Assembly: GCF_014656135.1 (NCBI RefSeq)
Contig: NZ_BNBV01000014.1
Coordinates: 62,001-126,000 of the forward strand
Direction of reading: 5' to 3'
Source: Streptomyces thermodiastaticus
GTDB taxonomy: Bacteria; Actinomycetota; Actinomycetes; Streptomycetales; Streptomycetaceae
DNA: 64,000 nt
Every line of letters begins with the position of its first letter. The stretch's first letter is position 1. Below, one piece after another: positions 1 to 64,000 of the stretch. The notes under the pieces are model-generated. The model was not told where the DNA came from. It did not search any database and saw nothing but the letters and a program-made list of their open reading frames with translations. The position numbers and the translations under genes were made by a program.

Positions 1-247
1 AGGAGAACGTCGAGTAGGTCGTCAGCGCCCCGCACAGCCCGGTGCCGATCAGCAGCTGCACCTGCGGCGAGGCGACCCCGGCCGCCACGGCGCCCGTCAG
101 CAGGCCCAGAACGAGGCTGCCTGCCACGTTCACCGTGAAAGTGCCCCACGGGAAGACGGTGTCGTGCCGCCTCTGCACCGCCCGGTCGGTCAGGTACCGC
201 AGGGGCGCGCCGGCCATGGCACCGACGATCACGAGCACCCAGGTCAC
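1..247 (-). CDS. crcB: CrcB/FluC fluoride channel subunit (partial, 3' end outside window)
   Basis: The visible 82 N-terminal residues carry CrcB/FluC hallmarks: a first membrane helix ending in [12 protein letters not shown], the [13 protein letters not shown] segment with the conserved Asn, and [15 protein letters not shown], the TTFSTF-type fluoride-path motif. FluC proteins are small four-helix membrane proteins that export fluoride as dimers. The GTG start at 247 overlaps the stop codon of the DUF190 gene (GTGA), so the two are translationally coupled. Another CrcB lies just upstream in the same operon; paired, diverged FluC subunits are common in Gram-positive bacteria. The C-terminus runs off the left edge. 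Identification is secure. Confidence 0.93.
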
Positions 248-639
248 GCGTCCTCCTCCCGGTCCGCGCCGGTGGTCTCCCCGCGCGGGCGCAACGGGGG
301 CCGGCTGAGGGCGACCTCGCACTCGTCCAGCACGGCCAGGCCCTGTGTCACCAGCTCGTCCAGCTCGGGCAGGAAGGCCCGCACCTTCTCCTCGGTGTCC
401 ACGATCACGATCGCCACCGGCAGGTCCTCGCTCAGCGACAGAAGTCGCGAGGTGTGGATCAGCGAGGAGGCACCGAACCCCTCCATGCCGTGGAAGACGG
501 ACGCACCGGCGAGCCCGGCCCGGTGCGCGCGGTGCACGATCTCGCTGTACAGGGGCTTGTGCCGCCAGACGTCGTTCTCCCCGACGAAGATCGTCAGGCG
601 CAGGGCGCTGCCCGCCGTTCCGGTCACCGCTGCCTCCAT
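244..639 (-). CDS. DUF190 family protein
   Basis: 131 aa, soluble, no signal peptide. Features of DUF190 (PII/ACT-like small alpha/beta proteins) include [23 protein letters not shown] near the N-terminus, the central [12 protein letters not shown] motif and the [22 protein letters not shown] segment. The ATG at 639 was chosen because it is the first start after the family N-terminus; the gene overlaps the upstream crcB by 16 nt and its stop overlaps the next crcB start. DUF190 genes are often found between crcB genes, which suggests a regulatory or accessory role in fluoride handling. That role is inference from neighbourhood. Confidence 0.88.
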
Positions 640-1106
640 GCCACCAGGCGGCGCGTCACCGTCGCCGCGAGCCGGACCGCCGCCAGCGCCGCGCACGGCG
701 TCAGGGCGAGATACGCGAACCCGGTCCGCGGCCGGCCGCCGTCCAGAAGCGTGTGCGCGTCCACGGCGTAGGTGGAGAACGTCGTGAACCCGCCCAGCAC
801 CCCGGTGCCGAAGAAGGGCCGCAGCAGCGGATGGACCGTACGGACCTCGGTGATCAGCACCATGAACACGCCCATGACCGCGCAGCCGGCCACGTTGACC
901 CACAGCGTCGTCCACGGGAAGGCACCGGCGGCCGTGGGCCACAGCAGCGACGCCCCGTACCGGGCCGAGGCGCCGACGGCGCCGCCGAGCGCCACCGCCG
1001 CGACCGCCGGCGCCTGGTCCCATGGGGGCCGGCGGCGTGCGAGTGTGCGGGGACGGGCGTCCGCGCGGGCGGACGTGCCGGTGGTGCTGGATCGCGGGAC
1101 TGTCAT
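624..1106 (-). CDS. crcB: CrcB/FluC fluoride channel subunit
   Basis: 160 aa from ATG 1106 (beginning MTVPRSS), with a 35-residue basic, Thr-rich N-terminal extension before the first helix. FluC motifs are present: [26 protein letters not shown] and [18 protein letters not shown]. Four hydrophobic segments are visible. It leads the three-gene fluoride cluster crcB-DUF190-crcB. An SD-like AGTAGGAG sits about 12 nt before the ATG, and a perfect hairpin at 1131-1148 lies just upstream of it. An earlier in-frame ATG (1250) would add a low-complexity tail and is less likely. Confidence 0.92.
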
Positions 1107-1130
1107 GAACGTACGTCTCCTACTCGCCGG

Positions 1131-1148
1131 GGCCCGGCGATCCGGGCC
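1131..1148 (-). promoter_or_regulatory. Leader hairpin before the fluoride-channel operon
   Basis: GGCCCGG and CCGGGCC form a perfect 7-bp stem around a 4-nt loop, placed directly before the ribosome binding site of crcB on the minus strand. Its position fits a leader control element. I cannot match it convincingly to the fluoride riboswitch consensus, so no riboswitch is claimed. Confidence 0.4.
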
Positions 1149-1551
1149 ACACGTCATCGCAAGTAGGGACTGTCGGCGGCACCTGTGCCGCGGTCCGGGT
1201 ACGGCGAGCCCCACCGCCGCGCTGCGGTCGCGACCGCAGCTGCCCACCACCTTATCATTCCTTCCTCACGGTCCTCACCCTGCCCTCGCCGCCCGGTACC
1301 GGGCCCGGCGGCACGGAGGACCGGGGACGGGCCGGTCGCCCGGCCGTGCGCGAGGCGCGCCGGGGAGGTGCCGCACGCCCGGGCGCAGGCAATCCGCGTG
1401 CTCCGGATGCACGCGTCCCGCCGGTGCGGAAGCGTGGCCAGGGGCGGCGGATCGAGGTGCGGTGCGGTGCGCGCGAGGCCGGTCGCCGCCCGGTGACGCG
1501 GTGTCCCCGCCCAGCGGGGGCCGAACTCGGTGGCTTTCTCTGGAGCATCCC
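1149..1551. other. Intergenic region without recognised gene
   Basis: The stretch between the divergent fluoride operon and the DoxX gene is GC-rich on both strands. No reading frame here resembles a protein family. It should contain the two divergent promoters, but I see no clear -35/-10 pair. Confidence 0.5.
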
Positions 1552-2109
1552 ATGATCGTCAAGCGCAACATCCTCCGGCCGCCGGTGTCCGCGGAACCGG
1601 TGGCGCATCCCGGCGCGACGGCCGGGTCGTCGGCCGCCGCGTGGGGACTTCTGCTCATCAGGCTGACGTTCGGCCTGCTGATGGCCGGCCACGGGGCGCA
1701 GAAGGTGTTCGGTCTCTTCGGCGGCGGTGGCCTGGCGGCGACCGGCCGAGGGTTCGAGGCTCTCGGCTATCGCCCGGGAGAGGTCTTCGCCGTGATCGCC
1801 GGTCTGTCCGAGATGCTCGGCGGCCTCGGTCTGGCGCTGGGGTTCCTCACGCCGCTGGCGGCCGCCGCGGTGATCGGCGTCATGATCAACGCCATGGTGA
1901 CGGTGACCGCGCCCCGCGGTCTGTGGGTGACGGACAACGGTGCGGAATACAACATCTGCATCGCGGTCGTCGCCCTGGCGCTCGCCGCCATCGGTCCCGG
2001 CCGGCTCGCCGTCGACCGGTTCTTCCGGTGGCGCGACGGCGGCTGGACCGCGACCGCCGTCGCGCTGGGCCTGGGAGGTGCCGGCGCCGCCCTCAGCCTG
2101 GGCCTGTGA
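1552..2109 (+). CDS. DoxX family membrane protein
   Basis: 185 aa with four predicted membrane helices. The DoxX signature is clear: LLIRLTFGLLMAGHGAQKVFG, followed by GFEALGYRPGEVFAVIAGLSEMLGG and ALGFLTPLAAAAVIGVMINAM. DoxX/DoxD-type proteins are small integral membrane proteins linked to redox or detoxification functions; the substrate here is unknown. The ATG at 1552 is preceded by TGGAG and starts just before the family's conserved region. The gene appears monocistronic; 306 nt separate it from the next gene. Confidence 0.9.
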   Translation: MIVKRNILRPPVSAEPVAHPGATAGSSAAAWGLLLIRLTFGLLMAGHGAQKVFGLFGGGGLAATGRGFEALGYRPGEVFAVIAGLSEMLGGLGLALGFLTPLAAAAVIGVMINAMVTVTAPRGLWVTDNGAEYNICIAVVALALAAIGPGRLAVDRFFRWRDGGWTATAVALGLGGAGAALSLGL

Positions 2110-2198
2110 GCCGCGGCGACCGCCACGGCGCCGGGACAGGCGACCGTTCGAGCGGGTGCGGCGGAGGGCCGGCGGCCACGGGTCCGGCACCGCCTTCA

Positions 2199-2215
2199 GT
2201 GAAGATCGACTTCAC
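2199..2215. promoter_or_regulatory. Dyad-symmetric operator candidate before monooxygenase gene
   Basis: GTGAAG-ATCGA-CTTCAC is a perfect 6-bp inverted repeat with a 5-nt centre, about 200 nt upstream of the ABM gene. It is the only distinctive structure in the 306-nt gap (2110-2415). No cognate regulator is adjacent. Confidence 0.4.
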
Positions 2216-2415
2216 GGGTACTCTCGTGAGCAGCCGCATCATCCTGTGCGGGCCAGGGGGTGCCCGCCGCCCGGAAGCTGGTGCGGCCGCACCCGACCGC
2301 GTACCCGCTCGGCCGGGGCCGGGGCGGCCGGCCTGGACGCCGGTCGGGTCCGCGGACCCATGGTCACCGTGGCCCGCAGCCGGGCCCGGTCCGGCCGGCA
2401 CGGAAGGAGAGTCCC

Positions 2416-2745
2416 TTGATTTTCATCACGGCGAAGTTCCAGGTGCTTCCGGAGCACGCGGACCAGTGGCCGCAGATCACCGAGGAGTTCACCCGCGCCA
2501 CCCGGTCGGAACCCGGATGCCTCTGGTTCGACTGGTCCCGCAGCCTGGACGACCCCTCGGAGTATGTGCTCGTCGAGGCGTTCCGTGACGACGAGGCGGG
2601 CGCCGCGCACGTGCAGTCCGACCACTTCCGGGCGGCGCAGGAGAAGCTGCCGCGCTACCTGGCCGCCACGCCGAAGATCGTGAACACGACGATCGACCAG
2701 GACGACTGGTCGGAGCTGGGCGAGATGGCCGTCAAGCAGCAGTAG
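2416..2745 (+). CDS. Putative quinol monooxygenase / ABM domain protein
   Basis: 109 aa, a single ABM (antibiotic biosynthesis monooxygenase) ferredoxin-like domain. FITAKFQVLPEHADQWPQ begins the first strand, EPGCLWFDWSRSLDDPSEYVLVEAF is the typical centre, and HVQSDHFRAAQEKLPRYLA the second half. Such proteins act as dimers on quinols or polyketide-like aromatics; which substrate is unknown here. The TTG at 2416 is chosen because GGAAGGAG lies 6 nt before it and the domain starts immediately after it. No operon partner is apparent. Confidence 0.85.
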   Translation: MIFITAKFQVLPEHADQWPQITEEFTRATRSEPGCLWFDWSRSLDDPSEYVLVEAFRDDEAGAAHVQSDHFRAAQEKLPRYLAATPKIVNTTIDQDDWSELGEMAVKQQ

Positions 2746-3017
2746 ACGTCGCGCCGCCGCCCCGGCGGCGTCGGCGTCCCTCGGCCCCCGGCCCGTGCAC
2801 CGGACCGGGGGCCGACGGCATACCGGGCCAGGCCCGGTCCCGCGGGGTTGGTGGACGCCTGCCGCTGTGCCACGGCCTCGGCCGCCACCGCCCCGACCAC
2901 CACCGCCCCGACCGCCCGGCCCTTACCGCCACCGCACCGCCCGCCACTCGGCTGAACGCCTGCTTCCGCGACTCTTGACATCGTTCCCGGCGCGGGAGAG
3001 CATCCTCGCGTTCCGTT

Positions 3018-3029
3018 GACAACGTTGTC
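3018..3029. promoter_or_regulatory. LacI-family-type operator upstream of GH92 gene
   Basis: GACAACGTTGTC is a perfect 12-bp palindrome about 80 nt before the mannosidase start. It has the CG-centred form typical of LacI-family operators controlling glycoside hydrolase genes in actinobacteria. TTGACA overlaps its left half and TACAGT (3030-3035) follows directly, so a bound repressor would block the promoter. The rest of the gap from 2746 to 3017 holds a proline/arginine-coding low-complexity tract and no gene. Confidence 0.6.
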
Positions 3030-3108
3030 TACAGTCCGTGCGGGAGCGCCAACACGCCGTCGGGTGGCGTGCTCTGACCTTCTGTCGGACGTGAAGGGCA
3101 GGAGCGCG

Positions 3109-6100
3109 GTGTCAGGTCCATCGATATTCCACACGCAGGCGAAGGGCGGACCGCGTCACAGACGGCGCGTGCTCGGTGTCGTCGCCGCGGGTGCGCTGGC
3201 GGTCGCGGCGACGGCCGTGACCGTCACCCCCGCCTCGGCCGCGGCGGCGGGCCACGGCGCGGTCAAGGACCCGGCCGCCTATGTCGACCCGTTGATCGGC
3301 TCGTCCAACGCGGGCAACACCTACCCGGGCGCCGTGCGGCCGTTCGGCATGCTGGCCTGGAGCCCGCAGAACACCCGCGGCAACCAGGTCTCCACGCCCG
3401 CTCCGGGCGGGTACCAGTACGACGCCACGAAGATCCGTGGCTTCAGCCTCACCCATCTCAGCGGCGTCGGCTGCTCGGGCGCCAACGGCGACGTCCCGAT
3501 CATGCCGATCGTGGGCGACGTCGACTCCTCGCCCACCGCCGACACCACCGACTCCCGCTACGCCAGCACCTTCTCTCACGACAACGAGACCGCGGCGGCT
3601 GGCTACTACACGGTGCGTCTGGACAGCGGCGCCTCCGTCGAGCTGACGACGACCGAGCGCACCGGCTCGGGGCGGTTCGGCTTCCCGGCGGACAAGCCGG
3701 CGAGCATGCTGTTCCGCACCTCCAACTCCGAGACCGGCTCCACCGACGCCGAGGTGACGGTGGACGCCGCCAGGCGGACGGTGACCGGGTCGGTCAGCGC
3801 GGGCAACTTCTGCGGACCGCAGAGCGCCAACAACCGCAAGGACCTGTACACGCTGTACTTCACGGCGCACTTCGACACGCCGTTCGCGAAGGTCGGCACC
3901 TGGACCGACGGCACCCTGCATCCCGGCGCCACCACCGCCTCGGGCGGCACGGGCTTCAGCTCCTCCGGCAACGCACAGGCCGGCAAGGGCTCGGGGGCGT
4001 ACGTCACCTTCCCGTCGGGCACCACCAAGGTGCAGGCGAAGGTGGCGATCTCCTACGTCAGCCCGCAGAACGCGGAGGCCAACCTGCGTGCGGAGAACCC
4101 GCCGGGCAAGACCTTCGACGCGGTGCGGTCCGCGTCGTACGCCGCCTGGAAGCGCGCGCTGAGCGCGATCGAGGTGAGCGGCGGCACCGACGCCCAGCGC
4201 ACCACGTTCTACACGGCGCTGTACCACTCGATGCTGGAGCCGACCCTCACCAGCGACGTCGACGGACGCTACCCGGGCGCCGACCGCAAGCCGCACCGGC
4301 TCGCCAAGGGCCAGAAGGCGCAGTACGGCACCTTCTCCGGCTGGGACCAGTACCGCGCCCAGGTGCAGCTGATGACGCTGCTGAACCCGAGGGCGGGCAG
4401 CGACTACGCGCAGTCCCTGTTCAACTATGCGCAGCAGCGCGACGGCGAGTGGGACCGCTGGCTGCTGGAGAACGGCAAGACCAGCGTGATGTCCGGTGAC
4501 CCGTCGGATCCGGCGCTGGCGAGCATCTACGCCTTCGGCGGCCGTGACTTCGACGTCAAGGGTGCGCTGAAGTCGCTGGTGACGGCCGCGACCGTGCCGA
4601 CGGAGAACGATCTGAGCAGCGCCGGCTGCAACGTGGAGTGTGTGGGCCAGCGCCCGGCTTTGGACCAGTATCTGACGCTGGGTTACGTGCCGGCCGACGG
4701 CTGCCACTGCTGGGGCGGTGCCGCCGAGACGCTGGAGGACGCTGTCGCCGACTTCGGCATCGCCTCGCTCGCCGAGCAGACCGGCGACCACGCCACGGCG
4801 AAGACGTTCCTCGCACGCAGCGGCGCCTGGACCAAGGTCTTCGACCCGAACGCCACACCGCAGGGCGGCTACATCCGCGACCGCAGGTCCGACGGGACCT
4901 GGGCGGGCACGTTCACCCCGGACACCGGCAGCGGATTCGTGGAGGGCACCAGCGCCCGGTACACCTGGATGGTGTACTCCGACGTGACCGGTCTGGCCCG
5001 GGCGATGGGCGGTGACGACGCGGCCGTGTCCCGTCTGGACGCCTTCTTCCGCACCCCGGACGGCGCCTTCGACTTCTCGGCGAAGGACGGCACCCGCTAC
5101 GACCCGACGAACGAGCCCGACATCCACGTCCCGTACCTGTACGACTACCTGGGCGCGCCGTACAGGACGCAGGAGACGGTCCGGGCCGAGATGGACCAGC
5201 TGTGGACGGCCGGCCCGGGCGGCATCCCCGGCAACGACGACGCGGGCACGATGTCGTCCTGGTACGTCTTCTCGGCGCTGGGCATGTACCCGGTGGTGCC
5301 CGGCCGGGCCGACATGGCGCTGACGGCGCCGCTGTTCCCGCACGCCGTGATCCACGCCGGCAACCACCGGACGATCACCATCGACGCGCCTGCGGCGTCC
5401 GCGGACAACATCTACATCCACGGTCTGAAGGTCGACGGCCGCCCCTCGGGCAAGCCGTGGGTGCCCGCGTCGTTCGTCACCCGCGGCGGCACCCTGCAGT
5501 ACACGCTCGGCTCGCGGCCCGACACCTCCTGGGGCAGCGCGAAGGCCGACCGGCCGCCGTCGTTCCCGAGCGGCACCGCGACGTACTTCACCGGGATCAC
5601 CCCCTCGTCGCTGAAGACGGAGCCCGGCGGTGACGCGGCCGCCGCGACCGTCAAGGTGCAGACGCTGCAGGACCAGGCCACCGAGGTGCACTGGCGAGCC
5701 GCCGCACCGGAGGGCATCACGGTGACACCGTCCGAAGGGGACATCACCGTGCCCGCCGGCGGGACCGCCGAGGCACACCTCACCGTCTCGGCGGCGGCCG
5801 GGACGGACGAGGGCTTCTACACGATCCCGGTGACGCTGACCACGTCGTCCGGCACCCAGCTGCCGAAGACGTCCGCGTCGGTGACGGTCGCCGAGAAGAA
5901 CAGCATGCTGTGGAACGCCAACAACAACGGCATCTCGGCGGACGACTCCGACCCGCGGGCCAACTTCGACGGCGAGGGCTGGAGTTACTCGGCCGCCGCG
6001 CTCGCCGCGGCCGGTGTGGAGCCGGGCGGCACCGTCTCCGCGGGCGGGTTCGACTTCACCTGGCCGGAGGCCGCCGCCGGTGAACCCGACAACATCGAGG

Positions 6101-6477
6101 TCGTCGGGGGCGGTCAGGTGCTGGCCGTGCGGCCCGTCGCCGGGGCGACGAAGCTGAGTTTCCTGGGCAGCGCCGCTGAGGGTGCGGCGAGCGGGACGGT
6201 GACGCTCACCTACACCGACGGCACCACCCAGCAGGCCACCCTCGGCTTCAGCGACTGGACGCTGGGCGGCGGCACGCAGCAGCCGTCGTTCGGCAACATC
6301 GTCGCGGTCCACACCGAGTACCGGGACATCCAGGGAGGCGGCAAGGACCCTGTGGGCACCGAGGTGTTCGCCAGCGCGCCGATCACGCTGCATGCGGGCA
6401 AGCAGCTCGCGAGTGTGACGCTGCCCGCCTCGACGGACGGCGGCATCCTGCACGTCTTCGCGGTGGCGACCGCCTGA
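3109..6477 (+). CDS. Secreted GH92 alpha-1,2-mannosidase
   Basis: 1122 aa from GTG 3109, which has AGGAG 4 nt upstream. A signal peptide with RHRRR followed by an Ala/Val-rich core ends near PASAAAA. The GH92 N-terminal domain begins YVDPLIGSSNAGNTYPGAVRPFG. The catalytic domain contains GWDQYRAQ, HVPYLYDYLGAPY and GNDDAGTMSSWYVFSALG, which are GH92 signatures. An NPCBM-associated (NEW3-like) beta-sandwich follows at about 850-945, and a C-terminal beta-rich module begins MLWNANNNGISADDSDPRANFDG. It likely removes alpha-mannose from fungal or yeast glycans outside the cell. The LacI-type palindrome upstream suggests sugar-responsive control. An in-frame ATG at 3016 would place the operator inside the gene and is rejected. 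Confidence 0.93.
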   Translation: MSGPSIFHTQAKGGPRHRRRVLGVVAAGALAVAATAVTVTPASAAAAGHGAVKDPAAYVDPLIGSSNAGNTYPGAVRPFGMLAWSPQNTRGNQVSTPAPGGYQYDATKIRGFSLTHLSGVGCSGANGDVPIMPIVGDVDSSPTADTTDSRYASTFSHDNETAAAGYYTVRLDSGASVELTTTERTGSGRFGFPADKPASMLFRTSNSETGSTDAEVTVDAARRTVTGSVSAGNFCGPQSANNRKDLYTLYFTAHFDTPFAKVGTWTDGTLHPGATTASGGTGFSSSGNAQAGKGSGAYVTFPSGTTKVQAKVAISYVSPQNAEANLRAENPPGKTFDAVRSASYAAWKRALSAIEVSGGTDAQRTTFYTALYHSMLEPTLTSDVDGRYPGADRKPHRLAKGQKAQYGTFSGWDQYRAQVQLMTLLNPRAGSDYAQSLFNYAQQRDGEWDRWLLENGKTSVMSGDPSDPALASIYAFGGRDFDVKGALKSLVTAATVPTENDLSSAGCNVECVGQRPALDQYLTLGYVPADGCHCWGGAAETLEDAVADFGIASLAEQTGDHATAKTFLARSGAWTKVFDPNATPQGGYIRDRRSDGTWAGTFTPDTGSGFVEGTSARYTWMVYSDVTGLARAMGGDDAAVSRLDAFFRTPDGAFDFSAKDGTRYDPTNEPDIHVPYLYDYLGAPYRTQETVRAEMDQLWTAGPGGIPGNDDAGTMSSWYVFSALGMYPVVPGRADMALTAPLFPHAVIHAGNHRTITIDAPAASADNIYIHGLKVDGRPSGKPWVPASFVTRGGTLQYTLGSRPDTSWGSAKADRPPSFPSGTATYFTGITPSSLKTEPGGDAAAATVKVQTLQDQATEVHWRAAAPEGITVTPSEGDITVPAGGTAEAHLTVSAAAGTDEGFYTIPVTLTTSSGTQLPKTSASVTVAEKNSMLWNANNNGISADDSDPRANFDGEGWSYSAAALAAAGVEPGGTVSAGGFDFTWPEAAAGEPDNIEVVGGGQVLAVRPVAGATKLSFLGSAAEGAASGTVTLTYTDGTTQQATLGFSDWTLGGGTQQPSFGNIVAVHTEYRDIQGGGKDPVGTEVFASAPITLHAGKQLASVTLPASTDGGILHVFAVATA

Positions 6478-6520
6478 CGCGCAGCACCGCGGACGGCGAC
6501 GTGTCCGCCGTCCGGCCGTG

Positions 6521-6556
6521 CCACGGGGCCGGTCCCCAGCGGGGCCGGCCCCGTGG
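6521..6556 (+). terminator. Hairpin terminator after GH92 gene
   Basis: A perfect 12-bp stem (CCACGGGGCCGG with CCGGCCCCGTGG) surrounds a 12-nt loop, 44 nt after the mannosidase stop. No U-tract follows, as is usual for Streptomyces terminators. Confidence 0.7.
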
Positions 6557-6678
6557 CGTGCGGGCTGCGGCGGCGACGTGCCCCGGTGCGCGGGCCGTCG
6601 GCGGACGTCACCGATCGAGTACGGGAGTTGGCTGTTTCCGATCATGAAAGAGCGCCGCGCGTGTGTGATGCTTCCGCC

Positions 6679-7485
6679 ATGATGCACTCCGACGAAACCT
6701 GGCGCGCGCGACTGCAGTCCGACCGGCCCCACTCGGCGCGGGTGTGGAACTACCTGCTGGGCGGCAAGGACCACTATCCGGTGGACAGCGCGGCCGGCGA
6801 GATGATCCTTCGGAACTTCCCGCAGATCGCCGCGATCGCCCGCCAGCAGCGGGCCTTCCTCAAGCGGGCGGTGCGGTTCCTGACCGCCGAGGCGGGCATC
6901 CGCCAGTTCCTGGACATCGGCACCGGGCTGCCCACGGCGGACAACACCCATGAGGTCGCCCAGAGCATCGCACCGGAGTCCCGCGTCGTCTACGTCGACA
7001 ACGACCCGATCGTGCTGGTCCACGCCGAGGCGCTGCTGCGCAGCACGCCCGAGGGGGCGTGTGCGTACATCGACGCGGACGCCCGCGACACCGGCCACAT
7101 CCTCGCCCGCGCCGCGGACACCCTCGACTTCTCCCGGCCCATAGGGCTCATCATGCTGGGCATCATGGGGCAGCTGCCGGACAGCGACGACCCGGCGGGC
7201 GTGGTGAAGCGGTTCGTCGACGCGCTGCCGCCGGGCAGCTACGTGGCGCTCAGCGACGGCACCGACACCAGCGAGGGCCTCAAGAACGCGATCGCCGCCT
7301 ACAACAGCCGGTCCGCGAACTCCTACCATCTGCGGCCGCCGGAGCAGATCGGGTCCTTCCTCGACGGTCTGCGCCTGGTCGAGCCGGGTCTGGTCAGGAC
7401 CGCGCAGTGGCGTCCGGACGAGGAGGCCTCCCGGATCGCCCCGGAGGAGGACCACGCGGTCGCCGCCGTCGCCGTCAACGAGTAG
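6679..7485 (+). CDS. SAM-dependent methyltransferase, DUF574/SAV2177 family
   Basis: 268 aa. The family signature RVWNYLLGGKDHYPVDSAAG is near the N-terminus, followed by a class I SAM-binding core with FLDIGTGLPTADNTHEVAQ and the acidic YVDNDPIVLVHAEALL strand. The C-terminal EPGLVRTAQWRPD block is also typical. DUF574 proteins form a large actinobacterial group with unknown substrates. Two adjacent ATGs (6679, 6682) are possible; the first gives the usual N-terminus. Monocistronic by spacing. Confidence 0.92.
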   Translation: MMHSDETWRARLQSDRPHSARVWNYLLGGKDHYPVDSAAGEMILRNFPQIAAIARQQRAFLKRAVRFLTAEAGIRQFLDIGTGLPTADNTHEVAQSIAPESRVVYVDNDPIVLVHAEALLRSTPEGACAYIDADARDTGHILARAADTLDFSRPIGLIMLGIMGQLPDSDDPAGVVKRFVDALPPGSYVALSDGTDTSEGLKNAIAAYNSRSANSYHLRPPEQIGSFLDGLRLVEPGLVRTAQWRPDEEASRIAPEEDHAVAAVAVNE

Positions 7486-7644
7486 CCATTGTCGAGGAGT
7501 TGACGGGGGGCGGCTTTCCGTGTCCGCCGTTCGCCCGGGCGCACCGCGGGCCGCTGGGCCGCATGGCCGGAAGCGGACCCTGGCGGTCCGGCGGTGCGCC
7601 GGGAGAATGGGCGGGTCGGCTCGACGGTGAGCGGAGGTGGCTGC

Positions 7645-8868
7645 ATGGCGACGGTGGTGCTGGTCGGCACGCTGGACACCAAGGGCGCCGAGTACGCGTG
7701 GCTCGCGCAGCGTTTGCGGGGACACCGGGTGGACGTGGTGACCGTCGACGTCGGTCCGCTGTCGGACGCCGCCGCGGACGTCACCGCGGCCGAGGTGGCG
7801 CGGGCGGCCGGCGCCGATCCCGCGGCCCTGCGGTCGGCGGGCGACCGCGGGGCGGCGATGGCGGCGATGGCGGCGGGCGCGGCGCGGGTCGTGGCGGACC
7901 TGCATGCCGCCGGGCGGCTCGACGGGGTGCTCGCGGTGGGCGGGTCCGGCGGCACGTCGGTGGCCGCCCGCGCGGTGCAGGAGCTGCCGGTCGGCGTACC
8001 GAAACTGCTGGTGTCCACGATGGCCTCGGGCGACGTCGCCCCGTACGTGGGCGCGGTGGACGTCACGCTGATGTACGCGGTGGTGGACGTGGCCGGGATC
8101 AACTCCGTCTCCGCGCAGGTGCTCGGCAACGCGGCCGCGGCGATCGCCGCGATGGCACGGGAGTACGCGGCCCGCCGCACGGCTCCCGCCGCCGGGCACC
8201 GTCCGCTGGTGGGGCTGACGATGTTCGGTCTGACCACGCCCGCGGTGGACGAGGCCCGCGCGGAGCTGGAGCGGCTCGGCTACGAGCCGCTGGTGTTCCA
8301 CGCCACCGGCGCCGGCGGCCGCACCCTGGAGAAACTGGCCGGTGACGGGCGTTTCGCGGGGGTGCTGGACCTGACGACGACGGAGCTGGCCGACGATCTG
8401 GTCGGCGGTGTGCTCAGCGCAGGACCGGACCGTCTCACGGCGGCGGGCGCGCGCGGTGTCCCCCAGGTCGTCTCGCTGGGCGCGCTGGACATGGTGAATT
8501 TCGGGCCGCGCGAGACGGTGCCGGCGGCGTTCGACGGCCGCAGGTTCGTGGTCCACAACCCGGCCGTGACCCTGATGCGCACCACGCCCGCGGAAGCGGC
8601 GGAGCTGGGACGCCGGATCGGCGCCCGGCTGGCCGCCGCCCGCGGGCCGGTCACGGTGTTCGTGCCGCTGCGCGGGCTGAGCGGGATCGACCGGGACGGC
8701 GGACCGTTCCGGGACGACAAAGCCGATGCGGCGCTGTTCGCCGCGCTGCGCGCGGAGCTGGCCGGGTCGGCGGTGGAGCTGGTGGAGGTCGACGCGCACA
8801 TCAACGACCCGGGGTTCGGGCGGCGGGCCGCGCACCGGCTGCACGAGCTGATCGGCGCGGCGCGGTGA
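7645..8868 (+). CDS. Tm-1-like ATP-binding protein (UPF0261)
   Basis: 407 aa. Begins TVVLVGTLDTKGAEYAWLAQRLR, the nucleotide-binding start of UPF0261/Tm-1-like proteins. GGSGGTSVAARAVQELPVG, MASGDVAPYVGAVDVTLMY and VNFGPRETVPAAF are further family blocks. The ATG at 7645 has GGAGG 7 nt upstream and begins exactly at the family N-terminus. The tomato antiviral protein Tm-1 has this domain as its N-terminal half. The bacterial function is unknown. The next gene (161 nt away, same strand) encodes a protein like the other half of Tm-1, so the two products probably act together. Confidence 0.88.
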   Translation: MATVVLVGTLDTKGAEYAWLAQRLRGHRVDVVTVDVGPLSDAAADVTAAEVARAAGADPAALRSAGDRGAAMAAMAAGAARVVADLHAAGRLDGVLAVGGSGGTSVAARAVQELPVGVPKLLVSTMASGDVAPYVGAVDVTLMYAVVDVAGINSVSAQVLGNAAAAIAAMAREYAARRTAPAAGHRPLVGLTMFGLTTPAVDEARAELERLGYEPLVFHATGAGGRTLEKLAGDGRFAGVLDLTTTELADDLVGGVLSAGPDRLTAAGARGVPQVVSLGALDMVNFGPRETVPAAFDGRRFVVHNPAVTLMRTTPAEAAELGRRIGARLAAARGPVTVFVPLRGLSGIDRDGGPFRDDKADAALFAALRAELAGSAVELVEVDAHINDPGFGRRAAHRLHELIGAAR

Positions 8869-9029
8869 CCCGGCACCGGTGCGGTGGACCCCGGTCGCCG
8901 TTCGCGGCGGCACAACGGCAGCCGCGTGTCGGGCGTGCCCGGGGCGCACCGGTACCACGACCATCCGGAACGACCACATGACGTGATCGGTTGCCTGTGA
9001 CACGTAAGGCAGAAAGGCAGGACGACAGC

Positions 9030-9857
9030 ATGGACCGTGACACGGCTCTGCGGTGGCTGCGGGCGACGGTGGCGTCCGGCCGCCCGGTCATCGGCGGCGG
9101 TGCCGGCACGGGCATCTCCGCCAAGTCCGCGGAGGCGGGCGGCATCGATCTGCTGATCATCTACAACTCCGGGCGCTATCGCATGGCCGGCCGGGGCTCG
9201 CTGGCGGGCCTGCTGGCGTACGGCGACGCGAACGCGATCGTGGTGGAGATGGCCGGCGAGGTGCTGCCGGTGGTACGGGACACCCCGGTGCTCGCCGGGG
9301 TCAACGGCACCGACCCGTTCCGGGTGATGGGCCGGTTCCTGGACGAGCTGAAGGAGATGGGTTTCGCCGGGGTGCAGAACTTCCCGACGGTGGGCCTGAT
9401 CGACGGTGTCTTCCGGCAGAACCTGGAGGAGACCGGGATGGGGTTCGGCCTGGAGGTCGAGATGATCGCCGCCGCGCACGAGCGGGACCTGCTGACCGCT
9501 CCGTACGTCTTCGACCCCGCCCAGGCGGCCGCCATGGCCGAGGCCGGCGCCGACATCCTGGTGCCCCACCTCGGGCTGACCACCAAGGGCACCATCGGCG
9601 CGACCACCGCGCTGAGCCTCGACGAGTGCGTCGAGAGGATCCAGGCGATGCGCGACGCGGCGGTGGAGGTCGACCCCGACATCATGGTCCTGTGCCACGG
9701 CGGGCCGATCGCCGAACCCGAGGACGCGCAGTACGTGCTGTCGCGCACACGCGGCGTCGTCGGGTTCTTCGGCGCCAGTTCGATCGAGCGGCTGCCCACG
9801 GAGACGGGCATTCGCCGGCAGACCGAGGCCTTCAAGGCGCTCAGCCTGCCGTCCTGA
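9030..9857 (+). CDS. PEP hydrolase-like TIM-barrel protein (Tm-1 C-terminal half type)
   Basis: 275 aa, a single TIM-barrel of the phosphoenolpyruvate hydrolase/PEP mutase-like type. [60 protein letters not shown] and [17 protein letters not shown] match the family annotated as 'phosphoenolpyruvate hydrolase family protein'. The reaction is not established for this group. The ATG at 9030 begins the conserved domain and is preceded by GCAGGA. The protein corresponds to the C-terminal domain of plant and fungal Tm-1-type fusions, and its upstream neighbour to the N-terminal domain. Confidence 0.85.
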
Positions 9858-10194
9858 GCGACGGGCCGACAGGGGCCGCACGCCGTGCCGAGCGACCGGC
9901 CTTCCTGACCGGCGACCGGAGCCGGCCAGGTTCCGTCCGGCCGCCGTCCGGCGACACGGTCCCGCGAGCTGCCGCGCCAACGCCCGGACCCGGCCCGGCG
10001 ACCCCTGCGCTGCCGGGATGCGAGGTGCATACCGGGGAGTAGCGTGGGAAGAGCGGATGGGCCGTCCCGCAGCCTGGTGTGCCCGTCCGGTTCCGCGGTC
10101 CGCACGCGCATGCCGCCGGCAGGCCGTGTGGGACGGAACGAAATGGAACACCGCGCACACGCCGTCGCCCCAGAGACCGGGAGGAGTGGTTCGC
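9858..10194. other. Intergenic region with a possible promoter
   Basis: No coding region is recognised. TAGCGT at 10040-10045 resembles an actinobacterial -10 element for the following two-gene unit, leaving a leader of about 140 nt; the -35 is weak. Confidence 0.4.
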
Positions 10195-10374
10195 GTGGGT
10201 GCAGCACCGAACAGCCTGCAGCAGGCGGAACTGACCGAGGAACAGGCGCGCGAGAAGGAGCGCGAGTGGTTCCTCGACGCCGAGACCGGAGAACTCAAAC
10301 CGGACGAGCGTCCCGGTGACGACCCGCGGTCGCAGCCGCGTCCGGTCCGGGCCGCACGATGGACCTTCGACTGA
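10195..10374 (+). CDS. Small charged protein preceding ThiF-like gene
   Basis: 59 aa from GTG 10195, preceded by GGGAGGAG. Highly charged and helical: LTEEQAREKEREWFLDAETG is the core, followed by a Pro/Arg-rich tail ending WTFD. There is no signal peptide, no membrane segment and no C-terminal Gly-Gly, so nothing suggests a ubiquitin-like modifier. Its 3' end overlaps the ThiF-like start by 16 nt, indicating coupled translation. I do not recognise a family; it may be an adaptor or substrate of the enzyme encoded next. Confidence 0.6.
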   Translation: MGAAPNSLQQAELTEEQAREKEREWFLDAETGELKPDERPGDDPRSQPRPVRAARWTFD

Positions 10375-11342
10375 CCGAGCGCTCGGCCGAGCCGCTCACC
10401 GAGGACCGTGTCTGGGCGCGGCATCCCCGGCGTACGGGTGCGGTCCTGATCGTCGGTGCGGGGGCGGTCGGCGGCTTCGTCGCCGAGGAACTGGCGCGGA
10501 TCGGCTTCAGCCCGCTGCATCTGGTCGACCCGGACACGCTGGCGCTGGAGAACATCGTGCGCCACCCGCTCGGGGCGCCCGAGCTGGGGCAGCCGAAGGC
10601 GACGGCGCTGGCCGGCCGGATCCGCCGCGACTTCCCGTCCTGTGCCGCCGTGGGCCACTGCGCCGACTTCACGGCACTGCCCGACGAGGAGCGGTGGTCG
10701 CTGGTGCGCTGGGCCGACGTGCTGGTGGCGGCGACGGACTCGGCCGCGTGCCAGCGCGCGGTCAACAAGGCCGCGCTCATGGCCGGCAGGCCGGCGGTCT
10801 TCCCCGCGGTGTGGGTGGACCCGAGGATCCGCGACGCGGAGGTCGGCGAGATCCTGTGGACGCTGCCCGGCAGGCGCACGCCCTGCTACGAGTGCGCCGC
10901 GGCCTTCCGGCGGGCGGCGTCCGACACCCAGGCGGCTCGCGGCGCCCGGGTGGACATCCAGCTGATCGCCCTGGCGACCGCGCAGGTGGTGACCGCGCTG
11001 GCGCATCCCGACGACGCCCGCTCGGCGCTCCTGGACCGCCGGCACACCGCCATCTACCTGCACGGCTTCACCCCCACCTCACCGGGTGTGGAGGCCGTCT
11101 TCCCCACCGACGGACTGAGCAGCCGCAGCGTGCGGGTGCCGTTCCCGCCCCGGCCCTGCCCCGTCTGCCGGGGCTGGCGGTACGTGGCCTCCACCGACGC
11201 GTCGGCGGGCCGGGACGACGGCCTGCCCCCTCCGCGCGGCGGCGCGCAGCCGCGGTGGCCGGTGGGGGCCGTGCTCACCGCGGTGCTGCTGCTCGTCACG
11301 GTGCTGTTCGTCGTCTCGCTCGCTCAGAGCACCCACTCGTGA
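10359..11342 (+). CDS. ThiF/E1-like adenylyltransferase with C-terminal membrane anchor
   Basis: 327 aa. The Rossmann-type E1/ThiF core has VLIVGAGAVGGFVAEELARIG (residues about 30-50), HLVDPDTLALENIVRHPLG with the conserved Asp and Asn, and an AATDSAACQRAVN block. Two Cys pairs, CYEC and CPVC, could bind the structural zinc of this family. No obvious catalytic thioester cysteine stands out. The C-terminus has a Pro/Arg linker and one strong helix (VGAVLTAVLLLVTVLFVVSLA), an unusual membrane tail for this family. Canonical ThiF/MoeB partners (ThiS, MoaD, E2 or JAB genes) are absent nearby; the only partner is the small overlapping upstream gene. Confidence 0.82.
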   Translation: MDLRLTERSAEPLTEDRVWARHPRRTGAVLIVGAGAVGGFVAEELARIGFSPLHLVDPDTLALENIVRHPLGAPELGQPKATALAGRIRRDFPSCAAVGHCADFTALPDEERWSLVRWADVLVAATDSAACQRAVNKAALMAGRPAVFPAVWVDPRIRDAEVGEILWTLPGRRTPCYECAAAFRRAASDTQAARGARVDIQLIALATAQVVTALAHPDDARSALLDRRHTAIYLHGFTPTSPGVEAVFPTDGLSSRSVRVPFPPRPCPVCRGWRYVASTDASAGRDDGLPPPRGGAQPRWPVGAVLTAVLLLVTVLFVVSLAQSTHS

Positions 11343-11455
11343 GACGGCCGGCCCGCGCGCCCGGCGCGTCGGCGTCGTCCGGCGTGAGGAACGGCCGCCG
11401 GACCCGCACCGTCGGCTCGGACCGTGGCCCCGGCAGCCAGGCAAGGAGGCCGAGA

Positions 11456-11842
11456 ATGACCGTCGAACTCAACCACACCATCGTCGCCGCGCACGACAAG
11501 TGGGCGTCCGCCCGGTTCCTCGCGGACCTGCTGGGCCTGGAGGTGTCACCGGAGTACGGCCCCTTCGCGCCGGTGGAGATACCGAACGGCGTGACCCTCG
11601 ACTTCATGGAGACGGACGGCCCGGTCACGCCGCAGCACTACGCGTTCCTCGTCTCCGAGGACGACTTCGACACGATCTTCGCCCGGATCCGGCAGGCCGG
11701 CCTGGCCTACTGGGCGGACCCGCATCACCACCGGCCCGGCGAGATCAACCACAACGACGGCGGCCGCGGAGCCTACTTCGACGATCCGAACGGCCACCGC
11801 CTGGAGATCCTCACCAGGCCCTACGGCAGCGGGGCGGACTGA
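11456..11842 (+). CDS. VOC family (glyoxalase/bleomycin resistance-like) protein
   Basis: 128 aa, one vicinal-oxygen-chelate domain. NHTIVAAHDKWASARFLADLLGL begins the first beta-alpha-beta unit, QHYAFLVSEDDFDTIFARI the second, and GRGAYFDDPNGHRLEILTRPY is the metal-site C-terminal strand with its Glu. AAGGAGG lies 7 nt before the ATG. The substrate is unknown. Apparently monocistronic. Confidence 0.88.
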   Translation: MTVELNHTIVAAHDKWASARFLADLLGLEVSPEYGPFAPVEIPNGVTLDFMETDGPVTPQHYAFLVSEDDFDTIFARIRQAGLAYWADPHHHRPGEINHNDGGRGAYFDDPNGHRLEILTRPYGSGAD

Positions 11843-11949
11843 ATCCGCACCATCGAACGCAAGCCGCCTCTCCCACGCCGGCCCGCGGGCTTGGTCCGCC
11901 GGACGGTGCGCCGGCGCACGGCGCCCCCTTGCCGGACTGCGGGCGGCTG

Positions 11950-12429
11950 CACCATGCTGTGCGGCACCTGGTGCCACGCGCGGGCCGTGCGCGGGGTGAC
12001 CCGGCCGCAGCTGGTGCTGCCGTCGACCGCGCACACGGCGTTCCACGAGGCGGCGCACCGCCTGGGCCTGGAGACTCTGGTCGTGCCGGTCGACCCGGTG
12101 ACCTGCCCCCGAACCTGCATCTGACCCTCACCCCCGCCACCGGCGACCGGGTGGATGCGCTGCTGACGGATCCGGCCGCGTCGGTCGCGGCGGCCCGGGC
12201 GAGCGAGCCGGTGACCGTGGATCCTGCGCTGGCGGAGCTGGCCGCCGGGCTCGACCCCGACGCGCTCACCGCCGAGAAGGCGGCCCGGCTGCCGGCGTTC
12301 CCCGGGCTGGACGCCGCGCGGGGCCTGTCGTCCAGGACCGCGCCGGTGCCGGCCTTGCTGGACTCCCTGCCGCCCCGGCTGAAGGAGCGGATGCTGACCG
12401 AGTTCATCGGGTTGCTGCCCCGCATCTGA
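11950..12429 (+). pseudogene. Decayed PLP-dependent decarboxylase/sphingosine-1-phosphate lyase-like gene
   Basis: Two separate frames hold pieces of one family. The first (to about 12110) reads ARAVRGVTRPQLVLPSTAH then TAFHEAAHRLGLETLVVPVD, the region before the PLP lysine in sphingosine-1-phosphate lyase-like decarboxylases. After a frame change near 12110 the other frame reads PNLHLTLTPATGDRVDALL through to a family-like C-terminus ending EFIGLLPRI. The N-terminus and the whole catalytic centre with the PLP lysine are missing, so this is a relic with a large internal deletion. Confidence 0.7.
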
Positions 12430-12478
12430 CGGCTGACGGTGCGCCAGGTGCCGGGCTGTCGCGTCTTTCGCCGGTGAG

Positions 12479-12571
12479 GGCGCCGGTGTGTACCGCACAC
12501 TCCAGGGCAGGCGCCGGTGTGGACCGCGCAGCCCACGGCAGGCACCGGGTGGTGCCGTGAATTCCAGGGCA
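12479..12571 (+). repeat. Three tandem 31-nt repeats before the ECF sigma gene
   Basis: Three abutting units of exactly 31 nt (12479-12509, 12510-12540, 12541-12571) each begin GGC(G/A)CCGG and end with CCA(G/C)GGCA. Units 1 and 2 agree at 26 of 31 positions; unit 3 is more diverged. Unit 3 contains the palindrome GGCACC-GGGT-GGTGCC. The array ends 18 nt before a TAAGAT -10-like element. Confidence 0.75.
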
Positions 12572-12601
12572 GGGAACGCGCCCGGCCCGTAAGATCCTGG
12601 C

Positions 12602-13546
12602 ATGGCCCTGAGCGCGAGCGCCGTCCAGCTGTTCCAGGCCGCCAGGCCGCGCCTGGAGGCCACCGCCTACCGTCTGCTGGGCTCGGCGAGCGAGGCCGAG
12701 GACGCCGTGCAGGAGACGTTCCTGCGCTGGCAGGGCGCCGACGTCGAGCGGATCGAGAAACCCGAGGCGTGGCTGACCAAGGTGCTCACCAACCTGTGTC
12801 TCAACCAGCTCGCCTCGGCCCGGGCACGGCGCGAGACGTATGTGGGCCAGTGGCTGCCGGAACCGCTGCTCGCCGGTGACCCGATGCTCGGCCCGGCCGA
12901 AACCGCCGAGCAGCGCGAATCGGTCTCGTACGCGGTGCTCGCCCTGCTGGAGCGGCTGTCCCCGTACGAGCGGGCGGTGTATGTGCTGCGGGAGGCCTTC
13001 GGCTGTCCGCACCGGGAGATCGCCGAGATCCTCGGCATCACCGAGGCCGCCGGCCAGCAGATCTTCCACCGGGCCAAGAAGCACGTCGCCGACGGCAGGG
13101 CCCGCCTCGAGGTCGACGAGGCCGCCGCCCGGCGGATCGTCGAGGAGTTTCTCGAGGCCGCCGCCAGCGGCCGGACCGAGCCGTTGGTGCGGTTGCTCAC
13201 CCAGGACGCGGTGTCCGTCGGTGACGGCGGCGGGAAGGTCCCGGCGCGCGCCAAGGCGGTCGAGGGGGCTTTGGCGGTCGCGACGTTCCTGCGGGGCCTG
13301 TTCAAGCCCAGCGCCGCCAAGCGTGCCCTGGCCGGCGGGTCGCCGCAGCTGTACGCCGCGATCGCGAACGGCGGCCCGGCGGTGGTGGCGGTCCTCGACG
13401 GCCGGGTTGCGGGCGTGCTCTGCCTGGAGGTCACCGCCGACGGCATCGCCGGGCTCCGCAATCAGCTCAACCCCGACAAGCTCCGGCGTGCGTCCCGGCA
13501 GTGGGCGGCCACCGGCCACGGCGAGCCGCTGCTCACCCTCTACTGA
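12602..13546 (+). CDS. ECF sigma factor with C-terminal SnoaL-like domain (ECF41/SigJ type)
   Basis: 314 aa. Sigma region 2 has YRLLGSASEAEDAVQETFLRW and region 4 has LSPYERAVYVLREAFGCPHREIAEILGITEAAGQQIFHRAKKH. A SnoaL/NTF2-like domain follows from about residue 180 to the end, as in ECF41 sigma factors, where it regulates activity in place of an anti-sigma factor. ECF41 genes are usually next to an oxidoreductase or related enzyme gene, as here. TAAGAT at 12590-12595 is 6 nt before the ATG, so the mRNA is probably leaderless. The tandem 31-nt repeats sit over the expected upstream promoter. Confidence 0.92.
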   Translation: MALSASAVQLFQAARPRLEATAYRLLGSASEAEDAVQETFLRWQGADVERIEKPEAWLTKVLTNLCLNQLASARARRETYVGQWLPEPLLAGDPMLGPAETAEQRESVSYAVLALLERLSPYERAVYVLREAFGCPHREIAEILGITEAAGQQIFHRAKKHVADGRARLEVDEAAARRIVEEFLEAAASGRTEPLVRLLTQDAVSVGDGGGKVPARAKAVEGALAVATFLRGLFKPSAAKRALAGGSPQLYAAIANGGPAVVAVLDGRVAGVLCLEVTADGIAGLRNQLNPDKLRRASRQWAATGHGEPLLTLY

Positions 13547-13573
13547 TCCGATGTGACCTCTCCACCGGCCTGA

Positions 13574-13589
13574 TGTGACTTGTTTCACA
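13574..13589. promoter_or_regulatory. CRP-like palindrome between sigma and oxidoreductase genes
   Basis: TGTGA-CTTGTT-TCACA is a perfect match to the CRP-family TGTGA-N6-TCACA pattern. It is about 90 nt before the oxidoreductase start. A second TGTGAC half-site lies at 13554-13559. Streptomyces Crp binds related GTG-N6-CAC-type sequences. Confidence 0.55.
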
Positions 13590-13679
13590 CACCGCTGCTG
13601 TCAGGAAACGGCGCGTCATCCGGTTCAAGAAGCGAACCAGTTCAGACAGCAGTCACGCGTGCGAGACGGGAGTCAGCAC

Positions 13680-14876
13680 ATGCAGCACCGCATCGTCGTT
13701 CTCGGCGCCGGATACACCGGGGCCCTCGCCGCCGGGCGCCTGGCCGGACGTCTGCGTCCCGAGGACGTGTCCGTCACCCTCGTCGACGCCGAACCGGACT
13801 TCGTCGAGCGGGTCCGGTTGCACGAGGTGGCGGCCGGCCGCCCGCTCCGGCCGCGGCCGTACCGCGAGATGTTCGCTGGCACGGGCGTCGGTCTGAGGAC
13901 CGCCAGGGTCACCGGCATCGACGTGGACCGCAGGAGCGTCACCGTCAGCACGGCCGGCGGCACCGAGGAACTCGGCTACGACACCCTCGTGTACGCCCTC
14001 GGCAGCGGCTGGGACGCCGAGGGCGTCCCCGGAGTCGCCGAGCACGCCCACGAGATCGCCGGCCGTGCCGGCGCACTCCGGCTCCACGACCGCCTGGCCC
14101 GGCTGGAGGCGGGCCGGCCTGTGGTCGTGGTCGGCGGTGGTCTCACCGGCCTGGAGTGCGCGGCCGAGATCGCCGAGGCCCGCCCCGATCTGCAGGTCGC
14201 TCTCGCCACCCGCGAAGGCCTCGGTGACCGGCTGTCGGACGCGGGCCGCCGGCATCTGCGGCGGGTCTTCCGCCGGCTCGGCGTCACCGTGCACGAGCAC
14301 ACCGACGTCACCCGGGTCGAGGCCGGCCGCGTCCTCACCGCCGACGGCACATCCATCCCGGCCGCGGTCACCGTGTGGGCCACCGGCTTCGCCGTCCACA
14401 CGATCGCGAAGGCCACCACGCTGGAGGTCGCCGGCACCGGGCAGATCGTCGTCGACCGGACCATGCGCTCGGTGTCGCACCCGGAGGTGTACGCGGTCGG
14501 CGACGCGGCCTGGGCGCTGGGCCCCGGCGACAAGCCGCTGCGCATGTCCTGCGCCTCCGGTCTGCCCACCGCATGGCAGGCCGCCGAGGCCATCACGGCC
14601 CGCCTGACCGGTGCGACGCCCCCGAAGGTGCCGCTGCGCTATGTCCAGCAGTGCGTCTCGCTGGGCCGCGCGGACGGTCTGATCCAGTTCGTCACCGCCG
14701 ACGACCGTGCCGTCCCGGCGATTCTGACCGGCCGGCCCGCCGCCGGCTACAAGGAGCTGACCTGCAAGGCCGCCGCCTGGGCCGTCACCCACCCGCGCCT
14801 GCTGCGCCGGCGCCACCGGCCCGCCGTCCGGGAGCGGCGGCACCGGGCGGAACCGGCGGGCGCGTCGGCGGCCTGA
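13680..14876 (+). CDS. FAD-dependent NDH-2-like pyridine nucleotide oxidoreductase
   Basis: 398 aa. The FAD-binding motif RIVVLGAGYTGALAAGRLAG is at the N-terminus, the NAD(P)-binding motif VVVVGGGLTGLECAAEIAE near residue 145, and the second FAD motif (HPEVYAVGDAAWA) near residue 265. This is the layout of type II NADH dehydrogenases and related oxidoreductases. No C-terminal membrane helix is seen. GGGAG lies 9 nt before the ATG. It follows the ECF41-like sigma gene by 133 nt, so it is the probable target and partner of that sigma factor; the CRP-like palindrome lies in the gap. Confidence 0.9.
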   Translation: MQHRIVVLGAGYTGALAAGRLAGRLRPEDVSVTLVDAEPDFVERVRLHEVAAGRPLRPRPYREMFAGTGVGLRTARVTGIDVDRRSVTVSTAGGTEELGYDTLVYALGSGWDAEGVPGVAEHAHEIAGRAGALRLHDRLARLEAGRPVVVVGGGLTGLECAAEIAEARPDLQVALATREGLGDRLSDAGRRHLRRVFRRLGVTVHEHTDVTRVEAGRVLTADGTSIPAAVTVWATGFAVHTIAKATTLEVAGTGQIVVDRTMRSVSHPEVYAVGDAAWALGPGDKPLRMSCASGLPTAWQAAEAITARLTGATPPKVPLRYVQQCVSLGRADGLIQFVTADDRAVPAILTGRPAAGYKELTCKAAAWAVTHPRLLRRRHRPAVRERRHRAEPAGASAA

Positions 14877-14989
14877 CACCCGGCGAGGCGGGGGCCAGGG
14901 CACCTCGTGGAAGGGGGATCCTGCGCGGAAGGGTCCTGTGGCTCCCCTCGGCGCAGGGCGCCCGTCCTCTCGTACGGGTCCTCGCTCGG

Positions 14990-15021
14990 CGGGCCCGCGG
15001 ACGAAATTCGTCCGGGGCCCG
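14990..15021. terminator. Bidirectional terminator between convergent genes
   Basis: CGGGCCC and GGGCCCG enclose CGGACG/CGTCCG, forming a long stem with one bulged G and a 5-nt AAATT loop. It directly abuts the tetR stop codon and lies 113 nt after the oxidoreductase stop, so it can serve both. Confidence 0.7.
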
Positions 15022-15861
15022 TCAGCTCTTGTCCTTCTTGTCGTTCTCTCCCTTGCCGTCCTTGCCGTTCTCTGCGCCCTCGCGGCGCTCGTCCGGCAGA
15101 TAGCTCGCCAGGCCGCGCAGGATGATCTCCAGACCGATGTCGAATCTGTCGTCGGAGGAGTCGGTGACCATCAGCCCGGCCAGGGCGTGCAGATGGGGGA
15201 AGTCCTCGGCGGGCAGGGACGCCAGATAGTCCCGCATCTGTTCGGCCATGCCGCGCCCGTCGCCGGAACCGCCCCCGGCGGAACCGTCGCCGCCGTGGGC
15301 GGCCATCCGGTCCTGCCACAGGCTCTCCTCCAGGACGAACCCGTCGATGTAGGTGGAGATGAGGTCGCCGGCCTCGGCCGCGATGCGGTCGGGCAGCCCG
15401 GCGGCGCGGAAAATGGCGAGGACGCCCTCCACGTGCGGCAGCAGTTCGGCGGTGAACGGGGCATGGGCCATGGAGATCCTGGCCATGTCCCGGTGCTCCG
15501 TCAGGCGCCGGCGCCCGAAGTGCGCGTACTCCCGGACCTGCTCCTGCCATCGCTCCGGGTCGGGCGCCGGCATCGTGAAGCCGTCGAAGAGCCGCGTGTA
15601 CATCAGCTCCACCAGTTCGTCCTTGGAACTGACGTGGGCGTACAGGGCGGAGACGGTGACCCCCAGAACGGCCGCGACCCGGCGCATCGTCAGCCCTTCG
15701 TAGCCCTCCCGGTCCAGCACGGTGAAGGCGGCGTCGACGATCCGGCCACGGGTCAGCGCCGGCCGCGCGGGGGCGCCGGAGACACGCGCCGGGCGGGCGC
15801 GGTTCCAAGGGGACGGCGGAGGGACGGGCGGGGTGTCGGGGTCGGCGGCCGCATCGGTCAT
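15022..15861 (-). CDS. TetR family regulator controlling the divergent MFS exporter
   Basis: 279 aa. A 36-residue Pro-rich N-terminus precedes a TetR helix-turn-helix: ALTRGRIVDAAFTVLDREG, then LTMRRVAAVLGVTVSALYAHV. The C-terminal ligand domain resembles the TetR_C (tetracyclin-repressor-like) type with HAPFTAELLPHVEGVLAIF. The tail is Lys/Glu/Asp-rich. TAGACT on the minus strand is 6 nt before the ATG, indicating a leaderless mRNA; one of two matching operators (15882-15897) covers the -35 region, so autoregulation is expected. Divergent from the MFS exporter gene. Confidence 0.9.
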   Translation of the reverse strand: MTDAAADPDTPPVPPPSPWNRARPARVSGAPARPALTRGRIVDAAFTVLDREGYEGLTMRRVAAVLGVTVSALYAHVSSKDELVELMYTRLFDGFTMPAPDPERWQEQVREYAHFGRRRLTEHRDMARISMAHAPFTAELLPHVEGVLAIFRAAGLPDRIAAEAGDLISTYIDGFVLEESLWQDRMAAHGGDGSAGGGSGDGRGMAEQMRDYLASLPAEDFPHLHALAGLMVTDSSDDRFDIGLEIILRGLASYLPDERREGAENGKDGKGENDKKDKS

Positions 15862-15881
15862 GGGCTCAGTCTAGGTCGCGG

Positions 15882-15897
15882 GAGAACAGTGTTCACC
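15882..15897. promoter_or_regulatory. TetR operator 1 (tetR side)
   Basis: GAGAACAGTGTTCACC has the core dyad GAACA-G-TGTTC. It overlaps the expected -35 of the leaderless tetR promoter. The reverse complement matches the site at 16009-16024 at 15 of 16 positions. Confidence 0.7.
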
Positions 15898-15929
15898 GCT
15901 GGCCGACGGCCCGGCGGAACGCGGTACAC

Positions 15930-15967
15930 GATATAGCTTGATTGAACCGGCACACTTGCGCTATATC
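15930..15967. promoter_or_regulatory. AT-rich inverted repeat in the tetR/MFS divergent region
   Basis: GATATAGC (15930-15937) and GCTATATC (15960-15967) form a perfect 8-bp inverted repeat with a 22-nt gap, midway between the two TetR operators. It could hold the divergent -10 elements or a second operator. Confidence 0.45.
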
Positions 15968-16008
15968 TTGATGAACAGCGTTCCTTCTGCTGAGCAGTGT
16001 TCTGTTAC

Positions 16009-16024
16009 GGTGAACACCGTTCTC
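16009..16024. promoter_or_regulatory. TetR operator 2 (MFS side)
   Basis: GGTGAACACCGTTCTC is the inverted counterpart of operator 1 with one mismatch. It overlaps a TACGGT -10-like element for the MFS gene. Weaker relatives of the core occur at 15971-15984 and 15992-16002. Confidence 0.7.
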
Positions 16025-16164
16025 CCGGTGTCGTGGGCCACCCGTGCCCACCGGATCGCCGTGTCCGCACGGGGAGCCGGCGCGTCACCAGGTCCGTCCG
16101 TCCCGTCGTGCCCGCGGTTCGCGACCGCGGGGGCGCGACCCGTTCCGTGAATCAGGAGTCGCCG

Positions 16165-17877
16165 ATGTCCACCACCGGTGTCGCGTCCGCCGAGACGCCC
16201 ACCGACGCTCCGGCGCCGTACCGCTGGCGCTGGCCCGCGCTCTTCGTGATCCTCGCCGCCGAGGTGATGGATCTCCTCGACGCGATGGTCACGACCATCG
16301 CCGGCCCGTCCATGCGGGCCGACCTCGGCGGCGGCGCCGCCACCCTGCAGTGGCTCACCGCCGCGTACACCCTGTCCATGGCCGTCGGGCTGGTCACCGG
16401 CGGCCGGCTCGGGGACATCCACGGACGCCGGACCGTGTTCCTGGTCGGCGCCGTGGGCTTCACCCTGGGTTCGCTGGTGTGTGCGGTGTCCGTCACACCC
16501 GGGATGCTGATCACCGCCCGCGTCCTGCAGGGACTGTTCGGCGCGGTGATGCTGCCTCAGGGCCTCGGCATGATCAAGGAGATGTTCCCGCCGCAGGAGT
16601 CGCAGAAGGCCTTCGGCATGTTCGGCCCGGTCATGGGGCTGTCCGCGGTGTGCGGCCCGGTCCTGGCCGGCTGGCTCGTCGACGCCGACTGGTTCGGCAC
16701 CGGCTGGCGCATGATCTTTCTGATCAACCTGCCGCTGGGCGCCGCGGCTGTGCTCGGTGCGCTGCGCTTCCTGCCGAGGACCCGTTCCGGCAGCGCTCCG
16801 CGCCTGGACATCCCCGGCATGCTGCTGGTCTCGCTGGCCGCGCTGCTCGTCATCTTCCCGCTGGTCCAGGGCCGCGAGTACGACTGGCCCTGGTGGACGT
16901 TCGCGATGATGGCCGCCTCGCTGGCCGTCTTCGTCCTCTTCGGCCGGTACGAGTCGCGCCGCAGTGCGGCCGGCCACGACCCGCTGGTCGTCCCGAGCCT
17001 GTTCCGCAAGCGCGGCTTCGTCGGCGGTCTGGTCCTCGGGCTGGTCTTCTTCTCGACCATGCAGGGCTTCATGCTCGTCTTCACTCTCTACACCCAGATC
17101 GGCCTCGGCTACGCGCCGCTGAAGGCGGGGCTGGTCATGGTGCCCTGGTCGGGCGGCATGATCGTCGGCTTCGGGATCGCGCAGGGCGTGGCCCGGTTCG
17201 GACGGGCCGTGCTGCAGGCGGGTGCGCTCGTCATGGCGCTCGGCGTGTTCGGGGTGTGGCTGACCCTGGAGAGGGCCGGCAGCGGCGTCGGCCCGTGGCA
17301 CTTCGTGCCGTCCCTGCTCGTCGCCGGCATGGGGATGGGCCTGCTCATGGCCCCGTTCTTCGACATCGTGCTCGCCAGTGTCGACCGGCACGAGACCGGG
17401 TCGGCGTCCGGCACGATGACGGCGATCCAGCAGCTCGGCGGCGCGTTCGGCGTGGCCCTGCTCGGCACCGTGTTCTTCGGTCTGCTGGGCGGCGGCATCG
17501 CCACCGCCGTCGACCACCGTGCGGACGGTCTGCGGGCCCAGCTGTCCGCCGCGCACGTGGCCCCGGCCGTCCAGGACCGTGTGATCGCCGATCTGCGTGC
17601 CTGCGCCTCGGACCGGGCGACGGCCAAGGACCCCGCGGCGACTGTGCCGTCCTGTGCGCGCCTGGAGCGGGACACGCGGTCCGCCGTGACGTCCCCTCAG
17701 GCCGCTGCACGGATACCCGGTGCGCTGGAGGCCACCGCGTCGTCCGCCTTCCGCGGCGGTTTCGGCTCCGTGATGAAGACGGTGCTGTGGATCGTCGACG
17801 GCATGCTCGCCGTGACCTTCCTGCTGGCGTTCCTCCTGCCGCGCCACGCACGTCCCGAGGAGACACCCGGGCACTGA
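16165..17877 (+). CDS. MFS drug exporter, DHA2 (14-TM) family
   Basis: 570 aa with about 14 hydrophobic helices. The N-terminal RWPALFVILAAEVMDLLDAM and the motif GGRLGDIHGRRTVFLVG are DHA2-type; the mid-protein GLSAVCGPVLAGWLVD resembles the drug:H+ antiporter motif C. A soluble stretch with two cysteines (about residues 470-520) precedes the final helix. CAGGAG lies about 7 nt before the ATG. Controlled by the divergent TetR through the two operators; it probably exports a toxic or self-made compound that is also the TetR ligand. Confidence 0.92.
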   Translation: MSTTGVASAETPTDAPAPYRWRWPALFVILAAEVMDLLDAMVTTIAGPSMRADLGGGAATLQWLTAAYTLSMAVGLVTGGRLGDIHGRRTVFLVGAVGFTLGSLVCAVSVTPGMLITARVLQGLFGAVMLPQGLGMIKEMFPPQESQKAFGMFGPVMGLSAVCGPVLAGWLVDADWFGTGWRMIFLINLPLGAAAVLGALRFLPRTRSGSAPRLDIPGMLLVSLAALLVIFPLVQGREYDWPWWTFAMMAASLAVFVLFGRYESRRSAAGHDPLVVPSLFRKRGFVGGLVLGLVFFSTMQGFMLVFTLYTQIGLGYAPLKAGLVMVPWSGGMIVGFGIAQGVARFGRAVLQAGALVMALGVFGVWLTLERAGSGVGPWHFVPSLLVAGMGMGLLMAPFFDIVLASVDRHETGSASGTMTAIQQLGGAFGVALLGTVFFGLLGGGIATAVDHRADGLRAQLSAAHVAPAVQDRVIADLRACASDRATAKDPAATVPSCARLERDTRSAVTSPQAAARIPGALEATASSAFRGGFGSVMKTVLWIVDGMLAVTFLLAFLLPRHARPEETPGH

Positions 17878-17934
17878 ACCAGCGCCCCGGGCCGGTGGCG
17901 GGCCGGGTCGTGCAGGCCCTCGAAGCCCGGCCTT

Positions 17935-20394
17935 TCAGGCCTCCGGAGGGGTCAGCTCCTGCTCGGCCCAGACGACCTTGCCCTCGGCCGTGGTGCGGGT
18001 GCCGTGACGGCGTGACAGCCGGGCGACGAGGAACAGTCCCCGGCCGCCCTCGTCGGTGGCACGGGCGTGACGCAGACGCGGGATGCTGTCGCTGGCGTCG
18101 AAGACCTCGCAGGCCAGGACGCGGTGACGGATCAGCCGCAGGGTGATCGGTCCCGCACCGTGCCGGACGGCATTGGTGACCAGCTCGCTGACGATGAGTT
18201 CGGTGGTGGGCGCCAGGTGCTCCAGGCCCCAGCCGGCCAGCAGGCTCTGGGTGAGCGCCCGGGCGTGGCCGACGACGGCCGGATCCCGGGCCAGACTCCA
18301 GGTGGCGACCTCGCCCGGGCTGAGGGCGTGCGTCCGGACCAGCAGCAGCGTGGCGTCGTCGGCCGGCGCCGAGGACGGCACGGTGTCGAACACGGAGGTG
18401 CACAGCTCGTCCAGGGAGCGGCCCGGCCGTGCCACCGCCTTCCCCAGGCGGCGCATCCCCGCGTCGATGTCGGCGCCGCGTTCCTCGACGAGCCCGTCGG
18501 TGTACAGGGCGAGGACGCTGCCCTCGGGCAGTTCCAGCTGCACGGCCTCGTAGGAGGCCATGCCCACGCCGAGCGGCAGGCCGGTGGGCAGCCGGGGGAT
18601 GGCGACGTCGCCGTCCGGTGAGACGATCACGGGCGGAGGATGCCCGGCCGTCGCCATGGTGCAGCTCCGGTTCACCGGGTCGTAGACGGCGTACAGGCAG
18701 GTGGCGCCGAGGACGGTTCCGGTCAGGGCGTTGGCCTCCAGGTCCTCGTCGCTGAGGCGGAGGATCGTCTCGTCGAGCCGGGTCAGCAGCTCGTCGGGGG
18801 GCAGGTCCATGGTGGCGAGCGTGTGCACCGCGGTACGGAGCCTGCCCATCGCCGCCGCCGCGTGGATGCCGTGTCCGACCACGTCGCCCACGACCAGGGC
18901 GACCCGGGCGGCCGACAGCGGGACGACGTCGAACCAGTCACCGCCGACACCGTCCTCCCGGTCCGCCGGCAGGTAGCGGGACGCCACGTCGACGGCGGCT
19001 CCGCCATGGAGACGATGCGGCAGCAGATTGCGCTGGAGGGCCAGGGCCGTGGCACGTTCCCGGATGTACTGGCGGGCGTTGTCCAGGGCCAGCGCGGCGC
19101 GGGAGACGAGTTCCTGGGCGAAGAGCAGATCGTCCGCCTCGAACGGCGTGGGGTCGGCGCTGCGCACGAAGACGGCCACGCCCAGGACGGCGCCGCGGGC
19201 GTGGATCGGCACGATCATCAGGGAGTGCATCCCGTGGCGGCGGACCTTCTCCGCCCGCATCGCGTCCTGGGCGAGCCATCCCCCGGGCGAGGTGTCCAGC
19301 ACCGGTTCCAGATAGGGGGTGCCGGAGGTGAGGACAGCGCTGAACGGCGAGGACTCACGGACGAAGACATGCTCCCCGCGGGGCCACAGGGACTCCGGCG
19401 CACCGTCGTGCACCGATGCGAGGCCGGCGCGCCGGAAGGCCGGTGTGCTTCCGCCCGCCGCGCCGATCCTCACCGGGAGTTCCTCGCCGAGCCGTATCTC
19501 CTCGGCCAGGTCGACCGTGACGTAGTCCGCGAGCGACGGCACGGCGAAGTCGGCCAGTTCCTGCCCGGTCCGCATCACGTCCAGGGTGCTGCCGATCCTC
19601 GTGCTGGCCTCGGTGAGGACGGCCAGCCGCTCACGAGCCCGCTCACGGTCCGTCACGTCCAGACTCATGGTGCACACGCCCGAGGGACGGCCCTCGCCGT
19701 CGTCGAGACGGAAGAACGATACGGAGTAGGTGCGTTCCCGGTGCGGGTGGCGCGGGTCGCCGCGCCGGAACTCGTGGTCGACCACCGGGACACCGTCGGC
19801 GAGGACCTGCCGCTGCGCGGCCTCGGCCCGCTCGCCCTGCTCACCGGACAGCACCTCGGAGACGCGGCGGCCGAACCGCTGCTCCCGGGTGACACCGTCG
19901 TGCATGGCCAGGGCGTCGTTCGCCCAGGTGCAGCGCAGCTGCGCGTCGCGGACACAGATGCCGAGGGGGGCAGCCGACAGCAGCGACTCCACGTCCAGTC
20001 CGTCCACCGGTGAGGGCCGGGCGCCGGCGGGGGCCGCACAGACGAGCCACTGCCGCTTCCCGTCGAGCCGGGCCAGCGGCCGTACGCGCAGGGTCAGGTC
20101 GATCGGACCCTGATCACGGCGGCGCACACCGGCGACGCCCGACCAGCCGTCCTCGGCGCGGCAGCGCCGGGCCTGTGCCGCCGCCCGGAGGGCCGCCTTG
20201 GCCGGCACCAGCATCTCCACGGCTCTCTTGCCGACCACGTCCTGGGCGGTGAACCCCGTGAGGCTCTGTGCGGCACCGGTCCAGCCGATCACCGTACCCT
20301 CGTCGTCGAGGACGGCGACGGCCGCACCGGCCGACCGGCCTGCTCCGTCGTCCGCGGGCACCGCGCGGGGCGGCGTCCTGTCGTCATGCGTCAT
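17935..20394 (-). CDS. PAS-PAS-GAF-SpoIIE phosphatase with HATPase domain
   Basis: 819 aa. Order of domains: PAS (about 20-130), PAS (about 150-260), GAF (about 280-440), SpoIIE-type PP2C phosphatase (about 465-680, with VGGDWFDVVPLSAARVALVVGDVVGHG), and a C-terminal HATPase_c of the anti-sigma/RsbW type with ELIVSELVTNAVRHGAG. Such proteins combine sensing, dephosphorylation of anti-anti-sigma factors and a kinase-like domain, and are abundant in Streptomyces. The ATG at 20394 shares its A with the stop of the upstream tetR (TGATG), so the two are coupled. Cytosolic; ligand unknown. Confidence 0.92.
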   Translation of the reverse strand: MTHDDRTPPRAVPADDGAGRSAGAAVAVLDDEGTVIGWTGAAQSLTGFTAQDVVGKRAVEMLVPAKAALRAAAQARRCRAEDGWSGVAGVRRRDQGPIDLTLRVRPLARLDGKRQWLVCAAPAGARPSPVDGLDVESLLSAAPLGICVRDAQLRCTWANDALAMHDGVTREQRFGRRVSEVLSGEQGERAEAAQRQVLADGVPVVDHEFRRGDPRHPHRERTYSVSFFRLDDGEGRPSGVCTMSLDVTDRERARERLAVLTEASTRIGSTLDVMRTGQELADFAVPSLADYVTVDLAEEIRLGEELPVRIGAAGGSTPAFRRAGLASVHDGAPESLWPRGEHVFVRESSPFSAVLTSGTPYLEPVLDTSPGGWLAQDAMRAEKVRRHGMHSLMIVPIHARGAVLGVAVFVRSADPTPFEADDLLFAQELVSRAALALDNARQYIRERATALALQRNLLPHRLHGGAAVDVASRYLPADREDGVGGDWFDVVPLSAARVALVVGDVVGHGIHAAAAMGRLRTAVHTLATMDLPPDELLTRLDETILRLSDEDLEANALTGTVLGATCLYAVYDPVNRSCTMATAGHPPPVIVSPDGDVAIPRLPTGLPLGVGMASYEAVQLELPEGSVLALYTDGLVEERGADIDAGMRRLGKAVARPGRSLDELCTSVFDTVPSSAPADDATLLLVRTHALSPGEVATWSLARDPAVVGHARALTQSLLAGWGLEHLAPTTELIVSELVTNAVRHGAGPITLRLIRHRVLACEVFDASDSIPRLRHARATDEGGRGLFLVARLSRRHGTRTTAEGKVVWAEQELTPPEA

Positions 20395-21170
20395 CACGGC
20401 CGTCCCTTCCTGCCGGATGGTTCGTTCCTGCGGCCCGTCGCGGCCGCCGCACCGGCGGAGCCGGCGTCGTCCGTGTCGGCGAGGCGATCGAGCCAGTCGG
20501 CCAGCAGCGCGCTCTCCGACCGGGTCAGCACCGTGGTGCCGCTGGTGTGCAGGGCCTCGCGCAGGGCCGCGGCCCGGTCAGCCACGCCGGACGGTGCGCC
20601 GGCCGCGCTGTCGCCGTCGACGGTGATGGTGCGCAGCACATGCTCGAAGGCCGCCGTCGCCAGTTCCGGATCCCGCTCGAGCGGCGGCATGGCGATCAGC
20701 GACAGCACGGCTCCGACGCCGTTGGCGTGCAGCAGCCAGGTCGCGCGGTCCACGCTCATCCGCAGCCGGCCCGCGGCCGCGATGCGGGCGACGTTCCGGC
20801 GCAGCAGGCCCATGGTCTCCGCCCCGGCCTCGGTGAACCCGCGGCGCCGGCCCTCCCCGTACATCAGGACGTAGCAGGCCGGACGGGACAGACCGAAGCC
20901 GACATGGAGATCCCAGGAGCGACGCAGGTCGGCGACGGGGTCGTCGGTCTCCTCGAGCGCCTGTTTGCCGGCGAGGTACTGCTCGAAGCCGTAGGCGGCG
21001 AGTGCGTCGAGCAGCCCGGCCTTGTCGCCGAACAGACGGTAGAGCGTCGGCGGCTGGACTCCTGCGGCAGCGCTGACGGCCCGCGTGGACAGCGCCGAAC
21101 GGCCCTCGCGGTTCAGCAGCTCCGCCGCGGCGCCCAGGATGCGCTCCCGCGTATGTACAGCTCGCACCAT
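20394..21170 (-). CDS. TetR family regulator
   Basis: 258 aa. N-terminal helix-turn-helix: HTRERILGAAAELLNREGR, then LSTRAVSAAAGVQPPTLYRLFGDKAGLLDAL. The C-terminal region resembles TetR_C with a VLMYGEGRRRGFTEAG block. The stop overlaps the SpoIIE-phosphatase start (TGATG), an uncommon pairing that suggests joint expression. An AT-rich region upstream (21171-21215) includes TAATGT on the minus strand, 6 nt before the ATG, consistent with leaderless transcription. Confidence 0.9.
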   Translation of the reverse strand: MVRAVHTRERILGAAAELLNREGRSALSTRAVSAAAGVQPPTLYRLFGDKAGLLDALAAYGFEQYLAGKQALEETDDPVADLRRSWDLHVGFGLSRPACYVLMYGEGRRRGFTEAGAETMGLLRRNVARIAAAGRLRMSVDRATWLLHANGVGAVLSLIAMPPLERDPELATAAFEHVLRTITVDGDSAAGAPSGVADRAAALREALHTSGTTVLTRSESALLADWLDRLADTDDAGSAGAAAATGRRNEPSGRKGRP

Positions 21171-21430
21171 ATCGATACATTAACACCGTTATTATGATGT
21201 TCTATATCAATGATGACATTCACGCGTTGAGCGGCGAAGGCGCGCACACAAGGAGGCGCCGGCACATCGGCCCGAGGCACGCCGAGGCGGCATGGATCAC
21301 ATGACAGTCCACTCATCAAGCACCGACACGCCGGACTCGGGCGGACCCCCGCAACCGCGGAGGGTGAGGCGACACGAAAAGATCACTATTCCGGCCTATT
21401 AGTCATTCAATCATCCCGATTTCCGACACA

Positions 21431-21447
21431 CTTGACCTTCCATCAGG
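21431..21447 (+). promoter_or_regulatory. Conserved upstream box of secreted-protein paralogue 1
   Basis: CTTGACCTTCCATCAGG recurs as CTTGACGGCACATCAGG at 43745-43761, and in weaker form near 58543, each time 74-77 nt before the shared -35 element. The gap from 21171 holds no gene. Confidence 0.5.
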
Positions 21448-21523
21448 TCGACCGACAGGCCACGGACACCACTCTTCTGTACCCCATTCGGCCCCGTACA
21501 CCTTCCGCCTGTTTCCACTCGAT

Positions 21524-21552
21524 ATGACAGCAATTGCGGTGATCAGTACGTT
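21524..21552 (+). promoter_or_regulatory. Promoter of secreted-protein paralogue 1
   Basis: ATGACA, 17-nt spacer, TACGTT. The same pair and the following TACGTTC-ATCA-GCGTCGGC-like block occur before both other paralogues, so conservation supports the call. Confidence 0.65.
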
Positions 21553-21615
21553 CGATCATGCGTCGGCCGACACAGCCGATCACTCTCTGAGTCCGAGACA
21601 GGAGCAGAAGCGACC

Positions 21616-22203
21616 ATGATCATGAAGCGTTCCCACGCGATCACCGCGGGTATCGCGGCCGCCGCGGCACTGACCGCGACCGGCATCACCTACGCCACGG
21701 CCGCCCCCGCCCCCGAGGCGGCCCCGGCCGTGCAGGCGGCCCCGGCCCCCGCACCCGCCCAGGCCCCTGCGCCCGCGCAGGCCCCCATGGGCGGTGACAA
21801 CGGAAACAACAACAGCAAGGGCAACGAGGGCGACGACCACGACGACTACGACGACTACGACCACGACAAGGGTGGCCACCACCGCGACAAGAAGCACGAC
21901 GAGGGGTGGATCCACATCAACGAGCGGTCGTACTCGGCGCACCCCACCGGCTGCGTCACCGTCGTGAGCGGACTGGGCTCCAAGAGCTTCAACATCCGCA
22001 ACGACAGCCACAAGACCGTCGAGGTGTTCCGCGGCGCCACCTGCGACAACGGCGCCCCGATCGCCACCGTCGGCCCCCACAGCACCAGCAACGGTGTCGA
22101 CCCGGGCTGCTTCCGCGGCGTCAAGGTCAAGGACGGCGTGGTGGCCAGCTTCCGGATCGTCCACCGTCACGACCACGACGGGGGTGGCAAGGGCGACTAC
22201 TGA
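21616..22203 (+). CDS. Small secreted protein, Asp/His-rich linker (paralogue 1 of 3)
   Basis: 195 aa. Signal peptide HAITAGIAAAAALTATGITYATAAPA, then an Ala/Pro spacer, a GGDNGNNNSKGNEG segment and a very acidic, His-rich linker. The C-terminal domain starts GWIHINERSYSAHPTGC and continues SFNIRNDSHKTVEVFRGATCDNG. Two cysteines shared by all three paralogues could form a disulfide. Function is unknown; the Asp/His linker might bind metal. Either ATG 21616 or 21622 could start it; GACAGGAG is upstream. The 43.9 kb and 58.7 kb genes are paralogues with the same promoter and terminator elements. Confidence 0.85.
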   Translation: MIMKRSHAITAGIAAAAALTATGITYATAAPAPEAAPAVQAAPAPAPAQAPAPAQAPMGGDNGNNNSKGNEGDDHDDYDDYDHDKGGHHRDKKHDEGWIHINERSYSAHPTGCVTVVSGLGSKSFNIRNDSHKTVEVFRGATCDNGAPIATVGPHSTSNGVDPGCFRGVKVKDGVVASFRIVHRHDHDGGGKGDY

Positions 22204-22244
22204 GCCGTCCACGGCACCTGGGCACCGCCCCGGGTGACGCAGGA

Positions 22245-22271
22245 CCCCGGCCAGCCGTAATCGGGCCGGGG
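22245..22271 (+). terminator. Terminator of secreted-protein paralogue 1
   Basis: CCCCGGCC and GGCCGGGG enclose a loop containing GCCGTAATC. The same hairpin and loop sequence follow the other two paralogues. Confidence 0.7.
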
Positions 22272-22296
22272 CTCCACCCCGAGGCATGGCACCGCA

Positions 22297-22323
22297 CCCC
22301 GGCCCGGTACGAGCGGGCCGGGG
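22297..22323. terminator. Second hairpin downstream of paralogue 1
   Basis: CCCCGGCCCG and CGGGCCGGGG form a perfect 10-bp stem around a 7-nt loop, 26 nt after the first hairpin. A tandem terminator is likely. Confidence 0.6.
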
Positions 22324-22375
22324 TTCGGTGTACTCCGCGCCGGCACATACGAGCGGACGAGCACCCGGGGGTCAC

Positions 22376-23014
22376 GTGGGCGAGGCCTGCGTCGTACTGG
22401 ACATCGGCGGCGTGCCGGAGATCACGGCGCCGACGGGGTGGGAGGCACGGTGGGAGAAGCGGCTGGGTCTGCCGCCGGGCACCGTGGACGAGCGGCTGGA
22501 CGACGTGTGGCGCGCCGGTGCTGTCGGCACGATCAGCGAGCAGGAGGTCCGCGAGCAGGTGGCGGCCCGCCTGGGGCTGGACGCACCCCGGACCGAGGCG
22601 TTCATGGACGGTCTGTGGACGGAGTACCTGGGCACGGCGAACGAGGACCTCATCGCCTCCGTGCGCGGCCTGCGGGGACGGTGCAGGCTGGGCATCCTCA
22701 GCAACAGCTTCGTCGGTGCGCGGGAGCGGAGGCGGCGGCGCGCGGCTTCGACGAGCTGGTCGACCACATCGTCCACTCGCACGAGACCGGGGTCGGCGAA
22801 CCCGACCCGCGCGCGTTCCGGGCAGCATGCGACGCGCTGGGCGCGGCCCCGCGGGACTGCCTGTTCACCGACGACGCCGCCCCTCATGTGCAGGCCGCCC
22901 GGGCGGTGGGGCATGCAGGCGCATCTGTTCCAGGACGACGCCGCCACGATCGCCCGGATCGCCGCCCACCTGGACGCCGGGCCCGTGCCGGAGGGGCCTG
23001 TGCCGGTCGGCTGA
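22376..23014 (+). pseudogene. HAD-like phosphatase gene with two compensating frameshifts
   Basis: From GTG 22376 the frame reads ACVVLDIGGVPEITAPTGWE, the HAD motif I region of a Streptomyces HAD subfamily, and on to LGILSNSFVGARER (motif II). Near 22727, within a G-rich run, the frame shifts; the other frame continues GFDELVDHIVHSHETGVGEPDPRAF then CLFTDDAAPHVQAARAVG (motifs III/IV). Near 22912, after a GGGG run, the original frame resumes with MQAHLFQDDAATIARIAAHL. One base lost and one gained restore a complete protein, so either the gene is recently broken or the sequence has two homopolymer errors. Confidence 0.75.
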
Positions 23015-23053
23015 CGTGGTGTCCGCCCACCCGCGCCCGCAGCGGCGGACCCC

Positions 23054-25978
23054 TCAGTCCAGGCGGCACACCGTGTGCGGGTCGGCCCCCTTCGCCCCGG
23101 GCGGTGCGGTGAGCCGTTCCTCGCTGCCGGCCGGACGGCCGCACACGCTCTCCGACCGCACCGTGCCGTCCCGGTAGGTCACCCGCGTGATCTCGTAGCC
23201 GTGGCCGCGCTGGTCGGCGTACGGGCGGCTGCCGGCGAAACTGACCGTCCCCACCGGCAGGTTGGGGTTGGGGCGCCAGCGCAGGTCCGCCCAGGTCTCC
23301 GCGGCGGACTGCGGCCGGTCCCCGTTCTTCGCGGCGCGGTAGAGCACCGCCGTGGCGCTGTAGGACATCGCCGTCTGCCCGCTGGAGAACATCGGGTCGC
23401 TCCAGGGACGGGCGGGGTCGGTGAACGCCGGGGTCGGTGAGCCGACGGGCAGCAGAGCGGTGAGCGTGCGCTGCGTGTCCTCGTAGAAGCCGCGGGTCGC
23501 GGCGAGGTCCATCGGCGCGAGGGAGAAGTGATAGAGGGTCACCTGCTCCGGGATCCGCAGGGTCTCCCCCTCGTCGTAGGCGCTCTTGGTGAGGTCGTCG
23601 CCGGTGAACACCGTGATGGGGCGGCCGGAGCAGCCGGGCGTGGAGCCGAGCTGGGCCATCAGGTTCGGTACGTCGTCGACCCGGCCCGCGAAGTACACCG
23701 CCCGGGGCACCGGATCGCTGGAGCAGATGGTGCCGACGGGCTCGGTGAGTTCCGGTTCCCCCTGTGCGCTGAGCCGGTAGCTGCGGGCCGGGGCGAGGGT
23801 GAAGCCCGCCTCGGCCAGCATGCGCCGGCCGACCCTGGCCTGCTCGGTGGTGTACAGGTCCTTCTCGCTGCCGACGGACCGGGACAGCACCACGGCGTGC
23901 GCACCGGGCTCGCGGGCGGCCAGCTGCCGGGCCAGGACCAGCAGCGCGTCCGCCTCCTCCTCGTCGGTGGCGGCCAGCCCGAACCAGTTCGACAGCCGGC
24001 GCGCCAGATGGCTGCCGGAGTTCGTGGTGCTCACCACGGGCAGACCGGCGCTCTTGAGGATCCGGGCCGCCTGCTCGGTCTCCGTGGTGTCCCGGCCCAT
24101 ACCGACCACCCCGACCACCGACCGGTCGTGCCGGGCCAGACCGGCGATGTGCCGGGCCATGGGCAGCACGTGCAGCATGTTCTCGCCGGCGTTGGCGAGC
24201 AGCACCTTGATCTTGGTGGGCTGGTCGGTGATCACGTTGGTGTAGTGCTGGTAGAGATACACCCCCGTGATCTCCTCCAGCCCCTTGCGGGTGCCGGCCG
24301 GGTCGGCCGCGGTGACGGGGCCGGCGTAGACGATCGTGACGTGCGGGTCCTTCGGTCCGATCGCCGCGTTCTCCGCCCTGATGGCCTCCTCGACGGTCTC
24401 GAAGGTGACGTCCTTGCCGATGCCGAACAGGCTCAGCCGGTTGTCCTTCGCCAGCCGGACGTCCCCGGTGGCCACCCCGATGCACTCGCCGTCCAGGCGC
24501 TCGGAGTCGGTGTTGACGCCCAGCAGCCGGCCCTGGCAGTACTCCTGGGCCAGCCGGTGGTTGCCGAGGAAGCCGGCGCCCAGGACGAGGGCCAGGATCA
24601 CGATCAGGCAGGGCCGGGACCACAGCAGCCAGGCGGCCGTGCGGCGGATCCGGGTGGTGGAGTGCTGGACGGAGTGACGGTGCAGCAGTTCCTCGGTGGA
24701 CAGCGGTATCCGCAGGATCCACGGCGAGGACGCGGCCCGGCCCGGGGACTGGCCGATGTTCAGGCCGGTCACCCAGCGCTGGTACCGGGCGTCCGCGTTC
24801 GGGTTCTGCTCCTCGTCGCCGGGGGCGATGCCCGGATCCCCGCCGGCTCCCAGGTGGCGCAGGCGCTCATGGGCCGGTACGGCGGCCAGGACCAGCAGCG
24901 GGTCGACCTCGCTGCGCCGGCTGCGCACGTCGCTGATGGCGCGGAGCAGCAGCAGGCCGCCGTTGTCCTCGGTGGCGCGGGGCAGGTACACCACGGGCGG
25001 CACGGTGCGTTTGCGCCGGCGCATGTCCAGGGCGTGCGGCCGGAAGTTCTGCCGCAGGTCCTCCAGGAGCGCCAGCACCCGCAGCTCCACGTGGAACTGG
25101 CGGGCCGTCGGGTCGCCCGCCTGTGCGGCGGCCACCTGCTGGGCCACCGCGAAGGCCCGCCCGCGGATGGTCTCCCAGGACTTCGCCGGCCGCCAGCGGG
25201 ACCAGTCCGCGGCCTCCGGACGCTCGCTGAGCGGAGCCAGGAAGGTCGTGGTGGCGAACCACCGGCTGGCCCGGCGCAGCCACAGCAGCGGGGGCGCGCT
25301 CCGCGCCAGCAGGTGCACCAGACCGAACGCCACCAGGGCCAGGACGCCTCCCCAGACGGCCGTCCGCCAGCCGCCCTCGCCCAGCAGCACGCTCAGGCAG
25401 GCGATGAACACCGCGCCGGCGAAACCGGAGGGGTTCATCACGGCCCCCGCCGTGTCCAGCAGGGCCGAGGTGCGCCGGCCGCCGGCACCGTCCATGCCGC
25501 CGGCGGGCCGCCAGCGCAGTTCGGCCAGCCGGCGCATCAGCCGCTCACGGCGCTGCGGTGCCGTCCAGACCGTCGGCTCCTCCGGCCCGACCTCCGGGGC
25601 GGCCTGCTCGATGGCCCGCAGCAGCCGCGAGCACGGGAAGGAGAAGGGCTTGTACTGCGACTGCCGGTGGTTGTCCCAGGGGTGCTCGCACAGCTGGCGC
25701 ACCATGCCGATCGCCGAGGAGTAGGCGTCCGGTCCGTCGCCCCCGTCGAGCCGCATGGCGAGCAGTCCCCGGGGCAGCTGGCTCTGGCGGACGAACTCCA
25801 CCACCCTGGCCACATGGCCGTCCAGCAAGCCCGAGGGGTCCTGCTCCTCGGCCTGGAGCACCACCAGCGGGGTCACCGGCGGATTGCGGCGGAATCCGTC
25901 GATGAGCCGCCTCATCAGATCGAAGACCGTGTCCGCCGCCTCCAGTCCGGCGCTCCCGGTCCACACCTGTCTGGCCAT
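23054..25978 (-). CDS. Large membrane protein with periplasmic-binding-like C-terminal module
   Basis: 974 aa from ATG 25978 (an alternative ATG lies at 25999). The N-terminal about 170 residues begin with a helical DLMRRLIDGFRRNPPVTPLVVLQ region that resembles no P-loop domain I can identify. Two hydrophobic segments follow (GFAGAVFIACLSVLLG to FGLVHLLA), then about 200 cytosolic residues, another helix (LIVILALVLGAGFLG), and a large extracytoplasmic part. That part has type I periplasmic-binding-protein features: SVVGVVGMGRDTTETEQAA and SAGLPVVSTTNSGSHLARRL. It looks like a membrane sensor with a ligand-binding module rather than an ABC transporter component; no permease or ATPase is adjacent. 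Monocistronic. Confidence 0.75.
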   Translation of the reverse strand: MARQVWTGSAGLEAADTVFDLMRRLIDGFRRNPPVTPLVVLQAEEQDPSGLLDGHVARVVEFVRQSQLPRGLLAMRLDGGDGPDAYSSAIGMVRQLCEHPWDNHRQSQYKPFSFPCSRLLRAIEQAAPEVGPEEPTVWTAPQRRERLMRRLAELRWRPAGGMDGAGGRRTSALLDTAGAVMNPSGFAGAVFIACLSVLLGEGGWRTAVWGGVLALVAFGLVHLLARSAPPLLWLRRASRWFATTTFLAPLSERPEAADWSRWRPAKSWETIRGRAFAVAQQVAAAQAGDPTARQFHVELRVLALLEDLRQNFRPHALDMRRRKRTVPPVVYLPRATEDNGGLLLLRAISDVRSRRSEVDPLLVLAAVPAHERLRHLGAGGDPGIAPGDEEQNPNADARYQRWVTGLNIGQSPGRAASSPWILRIPLSTEELLHRHSVQHSTTRIRRTAAWLLWSRPCLIVILALVLGAGFLGNHRLAQEYCQGRLLGVNTDSERLDGECIGVATGDVRLAKDNRLSLFGIGKDVTFETVEEAIRAENAAIGPKDPHVTIVYAGPVTAADPAGTRKGLEEITGVYLYQHYTNVITDQPTKIKVLLANAGENMLHVLPMARHIAGLARHDRSVVGVVGMGRDTTETEQAARILKSAGLPVVSTTNSGSHLARRLSNWFGLAATDEEEADALLVLARQLAAREPGAHAVVLSRSVGSEKDLYTTEQARVGRRMLAEAGFTLAPARSYRLSAQGEPELTEPVGTICSSDPVPRAVYFAGRVDDVPNLMAQLGSTPGCSGRPITVFTGDDLTKSAYDEGETLRIPEQVTLYHFSLAPMDLAATRGFYEDTQRTLTALLPVGSPTPAFTDPARPWSDPMFSSGQTAMSYSATAVLYRAAKNGDRPQSAAETWADLRWRPNPNLPVGTVSFAGSRPYADQRGHGYEITRVTYRDGTVRSESVCGRPAGSEERLTAPPGAKGADPHTVCRLD

Positions 25979-26103
25979 CCGCTCCGCCCCCCGTGGCATC
26001 CGCCGGATCGAACCTGCCGCGCTCGATGGGGATACCCATACAGGAGCGGCGCCGCACCACGGAAGTGGTGTGCACGTCCGCGGCGGGCGCCGCTGGGCCC
26101 GGA

Positions 26104-26616
26104 TCAGGACGCCGCGCGCTTGGGCAGCACCCAGTTCGGACGCGGGAAGTGACAGGTGTACCCGTCCGGGTAACGCTGCAGGTAGTCCTGGTGCTCGGGC
26201 TCGGCCTCCCAGAACGGGCCGGCCGGCACGACCTCGGTGACCACCGGTCCCGGCCACAGCCCCGACGCGTTCACGTCGGCGATGGTGTCCTCGGCGATGC
26301 GCCGCTGCTCCTCGTCGAGGTAGAAGATCGCCGAGCGGTAGCTGGAGCCGATGTCGTTGCCCTGACGGTTCTTCGTCGTGGGGTCGTGGATCTGGAAGAA
26401 GAACTCGAGGATGGTGCGGTAGTCGGTCACGGCGGGGTCGTAGACGATCTCGACCGACTCGGCGTGCCCGTCGTGCCGCAGATAGGTGGGGTGGGAGATC
26501 TCCCCACCGCTGTAGCCGACCCGGGTGGACACCACGCCGGGGAGCTTCCTGATCAGCTCCTGCATTCCCCAGAAGCATCCGCCCGCCAGCAGGGCCTTGC
26601 GTACGTCGTTGCTCAT
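26104..26616 (-). CDS. msrA: Peptide methionine sulfoxide reductase MsrA
   Basis: 170 aa. The catalytic [26 protein letters not shown] motif with its Cys is at the N-terminus; [34 protein letters not shown] and the C-terminal [19 protein letters not shown] are all typical. It reduces methionine-S-sulfoxide in oxidised proteins. ATG 26616 has AAGGTGAGG upstream. A SigR-type promoter lies just upstream, which fits the known inclusion of msrA in the SigR disulfide-stress regulon of streptomycetes. Confidence 0.96.
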
Positions 26617-26642
26617 CTGCCTCACCTTCTCTGCGAGCCGGG

Positions 26643-26670
26643 CAACGTTCTCCACGGCCGTTCTGTTCCC
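26643..26670 (-). promoter_or_regulatory. SigR-type promoter of msrA
   Basis: On the minus strand GGGAAC, an 18-nt spacer, and GTTG match the SigR consensus (GGGAA(T/C)-N18-GTT). Predicted transcription start is about 20 nt before the ATG. The rest of the gap up to 26991 holds no recognised gene. Confidence 0.7.
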
Positions 26671-26991
26671 GGGCCGACGACCGGTACTCCCGGCGGCGGC
26701 CCGCACACCGGCCGGAACCGGTCACGCTCTTCCGGCCCGGCAGGCCGTGGTCCTCCTCGCCCGGCCGCCGGGTCAGGCCCGCCGTCACCAAGGACCGGAC
26801 CGGCTCGCCGGGTCTCGGGGCCCATGGCGTCGAGGTGATCTGCGGCTTCGGCCCGAGGTGAGGACCCGGCCCGCGGGTGAGCCGGCGCCGTCGCCGCCGC
26901 GTCCCTCGGGTGCGCCGAGGGACGCCGTCGCCTACCGTGGCCGGCAGCACCGCCGTCCCCGTACGTCTTTTCTTGTGTCGAGGAGGCCACC

Positions 26992-27450
26992 GTGACCGAC
27001 CGGCCGCCCCTGCCCCCGTTCACCCGTGCCACCGCCGCGCAGAAGGTCCAGGCCGCCGAGGACGCCTGGAACACGCGGGATCCCGAGAAGGTCGCGCTCG
27101 CGTACTCGGAGGACTCCGTCTGGCGCAACCGTGATCTCTTCCTCACCGGCCGCGCCGAGATCGTCGCCTTCCTGACCGACAAGTGGCGGCGCGAGCTGGA
27201 CTACGCGCTGCGCAAGGAGCTGTGGGCCTTCGACGACAACCGCATCGCGGTGCGGTTCCAGTACGAGTGGCACGACACGCACGGGCAGTGGTGGCGGTCG
27301 TACGGCAACGAACTGTGGGAGTTCGACCGCCACGGCCTGATGACGCGGCGCGAGGCGAGCATCAACGACGTGCCCATCGCCGAGCACGAGCGCCGCATCC
27401 ACGGCCCGCGCCCCGACAGCGAACGGGGCCGTCCCCTCCCGCTGCGCTGA
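26992..27450 (+). CDS. DUF1348 / NTF2-like (SnoaL-type) protein
   Basis: 152 aa with a single NTF2-like cone fold. [39 protein letters not shown] opens the domain, and [23 protein letters not shown] is the characteristic DUF1348 block. GTG 26992 has GAGGAGG upstream. Function unknown, probably a small-molecule enzyme or binding protein. Monocistronic. Confidence 0.9.
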
Positions 27451-27533
27451 GGGACGGCGGCTGCCGCGGGCCCGCCCGGGCAGGGAGCACGGTGCGAGAC
27501 GCCGTGCTCCACCGGGCGCGGCGCTGCCGCGTC

Positions 27534-27938
27534 TCAGCCGCCGAAGCTGATGGAGCCGTGGATGTCCCGCGCCTGGACGACGTTCGTCTGGGTGCCGCCG
27601 GAGACGGTGTTGTGCACGTCGCCCCGGCCGGCCGTCTCCTCGCGGGCGGCTTCCGCCCGCCGGCGCCACTGCTGGAGGGCCTCGGCGAACGCCGGGTCCT
27701 GCCGGGCGCGCCGGGCCAGCACCTCGGCCAGCTCACGGGCCCGCCGCGCGTCGTCGCTCACCTCGTCCAGGGCCCGCCACCGGTCCTCACCCTCGGACGT
27801 GAGGTCCTCGCCGTTTGCACCGGCGGACCGGGAACGGCGGCGCACCAGGTCCCGCAGGGACGTCCACAGCTGCTGGCCCGCGGCGCTCGCGGCACCGCCG
27901 GCCAGCGTCATGAGCAGTTCGGGTGCGATCGGGTCCAC
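27534..27938 (-). CDS. Small protein with C-terminal RHIM-like/amyloid-signalling motif
   Basis: 134 aa from GTG 27938 (an in-frame ATG at 27962 is the alternative). The N-terminus DPIAPELLMTLAGGAASAAGQQLW is followed by a charged helical middle with RARELAEVLARRARQDPAFAEALQQW. The C-terminus reads GDVHNTVSGGTQTNVVQARDI then HGSISFGG. The VVQARDIHG core resembles RHIM motifs (V-Q-x-G/x-x) and bacterial amyloid signalling sequences at the ends of NLR-like proteins and their partner effectors. It ends about 90 nt before the divergent chaperone/GTPase operon. The NACHT protein beyond that operon carries a similar motif. Functional assignment is inference. Confidence 0.7.
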   Translation of the reverse strand: MDPIAPELLMTLAGGAASAAGQQLWTSLRDLVRRRSRSAGANGEDLTSEGEDRWRALDEVSDDARRARELAEVLARRARQDPAFAEALQQWRRRAEAAREETAGRGDVHNTVSGGTQTNVVQARDIHGSISFGG

Positions 27939-27990
27939 GGCCACCCCCGTGTGTCGGCGCATGCGTCGGAACCCGAGAGTAACGCTTCGC

Positions 27991-28019
27991 TGACGCGGAG
28001 CACCCGACTGGGCTAGTGT
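27991..28019 (+). promoter_or_regulatory. Promoter of the GrpE/Hsp70/GTPase operon
   Basis: TGACGC, 17-nt spacer, TAGTGT. The GTG at 28027 is 7 nt after the -10, so the transcript is probably leaderless. No HspR or CIRCE-type heat-shock operator is visible. Confidence 0.65.
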
Positions 28020-28026
28020 GATCCGC

Positions 28027-28521
28027 GTGACGGATCGTGCCGAAGCCTGCGCGCTGGCGAACGAGTTCACGGCGGCCCTCGCCCGCCAGCAGGAGCTCGC
28101 CCTGCGCCGCGAGGAGATCGTCACCCGCCTGCACGACGAGGTCGAGCGGTTGCGGCGGGGCGAGACACAGACGGCGCTGGACCTCGTGCGCCACTCGCTG
28201 ATCCGGCTGCACGACCAGATCCTGCGTCAGGCCGAGCAGGTGTCAGGACCGCTGGAGGCCGAGCACGTACGGGAGTTGCTGACCGCGCTGGCCGACGAGG
28301 CCGCGGACGCGGTGGCCAGGACGGGCGTGGACCGGGACGTGCCGGAGCCGGGCGAGGCGTTCGACCGGGGGCGGCACCGTCCGGTCGGCCGGGTCCGCGC
28401 CGCGACGCCCGAGGAGGATCTGACGGTGGCCCAGGTGGTGGCGGCCGGGTTCGTGCAGGGAGACCGGGTGGTGCGCAAGGCCGAGGTGGTGGTCGCCCGG
28501 TGGGACGCAGAGGCGGGCTGA
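28027..28521 (+). CDS. GrpE-like nucleotide exchange factor
   Basis: 164 aa. N-terminal coiled-coil-like helix (ACALANEFTAALARQQELALRREEI), then a helical bundle, and a C-terminal GrpE-signature-like end: GEAFDRGRHRPVGRV followed by VAAGFVQGDRVVRKAEVVVAR. GrpE releases ADP from DnaK. This is a short, diverged form that belongs to the following Hsp70 rather than the housekeeping chaperone. GTG 28027 is preferred over GTG 28018, which would overlap the -10. Hsp70 starts 65 nt downstream. Confidence 0.8.
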   Translation: MTDRAEACALANEFTAALARQQELALRREEIVTRLHDEVERLRRGETQTALDLVRHSLIRLHDQILRQAEQVSGPLEAEHVRELLTALADEAADAVARTGVDRDVPEPGEAFDRGRHRPVGRVRAATPEEDLTVAQVVAAGFVQGDRVVRKAEVVVARWDAEAG

Positions 28522-28586
28522 GGCCTCGGCGCGCGCCCGCGGATGGTGCGGGGCGAGCGGACGACGACGGACGGGGGTGAGGCCGC

Positions 28587-30158
28587 ATGGCCGTGTACGG
28601 AATCGATCTCGGGACCACCTACTCGTGCATCGCACGGCTCGACGAGGTCGGCCGGCCGACGGTGCTGCGCAATCTCGAAGGGGAGGACACCACGCCGTCG
28701 GTCGTCTACTTCGAGAGCGCCGACAGCGTCGTCGTCGGGCAGAGCGCCAAGGACGCCACCGTCCTCGATCCCGGCCACGTGGTGCAGCTGATCAAGCGGG
28801 ACATGGGCGAGTCGGTTCCGCGCGAGTTCCACGGGCGCAGCTACACCCCGGAGGAGATCTCCGCCCGGATCCTGCGCAAGCTGGCCGACGACGCGCAGAT
28901 CACCGGCGGCGAGCCGGTGCGGGACGTGGTGATCACGGTGCCCGCGTACTTCGGGCTGGCCGAACGCGACGCCACCAAGAAGGCCGGAGAGATCGCCGGG
29001 CTGCGCGTGCTGGACGTGGTGGCCGAGCCCATCGCGGCGGCGCTGGACTACGGGGCCCTGGACGGCGACGAGGACCGGCCCGACCGGGCGCTGCTCGTCT
29101 ACGACCTGGGCGGCGGCACCTTCGACACCACCGTGCTGACCCTGCGCGGGCGCGACCTGAGCGTGCTGTGCACCGACGGTGCCAAGGAGCTGGGCGGCAG
29201 CGACATCGACGACCGGGTGGTGCTGCATCTGGTGGAGCGGTTCCGGCAGCGCTTCCCCGACGCCGGTGACCCGCTGTCCGACCCGCAGTCGGAGACCCAG
29301 CTGCGCAAGGACGCCGAGGAGGCGAAGAAGGCGCTGTCCTTCCGGGAGCGCTACATGGTGCGGGTCATGCACCATGGCCTGGTGGAGCCGGTGGAGCTGA
29401 CCCGCTCGCTGCTGCAGGACCTCTCCCGCGATCTGCTCGACCGCACCCTGGACATCACCCGCCGCACCCTCGACCTCGCGGCGGAACGCGGCGTGACCCG
29501 TTTCGACGACGTGCTGCTGGTGGGCGGCGCGACCAAGATGCCGGCCGTCGCCGAGGCCCTGCGCAGCGAGTTCGGGTTCGCCCCGCGGCTGCACAACCCG
29601 GACCTGGCGGTGGCCCGCGGTGCCGCTCTGTACGCCCGGGACCGGGCCGCCCGGCTCGTCGCCGACGGCGAACTGCCCGCCGACCAGGTCCCGGAGCTGC
29701 CCGACGGCCTGACCCACCGGCCCTATGAGATCACCACGGTCGCCTCCCGCGGCTACGGCATCAAGGTCACCGACCCGGACACCGAGCGGCAGTACGTCAC
29801 CCACCTCGTGCACGCCAACGACGTCCTGCCCGCCTCCGTGACCGACGACCTCTACACGCTGCGCGCCGGGCAGCGGCGCGTGCTGATCGAGGTGATGGAG
29901 CAGGCGGGCGCGGTGGAGTCGGAGGAGGTGGAGCACAACACGGTCGTGGCCCACGGCACGCTGCGGATCCCGCCGGACAAGCCGGCCCGCTGGCCGTTCC
30001 AGTGCGTGTTCACCCTCGACACCTCCGGGCTGCTCACCGTCGTGGCCACCGAACGGGAGACCGGCGAGCAGATCGAGATCTCGGTGCAGATCGGCGGTCT
30101 CACCCAGGAGGCGGTCGACGAGGCACGGGTCGCCATGAAGCGCCAGCGCATCACCTGA
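28587..30158 (+). CDS. Hsp70 (DnaK-like) chaperone lacking the lid
   Basis: 523 aa. The ATPase domain is complete: YGIDLGTTYSCIARLDE (phosphate 1), LLVYDLGGGTFDTTVL (phosphate 2) and FDDVLLVGGATKMPAVAEAL (adenosine). The substrate-binding beta domain is present (about 385-510) but the alpha-helical lid and the C-terminal tail of the 610-640-aa housekeeping DnaK are missing. It is therefore a specialised paralogue. Encoded in one direction with a GrpE-like protein, an fn3-repeat protein and a GTPase/GAP1 pair, it probably works on proteins of this cassette. Confidence 0.92.
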   Translation: MAVYGIDLGTTYSCIARLDEVGRPTVLRNLEGEDTTPSVVYFESADSVVVGQSAKDATVLDPGHVVQLIKRDMGESVPREFHGRSYTPEEISARILRKLADDAQITGGEPVRDVVITVPAYFGLAERDATKKAGEIAGLRVLDVVAEPIAAALDYGALDGDEDRPDRALLVYDLGGGTFDTTVLTLRGRDLSVLCTDGAKELGGSDIDDRVVLHLVERFRQRFPDAGDPLSDPQSETQLRKDAEEAKKALSFRERYMVRVMHHGLVEPVELTRSLLQDLSRDLLDRTLDITRRTLDLAAERGVTRFDDVLLVGGATKMPAVAEALRSEFGFAPRLHNPDLAVARGAALYARDRAARLVADGELPADQVPELPDGLTHRPYEITTVASRGYGIKVTDPDTERQYVTHLVHANDVLPASVTDDLYTLRAGQRRVLIEVMEQAGAVESEEVEHNTVVAHGTLRIPPDKPARWPFQCVFTLDTSGLLTVVATERETGEQIEISVQIGGLTQEAVDEARVAMKRQRIT

Positions 30159-30222
30159 CCGGGGCACCGGCGGGCACGGGGACACGGGCGGCAGACGGAC
30201 GGGGAACGGGGGTGAGCGGGCA

Positions 30223-32895
30223 GTGGCGTTCGACGAGATGCGCTACCGGCGCGAGGTGCTCGACGCCGGGCTGCCCGTGCCGGAGGACCTCCGCATCCGC
30301 TACCAGCTGCCGCCGGGCCTGGACCCGGACGGGGTTGCTGCCGTCGTGGCGGCGGTGCGCGCCTGCTGGCGCCGCCACCGCACCCGGCTGAAGTACCGCC
30401 CGGTCATCGAGGAACTGGAGGCCGGATACCTGCTGCACGCCCCGCTGCTCAGGGCCGCCGCTCTCGGCGACACCGCACCGCTGCGGGAGGCCCTCGGCAC
30501 CCAGGAGCAGCGCTTTCGCGCGGAGCGTGAACGGCTGCGCAGCGCGCTGCTGGAGGCGGCGGGCGGGCTCGGTGTGCTCGCCGAGACCACCGCCCGGGAT
30601 CTGGCCGCCGCCCACGGGGTCGCCCCGGCTCTGGTGCAGCAGATGCTGCCGGACCTCGGGCTGCGCGTCGCCGACCCCGACCGGCTGCCCCGCACCCCGC
30701 CGCATCCCGCCTACGGCCGCTGCGCCGGCCATCTTCAGGTGCTGCGGCTGCGCCACCTCGCCGACTTCCTCGCCACCGGCACGCCCGGCGGCCGTGCCGA
30801 AGGGCCGGTCCGGGTCTTCGGCGGCCCCGGCGGCGGGCCCGCTGCCCCGGCGGACGAGGCCGGCGTCCAGGCGGCCGCCCGCCGCTGGGCCCGGCTTCCG
30901 CACGGTGCCGCGCACACCGCCGCGCAGGCCGTGGTCGCCGCCGTCCGTGTCGTCCTGGCCGAGCGGGGCGAGGCGGGGCTCGCCCAGGCGCTGCTGTACG
31001 ACCTGGCCGAGCCGCTGCGGCGCCGCCGCGCCGCCCGCGCCACGCCCGCCACGCTGCTCGACCACGCGGTGCGGGACCTGTCGGTGGCCGAGGAGGACGC
31101 CCGGCGGCTGGTGTTCGCGGTGCTGCACGAGACGGACGAGGACCCGGCGGTGCGGCGGCTGCGGCAGCTGGCCGCGGACGGCCGGCTGGCGGAGGCGGCG
31201 GCCGTCGCGGACCGGGTGCCCGAGGACGTGCTGCCCGAGGAGGCACGCGAGCTGGCTGGTCATGTCCGCGCCCGGCTGGCCGAGGCCCGTGCCCTGGTGG
31301 AGCAGGCCCGCCGGCTGCCGGCGCCGGAGTCCGACCGGGCGTGGGAGCTGCTGGAGCGGGCCGAGGAGACGGTCCGCGACCTGCCGGAGGCGGACGCGGT
31401 GCGCCGCGCCCTGCCCGTGCCGCCCGCCACCGGCGTCACCGCCGATGCGGACGGCACCGGCATCACCGTCCGCTGGCAGCCCTCGCCGGCCGCCACGGGC
31501 AGCCCCGGACACACCGTGCTGCGCACCGAGGGCCGTCCGCCGCGCGACGCCGACGACGACACCGCGACCCGTATCGCGCCGCCGACGCCGCACGCCACCT
31601 CGTGCACGGACCCGGCGCCGCCACCGTGCGTCCCGCTGTACTACGCCGTCGTGGTCCGCCGGACCGCGGAACCCGGCAGCCCGCCCTCCCCGCCGGCGGT
31701 GTGCGGACCCGTCGTGCACCTGCCGGAGGTGTCCGCGGTGCGCGTGGCCGCCGGGGACGGCGAGGTCCGGGCCACCTGGACCTGTCCCGCGCCGGCCCGC
31801 TCGGTGGAGGTCCACCGGGTGGCGTCCGACGGCACCGAGACCCCGGTCCCGGCCCGCCGCGACGGGTTCACCGACCGCGGGCTCGCCAACGGCACGGCGT
31901 ACCGGTACCGCATCCGTGCCGTGTACGACGCCGTGGCCGGTACCGGCGGCGACGGGCCGGTGCGCACCGCGGGCGTGTGGCACACCGCCACGCCGCTGAC
32001 CGCGCCGGAACCCGTGGCGCGGCTGGAGCTCGAACCGGTGCCCGGGGCGCCGGGCACCCTGCTCGCCCGCTGTCCCGAGCCGGCCTCCGGGGTGGTGCGG
32101 CTGTACGGCTTTGCCGGCCCGCCTCCGTGGCCCGCCGGCACCCGGATGCGCGTCGCCGAGCTGCCCGCGCGTCCGCTGCCGGCCCGCCGGGAACCCGACG
32201 GCCTGCGGGTGGGTCCGCTGTCCGGGCCCACGGTGGTGGTCGCCGTCACACAGGCCGGGGAGCGCTGCGTGGTCGGCGCGCACGCGCTCGCCTGTCCGCA
32301 CGTTCTGGGGCCGCTGGTGCTCTCCCGGCACGGCGGGCGCGGCGCGACCGCCGTGTTCGACTGGCCGGCGGGTGCCGGGGACGAGGCCGAGGTGGTCTGG
32401 CGTGTTCCCGGCACCGGCGGCACCGGGCGCCGCCTGATCACCCGGGCGGGCTACCGCGCCGAGGGAGGTGTGCGGCTGCCGGTGCCGGGCGGCGCCGCGG
32501 TCGAGGCGGAGGTGCGGCCGGTGGTGACGGTGGGCGGGCTGCGCGCCCACGGTCCGGTGACGCGTGCCGCGCTGCCCGCCCGTGCCGAGGCCGGCTACCG
32601 GATCGTCCGGGGCGGGCTGCCCGGCCGGCGCACGGTCACCGCCGTGTTCACCGCGCCCGCCGCCACGCACGTCCGGCGCCTGCTGCTGGTGCGCTCGCAC
32701 GGGCCGGTGTGGCCGCTGGAGCCGGGCGACGGGGAGATCCTCGCGCAGGCCGCCGACGTCACCCTCGGGCCCGGCGACGACGTGCGGCTGTCCGTACGGC
32801 TGCGGCGCGGACCGGGCCGGTGGCTGCGGTGTTTCGCCGAGGGCGACGGCCTGGTGCTGCACGACCCGCCGCACTCCACGCTCCTGACCCGCTGA
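30223..32895 (+). CDS. Helical N-terminus plus fibronectin-III-like repeats (SaeA-like)
   Basis: 890 aa from GTG 30223, preceded by GGGGGTGAG. Residues 1-400 are helical, Ala/Arg/Glu-rich, with a possible coiled coil near 320-390. From about 405 on, beta-sandwich repeats of fibronectin-III type follow, e.g. GITVRWQPSPAATGSPGHTV and a GLANGTAYRYRIRAVYD block, with at least four more strands-rich segments to the end. No signal peptide or membrane helix. The layout resembles SaeA-type proteins found next to Hsp70 in Streptomyces; I recall that family from annotation practice and cannot check it here. Likely an adaptor between Hsp70 and the GTPase module. Confidence 0.7.
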   Translation: MAFDEMRYRREVLDAGLPVPEDLRIRYQLPPGLDPDGVAAVVAAVRACWRRHRTRLKYRPVIEELEAGYLLHAPLLRAAALGDTAPLREALGTQEQRFRAERERLRSALLEAAGGLGVLAETTARDLAAAHGVAPALVQQMLPDLGLRVADPDRLPRTPPHPAYGRCAGHLQVLRLRHLADFLATGTPGGRAEGPVRVFGGPGGGPAAPADEAGVQAAARRWARLPHGAAHTAAQAVVAAVRVVLAERGEAGLAQALLYDLAEPLRRRRAARATPATLLDHAVRDLSVAEEDARRLVFAVLHETDEDPAVRRLRQLAADGRLAEAAAVADRVPEDVLPEEARELAGHVRARLAEARALVEQARRLPAPESDRAWELLERAEETVRDLPEADAVRRALPVPPATGVTADADGTGITVRWQPSPAATGSPGHTVLRTEGRPPRDADDDTATRIAPPTPHATSCTDPAPPPCVPLYYAVVVRRTAEPGSPPSPPAVCGPVVHLPEVSAVRVAAGDGEVRATWTCPAPARSVEVHRVASDGTETPVPARRDGFTDRGLANGTAYRYRIRAVYDAVAGTGGDGPVRTAGVWHTATPLTAPEPVARLELEPVPGAPGTLLARCPEPASGVVRLYGFAGPPPWPAGTRMRVAELPARPLPARREPDGLRVGPLSGPTVVVAVTQAGERCVVGAHALACPHVLGPLVLSRHGGRGATAVFDWPAGAGDEAEVVWRVPGTGGTGRRLITRAGYRAEGGVRLPVPGGAAVEAEVRPVVTVGGLRAHGPVTRAALPARAEAGYRIVRGGLPGRRTVTAVFTAPAATHVRRLLLVRSHGPVWPLEPGDGEILAQAADVTLGPGDDVRLSVRLRRGPGRWLRCFAEGDGLVLHDPPHSTLLTR

Positions 32896-32958
32896 ACGCC
32901 GGCGGGTTCCCCGGAGCAGCACACCGACGCACGACGACAGGGAAGGGAGGGCGATGCG

Positions 32959-34053
32959 GTGAGACAGCCCGGGCGGCGCACCTGGGTGTGCCCGCACTGT
33001 TTCCGGCGCATCGGCCGTGGCCGGCTCGCCTACCTGTGCCCGACCCCGGGCTGCGACGGCCGCGGCCTGTCCCGGGCCGACCCGCTCGCCGGCACCGCGG
33101 TGTGCGCGAGCTGCGGCCGCGCCACCACCCGTGTGTGCTGCACCGTGTGCGGCGACCGCCTGCCCGAGGGGTATCTGCGCACCCCGGGCCGGTTCGTCGC
33201 GCTGGCCGGGCCGGTCGGTTCCGGCAAGAGCACCTACATCGGGGTCCTGGTGCACGAGTTGCTGCACGGGCTGGGCGCCGAGCTGGGCGCCGCCCTGGTG
33301 CCCTGCGACGACGACACCATGGCCGACTACCACGAACGCTACGAGCGGCATCTGTACGGCGCGCGGCGCACCGTGCCCAAGACCGCCGAGCACGACGGCG
33401 GGCGGCCCCTGGTCCACCGGCTGTCCCGCACCCGGCGCGGCCGCTTCGGGCGGCGCCGCGACGAGGTGCTGACGCTGGTGTTCCTCGACACCGCGGGCGA
33501 GCACTTCGCCTCCCAGGAGCGGCTGGAGACCGAGCTGCGCTATCTCGCCGCCGCCGACGCGGTGATCGTCCTGGTGGATCCGCTGGACCTGCCGGGTGCC
33601 CCGGTGCACGGCCCGGGCGGCGCCCCCGGCCGCTCCGGCGAGGTGCTGGTCCGTGTCCTGAACCATCTGCGCAGCGTCCACGGTGTCGGCGGCTCGGACC
33701 GGCTGCGTCTGCCGGTCGCGGTCGCGGTGACCAAGGCCGATCTGCTGTGGCCGCACCTGCCGGACAACTCGGCGCTGCACCGCACCCGCCGGCCCGGCCC
33801 GGTGTTCGACGCGGAGGACCGTCTCGCGGTCCACACCGAGCTGCGGGCGCTGCTGCGGCGCTGGCAGGAGGACCAGCTCGGCCTGCGGCTGGAGCAGCTG
33901 TGCGCCGATCACCAGTTGTTCGCGCTGTCCACGCTCGGCACCCCGCCGCAGGCCGGCGGTGCCCTCGGACACGGCGGACTGGTGCGGCCGCACCGCGTGG
34001 AGGACCCGCTGCTGTGGCTGCTGCACCGGTTCGGGGCGCTGGACCGGGGGTGA
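32959..34053 (+). CDS. Zinc-ribbon GTPase, DO-GTPase2 type
   Basis: 364 aa from GTG 32959 (SD GGAAGGGAGG). Zinc-ribbon cysteines at about 11-64 (CPHC, CPTPGC, CASC, CTVC) precede a TRAFAC-like GTPase: G1 GPVGSGKST (84-92), G3 DTAGE (177-181), VIVLVDPLD strand (203-210) and G4 TKAD (258-261). The domain order matches 'double-GTPase 2' proteins that comparative genomics places in NTP-dependent conflict systems with GAP1 proteins. The GAP1-like gene follows 172 nt downstream after a 39-bp duplication. Cytosolic; it likely acts as the switch of the system. Confidence 0.85.
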   Translation: MRQPGRRTWVCPHCFRRIGRGRLAYLCPTPGCDGRGLSRADPLAGTAVCASCGRATTRVCCTVCGDRLPEGYLRTPGRFVALAGPVGSGKSTYIGVLVHELLHGLGAELGAALVPCDDDTMADYHERYERHLYGARRTVPKTAEHDGGRPLVHRLSRTRRGRFGRRRDEVLTLVFLDTAGEHFASQERLETELRYLAAADAVIVLVDPLDLPGAPVHGPGGAPGRSGEVLVRVLNHLRSVHGVGGSDRLRLPVAVAVTKADLLWPHLPDNSALHRTRRPGPVFDAEDRLAVHTELRALLRRWQEDQLGLRLEQLCADHQLFALSTLGTPPQAGGALGHGGLVRPHRVEDPLLWLLHRFGALDRG

Positions 34054-34133
34054 GGCCGCCCGGGCACACCCCACGGTCCGCTGCCGCGGCGACCGGCGCC
34101 GAACTCCCCTTCCGCGGGCGGCACCGGAGCCGG

Positions 34134-34211
34134 ACGGCCCTGCCCACGGCTCAGAGGAGAGCTCAGAGGAGAACGGCCCTGCCCACGGCTCAGAGGAGAG
34201 CTCAGAGGAGA
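34134..34211 (+). repeat. Perfect 39-bp tandem duplication before the GAP1-like gene
   Basis: Two identical abutting 39-nt units (34134-34172, 34173-34211). Each contains two TCAGAGGAG segments, giving four Shine-Dalgarno-like sequences before the ATG at 34226. The unit length is a multiple of three. Confidence 0.85.
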
Positions 34212-34225
34212 AAGGACGCAGCGGT

Positions 34226-36016
34226 ATGGCCGGACAGGCCCACTACACCTCGGCCCCGCCGGGCACCAGCGGGCGGTACGGCGGGTTCCGGTTCACTGCC
34301 GTCTCCCCGGCGGCCCGGCCCGCCCTGGAGATGCTGCGCCCGCTGACCGCCGGCACCGCACCGCCCGGCGCCGAGCGGCCCGGCGACTTCCCCGCCGTCC
34401 TCGCCTACGACCGGCCCGCCGAGGACCGGGCGGTGTGGACCCTCACCCGGTTCACCGGGCGGGACTACAGCGGCCGTTGCGGCAACCGCTTCTGCCACGT
34501 CCTGGTCGCCGGCCCCGACGAGCTGACCGGGCTGCGCCCCGTCGACCTGTGGGACAGCCCCCACTGGGCCGCCGTGCCCGCCGCCGACGACGGCCACGAC
34601 CTGCCCGACCTCGCCCGGCTGGAGCCCGGCCGGACCGTCGGGCCGGACCGGGTGAGCCGCCTGCTGCGGGCCACGGGCGAACCCGGCGCGCAGCTGCTGG
34701 AGCGGCTGCTGACCGAGACACTGCGTGCCCTGGCCGGGGAGGGCCCCGGCGTCACCCTGGTCTCCGAGGACCCGCTGCGGGTCCTCGACTGGATCACCGC
34801 CGTCTGCTACGCCCTGCCCGCCGCGCTCGCCGCCCGTCTGACCTTCACGACGTACACGGCCCGCCCCCAGGACGAGCACCGGCACCTGGCCGGCACCCTG
34901 CCGCAGACCGCCGGCCGTGCCCGCGGTCCCGTCCTGCACCTCGGCCCGGCCTCCGGCACCGCCCGGGCCGGCGGCCTTGCGCCCGCCGCCGTTCCGCCGC
35001 CGTGTCCGGCTGCCCGCTTCCTCGCCCGGGCATGGTCGGACGGGGACCTCGACGCGCTGGACACGGCGGCCGACCTGTGGGAGGCGGCGCCCCGGGACGG
35101 GACCTCGGCCGAGGCCGCCGCGGAGGGAGTGCGCGGACTGCGGGCCGCCTGCGCGCTGCTCGGCGCCGGCCCGGCGCGGGAACGGGAGGACCGTCCGGAC
35201 GGCCCGGACGGCATCGCATGCGATGCCGGTGCCGGTGGTGATGTGCCGGCCTGGCTGGACCGGTTCGCGGCGGCGGGCCGCACGCTGCCGCAGTCCGCGC
35301 AGCGGCGGCTGGCCGCCCGCGCCGTCCCGTTCGGTCTGCCGGTCGCCGTGCGGCTCGCCTCGGTCGCCCCGGCCGTGCGGGAGCAGGTGCGCCAGGAGGT
35401 CGAGGCGGCCTTGGCGGACGGGCGCGCCACGTCCGCCGTACCCGACGACACCGAGCCGGCCGGGGACGCCGGACGGCTGACCGGGTTCGCACGGGCGCTG
35501 GCCGGGCTGCGGCTGCCCGACATGCGGGTGCGTCCCGAGGCGGTGCGGGACGCGACGGCCCGGCACCTGCTCCGGCCCGCCGGCCACGGGGCACCGGCTC
35601 GCATCGGCGACGTGCGGGCCGCGCTCGCCTCGCTGCCCGAGCCGTACCGGGGTGCCGTCCTCGCCGGTCTGCTCGCCGCCCTGGAGGACTCGCCCGGCCT
35701 GCGGGCCGCCGCGCTCGACGCGCAGCTGTGCGCCCTCCTCGCGGACGAGGAACTCGATCCGCTGCGCGAGGACGCCGGCACACGGCGGGAGGCGGACCCG
35801 CTCGCGGCCGCCCCGCGCACGGCCCTGCACGTGCTGCGCCGTGCCGCCGGGCCGGATCCCGCCCGCACCGCCCGGCGCGTGTTGCGCCTGTACCGGGCGG
35901 GCCTGCTCACCGAGACCGAGACGTACGACGCGGTGCGCGAGCTGGCGTGCGCCGATGTCCCGCAGCGGGCCTCGCGCCTGCCGTGGCGGCGCGGCGGGGC
36001 ACGCGGGAGGGAGTGA
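34226..36016 (+). CDS. GTPase-associated protein 1-like (GAP1-N2/M/C) protein
   Basis: 596 aa. The N-terminal domain (AHYTSAPPGTSGRYGGFRFT through FTGRDYSGRCGNRFCHVLVAG, then PVDLWDSPHW) is the GAP1-N2 type; the middle domain (about 150-230) has WITAVCYALPAALAARLTFT then TYTARPQDEHRHLAGTLPQT; the rest is a helical C-terminal region. GAP1 proteins accompany DO-GTPases in predicted conflict systems and are thought to modulate or sense the GTPase. The reading frame is open upstream through the duplication (reading GPAHGSEESSEE twice), so a longer product cannot be excluded, but ATG 34226 starts the family domain with AAAGGA 10 nt upstream. Confidence 0.82.
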   Translation: MAGQAHYTSAPPGTSGRYGGFRFTAVSPAARPALEMLRPLTAGTAPPGAERPGDFPAVLAYDRPAEDRAVWTLTRFTGRDYSGRCGNRFCHVLVAGPDELTGLRPVDLWDSPHWAAVPAADDGHDLPDLARLEPGRTVGPDRVSRLLRATGEPGAQLLERLLTETLRALAGEGPGVTLVSEDPLRVLDWITAVCYALPAALAARLTFTTYTARPQDEHRHLAGTLPQTAGRARGPVLHLGPASGTARAGGLAPAAVPPPCPAARFLARAWSDGDLDALDTAADLWEAAPRDGTSAEAAAEGVRGLRAACALLGAGPAREREDRPDGPDGIACDAGAGGDVPAWLDRFAAAGRTLPQSAQRRLAARAVPFGLPVAVRLASVAPAVREQVRQEVEAALADGRATSAVPDDTEPAGDAGRLTGFARALAGLRLPDMRVRPEAVRDATARHLLRPAGHGAPARIGDVRAALASLPEPYRGAVLAGLLAALEDSPGLRAAALDAQLCALLADEELDPLREDAGTRREADPLAAAPRTALHVLRRAAGPDPARTARRVLRLYRAGLLTETETYDAVRELACADVPQRASRLPWRRGGARGRE

Positions 36017-36019
36017 GCC

Positions 36020-38293
36020 GTGGGCAACCCCGTCGTGCTGGTCCTCCAGGCCGCCCTGCTGTCGGTGACGGTCGCCGGGTACAGCCTTGCCGTGACCCTG
36101 CCCCGCATGCTGGCGGCCGGCGCACGGTGGGTGTGGCGGGTCTTCGGTGCGGCGCCGGCCGCCCGGGCCCCGGGGGGCGAACCGGCCCGTCCCGTGTACG
36201 CGGTGGTCACCGCGCCGCGTGACCTCGCATCCGCGTGGCGCGAGGCGCTGGCCGAGCAGAGCCGGCTGCTGGAGGAGCCGGAGCGGTTCCTCGTGGACCG
36301 GCTGCGCCGCGTGGACGGTGCCGCGGGCAGGCGCGACGGTCTCGGCCTGGCGCGCGTGCTGCTGTATCCGGCGCTGGTCGCCTCCCTGGTCGTCGTCATC
36401 CTGGTCACGGCGGCGCTGTGCCTGGTCCCGGTGCTGTCCGCGCTGCTGGTGTGGGGGCTGGGCTGCGCGGTGTGGGTGCCGTGGTGGGCGCTGTGGGCCG
36501 CCGTGGCACGGGTGGAGCAGGCCCTGCGCCGGCAGCCGGCGCCGTGCCCGTACCCCGACTGCGGCCGTACGATCCGCCGTCCGGTGGTGCTCTGCCCGGC
36601 CTGCGGCGCCCGGCACCGCCGTCTGCTGCCCGGCCGCTACGGCGCCCTCGTCCACCGCTGCCGGTGCGGCGCCCGCCTGCCGGCCGTGGGCCGGCCGAGG
36701 CACCGGACGGTGTGCTGCCCGTACTGCTCGCGCACTGTGCCCGCCGGCTACGACAGGGCGCGGGTGGTGGTCCTGGCCGGCGGTGCGGACGGCGTACGGG
36801 AGGCGGTGCACCGGCGGGTGCTGAGCGCGCTGGGCGCGCCCGGCGACGCACAGCCGCCTGTGGTGCGCGGCACGAACCGGCCCCTGCTGTTCTTCGCCCC
36901 GCCGCACGACGCCTACGACAGCCAGGAGGCCGTGGGCCGTCTGGACGTGCTGCGCCATGCCGATGGGCTGCTGCTCGTGGTGGGCGATCCGGCCGTCCAC
37001 CACGCCGACGTCCGGGCCGTGCACCGGGTCCTGAACGCGCTGGCGGCCCTGCCCGCCCGCCGCCGGCCGCGCCGTGCGGCCCTGCTGTACCCGCCGGCGC
37101 CGCCCGGCGACGACAGCGCCGTGCGCCGGCGGATCGCGCGGGACGGCGGCGGTCATCTGCTGCGGGCCGTCGAGGCGAGCGGTGCCCGGGTGCGGTGCGC
37201 CGGCGGAGCGGACGACGCGGCGGACCTGGCCGGCACGGTGCGGTGGCTGGCCGGGGCCGACGGGGTGCCGGCGCCGGACGGGCATCTGTCCGCTCCCGTG
37301 CCCGCCCGTGAGCCCGCCCGGCCGGCCGGGTGGCGGCACCGGCTCGGCCGCAGGGTGCTGCTGAGCGTGCAGGCCGGCGGCGTGCTGGTGCTGCCGATGC
37401 TCCTGGTTCTGCTGGAGGCGCGCCTGCTGCCGCCGCACGCGCTGTTCGGCGCCGCCGGCGCCTACGACGCCTGGCGCCGCCCGCTGACCGGCACCGTCCA
37501 CCGGGTGGACATCCTCGCCACCACCACGCGGGACTGGCCCAGGCTGACGGCCAGTCACGCCGCCGCCGGACACCCGCCGTCGTCGGTCCTGCCCGGGCAC
37601 GACGGGTACTGGTCCGTCAAGGGCACGCCCGGTCCGGACAACTGGCTGCGGATCGATCTCGGCCTTCCGCTGCCCCTCACCGAGGTCTCCTACGACTTCG
37701 TGCCGGCCAGTGTGCGGACGCCGCAGGGGTCGCTCATGAGGTCGCCCGGCTTGCTCACCGCGCAGCGCGGCAGCCTCGTCTACCACCTCCCCGGTTCACC
37801 GAAGGAGCGCATACGGCGCGTCGGCAACGGCCTCTTCGGCGAGGCGTACGGCTGGGACATCCCCATCCCCGACAGCGCCGGCCCGATCGACGCCCTCCGG
37901 ATCGGCCTGGGCGGTCTCGTCACGGACACGGCCTACGAGGAGCAGTTGCAGCTGCGCGAGGTCCACATCCGGTGGACCACCTCCGACGCGCTGCGGCTGC
38001 ACCCGGAGGACGGGGGCCGGCTGCGCATCGAGAACACCACCGGCCGCGACCTCGCCCTGCACGTCCAGCCGCTCACCCTGCCCGAAGGGGTGCGCGCCAC
38101 CCTGGTGGAACGCCCGCCCCGCGTCCTGCCGGCGCGGAGCTCGACGGTGATCCGCTGGCGTCTGACCGGGGTGCCGTCCACCGGACGTGTTCCGGTGGCC
38201 TACGCGGTCGGCGCGAGCGAGGACGGGCACACGGTCACCGCCCGCTGTCTGGCGCTGGTCGACGAGGCCGGCCGGACGCGGTCGCTGTGCTGA
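36020..38293 (+). CDS. Membrane-bound zinc-ribbon pseudo-GTPase
   Basis: 757 aa from GTG 36020, 3 nt after the GAP1 stop. Helices near 4-30 and 112-165, then zinc ribbons at 176-236 (CPYPDC, CPAC, CRC, CCPYC), as in the DO-GTPase2 protein. The P-loop position reads VVVLAGGADGVREAVHRR (249-266), with GKS lost, and the G3 position reads FFAPPHDAYDSQEAV where the GTPase has FLDTAGEHFASQERL. LLVVGDP matches VIVLVDP. A further helix is near 425-455, followed by a beta-rich, discoidin-like module (about 500-640) outside or at the membrane. Probably a catalytically dead paralogue that anchors the system. Confidence 0.75.
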   Translation: MGNPVVLVLQAALLSVTVAGYSLAVTLPRMLAAGARWVWRVFGAAPAARAPGGEPARPVYAVVTAPRDLASAWREALAEQSRLLEEPERFLVDRLRRVDGAAGRRDGLGLARVLLYPALVASLVVVILVTAALCLVPVLSALLVWGLGCAVWVPWWALWAAVARVEQALRRQPAPCPYPDCGRTIRRPVVLCPACGARHRRLLPGRYGALVHRCRCGARLPAVGRPRHRTVCCPYCSRTVPAGYDRARVVVLAGGADGVREAVHRRVLSALGAPGDAQPPVVRGTNRPLLFFAPPHDAYDSQEAVGRLDVLRHADGLLLVVGDPAVHHADVRAVHRVLNALAALPARRRPRRAALLYPPAPPGDDSAVRRRIARDGGGHLLRAVEASGARVRCAGGADDAADLAGTVRWLAGADGVPAPDGHLSAPVPAREPARPAGWRHRLGRRVLLSVQAGGVLVLPMLLVLLEARLLPPHALFGAAGAYDAWRRPLTGTVHRVDILATTTRDWPRLTASHAAAGHPPSSVLPGHDGYWSVKGTPGPDNWLRIDLGLPLPLTEVSYDFVPASVRTPQGSLMRSPGLLTAQRGSLVYHLPGSPKERIRRVGNGLFGEAYGWDIPIPDSAGPIDALRIGLGGLVTDTAYEEQLQLREVHIRWTTSDALRLHPEDGGRLRIENTTGRDLALHVQPLTLPEGVRATLVERPPRVLPARSSTVIRWRLTGVPSTGRVPVAYAVGASEDGHTVTARCLALVDEAGRTRSLC

Positions 38294-38330
38294 GCCGGCC
38301 GCCGCGGGGACGGGGGCGGCGGGGGCTCAG
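38290..38330. terminator. Bidirectional terminator containing both stop codons
   Basis: CTGAGCC/GGCTCAG and CCGCCGC/GCGGCGG form a stacked stem with a 10-nt loop. The stop of the pseudo-GTPase gene (38291-38293) is in one arm and that of the convergent NACHT gene (38327-38329) is in the other. Confidence 0.7.
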
Positions 38331-41032
38331 CCGGTGCCCGCCGGCCGCCAGCGCTGCCCGGCGAAGTCGGCGAGGGCAGCGGCGAGCTGCGGGTCCACGT
38401 CTTGCGTCAGCCCCAGCGACAGCACGTGGTACCAGCCGCCGTCCAGCCGGAGACGGCGGCCGGGCACCGGCGCCCCGTCGCGGAGGCGCACCTGCAGGGC
38501 GTAGGACGGGATGCGCAGGCCGTGCAGGGAGACCCGGCGTACCGCGATCTGTGTCACGTCCGTCCAGGTGTAGTGGGCATGCAGCCGTCCGAAGCGGCCG
38601 CGCACGGCCTGACGGGTGAGTTCGAGCTCCAGCCGCCGGCTCGGCATCAGCAGGCCCAGCACGCAGAGCAGGATCCCGAAGACAGGGAAGAACAGCAGGG
38701 AGACCCAGCCGATGGGTTCGCGCCATTGCCCGGTCACGGAGAACCGGACGGCGGTCATCACGGTCATGCCGGCGATCACCGGCCAGTGGGCCATGGGCAG
38801 CCGCCGTGAGCGGCCCCGCACCAGGAAGTGGTCGGCGGTGTGCTCGACGTGCATGCCGCGGAAGAGGGAGGGCTCCTGACGGTCGCTTCGGACCGTCTCG
38901 CCGTTCCCGCCGTCCGCGCCCTGCGGCTGCCCTCGGCCGCCGGCGGTCTGCGCGCGGGCGGCGGCCGGAGCCGGCCGGAGCGGACGGCCCTCGTCCACGG
39001 CGGAGGACGAGCGGCCCGCGAGGTGGTCCTGGAGCCGGCGGTTGCGGAACCGGTAGGTGCCGCCGGAGCGCTGCAGCAGGCCGGCCGTGCGGGCGTCCTC
39101 CAGAAACGTCATCAGCGACCACGGCACCCGCCCGGTCGTCGCGAGCGTCACCTTGGCCAGCAGCCAGCGGCTCGACGGGCTGACCAGGAAGAGGGCCGCC
39201 GACGCCCCCAGCCAGGCGATGATGCCCGGCCACAGGCCGTCCCCGCCGCTCAGCTCGTAGAACGCCGCGGTCCCCAGGCCGATGAGCGGGGCCACCAGGG
39301 TGACGGTGGCCAGCAGCGCCGACCGTTCGCCGCGCAGCAGCTCCGTGGGGGTGGCCGCGTCCAGGGCGTCGGCGGGAGCGGCGACCACCACCATCAGCAC
39401 GGCGGGCAGCACCACGCCCACCGCCAGCAGCACCAGCACGGGATCGTGGTCGCCGAACGCGTACAGCGCCAGCAGCAGCACGGCCACCGCCGGGGCGCCG
39501 TGGAGCACGGCCAGACGCACCAGCGGGCCGACGCGGGAGTGCCGTTCGGCGGCGCGCAGGGCCGCGATGAACAACAGCGGGTTGGCGGTGCGGCGCGGCT
39601 GGGCGAGCCGGTGGCCGAAATAGTACTCGGTCGCCCATCGGGCCACGGTCGCGTAGATCACCCCGCCCAGCACCGTCGTCCGCACGCTCATCTCGCCCAG
39701 GAGGCTGTCGGCCGCGTATCCGGCCGACACCAGGTCGATCAGCAGGGACACCACGATGCCGGCGGCGATCAGCGCGGGCAGCGCCAGCAGCCGCGGCAGG
39801 GGCGCCTGCGACAGGCGCCACCAGGCCAGTTCGGACTCGCCTCGGCGGCTCAGCTGCCGGGCCAGGAAGGCCAGCCAGACCCTGGCCCGCTGCGGGTCCC
39901 AGGTGCGCGGCGGGTGCAGCCGGCCGTCGTCGGGAGGCAGGCGGGGGAAGGCCGCGGGCACGATCCGGTCCAGCAGATGCGTCTCGACGGATCTGCGGTC
40001 GCGGAAACGGCCGTCCAGCAGTTCGCGCGGGTCGGCGGGGGCGGCGGCGTACGCTTGCCGGACCAGCCACACCATCAGCGGGCTGCTCAGCGCCTGGGCC
40101 AGGGGCCCGGACGGCTCGTCGGCCAGCGCACGGATCAGCGGTGCCCAGGCGTCCGGGCGGCCCGTGTGCCGGGCCAGCTGCTCCAGGTACCGGGCCACGT
40201 CCCGGGGCCGCAGCGGCAGCGACTCGATCACCGTGGCGCAGGGCAGGGCGCGCCCGGACGCGCTCAGCGTCTCGTAGGCGTCGGTGCGGGAGACGAGCAC
40301 GGCGTCGCCGTCCGTGCCGAGCCCCTCGGTCAGGGCGTCGAGGACCTCGGCGCGGCGCGGCGCGGGCAGTTCGTCCAGCCCGTCCAGGACCGGCAGCACA
40401 CGCCGCCGCCGCACCAGCAGCCCGGCCGGGTGTTCTCCGTCGACGAACGGCAGCCCGGGGTGGTCCAGCCGCAGCCGTTCCTCCAGCCAGGCGGCCAGCG
40501 ACAGCCGCCGGGTGTCCCAGGACTCCAGGGACAGCAGAAGCGGGATGGGCGTGTCCGGCTCCGCCGGGCTCCGCGGCTCGGTGCCGTGGCCGTGCTGTGC
40601 GAAGATGCCGAGCTTGCGGGCGAGGAGGTCCAGGGTGAGCAGCACGGCGAGGACCGTCTTGCCGGAGCCGCCGCTGCCGAGGACCACGAGGCGGCGGTGC
40701 GGCAGGCCGAGGAAGGTGTCCGCCAGGGAGCTGCCGGTGTCCGCCCAGAGGGACTCCCCCGTCGAGGGCACACGAGCGCTCGGCGTCCACCGCACCGGCA
40801 GCGGCGCCGGACGGGCCATCCGCCAGGCGTCCGCCTCGGCCCGCCACTGGCCGAGCAGGCTGAGCGCCAGCTGCCGTTCGGCGGCCGCCTGCGGGTCCTC
40901 CGGCTCCGGCGCGCGCAGCGTCAGGTTCAGGTCGCCGTGCAGCACCCCGACCTGGATCAGATAGTCCGCCGTGCTGTTGACGACGGTGTTGCTGATGGAC
41001 GGCTGTGCACCGCCACCGTCCCGATCGCTCAT
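38327..41032 (-). CDS. NACHT/STAND NTPase with RHIM-like N-terminus and membrane helices
   Basis: 901 aa from ATG 41032. Residues 12-35 read SISNTVVNSTADYLIQVGVL then HGDLNLTL; the LIQVG-x-x-HG-x-L core is RHIM-like (I-Q-V-G). The NACHT domain has Walker A LVVLGSGGSGKTVLA (about 117-131), Walker B RRVLPVLDGLDELP (about 210-223), and the sensor SRTDAYE. About eight helices follow (about 410-640), then a Pro/Arg linker with acidic patches and a PH-like beta-rich C-terminal region with two helices. NLR-like proteins with terminal amyloid motifs signal to effectors with the same motif; a candidate partner lies at 27534-27938. Confidence 0.85.
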   Translation of the reverse strand: MSDRDGGGAQPSISNTVVNSTADYLIQVGVLHGDLNLTLRAPEPEDPQAAAERQLALSLLGQWRAEADAWRMARPAPLPVRWTPSARVPSTGESLWADTGSSLADTFLGLPHRRLVVLGSGGSGKTVLAVLLTLDLLARKLGIFAQHGHGTEPRSPAEPDTPIPLLLSLESWDTRRLSLAAWLEERLRLDHPGLPFVDGEHPAGLLVRRRRVLPVLDGLDELPAPRRAEVLDALTEGLGTDGDAVLVSRTDAYETLSASGRALPCATVIESLPLRPRDVARYLEQLARHTGRPDAWAPLIRALADEPSGPLAQALSSPLMVWLVRQAYAAAPADPRELLDGRFRDRRSVETHLLDRIVPAAFPRLPPDDGRLHPPRTWDPQRARVWLAFLARQLSRRGESELAWWRLSQAPLPRLLALPALIAAGIVVSLLIDLVSAGYAADSLLGEMSVRTTVLGGVIYATVARWATEYYFGHRLAQPRRTANPLLFIAALRAAERHSRVGPLVRLAVLHGAPAVAVLLLALYAFGDHDPVLVLLAVGVVLPAVLMVVVAAPADALDAATPTELLRGERSALLATVTLVAPLIGLGTAAFYELSGGDGLWPGIIAWLGASAALFLVSPSSRWLLAKVTLATTGRVPWSLMTFLEDARTAGLLQRSGGTYRFRNRRLQDHLAGRSSSAVDEGRPLRPAPAAARAQTAGGRGQPQGADGGNGETVRSDRQEPSLFRGMHVEHTADHFLVRGRSRRLPMAHWPVIAGMTVMTAVRFSVTGQWREPIGWVSLLFFPVFGILLCVLGLLMPSRRLELELTRQAVRGRFGRLHAHYTWTDVTQIAVRRVSLHGLRIPSYALQVRLRDGAPVPGRRLRLDGGWYHVLSLGLTQDVDPQLAAALADFAGQRWRPAGTG

Positions 41033-41203
41033 ACCCCGAGCCCCCCGTGCCGACCGGCTCCACTGTACTGAGCTGACGCCCCGTTGGTTCCCCGTTCGGC
41101 GGGCACGGACACCGCAGGCCGTGAGCATTCTCCGGGCGGACGGGCCCGGTCCCGCCGGTCGGCCCGGCTGGCTCGCCGGCTGCCCTTGCCGACGCGGAAT
41201 CGA

Positions 41204-41227
41204 CAGGCAAACTTGGCAGTTTTCCTG
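41204..41227. promoter_or_regulatory. MarR operator (24-bp dyad) upstream of marR
   Basis: Arms CAGG-x-AAACT and AGTTT-x-CCTG with a 4-nt centre match on 9 of 10 paired positions. The dyad covers the -35 element of the marR promoter, so autoregulation is likely. Confidence 0.65.
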
Positions 41228-41242
41228 TTGAAATCCTAGGCT
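41213..41242 (+). promoter_or_regulatory. marR promoter
   Basis: TTGGCA, 18-nt spacer, TAGGCT. The ATG at 41249 is 6 nt after the -10, so the transcript is probably leaderless. Confidence 0.65.
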
Positions 41243-41248
41243 GGACGC

Positions 41249-41677
41249 ATGGACACACCCGATCGTTCCCGGTCGGCGGAGGAGCTGATGGCCGTGGTGT
41301 CCCAGCTCAATCGCCGGATGCGGGCCGCCTCCCCGCAGGGCTCCCTGTCTCCGTCGCAGCGCATCGTGCTGGGCCGTCTGCACGACGGTCCCGCCACGAC
41401 CGCGGCGCTCGCCCGCGCCGAGCATGTGCGCCCGCAGTCGATGCGGGTGACCCTGGCCGCGCTGGAGGCCTCCGGCCTGGTCGAGCGCAGCCCGCATCCG
41501 ACCGACGGCCGTCAGGTCGTCTTCTCGCTCACCGGGGCCGGGCGCCGGCGGCTGACGGAGCTGCGGCAGGCCAAGGAGACATGGCTGGCCGACGCCATCG
41601 CGGCCCGGCTCGACGCCGACGAGCAGCGCGTTCTGGCGCAGGCGGTCGAGTTGATGAAGCGGCTGGTGCAGTCGTGA
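41249..41677 (+). CDS. MarR family regulator
   Basis: 142 aa. Winged helix: LSPSQRIVLGRLHDGPATTAALARAEHVRPQSMRVTLAALEASGLV, followed by the wing ERSPHPTDGRQVVFSLT and a C-terminal dimerisation helix. The stop overlaps the GTG of the MFS gene (GTGA), so it is co-translated with the exporter it presumably controls. The dyad at 41204-41227 is its likely operator. Confidence 0.93.
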   Translation: MDTPDRSRSAEELMAVVSQLNRRMRAASPQGSLSPSQRIVLGRLHDGPATTAALARAEHVRPQSMRVTLAALEASGLVERSPHPTDGRQVVFSLTGAGRRRLTELRQAKETWLADAIAARLDADEQRVLAQAVELMKRLVQS

Positions 41678-43194
41678 CCCGGACCGGTTCCGCCTCCTCC
41701 GTCACGCCCGCCGGGGCGCCGCGGCGCGGGCGTGTGCCGGCCGCTGCCGCTCCCGGTGGCGGGTTCGGGCCACGGCTGATCACACCGTTGCTGCTCGGTT
41801 CGGTCCTCAATCCGGTCAACTCCACGATGATCGCCACCGCGCTGGCGTCCATCGGTGCCGATCTGTGTGTCGGCGCGGCGCAGACTGCGTGGCTGGTGGC
41901 CTGCCTGTATCTGGCGAGCGCCATCGGCCAGCCCGCCATGGGACGGATGGTCGACCTGTTCGGACCGCGGCGGGTGTTCCTCGCCGGGCTGGTGCTGGTG
42001 TGCGCGGCGGGCCTGGTCGGCACGGTCCTGCCGTTCCTGGGCTGGCTGATCGTCTCCCGGGTGCTGCTGGGCCTCGGCACCTCGGCCGCGTATCCGGCGG
42101 CGATGGCGCTGCTGCGGGCTCAGTCCCGGCGTCTGGGACGGGAGACCCCGCGTCCCGTGCTCGGCCTGCTGTCGCTGGCCGGGCTGTCCAGCGCGGCGGT
42201 CGGGCCGGTGCTCGGCGGACTGCTGTCGTCCACCCTGGGCTGGCGGGCCATCTTCGCGGTGAACGTCCCCCTGGCGCTGGCCGCGCTGGTCCTGGCCGTG
42301 TGGTGGCTGCCGTCCGGCGACCGGACGCGCGGCGGACCGGCCCCGGCCGGTGCCGCCGACGGCGGCGACGTCGCGGACCGGGAGGCGGCGGGGGGCACGG
42401 ACGGGCGCGGGGGGCACCGGACGAACCGGGCCGCGTCGCTCGACCCGCTGGGCATCGTGCTGTTCACCGCGACCCTGGTGACGGTGATGCTGTTCCTGAT
42501 GCACCTGGACCGGCCCTCGTGGTGGCTGCTGCCGCCGGCCGCCGTCCTGGGCGGGGCACTGGTGTGGTGGGAGCGGCACCGCCGGGCCCCCTTCATCGAC
42601 GTGCGCATGCTGATGCGCAACCGCGCGCTGGCGACCACCTATCTCCGGCACGGCATGACCTACCTGGTCATCTACTGCGTGATGTACGGCTATGCGCAGT
42701 GGCTGGAGGACGCGCACGGCCTGTCGTCCTTCACCGCGGGATTCGTGATGCTGCCGATGTCGGTGGCGGCGGCCGTCTGCTCGCTGCTGGGGGCGCGGAC
42801 GAAGGGCATACGGGCGCCGCTGACCGTGGCCGCCGTGCTGCTCGCCGCGGGCAGCGGTCTGCTGCTGCTCACCGGTCACCGCACCCCGATGGCCGTGCTG
42901 CTGCCGGCCGCCGTGCTGTTCGGGCTGCCGCAGGGACTGGCGTCCACCGGCAACCAGGCCGCCGTCTACTCCCAGGCGCCCCACGGCGGCATGGGCGCCG
43001 CGGCCGGCCTGCAACGGACCTCGCAATACCTCGGCGCGATCACCGCCGCCGGCCTGATCGGCCTGTTCTACGGCACCCGGGCGAGCGACGCCGGCCTGCA
43101 CCGCATGGCCGCCGTCACCGCCGTGCTCAGCGTGGGCCTGATCCTGCTGACCGTCGCCGACCCCGCGCTGCGGAGCAGGACCGCACGCCGCTGA
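41674..43194 (+). CDS. MFS drug exporter (DHA2-like)
   Basis: 506 aa from GTG 41674, overlapping marR. About 13-14 hydrophobic segments, with LLLGSVLNPVNSTMIATALASIG as the first helix, the GRMVDLFGPRRVFLAG motif A-type loop, and SSAAVGPVLGGLLSSTLGWR as motif C-like. A long Gly/Asp/Arg-rich loop (about 215-250) sits between the halves. The marR-mfs arrangement is typical of inducible drug efflux. Substrate unknown. Confidence 0.92.
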   Translation: MTRTGSASSVTPAGAPRRGRVPAAAAPGGGFGPRLITPLLLGSVLNPVNSTMIATALASIGADLCVGAAQTAWLVACLYLASAIGQPAMGRMVDLFGPRRVFLAGLVLVCAAGLVGTVLPFLGWLIVSRVLLGLGTSAAYPAAMALLRAQSRRLGRETPRPVLGLLSLAGLSSAAVGPVLGGLLSSTLGWRAIFAVNVPLALAALVLAVWWLPSGDRTRGGPAPAGAADGGDVADREAAGGTDGRGGHRTNRAASLDPLGIVLFTATLVTVMLFLMHLDRPSWWLLPPAAVLGGALVWWERHRRAPFIDVRMLMRNRALATTYLRHGMTYLVIYCVMYGYAQWLEDAHGLSSFTAGFVMLPMSVAAAVCSLLGARTKGIRAPLTVAAVLLAAGSGLLLLTGHRTPMAVLLPAAVLFGLPQGLASTGNQAAVYSQAPHGGMGAAAGLQRTSQYLGAITAAGLIGLFYGTRASDAGLHRMAAVTAVLSVGLILLTVADPALRSRTARR

Positions 43195-43744
43195 ACGCCC
43201 CGCGGCTCCCGCACACCCGAAAAAATCGTGACAGTAGTCATACACGTGCTGTCACGAATCCCAAATGACCGATCTTCCCGACCGCACCGCCCCCGCCGAC
43301 CCACGCAGGAGAGCCTCCGGCGGCCGCCGTGGCTGCTCCAGCAGGCCATGGACGCCTACATCGCCCGGCACGCTGCTGTCGGGCGGGCCGGTTTCGACCT
43401 CGGCAACCTGCGCGCCGGGCTCGTCGCCGACACCACCTCCACGGCCGTGACCCTGGGAAGGGACTCCCGGGCGGGCCGCGCCCGCCCGGAGCCGCGCCGA
43501 GCCCTTCCGCACCCACCCGCCGAGGAGTGTCCACCCGCGCCCCTCGGCGGACGCGCACACCGACCCCGCCCGCCCCGGCCGCCGGCACGCACGCACGCAC
43601 CTGCCCCGAGACCCCTTGATCAACGGATGTCAAGCAGCGACGCGCTGTCGTTCTGTTCCAGCTGACGGGGCATGGGGTGAACGCAGCGTCAGGAGATCAC
43701 CTTGTCAGGCTAATAGTCGGTCAATCGCATATGTACAGGGCTTA
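43195..43744. other. Gene-poor region with possible gene relic
   Basis: No intact gene is recognised. Around 43265-43450 two overlapping frames read MTDLPDRTAPADPRRRASGG, then LLQQAMDAYIARHA and GFDLGNLRAGLVADTTSTAV, which looks like coding sequence broken by a frameshift, but I cannot name the family. Confidence 0.3.
43226..43257. promoter_or_regulatory. Perfect 9-bp inverted repeat after the MFS gene
   Basis: TCGTGACAG and CTGTCACGA are separated by 14 nt that include CACGTG. The form suits a regulator operator (GTGACA/TGTCAC), or a terminator for the MFS gene. It precedes the possible gene relic by 8 nt. Confidence 0.45.
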
Positions 43745-43761
43745 CTTGACGGCACATCAGG
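43745..43761 (+). promoter_or_regulatory. Conserved upstream box of secreted-protein paralogue 2
   Basis: CTTGACGGCACATCAGG, shared with paralogue 1 (21431-21447) at the same distance from the promoter. Confidence 0.5.
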
Positions 43762-43836
43762 TGAACGAGGGGCGGCGTCTCCGGTCCGCGCGTCCCCCGA
43801 TCGGCCCCCGCCGACAGCCCTTCCGATTCGCCCGAA

Positions 43837-43866
43837 ATGACAGCTTCGATGCGGTGTGAGTACGTT
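43837..43866 (+). promoter_or_regulatory. Promoter of secreted-protein paralogue 2
   Basis: ATGACA, 18-nt spacer, TACGTT, conserved with paralogues 1 and 3. Confidence 0.65.
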
Positions 43867-43924
43867 CATCACGCGTCGGCTGCGAGAGCCGAGCTCTCCG
43901 ACTCGAGACAGGAGAAACAGTGCC

Positions 43925-44461
43925 ATGATCATGACCCGTTCCCACGCGATCACCGCGGGCATCGCGGCCGCCGCGGCACTGACCGCGACCGGCATCACCT
44001 ACGCGACGGCCGCTCCCTCGCCCCAGTCGGCCCCGGCTGCCGCCGTGCAGGTCCCCGCTCAGGCCCCCATGGGCGGTGACAACGGAAACAACAACAGCAA
44101 GGGCAACGAGGGCAACGACCACGACGACCACGACAAGGGCCACAAGAAGCACCGCAAACACCACCGCGAGGGCTGGATCCACGTCAACGAGCGGTCCTAC
44201 TCGGCCCACCCCAGCGGCTGCATCACCGTCATCAGCGGACTGGGCTCCAAGACCCTGAACATCCGCAACGACAGCCACAAGACCGTCGAGGTCTTCCGCG
44301 GCGCCACCTGCGACAACGGCGCCCCCATCGCCACCGTCGGCCCGCACAGCACCAGCAACGGCGTCGACCCCGGCAAGTTCGACTCCGTCAAGGTCAAGGA
44401 CGGCGTGATCGGCAGCTTCCGGATCGTCCACGACCACCGCCACGGCAAGGACGACCACTGA
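43925..44461 (+). CDS. Small secreted protein, Asp/His-rich linker (paralogue 2 of 3)
   Basis: 178 aa. Near-identical to the 21.6 kb paralogue in the signal peptide (HAITAGIAAAAALTATGITY) and in the C-terminal domain (GWIHVNERSYSAHPSGC, LNIRNDSHKTVEVFRGATCD). The Ala/Pro spacer is shorter and the acidic linker is richer in Lys/His (DDHDKGHKKHRKHH). ATG 43925 is followed by a second ATG two codons later; ACAGGAGAAA is upstream. Function unknown. The close identity in coding and flanking DNA shows recent duplication from, or conversion with, paralogue 1. Confidence 0.87.
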   Translation: MIMTRSHAITAGIAAAAALTATGITYATAAPSPQSAPAAAVQVPAQAPMGGDNGNNNSKGNEGNDHDDHDKGHKKHRKHHREGWIHVNERSYSAHPSGCITVISGLGSKTLNIRNDSHKTVEVFRGATCDNGAPIATVGPHSTSNGVDPGKFDSVKVKDGVIGSFRIVHDHRHGKDDH

Positions 44462-44500
44462 TCGCAGCAGCAGCCTTCGCAGTCGCCCTACGAGAGACAC

Positions 44501-44535
44501 GGTGCCCCGGCCCGCCGTAATCGGGCCGGGGCACC
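44501..44535 (+). terminator. Terminator 1 of secreted-protein paralogue 2
   Basis: A perfect 14-bp stem (GGTGCCCCGGCCCG with its complement) around the loop CCGTAAT. Confidence 0.8.
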
Positions 44536-44559
44536 GCGGACAGACGCAGAACATGGAAT

Positions 44560-44584
44560 CCCGGCCCGCCGTAATCGGGCCGGG
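44560..44584 (+). terminator. Terminator 2 of secreted-protein paralogue 2
   Basis: CCCGGCCCG and CGGGCCGGG around the same CCGTAAT loop, followed by CTTCT. It repeats terminator 1 after 24 nt. Confidence 0.75.
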
Positions 44585-44711
44585 CTTCTGGGCTGACCCC
44601 GGCCGACGGCGCCCCTGCCGGGGGGCTCGCTTCCGGCCACGGGCCGCAGCGCCCGTGCGCCTGCGTTGCCATGGTAGAACCGGACACCCGACGCGGCGAG
44701 CCTGCCCGGAT

Positions 44712-44730
44712 CCGTCCGTATCGCGGACGG
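44712..44730 (+). promoter_or_regulatory. Hairpin upstream of the MFS gene at 44.8 kb
   Basis: CCGTCCG-TATCG-CGGACGG is a perfect 7-bp inverted repeat, 38 nt before the TATAGA -10 element of the next gene. It may be an operator or a read-through terminator. Confidence 0.4.
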
Positions 44731-44779
44731 GGTCCGTACACCCGGAAGAGTGACGGGTCCGGGGCGCTTATAGACAGGT

Positions 44780-46018
44780 GTGACGCATCTCCACCAGGAC
44801 ACCGATACCTCCCCCGCGGCGAGCGACAGCGCCGGTACGGCGCCCGACCAAGGCCCCTCCGGCCGGCTGGTCGGCCTGCTCGCCGCCGCCTGCGGCCTCA
44901 CCGTCGCCAACCTGTACTACGCGCAGCCCCTGCTGTCCTCGCTGCGCGGCTCGTTCGGCATCGACGCCGTCACCGCGGGAGCTTTGATCACCATCACCCA
45001 GCTGGGGTACGCGGTCGGCATGGTGCTGCTGGTCCCCCTCGGCGACCGCATGGGCAAGCGCCGCCTGGTCGCCGTCCTGCTGGCCGTGACCACGGCGGCG
45101 CTGGCGGTGTCCGCCACCGCCCCGGTCTTCCCCGTGCTGCTGGGGGCCGCGCTCGTGGTCGGGCTGACCTCGGTGGTGGCGCAGATACTCGTACCGCTCG
45201 CGGCCGACATCGCACCCGAGCAGGCGCGGGGCCGGATCGTCGGGCGGGTGATGAGCGGACTGCTGGTCGGCATCCTGCTGTCGCGGACCGTGGGCAGCCT
45301 GGTCGCCGAGGCGGCCGGCTGGCGAGTGGTGTATCTGGCCTCCGCGGTGCTCATGGCCGTTCTGGCGGTGGTGCTGCGTCTCGCCCTGCCCGAGCGCGCC
45401 CCCACCACGGACGTCCCCTACGGCAGACTGCTGGCCTCCACCGCGCGGCTGCTGCGGGAGCACGCCGCGCTGCGCCGCCGGGCGCTGTACCAGGCGGCGA
45501 TGTTCGGCGCGTTCAGCGCCTTCTGGACCACCGTGTCGTATCTGCTGACAGGCCCCGGCTACCACTACTCGGAGCTCGGGGTCGGTCTGTTCGCGCTGGT
45601 CGGGGCGGCCGGTGCGGCCGTCGCACCGCTCGCCGGGCGATGGGCCGACCACGGCCTGGGCCGGGCGGCCACCGGGGCGGCGTTCGCCGTGGGCGCCGCC
45701 GCGTTCGCGGTGGGGGGATTCGGCCGGCACAGCGTGCTGCTGCTCGGTGCGGCGGCCGTCCTGCTGGACATGGCCGTGCAGACCAGCATGATCGTCGGCC
45801 AGCACACCATCTACCGGCTCGACGCCGCCGCCCGGTCCCGGCTCAACAGCGCCTACATCGCCGTCTTCTTCGTCGGCGGCGCCCTCGGCTCCCAGCTCGG
45901 CTCCTTCGCCTATCACGCGGGCGGCTGGACGGCACTGTCCTTCCTCGGCGCCGCGCTGCCCGTCCTGGGTCTGCTGGGCTGGCTCACGGAACGCAGGGCC
46001 ACGGCACCGGCCGTGTGA
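44780..46018 (+). CDS. MFS exporter (12-TM)
   Basis: 412 aa with about 12 helices. GLLAAACGLTVANLYYAQPL is the first helix; LVPLGDRMGKRRLVAVLL is the motif A loop; the second half begins FSAFWTTVSYLLTGPGYHYSELGVGLF. It resembles proton-driven exporters of small molecules annotated as drug or sugar-efflux MFS proteins. TATAGA at 44769-44774 is 6 nt before the GTG, so it is probably leaderless. Monocistronic, ended by a strong hairpin. Confidence 0.9.
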   Translation: MTHLHQDTDTSPAASDSAGTAPDQGPSGRLVGLLAAACGLTVANLYYAQPLLSSLRGSFGIDAVTAGALITITQLGYAVGMVLLVPLGDRMGKRRLVAVLLAVTTAALAVSATAPVFPVLLGAALVVGLTSVVAQILVPLAADIAPEQARGRIVGRVMSGLLVGILLSRTVGSLVAEAAGWRVVYLASAVLMAVLAVVLRLALPERAPTTDVPYGRLLASTARLLREHAALRRRALYQAAMFGAFSAFWTTVSYLLTGPGYHYSELGVGLFALVGAAGAAVAPLAGRWADHGLGRAATGAAFAVGAAAFAVGGFGRHSVLLLGAAAVLLDMAVQTSMIVGQHTIYRLDAAARSRLNSAYIAVFFVGGALGSQLGSFAYHAGGWTALSFLGAALPVLGLLGWLTERRATAPAV

Positions 46019-46026
46019 GGTTCCCC

Positions 46027-46067
46027 GTGCCGCCGGCTCGCACCGCCCGGGTGCGGGCCGGCGGCAC
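46027..46067. terminator. Strong terminator after the MFS gene
   Basis: An 18-bp stem with one G-T pair (GTGCCGCCGGCTCGCACC and its partner) and a 5-nt loop, 9 nt after the stop codon. Confidence 0.75.
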
Positions 46068-46468
46068 ATCCATGCGAGGTGACGGCACCCCGGGGCGCCG
46101 CGCCACCCCGTGTGCTCGGACACACCTGCCGTGACCGGCACACCGTCGCCGTCGGCTCGTGTCACCGCAGTGAGCGGATGCGCCTGCCCTGGTCACCGGC
46201 ATGTCACGGCGGAGTCGCTCCGCGCCCCGGGTGCTTGCCCGGTGCCCTGCTCCCCGTTCGGCACACCTGGTGGCCAGGTGTGCGTCGAGCGCCCGGCCGA
46301 CGCGACACACGTCTGCACCCGGCTCCGGTGCGGCGTGTGCGCCCCTGACCGGCCGCCATCGCCGGACCTCTCCGGCACAGCCCCGGGGCGGGCCCGGACG
46401 GATGCGTCCGCGCTCGCCCCGGTCGTCGCCGTGGCCGTGCACCGGCAGCCGGGCACGGCCGGAAGGGG
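46068..46468. other. Intergenic region between convergent genes, no gene seen
   Basis: About 400 nt of GC-rich sequence with no frame resembling a known protein and no clear RNA gene. Confidence 0.5.
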
Positions 46469-47452
46469 TCAGAAGCCGACGGCGACCAGCAGCCACTGCG
46501 GGTTGTCGTGCGACACGTAGGAGGACTGGTCCGCCACGTCGTCGTACGGGAAGCCGTAGGCGAGGCCGTTCAGGGCGTTGTCGTGCCAGAACTTGGCGTA
46601 GTAGTTCGCCGGCTCGGCCGAGTAGAACTGCGCGGGGTCGTGCTGCTGGTTCGCCGGCAGCGTCGCCACGTGCCGGTTCAGGGCCGCGCACCGCTCGGCG
46701 TCACCGGCCAGCGGGCCGGCGCAGCTGAAGATGTCGGCGGTCGACGCGTTCACGCCGGCGGACTGGGCGTAGGCCGTGAAGTAGTCGGCGTTGGCACCGC
46801 CGGGGCGGAAGCTCGGGTCGCTTGCCGGGGCGATGATCCGGTAGGGCGCCTGCGACTGGGCCAGCACCTTGAAGGGCTGCGGGACGGAGTCGATGAAGCG
46901 CTGGAAGGTGGTGGCGCGATCCTCGGTGAACAGCTGCCGGCTGTCACCCACCTCCACGTCGTAACCGTCCTTGGTGTGCAGACGCATCGCGAGCGGCAGG
47001 CCGTAGGCGTCCACCCGCGTGGTGTTCCCGTTGAAACGGTTGTCGCCGACGGTGAACTCGATGAAGTCGTAGTACGGGCCGTCGGGAGACCCGAGGTGGA
47101 AGTACATGCGGCCCGAGGAGTTCACCGGCATGTCGAGGTAGGGCTGCTCCGCGATGGAGTGCGTCTCCCCGTTGAACGTCCAGTACACCTGGTCGTCGGG
47201 GTACGCGCCGTTCGTGCGGTTGAGCACCTTCACCTGCAGGACGTTCTGCGCGGGCGGGATGTTCGAGGTGTCGCCCCAGAAATCGTCGGTGATCTTTCCG
47301 CCGCTCGGTGCCGGGCCGTCGGCCCGTGCGGGCGCCTGCGTCAGGGTGAAGAAGCAGGCGGCGAACAGCGCGAGCACCAGAGCAAGAGCTGTGCGGGTGC
47401 GGGCGGCGCCGGTCAGGTGTGCAGGCGCCGGCATGCGGGGGGAAGTCGGCAT
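46469..47452 (-). CDS. Secreted GH64 beta-1,3-glucanase
   Basis: 327 aa from ATG 47452 with GGAG 5 nt upstream. Signal peptide ALALVLALFAACFFTLTQAPARA. The GH64 domain fills the rest: VYWTFNGETHSIAEQPYLDM, then PVNSSGRMYFHLGSPDGPYY, NGNTTRVDAYGLPLAMRLH and IIAPASDPSFRPGGANADYF. GH64 enzymes cut beta-1,3-glucan, often releasing laminaripentaose, and attack fungal cell walls. The palindrome GAGAGCGCTCTC is 53 nt upstream of the start, in a region shared with the divergent chitin-related genes. A remnant of a duplicate of this gene's 5' end lies near 50.0 kb. Confidence 0.92.
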   Translation of the reverse strand: MPTSPRMPAPAHLTGAARTRTALALVLALFAACFFTLTQAPARADGPAPSGGKITDDFWGDTSNIPPAQNVLQVKVLNRTNGAYPDDQVYWTFNGETHSIAEQPYLDMPVNSSGRMYFHLGSPDGPYYDFIEFTVGDNRFNGNTTRVDAYGLPLAMRLHTKDGYDVEVGDSRQLFTEDRATTFQRFIDSVPQPFKVLAQSQAPYRIIAPASDPSFRPGGANADYFTAYAQSAGVNASTADIFSCAGPLAGDAERCAALNRHVATLPANQQHDPAQFYSAEPANYYAKFWHDNALNGLAYGFPYDDVADQSSYVSHDNPQWLLVAVGF

Positions 47453-47504
47453 GCGGTCTCCAGTACGAGAGGCCCGTGGGGGGACAGGGAAACCCGGGAA
47501 GTCG

Positions 47505-47516
47505 GAGAGCGCTCTC
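47505..47516. promoter_or_regulatory. LacI-type palindrome, GH64 / RICIN-DPBB intergenic region
   Basis: GAGAGCGCTCTC, related to CebR/CelR-type operators (GGGAGCGCTCCC). Repeated at 50142-50155 in the duplicated block. Confidence 0.6.
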
Positions 47517-47714
47517 AAGACGTTTGTACCGCCACCTCACGCATCCGTCAACAACTGAACACATACACAAGGGAGTTGCGTGCGCCCCGTCGCCCCCTTC
47601 CCGCCGCGAACGCGACATGCGGCACATGCTGTGCCGTTCCGGCGGTTCACGGCCGGTACATGTCTTCGACTCCTGCACGGGACGGAACGTCAGAAAGCTT
47701 TAATCTTCTACGAC

Positions 47715-47744
47715 TTGACGCTGTTTGGTCCAGACCTTTAGGTT
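47715..47744 (+). promoter_or_regulatory. Chitinase-type promoter with DasR/dre-like box
   Basis: TTGACG, 18-nt spacer, TAGGTT. Within the spacer is TGGTCCAGACCT (47726-47737), the 12-bp box described in Streptomyces chitinase promoters and related to DasR-responsive elements. Confidence 0.7.
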
Positions 47745-47860
47745 CCGGGTCGGCAGCGCAACCTCCCCCCAGCCGCGACGTGGTCGCCGTTGTCGCGTGG
47801 ACGCGCCGTCAGCTTCGTCAACAATCATTCCGACAACTGAAAGAGTGTGAACCTCCAGCC

Positions 47861-48703
47861 ATGGTCGGACACTCTCCGAACCGCTCGACCGTCGTGAAGA
47901 GCGGTCTGGCGGCGACCGTGCTCGCCCTGTCGGCGGCCCTGATGACCGCCGCTCCGGCTCAGGCCGCCACCGGCTCCATCACCGGCCTGGACGGCAAGTG
48001 CCTCGACGTGGCGGGCGCCAGCTCCGCCAACGGCACCCCCGTACAGATCTACGACTGCAACGGCACCAACGCCCAGCAGTGGACCGTCGGCTCCGACGGC
48101 ACCATCCGCGCCCTCGGCAAATGCCTCGACGTCGTCGACCGGTCCACCGCCGACGGCGCCAAGGTGCAACTGTGGGACTGCACCGGCGGCGCCAACCAGC
48201 AGTGGGTCGTCACCGCGGCCCACGACATCGTCAACCCGGCCGCCGACAAGTGCCTGGACGTCACCGACCGCAACAGCGCCAACGGCACCCGCGTCCAGAT
48301 CTGGACCTGCACCGGCGGCTCCAACCAGAAGTGGAACGCACCGGCCACCGGCGGCGGCACGGGCGGTGGCGGCGGCGACACGGACACCTGCTGGGCGACC
48401 CACTACGGGCCCGAGCCGGCCGGCGCCCTGACGGCCAGCGGCGAGCTGTTCGACAACAACGCCGACACCGCGGCCACGTCGCTCAGCCGCAACCCGCAGC
48501 TGCCGTTCGGGACGCAGGTGAAGGTGACCAACGTCGCCAACGGCCGCTCTCTGATCGTCCGGATCAACGACCGCGGCACGTTCGCCTACACGCCGCAGGA
48601 ACCCAAGTGCCTCGACCTGACCGACGGCGCCTTCAGCCGGCTCGGCGGCAGCCTCAACCCGGACGACGGCCACATCGTCGTCACCGAGCAGGTGCTCGGC
48701 TGA
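47861..48703 (+). CDS. Secreted RICIN lectin plus RlpA-like DPBB protein
   Basis: 280 aa. A signal peptide ends ALMTAAPAQA. A ricin B-type lectin domain (about 38-160) has three QxW-type repeats (AQQWTVG, NQQWVV, NQKWNA). After a Gly-rich linker, a double-psi beta-barrel of the RlpA/expansin type follows (CWATHYGPEPAGALTASGEL, FGTQVKVTNVANGRSLIVRI then NDRGTF). Such proteins bind polysaccharide and loosen cell-wall material without necessarily being enzymes. The RICIN-coding DNA (47945-48360) is identical to that in the following chitinase gene. A decayed copy is at 50.5 kb. The Shine-Dalgarno is weak. Confidence 0.88.
   Translation: MVGHSPNRSTVVKSGLAATVLALSAALMTAAPAQAATGSITGLDGKCLDVAGASSANGTPVQIYDCNGTNAQQWTVGSDGTIRALGKCLDVVDRSTADGAKVQLWDCTGGANQQWVVTAAHDIVNPAADKCLDVTDRNSANGTRVQIWTCTGGSNQKWNAPATGGGTGGGGGDTDTCWATHYGPEPAGALTASGELFDNNADTAATSLSRNPQLPFGTQVKVTNVANGRSLIVRINDRGTFAYTPQEPKCLDLTDGAFSRLGGSLNPDDGHIVVTEQVLG
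47945..48360 (+). repeat. 416-bp repeat, copy 1 (RICIN domain)
   Basis: By direct reading this is identical to 48862-49277 (offset 917). It covers the end of the signal peptide and the whole lectin domain. Confidence 0.85.
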
Positions 48704-48762
48704 CGTCCGCACCGGGCCGGTGATCCCAGCCGGCCTTCCCTCCCTTCGTTCAAGGAGACATC

Positions 48763-49908
48763 TTGTCCGTTTCCGCCCCCCGCAGGGGACTGTTCAGACG
48801 CCTCGGCCTGCGCCGGGCCACGTTCGGCGCCGCGGCCGCCGGCCTCCTCGCCGCCCTGTTCACCGCCGCTCCGGCTCAGGCCGCCACCGGCTCCATCACC
48901 GGCCTGGACGGCAAGTGCCTCGACGTGGCGGGCGCCAGCTCCGCCAACGGCACCCCCGTACAGATCTACGACTGCAACGGCACCAACGCCCAGCAGTGGA
49001 CCGTCGGCTCCGACGGCACCATCCGCGCCCTCGGCAAATGCCTCGACGTCGTCGACCGGTCCACCGCCGACGGCGCCAAGGTGCAACTGTGGGACTGCAC
49101 CGGCGGCGCCAACCAGCAGTGGGTCGTCACCGCGGCCCACGACATCGTCAACCCGGCCGCCGACAAGTGCCTGGACGTCACCGACCGCAACAGCGCCAAC
49201 GGCACCCGCGTCCAGATCTGGACCTGCACCGGCGGCTCCAACCAGAAGTGGAACGCACCGGCCACCGGCGGCGGCACCACCGTGCCGTCGGGCTTCGTGG
49301 TCTCCGAGGCCCAGTTCAACCAGATGTTCCCGAACCGGAACCCGTTCTACACCTACCAGGGTCTGGTCCAGGCGCTCAGCGCGTACCCGGGCTTCGCCAA
49401 CACCGGCGACGACACGACGAAGAAGCAGGAAGCCGCCGCCTTCCTGGCCAACGTCAGCCACGAGACCGGCGGCCTGGTGTACGTGGTCGAGCAGAACACC
49501 GCCAACTACCCGACGTACTGCGACTGGAGCCAGCCCTACGGCTGCCCGGCCGGTCAGGCCGCCTACTACGGCCGCGGCCCCATCCAGCTGAGCTGGAACT
49601 TCAACTACAAGGCCGCGGGTGACGCGATCGGCGTGGACCTGCTGAACAACCCCTGGCTGGTCGAGAACGACCCGGCGATCGCCTGGAAGACCGGCCTGTG
49701 GTACTGGAACACCCAGTCCGGCCCCGGCACCATGACCCCGCACAACGCCATGGTCAACCACGCCGGCTTCGGCCAGACCATCCGCTCCATCAACGGCTCC
49801 CTGGAGTGCGACGGCCGGAACCCCGCGCAGGTGCAGAGCCGCGTCGACGCCTACCAGCGCTTCACCTCCATCCTCGGAGTGAGCCCGGGCAACAACCTGT
49901 ACTGCTGA
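48763..49908 (+). CDS. Secreted RICIN-GH19 chitinase
   Basis: 381 aa from TTG 48763, AAGGAG 7 nt upstream. Basic signal peptide ending FTAAPAQA, a RICIN lectin domain (about 40-165), a short GGGTT linker and a GH19 catalytic domain. The catalytic Glu is in FLANVSHETGGLVYVVEQNT; GCPAGQAAYYGRGPIQLSWN and CDGRNPAQVQSRVDAYQRF are further GH19 signatures. It hydrolyses chitin with inversion and is typically antifungal. Second gene of the RICIN-DPBB/chitinase unit, about 60 nt after it. Its catalytic-domain DNA is repeated almost perfectly in the next chitinase gene. Confidence 0.94.
   Translation: MSVSAPRRGLFRRLGLRRATFGAAAAGLLAALFTAAPAQAATGSITGLDGKCLDVAGASSANGTPVQIYDCNGTNAQQWTVGSDGTIRALGKCLDVVDRSTADGAKVQLWDCTGGANQQWVVTAAHDIVNPAADKCLDVTDRNSANGTRVQIWTCTGGSNQKWNAPATGGGTTVPSGFVVSEAQFNQMFPNRNPFYTYQGLVQALSAYPGFANTGDDTTKKQEAAAFLANVSHETGGLVYVVEQNTANYPTYCDWSQPYGCPAGQAAYYGRGPIQLSWNFNYKAAGDAIGVDLLNNPWLVENDPAIAWKTGLWYWNTQSGPGTMTPHNAMVNHAGFGQTIRSINGSLECDGRNPAQVQSRVDAYQRFTSILGVSPGNNLYC
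48862..49277 (+). repeat. 416-bp repeat, copy 2 (RICIN domain)
   Basis: Second copy of 47945-48360. Confidence 0.85.
49294..49908 (+). repeat. 615-bp repeat, copy 1 (GH19 domain)
   Basis: Matches 50995-51609 (offset 1701) with only two differences that I can see, both silent. Confidence 0.88.
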
Positions 49909-49932
49909 TCCGCTCCTGAGCAGCGACACCAT

Positions 49933-49965
49933 GTGTGCCCACGGCAGGAAACGCCGTGGGCACAC
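49933..49965 (+). terminator. Terminator after the RICIN-GH19 chitinase gene
   Basis: A perfect 13-bp stem (GTGTGCCCACGGC with its complement) and a 7-nt loop. Confidence 0.8.
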
Positions 49966-49994
49966 GTGCTGTTTCCACCGCCGGCGCCGGGGAC

Positions 49995-50090
49995 GCGCGA
50001 TCAGGCCGTGTTCCCTCACGCGGACAGCCGCCCTGGTGCGAGCGGCGCCGGACAAGGATTCCGGCGCCGGCCTGTGGGGGAGGTCGGCAT
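49995..50090 (-). pseudogene. Remnant of a duplicated GH64 5' end
   Basis: On the minus strand from ATG 50090 the sequence reads MPTSPTG, and in the adjacent frame SGAARTRAAV, matching the MPTSPR and TGAARTRTAL start of the GH64 precursor. The rest of the gene is absent. It marks the left end of the duplicated block. Confidence 0.6.
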
Positions 50091-50141
50091 GGGGTCTCCA
50101 GTACCGGAAGGGCCTGTGGGGGGACAGGGGACGCACACGGC

Positions 50142-50155
50142 TGAGAGCGCTCTCA
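50142..50155. promoter_or_regulatory. Duplicated LacI-type palindrome
   Basis: TGAGAGCGCTCTCA, a perfect 14-bp palindrome in the same relative position as 47505-47516. Confidence 0.6.
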
Positions 50156-50354
50156 CGATGAGTTGTACCGCCACCGCTCGCACCCGTCAACGCCTGAACG
50201 CGGACGGAGATCTCCCCTCATCGCTCGTCACCCACCCGCCCGCCATAAACGTGATGCAGCGCACATGTGTGCCGCTTCCGGTGGTCCACGGCCGGCACGC
50301 CCTTCTCCTCGACTGCACCGGACACGACGTCAAAAACCTTGCTGAATTCAACAC

Positions 50355-50383
50355 TTGACGCCAGTGGTGCAGACCTTTAGGTT
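50355..50383 (+). promoter_or_regulatory. Duplicated chitinase-type promoter
   Basis: TTGACG, 17-nt spacer, TAGGTT, with the degenerate box TGGTGCAGACCT at 50365-50376. It now precedes the pseudogene and the second chitinase. Confidence 0.6.
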
Positions 50384-50492
50384 CCAGAGCGACAGCGCTA
50401 CCTGCCTCAGATGCGGCTGTGTCGCCGTCGCCCGGTGGGCGCGCCGTCGTCTTTGCCCCCCACCCCCCATTGAAAGAGTGTGAACCCCCACC

Positions 50493-50740
50493 ATGGCAGG
50501 ACACTCTTCGACCCGTTCGGCCACCGTGACGAGTGGTTTAGCAGCGACCGTGCTCACCGTGCCCACGGGCCTGACGACCGCCTCCCCCGTTCAGGCCGCC
50601 GTCGGCACCATCACCTGCTTCGCCGACGAGTGCCCCGACATCGCGGGGGCCGCCTCGGCCCACGGCATCTCCGTGTAGTCCAGGACTGCCTCGATCCGGA
50701 CGACGGCCACATCGTCGTCACCGAGCAGCTGCTCGGCTGA
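50493..50740 (+). pseudogene. Decayed copy of the RICIN-DPBB gene
   Basis: It begins MAGHSSTRSATVTSGLAATV, parallel to MVGHSPNRSTVVKSGLAATV of the intact gene, runs into the start of the lectin domain (CFADECPDIAGAASAHG) and stops at 50678. In another frame the last residues PDDGHIVVTEQLLG match the end of the DPBB domain. Nearly the whole lectin and DPBB are deleted. Confidence 0.82.
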
Positions 50741-50799
50741 CGTGCGCATCAGGCCGGTGATGCCATCCGGCCTGCTCTTCCTCTCTTCAAGGAGCGATC

Positions 50800-51609
50800 T
50801 TGACTGCTTCCACCACCCGTCAGGGACTCTCGGCCCGACGCCTCGGCCTGCGCCGGGCGACGCTCGGCGTCGCGACGGCCGGTCTTGTCGCCGCCATGTT
50901 CACGGTCGGGCCGGCCCAGGCCGCGACCGGCCCCGTCGCCGGCAGCACCCACGTGAGCGCGTCGGCCGCCGGCAGCGACGCGATCCAGGCGAACTTCGTG
51001 GTCTCCGAGGCCCAGTTCAACCAGATGTTCCCGAACCGGAACCCGTTCTACACCTACCAGGGTCTGGTCCAGGCGCTCAGCGCGTACCCGGGCTTCGCCA
51101 ACACCGGCGACGACACGACGAAGAAGCAGGAGGCCGCCGCCTTCCTGGCCAACGTCAGCCACGAGACCGGCGGCCTGGTGTACGTGGTCGAGCAGAACAC
51201 CGCCAACTACCCGACGTACTGCGACTGGAGCCAGCCCTACGGCTGCCCCGCCGGTCAGGCCGCCTACTACGGCCGCGGCCCCATCCAGCTGAGCTGGAAC
51301 TTCAACTACAAGGCCGCGGGTGACGCGATCGGCGTGGACCTGCTGAACAACCCCTGGCTGGTCGAGAACGACCCGGCGATCGCCTGGAAGACCGGCCTGT
51401 GGTACTGGAACACCCAGTCCGGCCCCGGCACCATGACCCCGCACAACGCCATGGTCAACCACGCCGGCTTCGGCCAGACCATCCGCTCCATCAACGGCTC
51501 CCTGGAGTGCGACGGCCGGAACCCCGCGCAGGTGCAGAGCCGCGTCGACGCCTACCAGCGCTTCACCTCCATCCTCGGAGTGAGCCCGGGCAACAACCTG
51601 TACTGCTGA
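50800..51609 (+). CDS. Secreted GH19 chitinase without lectin domain
   Basis: 269 aa from TTG 50800, AAGGAG about 6 nt upstream. The signal peptide (ATLGVATAGLVAAMFTVGPAQA) is diverged from its neighbour's, and a short linker (THVSASAAGSDAIQ) replaces the RICIN domain. The GH19 domain is identical in protein sequence to that of the 48.8 kb chitinase, including SHETGG. Differences between the two genes are thus confined to secretion signal and substrate-binding module. It is downstream of the decayed RICIN-DPBB gene and probably uses that gene's promoter. Confidence 0.94.
   Translation: MTASTTRQGLSARRLGLRRATLGVATAGLVAAMFTVGPAQAATGPVAGSTHVSASAAGSDAIQANFVVSEAQFNQMFPNRNPFYTYQGLVQALSAYPGFANTGDDTTKKQEAAAFLANVSHETGGLVYVVEQNTANYPTYCDWSQPYGCPAGQAAYYGRGPIQLSWNFNYKAAGDAIGVDLLNNPWLVENDPAIAWKTGLWYWNTQSGPGTMTPHNAMVNHAGFGQTIRSINGSLECDGRNPAQVQSRVDAYQRFTSILGVSPGNNLYC
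50995..51609 (+). repeat. 615-bp repeat, copy 2 (GH19 domain)
   Basis: Second copy of 49294-49908. Confidence 0.88.
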
Positions 51610-51631
51610 GGCTCACGCGGCCACACGTATG

Positions 51632-51669
51632 ACGTGTGCCCACGGCGGGAGGACGCCGTGGGCACACGT
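51632..51669. terminator. Terminator after the second chitinase gene
   Basis: A perfect 15-bp stem (ACGTGTGCCCACGGC with its complement) and an 8-nt loop; a duplicate of the 49933-49965 hairpin. Confidence 0.8.
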
Positions 51670-51888
51670 GCTGTCTCGTGGTCCACGGCAGCGCACTTGT
51701 CACTGCGGACCGCGGGACGGCGGTACACACACCGCACGACGCCCCGGACGAGCCCGCAATCCGGCGGCGGCCGCACACCGGCGGATACCCTGAGGCACCG
51801 TCCGCACCGGCGCCATGAGCGCAACGCGCCCGCATCCGCAGGCGGCCCGGCATCCGCTCACGGCGCCGGACGGAGAAGGAGGTGTGGC

Positions 51889-52371
51889 GTGAGTTCCCCA
51901 GGTCTTTCTCCAGGTGTGCACCTGCGCGAGGTCACGGGCGACAACCGGGACGCCGTGCGCGCCCTCCGTGTCCGGCGCGACCAGCGGCAGTTCGTCGCAT
52001 CCGTGTCCGAGTCGCTCGAGGACGCCGCGCAGCAGCCACAGGCCCGTCCCTGGTACCGCGCCGTGTATCGGGGCGAGGAACCGGTCGGCTTCGTGATGCT
52101 GATATGGCGGCCTTCGGACGGCCCGTTCCGGGACCGGCACTTCCTGTGGCGCTTTCTGATCGACCGGCGGTACCAGAGACGCGGCATCGGGCGGCAGGCC
52201 CTCACGCAGGTCGCCGGCCTGGTGATGGCGGACGGCGCGTCCGAGCTGCTGACCAGTTACGAGCCCGGGGACGGCGAGCCGTTGCCTTTCTACCGTGCGC
52301 TCGGGTTCGAGGCCACCGGGCAGGTCTGGGACGGGGAGATCGTGCTGCGGCTGGCCCTTCCCGCTCGGTGA
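51889..52371 (+). CDS. GNAT family N-acetyltransferase
   Basis: 160 aa from GTG 51889 with AAGGAGG 6 nt upstream. HLREVTGDNRDAVRALRVRRDQRQFV begins the domain; the acetyl-CoA pyrophosphate loop is RRYQRRGIGRQALTQV (Q/R-x-x-G-x-G/A); PFYRALGFEATGQVWDGEIVLRLAL ends it. It resembles spermidine/spermine- or amine-acetylating GNATs, but the substrate is not determined. Confidence 0.92.
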   Translation: MSSPGLSPGVHLREVTGDNRDAVRALRVRRDQRQFVASVSESLEDAAQQPQARPWYRAVYRGEEPVGFVMLIWRPSDGPFRDRHFLWRFLIDRRYQRRGIGRQALTQVAGLVMADGASELLTSYEPGDGEPLPFYRALGFEATGQVWDGEIVLRLALPAR

Positions 52372-52577
52372 GTGTCCCGGCACCGCCGAGGCACCGCACC
52401 CGGCCCCTCTCCCCCGGCGGCTCGCCGGACGCGTCCGCGCCGCACCCTGACCGGCCGGTGCGAGGTGTGGGGTCGTACGGCACCGTCACCCCCTCGGCCC
52501 CCCGGCACGGCAGCGGCCGCCCGCGCACCAGGCGCTCGACACGCCGGTGCGCGGACGGCCGCACGAGGTGTGCCCGC

Positions 52578-55500
52578 CTACCGCCAGGTGACGGTGACCG
52601 GCCCGTGCACGGTGTGCCGGGGCAGGCTGATCGTGAGGGTTCCGGTCGCACGGTCCCAGTGCCAGTCGGCGCGGGTGAGGCGGACGCCGGTGGCGGACAC
52701 CTCGGCCGGCGCATGGTCCGTGCCCAGCAGGGACAGCGTCCACCGGCGGTCCTTCACCTGGCCGGGGAAGGAGCCGTGCGCCGCGTCGATGGTCACCGTG
52801 TGGCGGGAGCCGTCGCGGGTGTGGCGGACGGTCGTCGTGGCGCTGTGCCCCGGGCCCGTGCCGGTGCCGTCGTCCTCGTAGAGCCGGTACGAGCCGGACG
52901 CCCCGGTGGCCACGGTCAGGGTGACGTCGGTCAGCGGTGCCTTGCCGTGGGCCGCGACGTCATGGGTGCGCGTGGGCAGGATCCCGCCGTCCTTGACGAA
53001 CACGGGCATGGTGTCCAGGCCGGTGGTGACCTCCTGGGTGGTGCCGCCCTGGTAGGTCCTGCCGGTGAACCAGTCGGTCCACCGGCCGGGCGGGAACCAC
53101 ACCGTGGTGGTCGCGGTCGTCCCCGGTGTGGTGACCGGGGCGACCAGGACGTCGGGCCCGTACAGGTACTCGCTGCCGGCGGTGGCGTACGCCTGGTCCT
53201 CCTCCGGGTACTCCAGGTAGGTCGCACGGACGATCGGCACACCGGTGCGGTGCGCCTCCTCGGCCAGGGCGTAGGTGTAGGGCACCAGGCTCTCGCGGAG
53301 GTTGAGGAACCGGTCGGCGGAGGCGCGGGCCTCGGTGCCGTACTGCCAGGGCAGCCGGTCGCTGTGGTTGCTGTGCAGGCGGTCGATCGGCTGGAAGGTG
53401 CCGAACTGCACCCAGCGGGCGTACAGGTCGTCGGGCAGCTTGTACGTGGTGCGGGTCTTCCCGCCGTCGGTCCAGGTCTCCGAACCGGGCAGTCCCGTCG
53501 TGTCGTTGTGGCCGCCGATGTCGTGCGTGATGGCGGCCATCCCGGTCGCCGCGGACTCACCCGGTGTGTAGCCGACCTCCAGCCTCAGGGTGCCCCAGGT
53601 GGAGGAGGTGTCGCCGGTGAAGTGCACGGTGGTGCGTTTGTCCGCCCACGGCCCGGTCGGCACCGCCTGCTGGCCGCTGTACCCGCCCGCCTGGAGCGAG
53701 CCGTAGGCGCGCGAGAGGACGAAGCCGCGGCCGAGGCGCTCGCCGGTCATGGTGGCGTACTGCTGGTTGATCCACGCGTCCGGCGTCACGCCGCGCAGGG
53801 ACGACTGCGAGGAGTCGCAGCACCAGTCCAGCCACCAGAAGTCGTTGCCCTGGTCGTCCATGGTCCGGTGCAGGTCCAGGTAGGCCTTGAGCTGGTCGGG
53901 ATCGCCGAAGTCGAAGGTGTAGCAGTTGTCCTCCACCGAGGCACCGGACGCGCACCCGCCCTTGGTCAGTTTCCCCTTGGCCGTGGCCTGTGCCCGGGGG
54001 AACTGGGGGTCGGAGGCGAGGATGCTCGGGTGCACGTTGAGCGTGTTGTGCAGTCCCTGGGCGGCCGACCAGTCGAAGAACCCCTTGGGGTCCGGGAACC
54101 GGTCGCGGTCGATCTCCCAGCCGCTCCATTTGTTGACGGCCTTGTAGTCCGTGTCGGTCACCAGCACGTCCAGCGGGACGCCTTCGGAACGGAAGGCCGG
54201 GAGGATGGTGTTCTGGTAGTCGGCCGCGGTGCGGTCGATGTACTCCGAGTACCACACGCCGTACGCCCAGGGCGGCAGCAGCGCCGGGGGCCCGGTCAGG
54301 GCCGCCAGGTCGGCGAGTGCCTGTTTGTAGTCGTGTCCGTAGGCGAAGACATAGCCGTCCTGGTAGGGCTCGCCACCGTGCGCGGGGCGCGGTGTCACCT
54401 GCCGCGTCGCGGGGTCGTAGAGCGCGGACGGGGTGTCGTCCAGCAGGTACCAGCCGTCCTTGTGCAGCAGGCCGGGGGTGGTCACCGGGGCGGGCCCGGT
54501 GCCGGTGACGCCGTCCAGGCCGCGGCGGTAGCCGCCGAGCGCCAGGTGCGGCTGCGGGGCCGGGGATCCGGCGGAGGTGACGGACACCGTGTCCAGGTTG
54601 ATGTGGCAGCTCGTCTCCTCGGGGCAGCCGAGGGTGACGTCGTTCTCCCCCGCGGTCAGCGTCACCGGCACGGAGGCGGTCCGCCAGTCGTCCCAGTTCT
54701 CGGTCGCCGGCAGGGTGAGGGTTCCGGTGGCGGCACCGGTGGACACCGAGGCGGTGCGGGTCTGGTGCAGGCCGTCGCCCCCGGTGCCGTTGGCGTAGCG
54801 CACCCGCAGGGTGTAGACGCCGTCGGCCGGGACCCCGACCAGGTGGGTGGTCACGCTCGATCCCCGGTTCAGCTCGGCGACGAAGCCGTCGCCCGCGTAG
54901 CCGGTGTGGTCGGTGGCGCTGGTCGCGGTGCCGGTGATCCGTCCGTCCTCCGCCTCGCAGCTCGTGCCGAGCAGGCAGCCGGTGATCGCGGTGGTGGCCG
55001 CCGACGGATACGGATCACCGGGGTGCACCAGCGCGAGGCTGTCGACGTTGACGTTGCCGGTGTCCGAGGCGGTGCGGGTCAGCGTGAGCGTGTGGTGGCC
55101 CGCGCCGAGCCGGACGTGTGCGGTGGCGAGTTTCCAGGTGTCCCAGTTTCCCGTGGCCGGCAGGGTCAGCGTCGTGGGTGCCGCGCCGTCGACCGTCAGG
55201 GTCAGGGTCCGGGTCTCGTTCTTGCCGTCCCCGCCGAGGGCGTTGGCGTATCGCACGGCGACGTCGTAGGCGCCGGCGTCCGTGACATCGATGTCAGCGG
55301 ACACGGAGCTGCCGGTGCCCGTGAAGCCGGCGGCGAATCCGCTGCCGGTGTGTCCGGTGTGATCGGCGGCCGCGGACACGCCGTCGAGCCGGAGCTTCTC
55401 CGCCTCGCACAGGGCGCCGGGCGAGCAGACCAGCCGGTGCCAGGGCGCCGCGGTGACGGGGGCGTCGCCCGCGGTGAGCCGCACCGAGAGGTTGTGGGCG

Positions 55501-55862
55501 TCGAACGGTCCGGAGCCGACCCGGTAGCGCAGGGTCATCGCGCTCGTCGTGATGGTGAGCCAGCCCCCGCTGGTGCGGGCCTTGTAGGGGGTCGGGGTGA
55601 AGTCGTCGCGGCCGATCGCGTTGAAGGTGGGGGCGTCGGTGAAGGCGCGGTCGCCCGCGTACTCGGTGCGGACGAGTGTCGGGGAGAGGATCTGGAAGCG
55701 GGCGTCACCGGAGGTGACGGTGGGTATGCGGGGGGGCTGACCGGCGCTGTGGGCCGATGCGGGCGGTGCGCCGGGCGACACGGCGGTGACGGCCATGCCC
55801 AGCGCGGCGGTGACCGACCACCGCCGCAGGAGCCGCCACCGTCTCCTTGTGCTGCGTCTCAC
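52578..55862 (-). CDS. Secreted GH31 glycosidase with two CBM35-like domains
   Basis: 1094 aa from GTG 55862, with GGAG 6 nt upstream. Signal peptide RRWSVTAALGMAVTAV through PPASAHS. The GH31 N-terminal beta domain is interrupted by two CBM35-like modules (starting LCEAEKLRLDG and SCEAEDGRITG), each with a VRYAN strand. The catalytic barrel has LLPPWAYGVWYSEY, the nucleophile Asp in DFWWLDWCCDS and the acid/base Asp in HFTGDTSSTWGTL. A C-terminal beta domain follows. It acts on alpha-glucosides or alpha-xylosides outside the cell. An ATG at 55922 would add 20 residues without signal-peptide character and is less likely. Confidence 0.93.
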   Translation of the reverse strand: MRRSTRRRWRLLRRWSVTAALGMAVTAVSPGAPPASAHSAGQPPRIPTVTSGDARFQILSPTLVRTEYAGDRAFTDAPTFNAIGRDDFTPTPYKARTSGGWLTITTSAMTLRYRVGSGPFDAHNLSVRLTAGDAPVTAAPWHRLVCSPGALCEAEKLRLDGVSAAADHTGHTGSGFAAGFTGTGSSVSADIDVTDAGAYDVAVRYANALGGDGKNETRTLTLTVDGAAPTTLTLPATGNWDTWKLATAHVRLGAGHHTLTLTRTASDTGNVNVDSLALVHPGDPYPSAATTAITGCLLGTSCEAEDGRITGTATSATDHTGYAGDGFVAELNRGSSVTTHLVGVPADGVYTLRVRYANGTGGDGLHQTRTASVSTGAATGTLTLPATENWDDWRTASVPVTLTAGENDVTLGCPEETSCHINLDTVSVTSAGSPAPQPHLALGGYRRGLDGVTGTGPAPVTTPGLLHKDGWYLLDDTPSALYDPATRQVTPRPAHGGEPYQDGYVFAYGHDYKQALADLAALTGPPALLPPWAYGVWYSEYIDRTAADYQNTILPAFRSEGVPLDVLVTDTDYKAVNKWSGWEIDRDRFPDPKGFFDWSAAQGLHNTLNVHPSILASDPQFPRAQATAKGKLTKGGCASGASVEDNCYTFDFGDPDQLKAYLDLHRTMDDQGNDFWWLDWCCDSSQSSLRGVTPDAWINQQYATMTGERLGRGFVLSRAYGSLQAGGYSGQQAVPTGPWADKRTTVHFTGDTSSTWGTLRLEVGYTPGESAATGMAAITHDIGGHNDTTGLPGSETWTDGGKTRTTYKLPDDLYARWVQFGTFQPIDRLHSNHSDRLPWQYGTEARASADRFLNLRESLVPYTYALAEEAHRTGVPIVRATYLEYPEEDQAYATAGSEYLYGPDVLVAPVTTPGTTATTTVWFPPGRWTDWFTGRTYQGGTTQEVTTGLDTMPVFVKDGGILPTRTHDVAAHGKAPLTDVTLTVATGASGSYRLYEDDGTGTGPGHSATTTVRHTRDGSRHTVTIDAAHGSFPGQVKDRRWTLSLLGTDHAPAEVSATGVRLTRADWHWDRATGTLTISLPRHTVHGPVTVTWR

Positions 55863-56112
55863 GAGCAACTCCGTTTCAGGTCTGCCGGCGCGGTCCGGTC
55901 CGGCTCGCGCCGGTGGGGACAAGACCTCGTTCAGCGTGGTGAGTTGAGCGTGAGCATCACATCACGTCGATGGCCACCGTGTACATGACCATGACAGCCG
56001 AAAGCGGGCCCCCTGGCAGCGGTGCCGTTCCGGCCATGGAAGCCCGGACCGCGGCCGGAACGCCCGACGCCCAGGAACCGCCGCCCGATGACGGCCGGGT
56101 GGCCACCGACCC

Positions 56113-56530
56113 GCGCAGGCCGCGTCGATGAGCGCGGCGGCGGTGCCGAGCGCCGGCCCGTCCAGGCGGTCGGCACCCGGGCCGGCCCGGGTCGCGGGGC
56201 CGTCGAAGACCAGGGCGAGCCGGCGGGCGAGAGGCTCCGGGTAAACGGCACCGGCGCGTTCCGCCTCGGCGCGGAAGAACGCCGGCGTATCGGCCTTGTG
56301 CCGCAGTGCCACGACGCCGGCCGGATGCCTCGGTGTCCTTCAGCTCCACCAGCGTCGACACACAGGGGCAGCCGCAGTACCCGGGGTCCTGGGCAACCTC
56401 CTCCAGCCGGAACACATACAGCATCCGGCTCGCGCGGCGAGTCGGGGGTGTCCGGCGGCGGAAGCAGGAACGCGCTCACCGCCTGCGCCCGGCGCTCCAG
56501 CGACGCGGCGATGATCGCGTCCTTGCTGTC
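56113..56530 (-). pseudogene. TetR-type regulator relic with several frameshifts
   Basis: Three frames carry consecutive pieces of one TetR C-terminal domain: DSKDAIIAASLERRAQAVSA then FLLPPPDTPDSPRE, next QDPGYCGCPCVSTLVELKDTE, and last ALRHKADTPAFFRAEAERAG through to ALIDAAC. At least two frame changes occur, and the helix-turn-helix is absent upstream. The piece resembles TetR regulators of the LmrA/YxaF-like C-terminal type. Confidence 0.7.
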
Positions 56531-56742
56531 GTGTCCGCGGCCGGCGCACTGACCGCCGCAGGTGCCGGCCGGTGCGCCTGTGGGGGCCGCGGGTTCATCC
56601 TGCGGCCCTCGCCGTCCCACACTCTGACGCACACGCCACCCCCTCACCCGTCCCCGCTACCCTCTTCGGGCGCGCGTTCGACACGGTCCACCGGACGGTG
56701 TGCGCGTCTTGAGCACCATCACGAGAACGAGGAGGCGGCACG

Positions 56743-58350
56743 GTGCCGCAGGGGCAGACAGCCGACCCGGAGATGATTCCGTCGGCACGGACACAGGAGC
56801 GCCGGCTCCGCCGCGACCTGGGCTTCTGGGGGCTGACGGCGATCGCCTTCTCCAACATCGTCGGCTCCGGATGGCTGTTCGCCGCGATGTACGCCGCTCA
56901 GACGGCCGGCCCGGCCTCGCTGCTGTCCTGGGTGGGCGCGGGACTGCTGTGCATGCTGGTGGCCCTGGTGATGATCGAGCTGGGTGCGTCCCGGCCGGAG
57001 GGCGGCGGCACGGTGCGCTGGCCGCTGTACGCCTCGGGACGCCTGGTCGGCACGATGATCGGCTGGTCGGTGCTGCTGTCGGTGGGCGGCACCGCGGCGG
57101 AGATCAGCGCGATCATGCAGTACGCCGCGCACTACCTGCCCGGCCTGTACCGGGACGGCTCGCTGACGATCAGCGGCCTGGGGGTGGCGGCGGCGCTGAG
57201 CATCGTGCTGACGGTGCTCAACTGGTTCGCGGTACGGCTGTTCGCACGGCTGAACAACCTGCTGACCGTGTTCAAGATCGCGGTGCCCCTGCTCACGGTG
57301 GTGGCGCTGCTGGCGTCCGGGTGGGACAGCAGCCGGCTGACCGACCACGGCGGGTTCGCCCCCTACGGATACGCCGCCTGCCTGTCGGCGCTGGCCGGCG
57401 GCGGCATCGTGTACTCGGTGAACGGGTTCCAGGCGCCGCTGGACTTCTCCGGCGAGACCAGGAACCCGCGGCGCACCGTGCCCGCCTCGGTGCTGGCCGG
57501 GATCGGTCTGGCCGTGGTGATGTACCTGGCGCTGCAGCTGGCGTTCCTGTTCGCGGTGCCCGACAGCGCGCTGACGCACGGCTGGCAGGGCGTGAACTTC
57601 GACTCGCCGTTCGGGCAGCTGGCCCTGGTGCTCAACCTGCACTGGCTGTCGACGCTGCTGTACGCGGACGCCGTCGTCTCGCCGGGCGGCTCGGCCTACG
57701 TCGGGGTCGCGCTGGACGCCCGGCACACGTACGCGCTGGCGAAGAACGGCACGCTGCCGCGCTGGTTCATGGCAGTGGAGCAGCGCTCGGGCATACCGCG
57801 CCGGGCCCTGGTGCTGAACCTCGCGGTGATCCTGGTGTTCCTGCTGCCCTTCGGCGGCTGGCAGGACATCGTGAGCGTCATGGGGGACATGTATCTGCTC
57901 ACCTACGCGGCCTGCGCGGTCGCGGCCGCGGTGTTCCTGACGGCTCCGGGCGGCCGCACCGCCGGGTGGGTGCCCGGCCTGCGCTGGACAGCTCCCGTGG
58001 CGTTCGTGGTGTCCGCCGAGTTCGTGTACTGGTCGGGATGGCACGACCTGCGGCTGGCGCTGCCGCTGGTGCTGGCGGGCCTGCTGGTGTTCCTCGCCAT
58101 GCACCGCGGCACCGGGACGGGCCGGCCGCTCACCGCGGAACTGGCGACGGGCACGTGGCTGGTGGTGTTCCTCGCGGTGCTCACGCTGCTGTCCTGGCTC
58201 GGCTCGTTCGGCGGCTCGGGACGCCTCCCGGCGCCCTGGGACTCCCTGACGGTGGCGGTCTTCGGGATCGCGGTCTTCTTCTGGGCGGTGCGCTCGGGCG
58301 TCCGCGTCCAGGCGGTGAGGGCGCACACGGACAGCCCCGCCCAGGGATGA
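56743..58350 (+). CDS. APC family amino acid permease
   Basis: 535 aa with about 12-14 helices. APC signatures include LTAIAFSNIVGSGWLFAAMY in helix 1 (the G-S-G substrate motif), a long GLYRDGSLTISGLGV loop, GGGIVYSVNGFQAPLDFSGE in helix 6 and LYADAVVSPGGSAYVGVALD in helix 8. Such transporters are proton- or substrate-coupled amino acid carriers. GTG 56743 has GAGGAGG 7 nt upstream. Monocistronic. Confidence 0.92.
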   Translation: MPQGQTADPEMIPSARTQERRLRRDLGFWGLTAIAFSNIVGSGWLFAAMYAAQTAGPASLLSWVGAGLLCMLVALVMIELGASRPEGGGTVRWPLYASGRLVGTMIGWSVLLSVGGTAAEISAIMQYAAHYLPGLYRDGSLTISGLGVAAALSIVLTVLNWFAVRLFARLNNLLTVFKIAVPLLTVVALLASGWDSSRLTDHGGFAPYGYAACLSALAGGGIVYSVNGFQAPLDFSGETRNPRRTVPASVLAGIGLAVVMYLALQLAFLFAVPDSALTHGWQGVNFDSPFGQLALVLNLHWLSTLLYADAVVSPGGSAYVGVALDARHTYALAKNGTLPRWFMAVEQRSGIPRRALVLNLAVILVFLLPFGGWQDIVSVMGDMYLLTYAACAVAAAVFLTAPGGRTAGWVPGLRWTAPVAFVVSAEFVYWSGWHDLRLALPLVLAGLLVFLAMHRGTGTGRPLTAELATGTWLVVFLAVLTLLSWLGSFGGSGRLPAPWDSLTVAVFGIAVFFWAVRSGVRVQAVRAHTDSPAQG

Positions 58351-58542
58351 GGTCCGCTCCGGGTTGCGCACACGCGGCAGAGGACGTGTGCGCGGTCCGG
58401 CTGCGTTTCCGCACGCTGCACGCTGACGGCGCATCAGCCGCGCCGGTTCGGACGTGAGGACCGTCGCCGGGACGAGCTGAGTAGGTGTCAGCCCGCACCC
58501 TGTCGAACCAAAGCGCCTTCAGGTTTCCACGAAGCGCCCGCA

Positions 58543-58559
58543 TCTGACCTCCCATCAGC
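58543..58559 (+). promoter_or_regulatory. Upstream box of secreted-protein paralogue 3 (diverged)
   Basis: TCTGACCTCCCATCAGC matches the boxes at 21431 and 43745 with a few changes and lies 74 nt before the -35. Confidence 0.4.
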
Positions 58560-58632
58560 CGGTACGGGGGCGCCGAACGGCGCCGGGTGCCCCGATCGGC
58601 CCGCCGGGGCAGCCCTTCCAGATCCGCCCGAC

Positions 58633-58661
58633 ATGACAGGTATGAGGGGGCTGAGTACGTT
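58633..58661 (+). promoter_or_regulatory. Promoter of secreted-protein paralogue 3
   Basis: ATGACA, 17-nt spacer, TACGTT, followed by CGGTCACACGCCGGC, as in the other two paralogues. Confidence 0.65.
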
Positions 58662-58724
58662 CGGTCACACGCCGGCCGTCACCGCCGGCGCCGCACCGAC
58701 TCCGGGACCAGGTAAGGCAGTGCC

Positions 58725-59294
58725 ATGTTCACGAACCGTTCCTATGTGTTCAACACGAGCGTCGCGACGGCGGCGGCCCTGACCGCGGCCGGCATCACCT
58801 ACGCCACGACCACCCCCGCCCACGACGCCCGGATGACCCCGGCCGCCGTCCGCCAGGCTCCCGCGCAGGCACCCCAGGGCAAAGACTCCGGCTCGAGGAA
58901 CAGCTCCGGCGAGGACGGCGGCCGGGACGGCGAAGGCGACGGCCACGGCGGCGGGGACGGCCGGCGGGACCGGCACGACGACCACGACGAGGGCTGGATC
59001 CACATCAACGAGCGGTCCTACTACGCCCACCCCGCCGGCTGCATCACCGTGATCAGCGGTCTGGGGGCCACGAGCCTGAACATCACCAACGACAGCCGCC
59101 GCACCGTCGAGATCTACCGCGGCGTGACCTGCGACGGCGGCGCCCCGATCGCCACCGTCGGCCCCCGCAGCTCCACCCACGGCATCGTCCCCGGGCCCGT
59201 CGACGGCATCTACGTGAAGGACGGCATCGCGGGCAGCTTCCGCGTCGTCGACGACGAGTACCACGACGCCGCGGATCACGACGACGACCTCTGA
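58725..59294 (+). CDS. Small secreted protein, Asp/His-rich linker (paralogue 3 of 3)
   Basis: 189 aa. A more diverged member. Signal peptide VFNTSVATAAALTAAGITYA, a linker rich in Asp, Gly, Arg and His, then GWIHINERSYYAHPAGC and LNITNDSRRTVEIYRGVTCD with the same two cysteines. The C-terminus ends in a run of acidic and His residues. ATG 58725; AGGTAAGG upstream. Function unknown. Shared regulatory flanks show it belongs to the same family expansion. Confidence 0.85.
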   Translation: MFTNRSYVFNTSVATAAALTAAGITYATTTPAHDARMTPAAVRQAPAQAPQGKDSGSRNSSGEDGGRDGEGDGHGGGDGRRDRHDDHDEGWIHINERSYYAHPAGCITVISGLGATSLNITNDSRRTVEIYRGVTCDGGAPIATVGPRSSTHGIVPGPVDGIYVKDGIAGSFRVVDDEYHDAADHDDDL

Positions 59295-59341
59295 CCACCA
59301 CGCACCGCACCCACCGCGCCGACCGCGCACCCCGTGGAGAC

Positions 59342-59372
59342 GGCCCCGGCCCGCCGTAATCCGGCCGGCGCC
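59342..59372 (+). terminator. Diverged terminator of secreted-protein paralogue 3
   Basis: GGCCCCGGCCCG-CCGTAAT-CCGGCCGGCGCC pairs with two C-C mismatches. The CCGTAAT loop is kept although the stem has decayed. Confidence 0.6.
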
Positions 59373-59546
59373 CTATCCCGTTCGTGCGCACCCGGCAACG
59401 TCTCCGCCAACCTTGGGCCCGGCGGACGTCGCGGCCGCCCGCGGCCGCTCCGGAACTGCGGCCGCCCTCGGCGCTTTCCTCGCGCGGCCGAAGACACCGG
59501 CCCGCAGCGACAGGCTGCGGGCACTGCGGTGACTTACTGTATGCGC

Positions 59547-60281
59547 ATGATCACAAAGAGATACCAGGCCGCCGGGTGGCGCAGCCGTCCGTCGGTCTCC
59601 CGAGCCCTCGGCGTGGTGTGCGCCGTGGCCGCGGCGGGCCTGCTCACCGGCTGCGGCGGAAACGACACGGGCGACTCCGCCACGGCGTCCCCCTCGGCCG
59701 AGCCCCTGCAGGCGCAGGCGACCTCCCCGTCGCCGACCGACGCCTCGCCCGCCTCCCCCACGGCCGCCTCGCCCTCGCCGAGCGACAGCCGGCTCACCGA
59801 GGACCAGGCCGAGCGCAAGGCGATCGTGCCCAAGGTCAAGATCGGCTGGGACAAGGCCCTGGACACCGCCGTGCGGAAGGTGCCCGACGCCAAGCCGGTC
59901 TCGGTCGAACTGGACGGGCCGGCCGACAAGCCCGCCTGGAAGGCCGAGGTGGCGACCGCCGACGGCACCGCTCACACCGTCCGGGTCGACGCGGTCACCG
60001 GCACGGCCGACCAGGCCCGCACCGACAGCGACCAGGACCCCGACGACAAGCGGGAGCTGGCCGACCTGTTGAAGAAGGCCACCGTCACCCCGCAGCAGGC
60101 GGTGCGGACCGCCACCGACAAGACCAAGGGCACCGTCACCTCCGTCGGATTGGGCGACACCGACCAGGGCGCACCCAAGTGGTCCGTCGACGTGGTCACG
60201 ACCGACAACTGGAACAAGACCACGTACGACATCGACGCCGCGAACCGCAAGATCCTCCGGGAACACATGGACCGGGACTGA
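59547..60281 (+). CDS. PepSY-domain lipoprotein
   Basis: 244 aa from ATG 59547. Lipoprotein signal with lipobox LLTGC (Cys at about residue 34), a Ser/Pro/Thr/Ala-rich spacer, then two PepSY-like units: KVKIGWDKALDTAVRKVPDA through DAVTGTADQART, and VTPQQAVRTATDKTKGTVTS through YDIDAANRKILREH. PepSY domains are found on secreted or membrane proteins that may inhibit peptidases or sense the envelope. TACTGT at 59535-59540 is 6 nt before this ATG, so the transcript is probably leaderless; the ATG at 59541 is too close to the -10. Confidence 0.88.
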   Translation: MITKRYQAAGWRSRPSVSRALGVVCAVAAAGLLTGCGGNDTGDSATASPSAEPLQAQATSPSPTDASPASPTAASPSPSDSRLTEDQAERKAIVPKVKIGWDKALDTAVRKVPDAKPVSVELDGPADKPAWKAEVATADGTAHTVRVDAVTGTADQARTDSDQDPDDKRELADLLKKATVTPQQAVRTATDKTKGTVTSVGLGDTDQGAPKWSVDVVTTDNWNKTTYDIDAANRKILREHMDRD

Positions 60282-60364
60282 GGACCGAGGACCGGGACGA
60301 GTCCGGCCGGTCCTACGTCCTTCGCCCGTTACGTCGCTGGGGCAGCCTCACTACCGTGCCCGTC

Positions 60365-61375
60365 ATGGATACGACAGGCACACTCGACGAGGCGCTCCAG
60401 CGACTCCACCGCTGCGGACCCGAGCGGCTCGGCCGGCTGAGCAACCACGCGCCGATGGCCGTGGAAGCCCTCGTCACCCACGGGCACGCACGCTCCGTGC
60501 ACCGCTGGATCGACCACTACGCCCGCAGACTGGAGGAGTTCCCGTCCGGCACGCGGCCGGTCACGGCCGCCGACTGGCGTGAGGCGCTGGGGGATCCGCG
60601 CCGGGTGGCGGACTGGATCGCCTTCTTCGCGCACGAGGTCGCCGAGCGTCCCTGGACCGAGCTGCTCGCGCAGTGGTGGCCCCGGCTGCTGCCCGGACTG
60701 TACGGCGGGTCGACGCATCCGGTGATCCGGGTGGGTCACGCCGTGCGCACCCTGCTGGCCGGGGAGACGACCGGTCCGCGCCTGGCCGAGCTGGCCCATG
60801 GCCTGGGCTACTGGGCCGCCCGGCACCGGCCCGTCACGGGTGTCACCGGTGTGCCCGGCGCGGACAGTGCCGCCGCCGCGCTGGACGCGGTGGAGCCCGT
60901 CGCCGAGCGGCAGGGCCCCTTCCCCTCCCGGCTGGAGCGCGTCCGGCGTCTGCCGGTGTGGGCGGCGTCGGTCGCCGATCCCGACGAGGCCCGGCGCCGC
61001 CTGGCCGAACTGGTGCGGGCTGCCACCCATCGCTACGCCACCCACGGCCACGGCGAGGAGACCATGCTGGTCCACGCGGCCACCGCGCCCAACGCCGTGC
61101 TGCGCACCCTGCCCGCGCTCCCCCGGACCCTGTGGGTGCCGAGCCTGCGGGCGGCGTGGACGGCGTCCGCCGCGGTGACCGCGATGTACGCGCCCGACGC
61201 CCCGGTCGCCTACCGCGCACCGGCCGGCCTGTCCGCCGACGAGGTCTTCGAACGGGCCCTGCGCCACGGCGACGAGCACGTCCTCAAGTTCACCGACACC
61301 GCCCTCGACGTCGGTGACGCGCAGGCGCTGGCGGCGGCACTGCGCTGCATGGAACTGAGCGAGCCGCTGACCTGA
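60365..61375 (+). CDS. Questin oxidase-like (DUF4243) protein
   Basis: 336 aa, all-helical, no signal peptide. Family features: LGRLSNHAPMAVEALVTHGH near the N-terminus, WWPRLLPGLYGGSTHPVIRVGHAVRTLL in the middle, and HRYATHGHGEETMLVHAATAPNAV near the C-terminus. Questin oxidases open anthraquinone rings in fungal geodin biosynthesis; bacterial relatives have unknown substrates. TACCGT at 60349-60354 is 10 nt before the ATG, consistent with leaderless or very short-leader transcription. Monocistronic. Confidence 0.88.
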   Translation: MDTTGTLDEALQRLHRCGPERLGRLSNHAPMAVEALVTHGHARSVHRWIDHYARRLEEFPSGTRPVTAADWREALGDPRRVADWIAFFAHEVAERPWTELLAQWWPRLLPGLYGGSTHPVIRVGHAVRTLLAGETTGPRLAELAHGLGYWAARHRPVTGVTGVPGADSAAAALDAVEPVAERQGPFPSRLERVRRLPVWAASVADPDEARRRLAELVRAATHRYATHGHGEETMLVHAATAPNAVLRTLPALPRTLWVPSLRAAWTASAAVTAMYAPDAPVAYRAPAGLSADEVFERALRHGDEHVLKFTDTALDVGDAQALAAALRCMELSEPLT

Positions 61376-61418
61376 GCCGTCCGGTCCCGGGCACCTTCCC
61401 CGGGCCCGGACGGCTTTC
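61375..61418. terminator. Bidirectional terminator between convergent genes
   Basis: AGCCGTCCGG and CCGGACGGCT enclose a second CCCGGG pair; T-rich sequence follows on the plus strand and the last base of the questin gene's stop codon is in the stem. Confidence 0.75.
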
Positions 61419-61430
61419 CGCGGCTGTCGG

Positions 61431-64000
<2,570 letters not shown>

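What the first reader, a model, noticed from the sequence alone, without database searches (positions are those of the whole stretch)
21616..22203. Family of small secreted proteins with Asp/His-rich linker, three paralogues in 37 kb
Genes at 21.6, 43.9 and 58.7 kb encode the same layout: signal peptide, Ala/Pro spacer, acidic His-rich linker and a compact C-terminal domain (GWIHxNERSY...GC...TCD). I recognise no named domain. Dispersed copies with clear divergence in linker but not in the core point to selection on the core domain. Metal binding by the linker is possible.
Basis: partly seen in the sequence, partly recalled or inferred. Interest (0 to 1): 0.58.

Follow-up and report, generated by a model that had tools for sequence, protein, structure and literature searches.

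The report
Tethered crystallin-like secreted proteins of Streptomyces
A scattered, unnamed family of small secreted Streptomyces proteins, each made from the same self-contained gene unit with hairpins at both ends, looks like a remote cousin of known protease-inhibitor and antimicrobial proteins; its real job has not been tested.

Summary
Three intact paralogues lie at 21616-22203, 43925-44461 and 58725-59294; the genome has a fourth (contig C6) and a fifth apparently split by a contig break. The family is unnamed: no Pfam or NCBIfam match over a cut-off, no PDB sequence relative. It occurs in 23 of 297 sampled genomes of its taxonomic family, 2 of 17 genera, often in several copies.

The C-terminal domain is probably a remote branch of the crystallin-like secreted proteins (peptidase inhibitor I36, MiAMP1); the link runs through an unannotated bridging family, and the direct test failed. 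And each window copy is one stereotyped unit: sigma-70-like promoter, covarying 5' hairpin, ORF, 3' hairpin with a CCGNAAT-type loop. The 5' element gave 32 strong hits in 150 genomes, all beside family genes, and two weak ones elsewhere.

Metal binding by the linker is not a family trait: 18 of 100 linkers reach 10% His. Best reading: a tethered, disulfide-stapled extracellular inhibitor or antimicrobial domain. The fold relationship is moderately supported; the function is inferred only.

The parts
21524..21552 (+). copy 1 promoter: -35-like ATGACA 21524-21529, 17-nt spacer, -10-like TACGTT 21547-21552
   Evidence: sequence read; family-wide conservation
21562..21580 (+). copy 1 5'-UTR hairpin (6 pairs, 21562-21567 with 21575-21580), near the expected transcript start
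21600..21604 (+). copy 1 ribosome-binding site AGGAG
   Evidence: sequence
21616..22203 (+). copy 1 ORF, 195 aa: signal peptide, Ala/Pro spacer, acidic linker, beta domain
21904..22161 (+). copy 1 core domain (86 aa)
   Evidence: predicted all-beta, mean pLDDT 84.8
22245..22271 (+). copy 1 3' hairpin with CCGTAAT loop
43837..43866 (+). copy 2 promoter: ATGACA 43837-43842, 18-nt spacer, TACGTT 43861-43866
   Evidence: sequence read
43876..43892 (+). copy 2 5'-UTR hairpin TCGGCT/AGCCGA
43925..44461 (+). copy 2 ORF, 178 aa
44171..44428 (+). copy 2 core domain
44505..44531 (+). copy 2 first 3' hairpin, CCGTAAT loop
44560..44584 (+). copy 2 second 3' hairpin, CCGTAAT loop
58633..58661 (+). copy 3 promoter: ATGACA 58633-58638, 17-nt spacer, TACGTT 58656-58661
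   Evidence: sequence read; R1 hit, this copy not used in training
58670..58690 (+). copy 3 5'-UTR hairpin, 7 bp CGCCGGC/GCCGGCG
   Evidence: R1 hit
58725..59294 (+). copy 3 ORF, 189 aa, the most divergent window copy
58992..59249 (+). copy 3 core domain
   Evidence: second model mean pLDDT 72.9
59343..59371 (+). copy 3 3' hairpin with CCGTAAT loop

Best explanation
A lineage-specific, multi-copy family of small secreted proteins. Each is exported by the Sec route (inferred from the signal peptide). Outside the cell it carries an 85-90 residue all-beta domain, probably pinned by one disulfide between the two invariant cysteines, on a flexible hydrophilic tether. The domain is probably a remote branch of the beta/gamma-crystallin-like secreted proteins that include peptidase inhibitor I36 and MiAMP1 (inferred through a bridging family). 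The most likely action is to bind and block an extracellular target such as another organism's protease, or to act as an antimicrobial (inferred; not tested). Each gene is a stand-alone unit: a sigma-70-like promoter, a stem-loop close to the 5' end of the message, a strong ribosome-binding site, the ORF, and a strong 3' hairpin with a conserved loop. This looks built for a long-lived, well-translated single-gene mRNA (unit shown by comparison; expression effect inferred).
For: Unit: in 57 sequences the 7-bp 5' hairpin has 93.2% of cells paired (89.0% in shuffles), 5 of 7 pairs changed on both sides (2.9; 8 of 500 shuffles reach it) and 37 two-sided cells (12.2; 0 of 500); slid versions are at most 43% paired. 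Relaxed promoter in 79 of 98 upstream regions against 0.13 in shuffles; -10 plus hairpin in 73 of 98 against 2.4. Model R1 gives exactly five hits at E up to 5 in the own genome, the five copies, three of which were not used in training. 3' hairpin: 73 of 79 seven-nt loops fit [CT][CT]GNAAT, with G, A, A, T the same in all 73; 26 of 64 long hairpins near family genes carry it and 0 of 106 elsewhere in the 0.95 Mb scanned. Domain: all-beta model, pLDDT 84.8, pTM 0.77. Family-to-bridge hhalign score 31.7, prob. 81, against 11.4 reversed and at most 19.9 in 100 column shuffles; bridge-to-I36 score 32.9, prob. 87, against 7.9 reversed and at most 14.0 in 100 shuffles. In Pfam, 9 of 21 bridge members match Inhibitor_I36 (best E 6e-4) and 6 of 21 MiAMP1 (best E 0.002), listed at E up to 1. 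MiAMP1 is also among the weak structural rows, Z 3.7, rmsd 3.0, 60 aligned. Accessory character: 23 of 297 family genomes; 23 of 29 copies within 15% of a chromosome end; 14 of 72,556 plasmid records.
Against: Direct family-to-I36 comparison is not significant: scores 15-18, while a reversed control gave 18.7 and 4 of 60 shuffles of the I36 subfamily reached the observed 15.15. With the de-duplicated 21-row bridge alignment the family-to-bridge link drops to prob. 52, score 26.8. The bridge was picked by eye from weak hits (its own E 0.135). No Foldseek PDB match has E at or below 0.001; best VIA Z is 4.6, to a list of assorted beta proteins headed by a C-terminal fragment of Clostridium perfringens enterotoxin; the second model is weaker and gave none. 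No activity, expression or secretion data exist here. Core dN/dS of 0.5-1 does not show a strongly constrained active site. In the hairpin test, the count of further pair types (12) was reached by 46 of 500 shuffles, and 19 of 98 members lack the relaxed promoter pattern.
Confidence: 0.45

Rival explanations
1. A structural or surface protein of hyphae or spores: the linker and beta domain coat or decorate the cell surface, in the way chaplins do, with no inhibitor activity.
For: Multi-copy, secreted-type, small, stereotyped expression unit. Low-complexity tether.
Against: Patchy presence: 13 of 150 genus genomes. Chromosome-end and plasmid location. No chaplin match among the Pfam matches. 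No cell-wall anchor seen by eye in the sequence. The promoter looks sigma-70-like, not like the sigma-BldN sites that I recall for chaplins.
Confidence: 0.2
2. A small secreted carbohydrate-binding protein (a free binding module), comparable in role to Cgt of Actinoplanes, a highly expressed secreted single CBM20 domain (start of the abstract of PMC7275007 seen in the listing).
For: All-beta model. CBM36 chains among the weak structural rows, Z 3.6, rmsd 3.1-3.2, 72 aligned.
Against: Z is tied with many other folds; no CBM sequence match in Pfam.
Confidence: 0.15
3. A metal-binding or metal-buffering secreted protein, with the Asp/His linker as ligand.
For: Window copies have His/Asp-rich linkers and tails; sub-threshold ZrgA hit for copy 2, E 0.035, 14.5 bits against a cut-off of 27.4.
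Against: 18 of 100 linkers have at least 10% His and 25 of 100 have none; the linker has the highest dN of the three regions in all three window pairs.
Confidence: 0.07
4. The conserved ends mark a mobile or copy-prone DNA cassette, and the protein is its passenger.
For: In S. shenzhenensis (10 pairs) the copies share one left edge, about -245 to -252 from the proper start, behind which the five flanks do not align; in S. griseoluteus (6 pairs) likeness runs only from about -273..-334 to +255..+335.
Against: The other genomes among the 80 same-genome pairs listed vary widely: longer shared flanks in bungoensis, spinosus and G142, shorter ones in older pairs; own-genome copies share only about -91..-140 upstream. 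The ends are also a normal promoter and terminator. No transposase or terminal repeats were noticed, but no systematic search for them or for target-site duplications was made.
Confidence: 0.13

Closest known systems
Peptidase inhibitor family I36 (PF03995)
   Same: Small secreted Streptomyces protein; in the (not significant) direct alignment with an I36 subfamily both cysteines and the N-x(13)-C spacing fall in register; linked through the bridging family
   Different: No PF03995 match; lacks the N-terminal C-x(5)-C stretch; has a long tether, an NER motif and a variable insertion before the last strand
MiAMP1 (PF09117), plant antimicrobial with a crystallin-like fold (fold class recalled)
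   Same: 6 of 21 bridge members match at E up to 1, best 0.002; weak structural row Z 3.7
   Different: No direct sequence match; different kingdom; no tether (recalled)
Unannotated bridging family of small secreted Streptomyces proteins (L219-L243)
   Same: Signal peptide, about 75-80 residue domain, two invariant cysteines, N-x-T motif in register with NDS
   Different: No hydrophilic linker and no NER motif in the sequences read; 20 of 199 genus genomes, own genome none
Chaplins and rodlins
   Same: Multi-copy small secreted Streptomyces proteins (recalled)
   Different: No chaplin match; distribution and promoter differ (promoter comparison recalled)

Membership tests
Peptidase inhibitor I36 (PF03995) | Match to the Pfam model over its curated score | tested here: not met
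   0 of 3 whole proteins and 0 of 25 cores listed it; one plasmid homologue also none
Peptidase inhibitor I36 (PF03995) | N-terminal cysteine pair C-x(5)-C seen in the I36 subfamily fetched here | tested here: not met
   no such pair in the 25 cores of A1 against the I36 subfamily sequences
Peptidase inhibitor I36 (PF03995) | Direct profile-profile similarity | tested here: inconclusive
   scores 15.0-17.6, not above controls; supported only through the bridge
Peptidase inhibitor I36 (PF03995) | Inhibition of metalloproteases (recalled for SMPI) | not testable with these tools
   needs purified protein
beta/gamma-crystallin-like fold (I36, MiAMP1) | Fold shown by structure comparison | tested here: inconclusive
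   Foldseek none at E up to 0.001; MiAMP1 1c01 Z 3.7, rmsd 3.0, 60 aligned, tied with other folds; second model none of 40 chains at Z 2 or more
Chaplins | Pfam chaplin domain | tested here: not met
   not among Pfam matches of 3 whole proteins or 25 cores
His-rich metal binders (ZrgA type) | Pfam/NCBIfam ZrgA model over its cut-off | tested here: not met
   14.5 bits against 27.4, copy 2; 10.8 against 185, copy 1
Known RNA families (5' and 3' elements) | Rfam model over its gathering score | tested here: not met
   0 matches in the window; only a sub-threshold F6 hit on the opposite strand over the first 3' hairpin of copy 2, E 0.43

The most novel reading that the evidence does not exclude
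The whole unit of about 1.1 kb is a discrete copy-prone cassette of streptomycete chromosome ends and plasmids. Its 5' hairpin and its 3' hairpin with the conserved CCGNAAT-type loop are recognised by a dedicated factor (an RNA-binding regulator or a copying enzyme). It spreads a fast-diversifying, tethered crystallin-like effector arsenal used in competition between neighbouring strains.
Probability: 0.12. Interest if true: 0.75.

Novelty: new variant of a known kind. Interest (0 to 1): 0.5.

Why it matters
It turns several 'hypothetical protein' genes per genome into one recognisable family with a testable fold and a testable activity. It also supplies a 5' element that marks its members more sharply than their divergent linkers do. 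A terminator-like hairpin whose loop is conserved as strongly as its stem is unusual and calls for an RNA-level explanation. If the inhibitor or antimicrobial reading is right, this is an unexplored accessory arsenal in Streptomyces and Kitasatospora.

Tried and rejected
Rejected or led nowhere. (1) Direct homology to I36 by profile comparison: not above reversed and shuffled controls. (2) Foldseek and VIA on two models: no clear fold; crystallin chains did not appear among the rows shown apart from MiAMP1, which proves nothing. (3) Phage or viral origin: 0 of 50,697 phage records; 58 pattern matches in viral contigs, none confirmed. (4) ECF or BldN-type promoter: the element reads better as ATGACA-N17-TACGTT (my reading; sigma consensus recalled); in some members with a 9-nt shorter region an upstream GATATGAC repeat could restore the spacing (my reading). 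(5) Conserved gene neighbourhood: the neighbouring frames differ at the three window copies and on two plasmids of 14; not examined further. (6) Literature: seven searches that ran (listings only, no paper opened) showed no description of the family; the sequence-string search gave 0 papers. The library lacks most subscription journals.

Rows dropped. Family set: 137 ORF hits; 13 whose signal did not fit my pattern were left out (some are fragments, some merely different), and repeats were removed, leaving 100. Upstream set: 15 of the 100 had no matching -10/RBS; 84 distinct ones were kept, and I chose 57 rows (55 loci, 2 window copies) for A4; copies 58725, C6 and C50 were not in it. Some start codons were placed too far upstream by my script (45 nt in four S. 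shenzhenensis copies); this was allowed for in reading. A2 to A3: two rows with X removed before the structure job (59 to 57), and A5 holds 55 chosen rows; 98 rows; 97 genes with at least 100 nt downstream. One search searched L035-L113 and the window only. I36 comparisons: 30 loci and 27 of 30 loci. Chromosome-position count: the nine genomes with 1-2 contigs, sizes as rounded there; the others left out; copies are not independent.

Full report
What is there. The three genes exist as described: 21616-22203, 43925-44461 and 58725-59294, all on the + strand. Each encodes a signal peptide, an Ala/Pro spacer, a hydrophilic linker and an 86-residue core followed by a short charged tail. A search of the window's own 6.1 Mb assembly gives these three, a fourth on contig C6 (E 2e-32) and the first part of a fifth at the end of contig C50 (E 2e-19); the next hit is E 0.13. 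Contig C19 opens with what reads as the charged tail of such a gene and two of the family's 3' hairpins, so the assembly probably broke inside a repeated gene.

Distribution. With the single protein, 13 of 150 genomes of the genus carry the family. With a 25-row profile, 23 of 297 genomes of the taxonomic family do (2 of 17 genera), and 2 of 396 of the phylum, both of the same genus; all these counts include the own genome. The genome-contig scan confirmed 191 of 296 pattern matches and kept the best 80 (79 loci); these 79 are all Streptomyces or Kitasatospora by title, as are the 14 of 72,556 plasmid records (13 and 1). Phages: none; viral contigs: none confirmed. That the window is Streptomyces is my inference from these relatives. 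Up to ten matches occur in one genome. In the nine genomes that are in one or two contigs, 23 of 29 copies lie within 15% of an end (binomial P 6e-8 against 30%, copies not independent). In a tree of 99 cores, 21616 and 43925 sit together with an S. mexicanus copy (100/95); the C6 copy falls in another group of six (100/99); 58725 is in no well-supported set. Old subfamilies and recent duplication therefore both contribute; many forks are unresolved.

The transcription unit. Upstream regions align across the family...CCCGATCGGC...GATATGACA-N17-TACGTTC, then a short inverted repeat, then AGACAGGAG-AAG and the start codon. In the window the -35/-10 spacing is 17, 18 and 17 nt. A relaxed promoter pattern occurs in 79 of 98 upstream regions (shuffles 0.13 on average, at most 2), and a -10 followed by a hairpin in 73 of 98 (shuffles 2.4, at most 6). 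Nineteen of 98 lack the relaxed promoter. On 57 sequences the 7-bp stem pairs in 93.2% of cells (shuffles 89.0), 5 of 7 pairs show changes on both sides (shuffles 2.9; 8 of 500 reach 5) and 37 cells do so (12.2; 0 of 500); the number of further pair types, 12, is reached by 46 of 500 shuffles. Sliding the partner by 1 to 3 columns drops pairing to at most 43%. Three of the pairs have 6-8 unpaired sequences each. The tool warns that related sequences can exceed shuffles without structure, so the slid control matters more. Frequent G-U steps fit RNA rather than a DNA palindrome (inference). A covariance model of promoter, hairpin and RBS finds exactly the five copies in the own genome at E up to 5; three of them were not in the training set. 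In 150 genus genomes it gives 34 hits at E up to 0.01. By coordinates, the 32 at E 1.2e-5 or better all adjoin family genes on their 5' side; the two others (E 9e-4 and 2e-3) are in genomes without the family. All 13 genomes with the family are hit. One of the 33 family places, a short frame at G142:C44, has no hit. Thirteen of the 57 training rows come from these same genomes. No Rfam family reaches its cut-off.

The 3' end. A strong hairpin follows most genes (91 of 97), mostly starting 20-60 nt after the stop. Of the 97, 79 have one with a 7-nt loop, and in 73 of these the loop fits [CT][CT]GNAAT, with G, A, A and T the same in all 73. The stem is nearly as fixed: four of its inner eight pairs never vary in the 73. 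In L032 three stem pairs are changed on both sides and the loop is kept. In 0.95 Mb of loci and window, 26 of 64 long hairpins near family genes have this loop and 0 of 106 elsewhere do, 32 of those having 7-nt loops. In the own genome the motif with at most one mismatch occurs six times: four behind the window copies and two on C19, taken as the fifth copy's; two further hits with 2 and 3 mismatches are elsewhere, and the backwards control pattern gave 2. Of same-genome paralogues, 80 pairs were compared. In S. shenzhenensis all ten pairs share one left edge near -250 and in S. griseoluteus the six pairs end near -273..-334 and +255..+335. Elsewhere edges vary, with longer shared flanks in bungoensis, spinosus and G142 and only -91..-140 upstream in the own genome. 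This could mean a copy-prone cassette in some lineages, but it is open.

The protein. In 57 cores, N9 E10 R11, C20, C50, D51, S85, F86, R87 and others (model numbering) are invariant. Seventy-one of 100 members have only two cysteines after the signal peptide, which suggests one disulfide. AlphaFold2 gives an all-beta model, mean pLDDT 84.8 and pTM 0.77, though the five models vary (84.8 to 46.4); a second run from copy 58725 gives 72.9 and 0.62 with mostly similar strands. Foldseek finds nothing at E up to 0.001 in the PDB. VIA's best Z is 4.6 and the list is a mixture of beta folds (enterotoxin C-terminal fragment, CUB, CBM36, cupredoxin, MiAMP1 at Z 3.7); the second model gives none. Pfam and NCBIfam have no model that reaches its cut-off.

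Remote relationship. A looser profile search gave nine weak hits, one of which (L210, E 0.135) is a 127-aa frame with the same N-x(13)-C spacing. Searching with it gave a divergent, unannotated set of small secreted Streptomyces proteins in 20 of 199 genomes. Profile comparison of the family with this set scores 31.7 (prob. 81), against 11.4 for the reversed set and a maximum of 19.9 in 100 column shuffles; a 21-row version scores 26.8 (prob. 52). The set matches the I36 sample at 32.9 (prob. 87; reversed 7.9, shuffles at most 14.0). Nine of its 21 members match Pfam Inhibitor_I36 (best E 6e-4) and six match MiAMP1 (best E 0.002), listed at E up to 1. Split in two, the halves score prob. 70 and 41 against the family and 82 and 85 against I36, without controls of their own. 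A PDB search with the set gave no crystallin or I36 chain (best E 0.022, a designed protein). The direct family-to-I36 comparison is not significant. I therefore treat the crystallin-like relationship as probable, not shown, and do not file the family as I36, since the Pfam score and the N-terminal cysteine pair are not met.

How it most likely works. Shown by comparison: a secreted-type precursor, a conserved single-gene unit with hairpins at both ends, an accessory multi-copy distribution. Inferred: a stable, abundant message; export; one disulfide; a tether that lets the domain work away from where it is held or simply keeps it soluble; binding and blocking of an extracellular target. The variable stretch before the last strand, which in L032 holds a long E/H-rich insert, would be a natural contact loop (inference). 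Core dN/dS of 0.48-1.00 and linker 0.76-1.42 for the window copies fit loose constraint or diversification, with the warning that codon bias distorts dS.

Verdict. The reading 'novel domain under selection, possibly metal-binding' is partly right: unnamed yes, metal-binding unlikely as a family role. The new points are the probable link to the crystallin-like inhibitor/antimicrobial group and the family-specific 5' and 3' elements.

Noticed in passing
window 46508-51609: Cluster of secreted genes that share blocks: a ricin-lectin plus DPBB frame, a ricin-lectin plus GH19 chitinase (48763-49908) and a GH19 chitinase (50800-51609); a 300-nt lectin block is 99% and a 300-nt GH19 block 95% identical between genes, which suggests a recent domain shuffle.
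   Followed up: partly
window 34127-34204: A 39-nt direct tandem repeat, 92% identical.
   Followed up: no
own genome contigs C50 (end) and C19 (start): The assembly seems to break inside the fifth family copy, perhaps because near-identical cores collapse.
   Followed up: partly
L032 (G117): Family member with a long Glu/His/Gly-rich insertion before the last strand of the core, and a 3' hairpin with three changed stem pairs but the same loop.
   Followed up: partly
G067 C1:117904 and C1:9491964: Two family copies in opposite orientation near the two ends of one chromosome, 93% identical over 1.3 kb; perhaps terminal inverted repeats.
   Followed up: no
L207 (G024:C8:238941): A frame with IFRGFTCDNDAPVITAGPG, which looks like a decayed relic of the family.
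   Followed up: no
G124 C1:3237105 and G009 C1:3686841: Weak hits of the 5' element model (E 9e-4 and 2e-3) in genomes without the protein family; chance or other genes with the element.
   Followed up: no
L219-L243: An unannotated, divergent family of small secreted Streptomyces proteins with two invariant cysteines and weak I36 and MiAMP1 matches.
   Followed up: partly
window 44505-44584: Copy 2 has two nearly identical 3' hairpins in tandem; other members do too, for example L040, L051 and L041.
   Followed up: no
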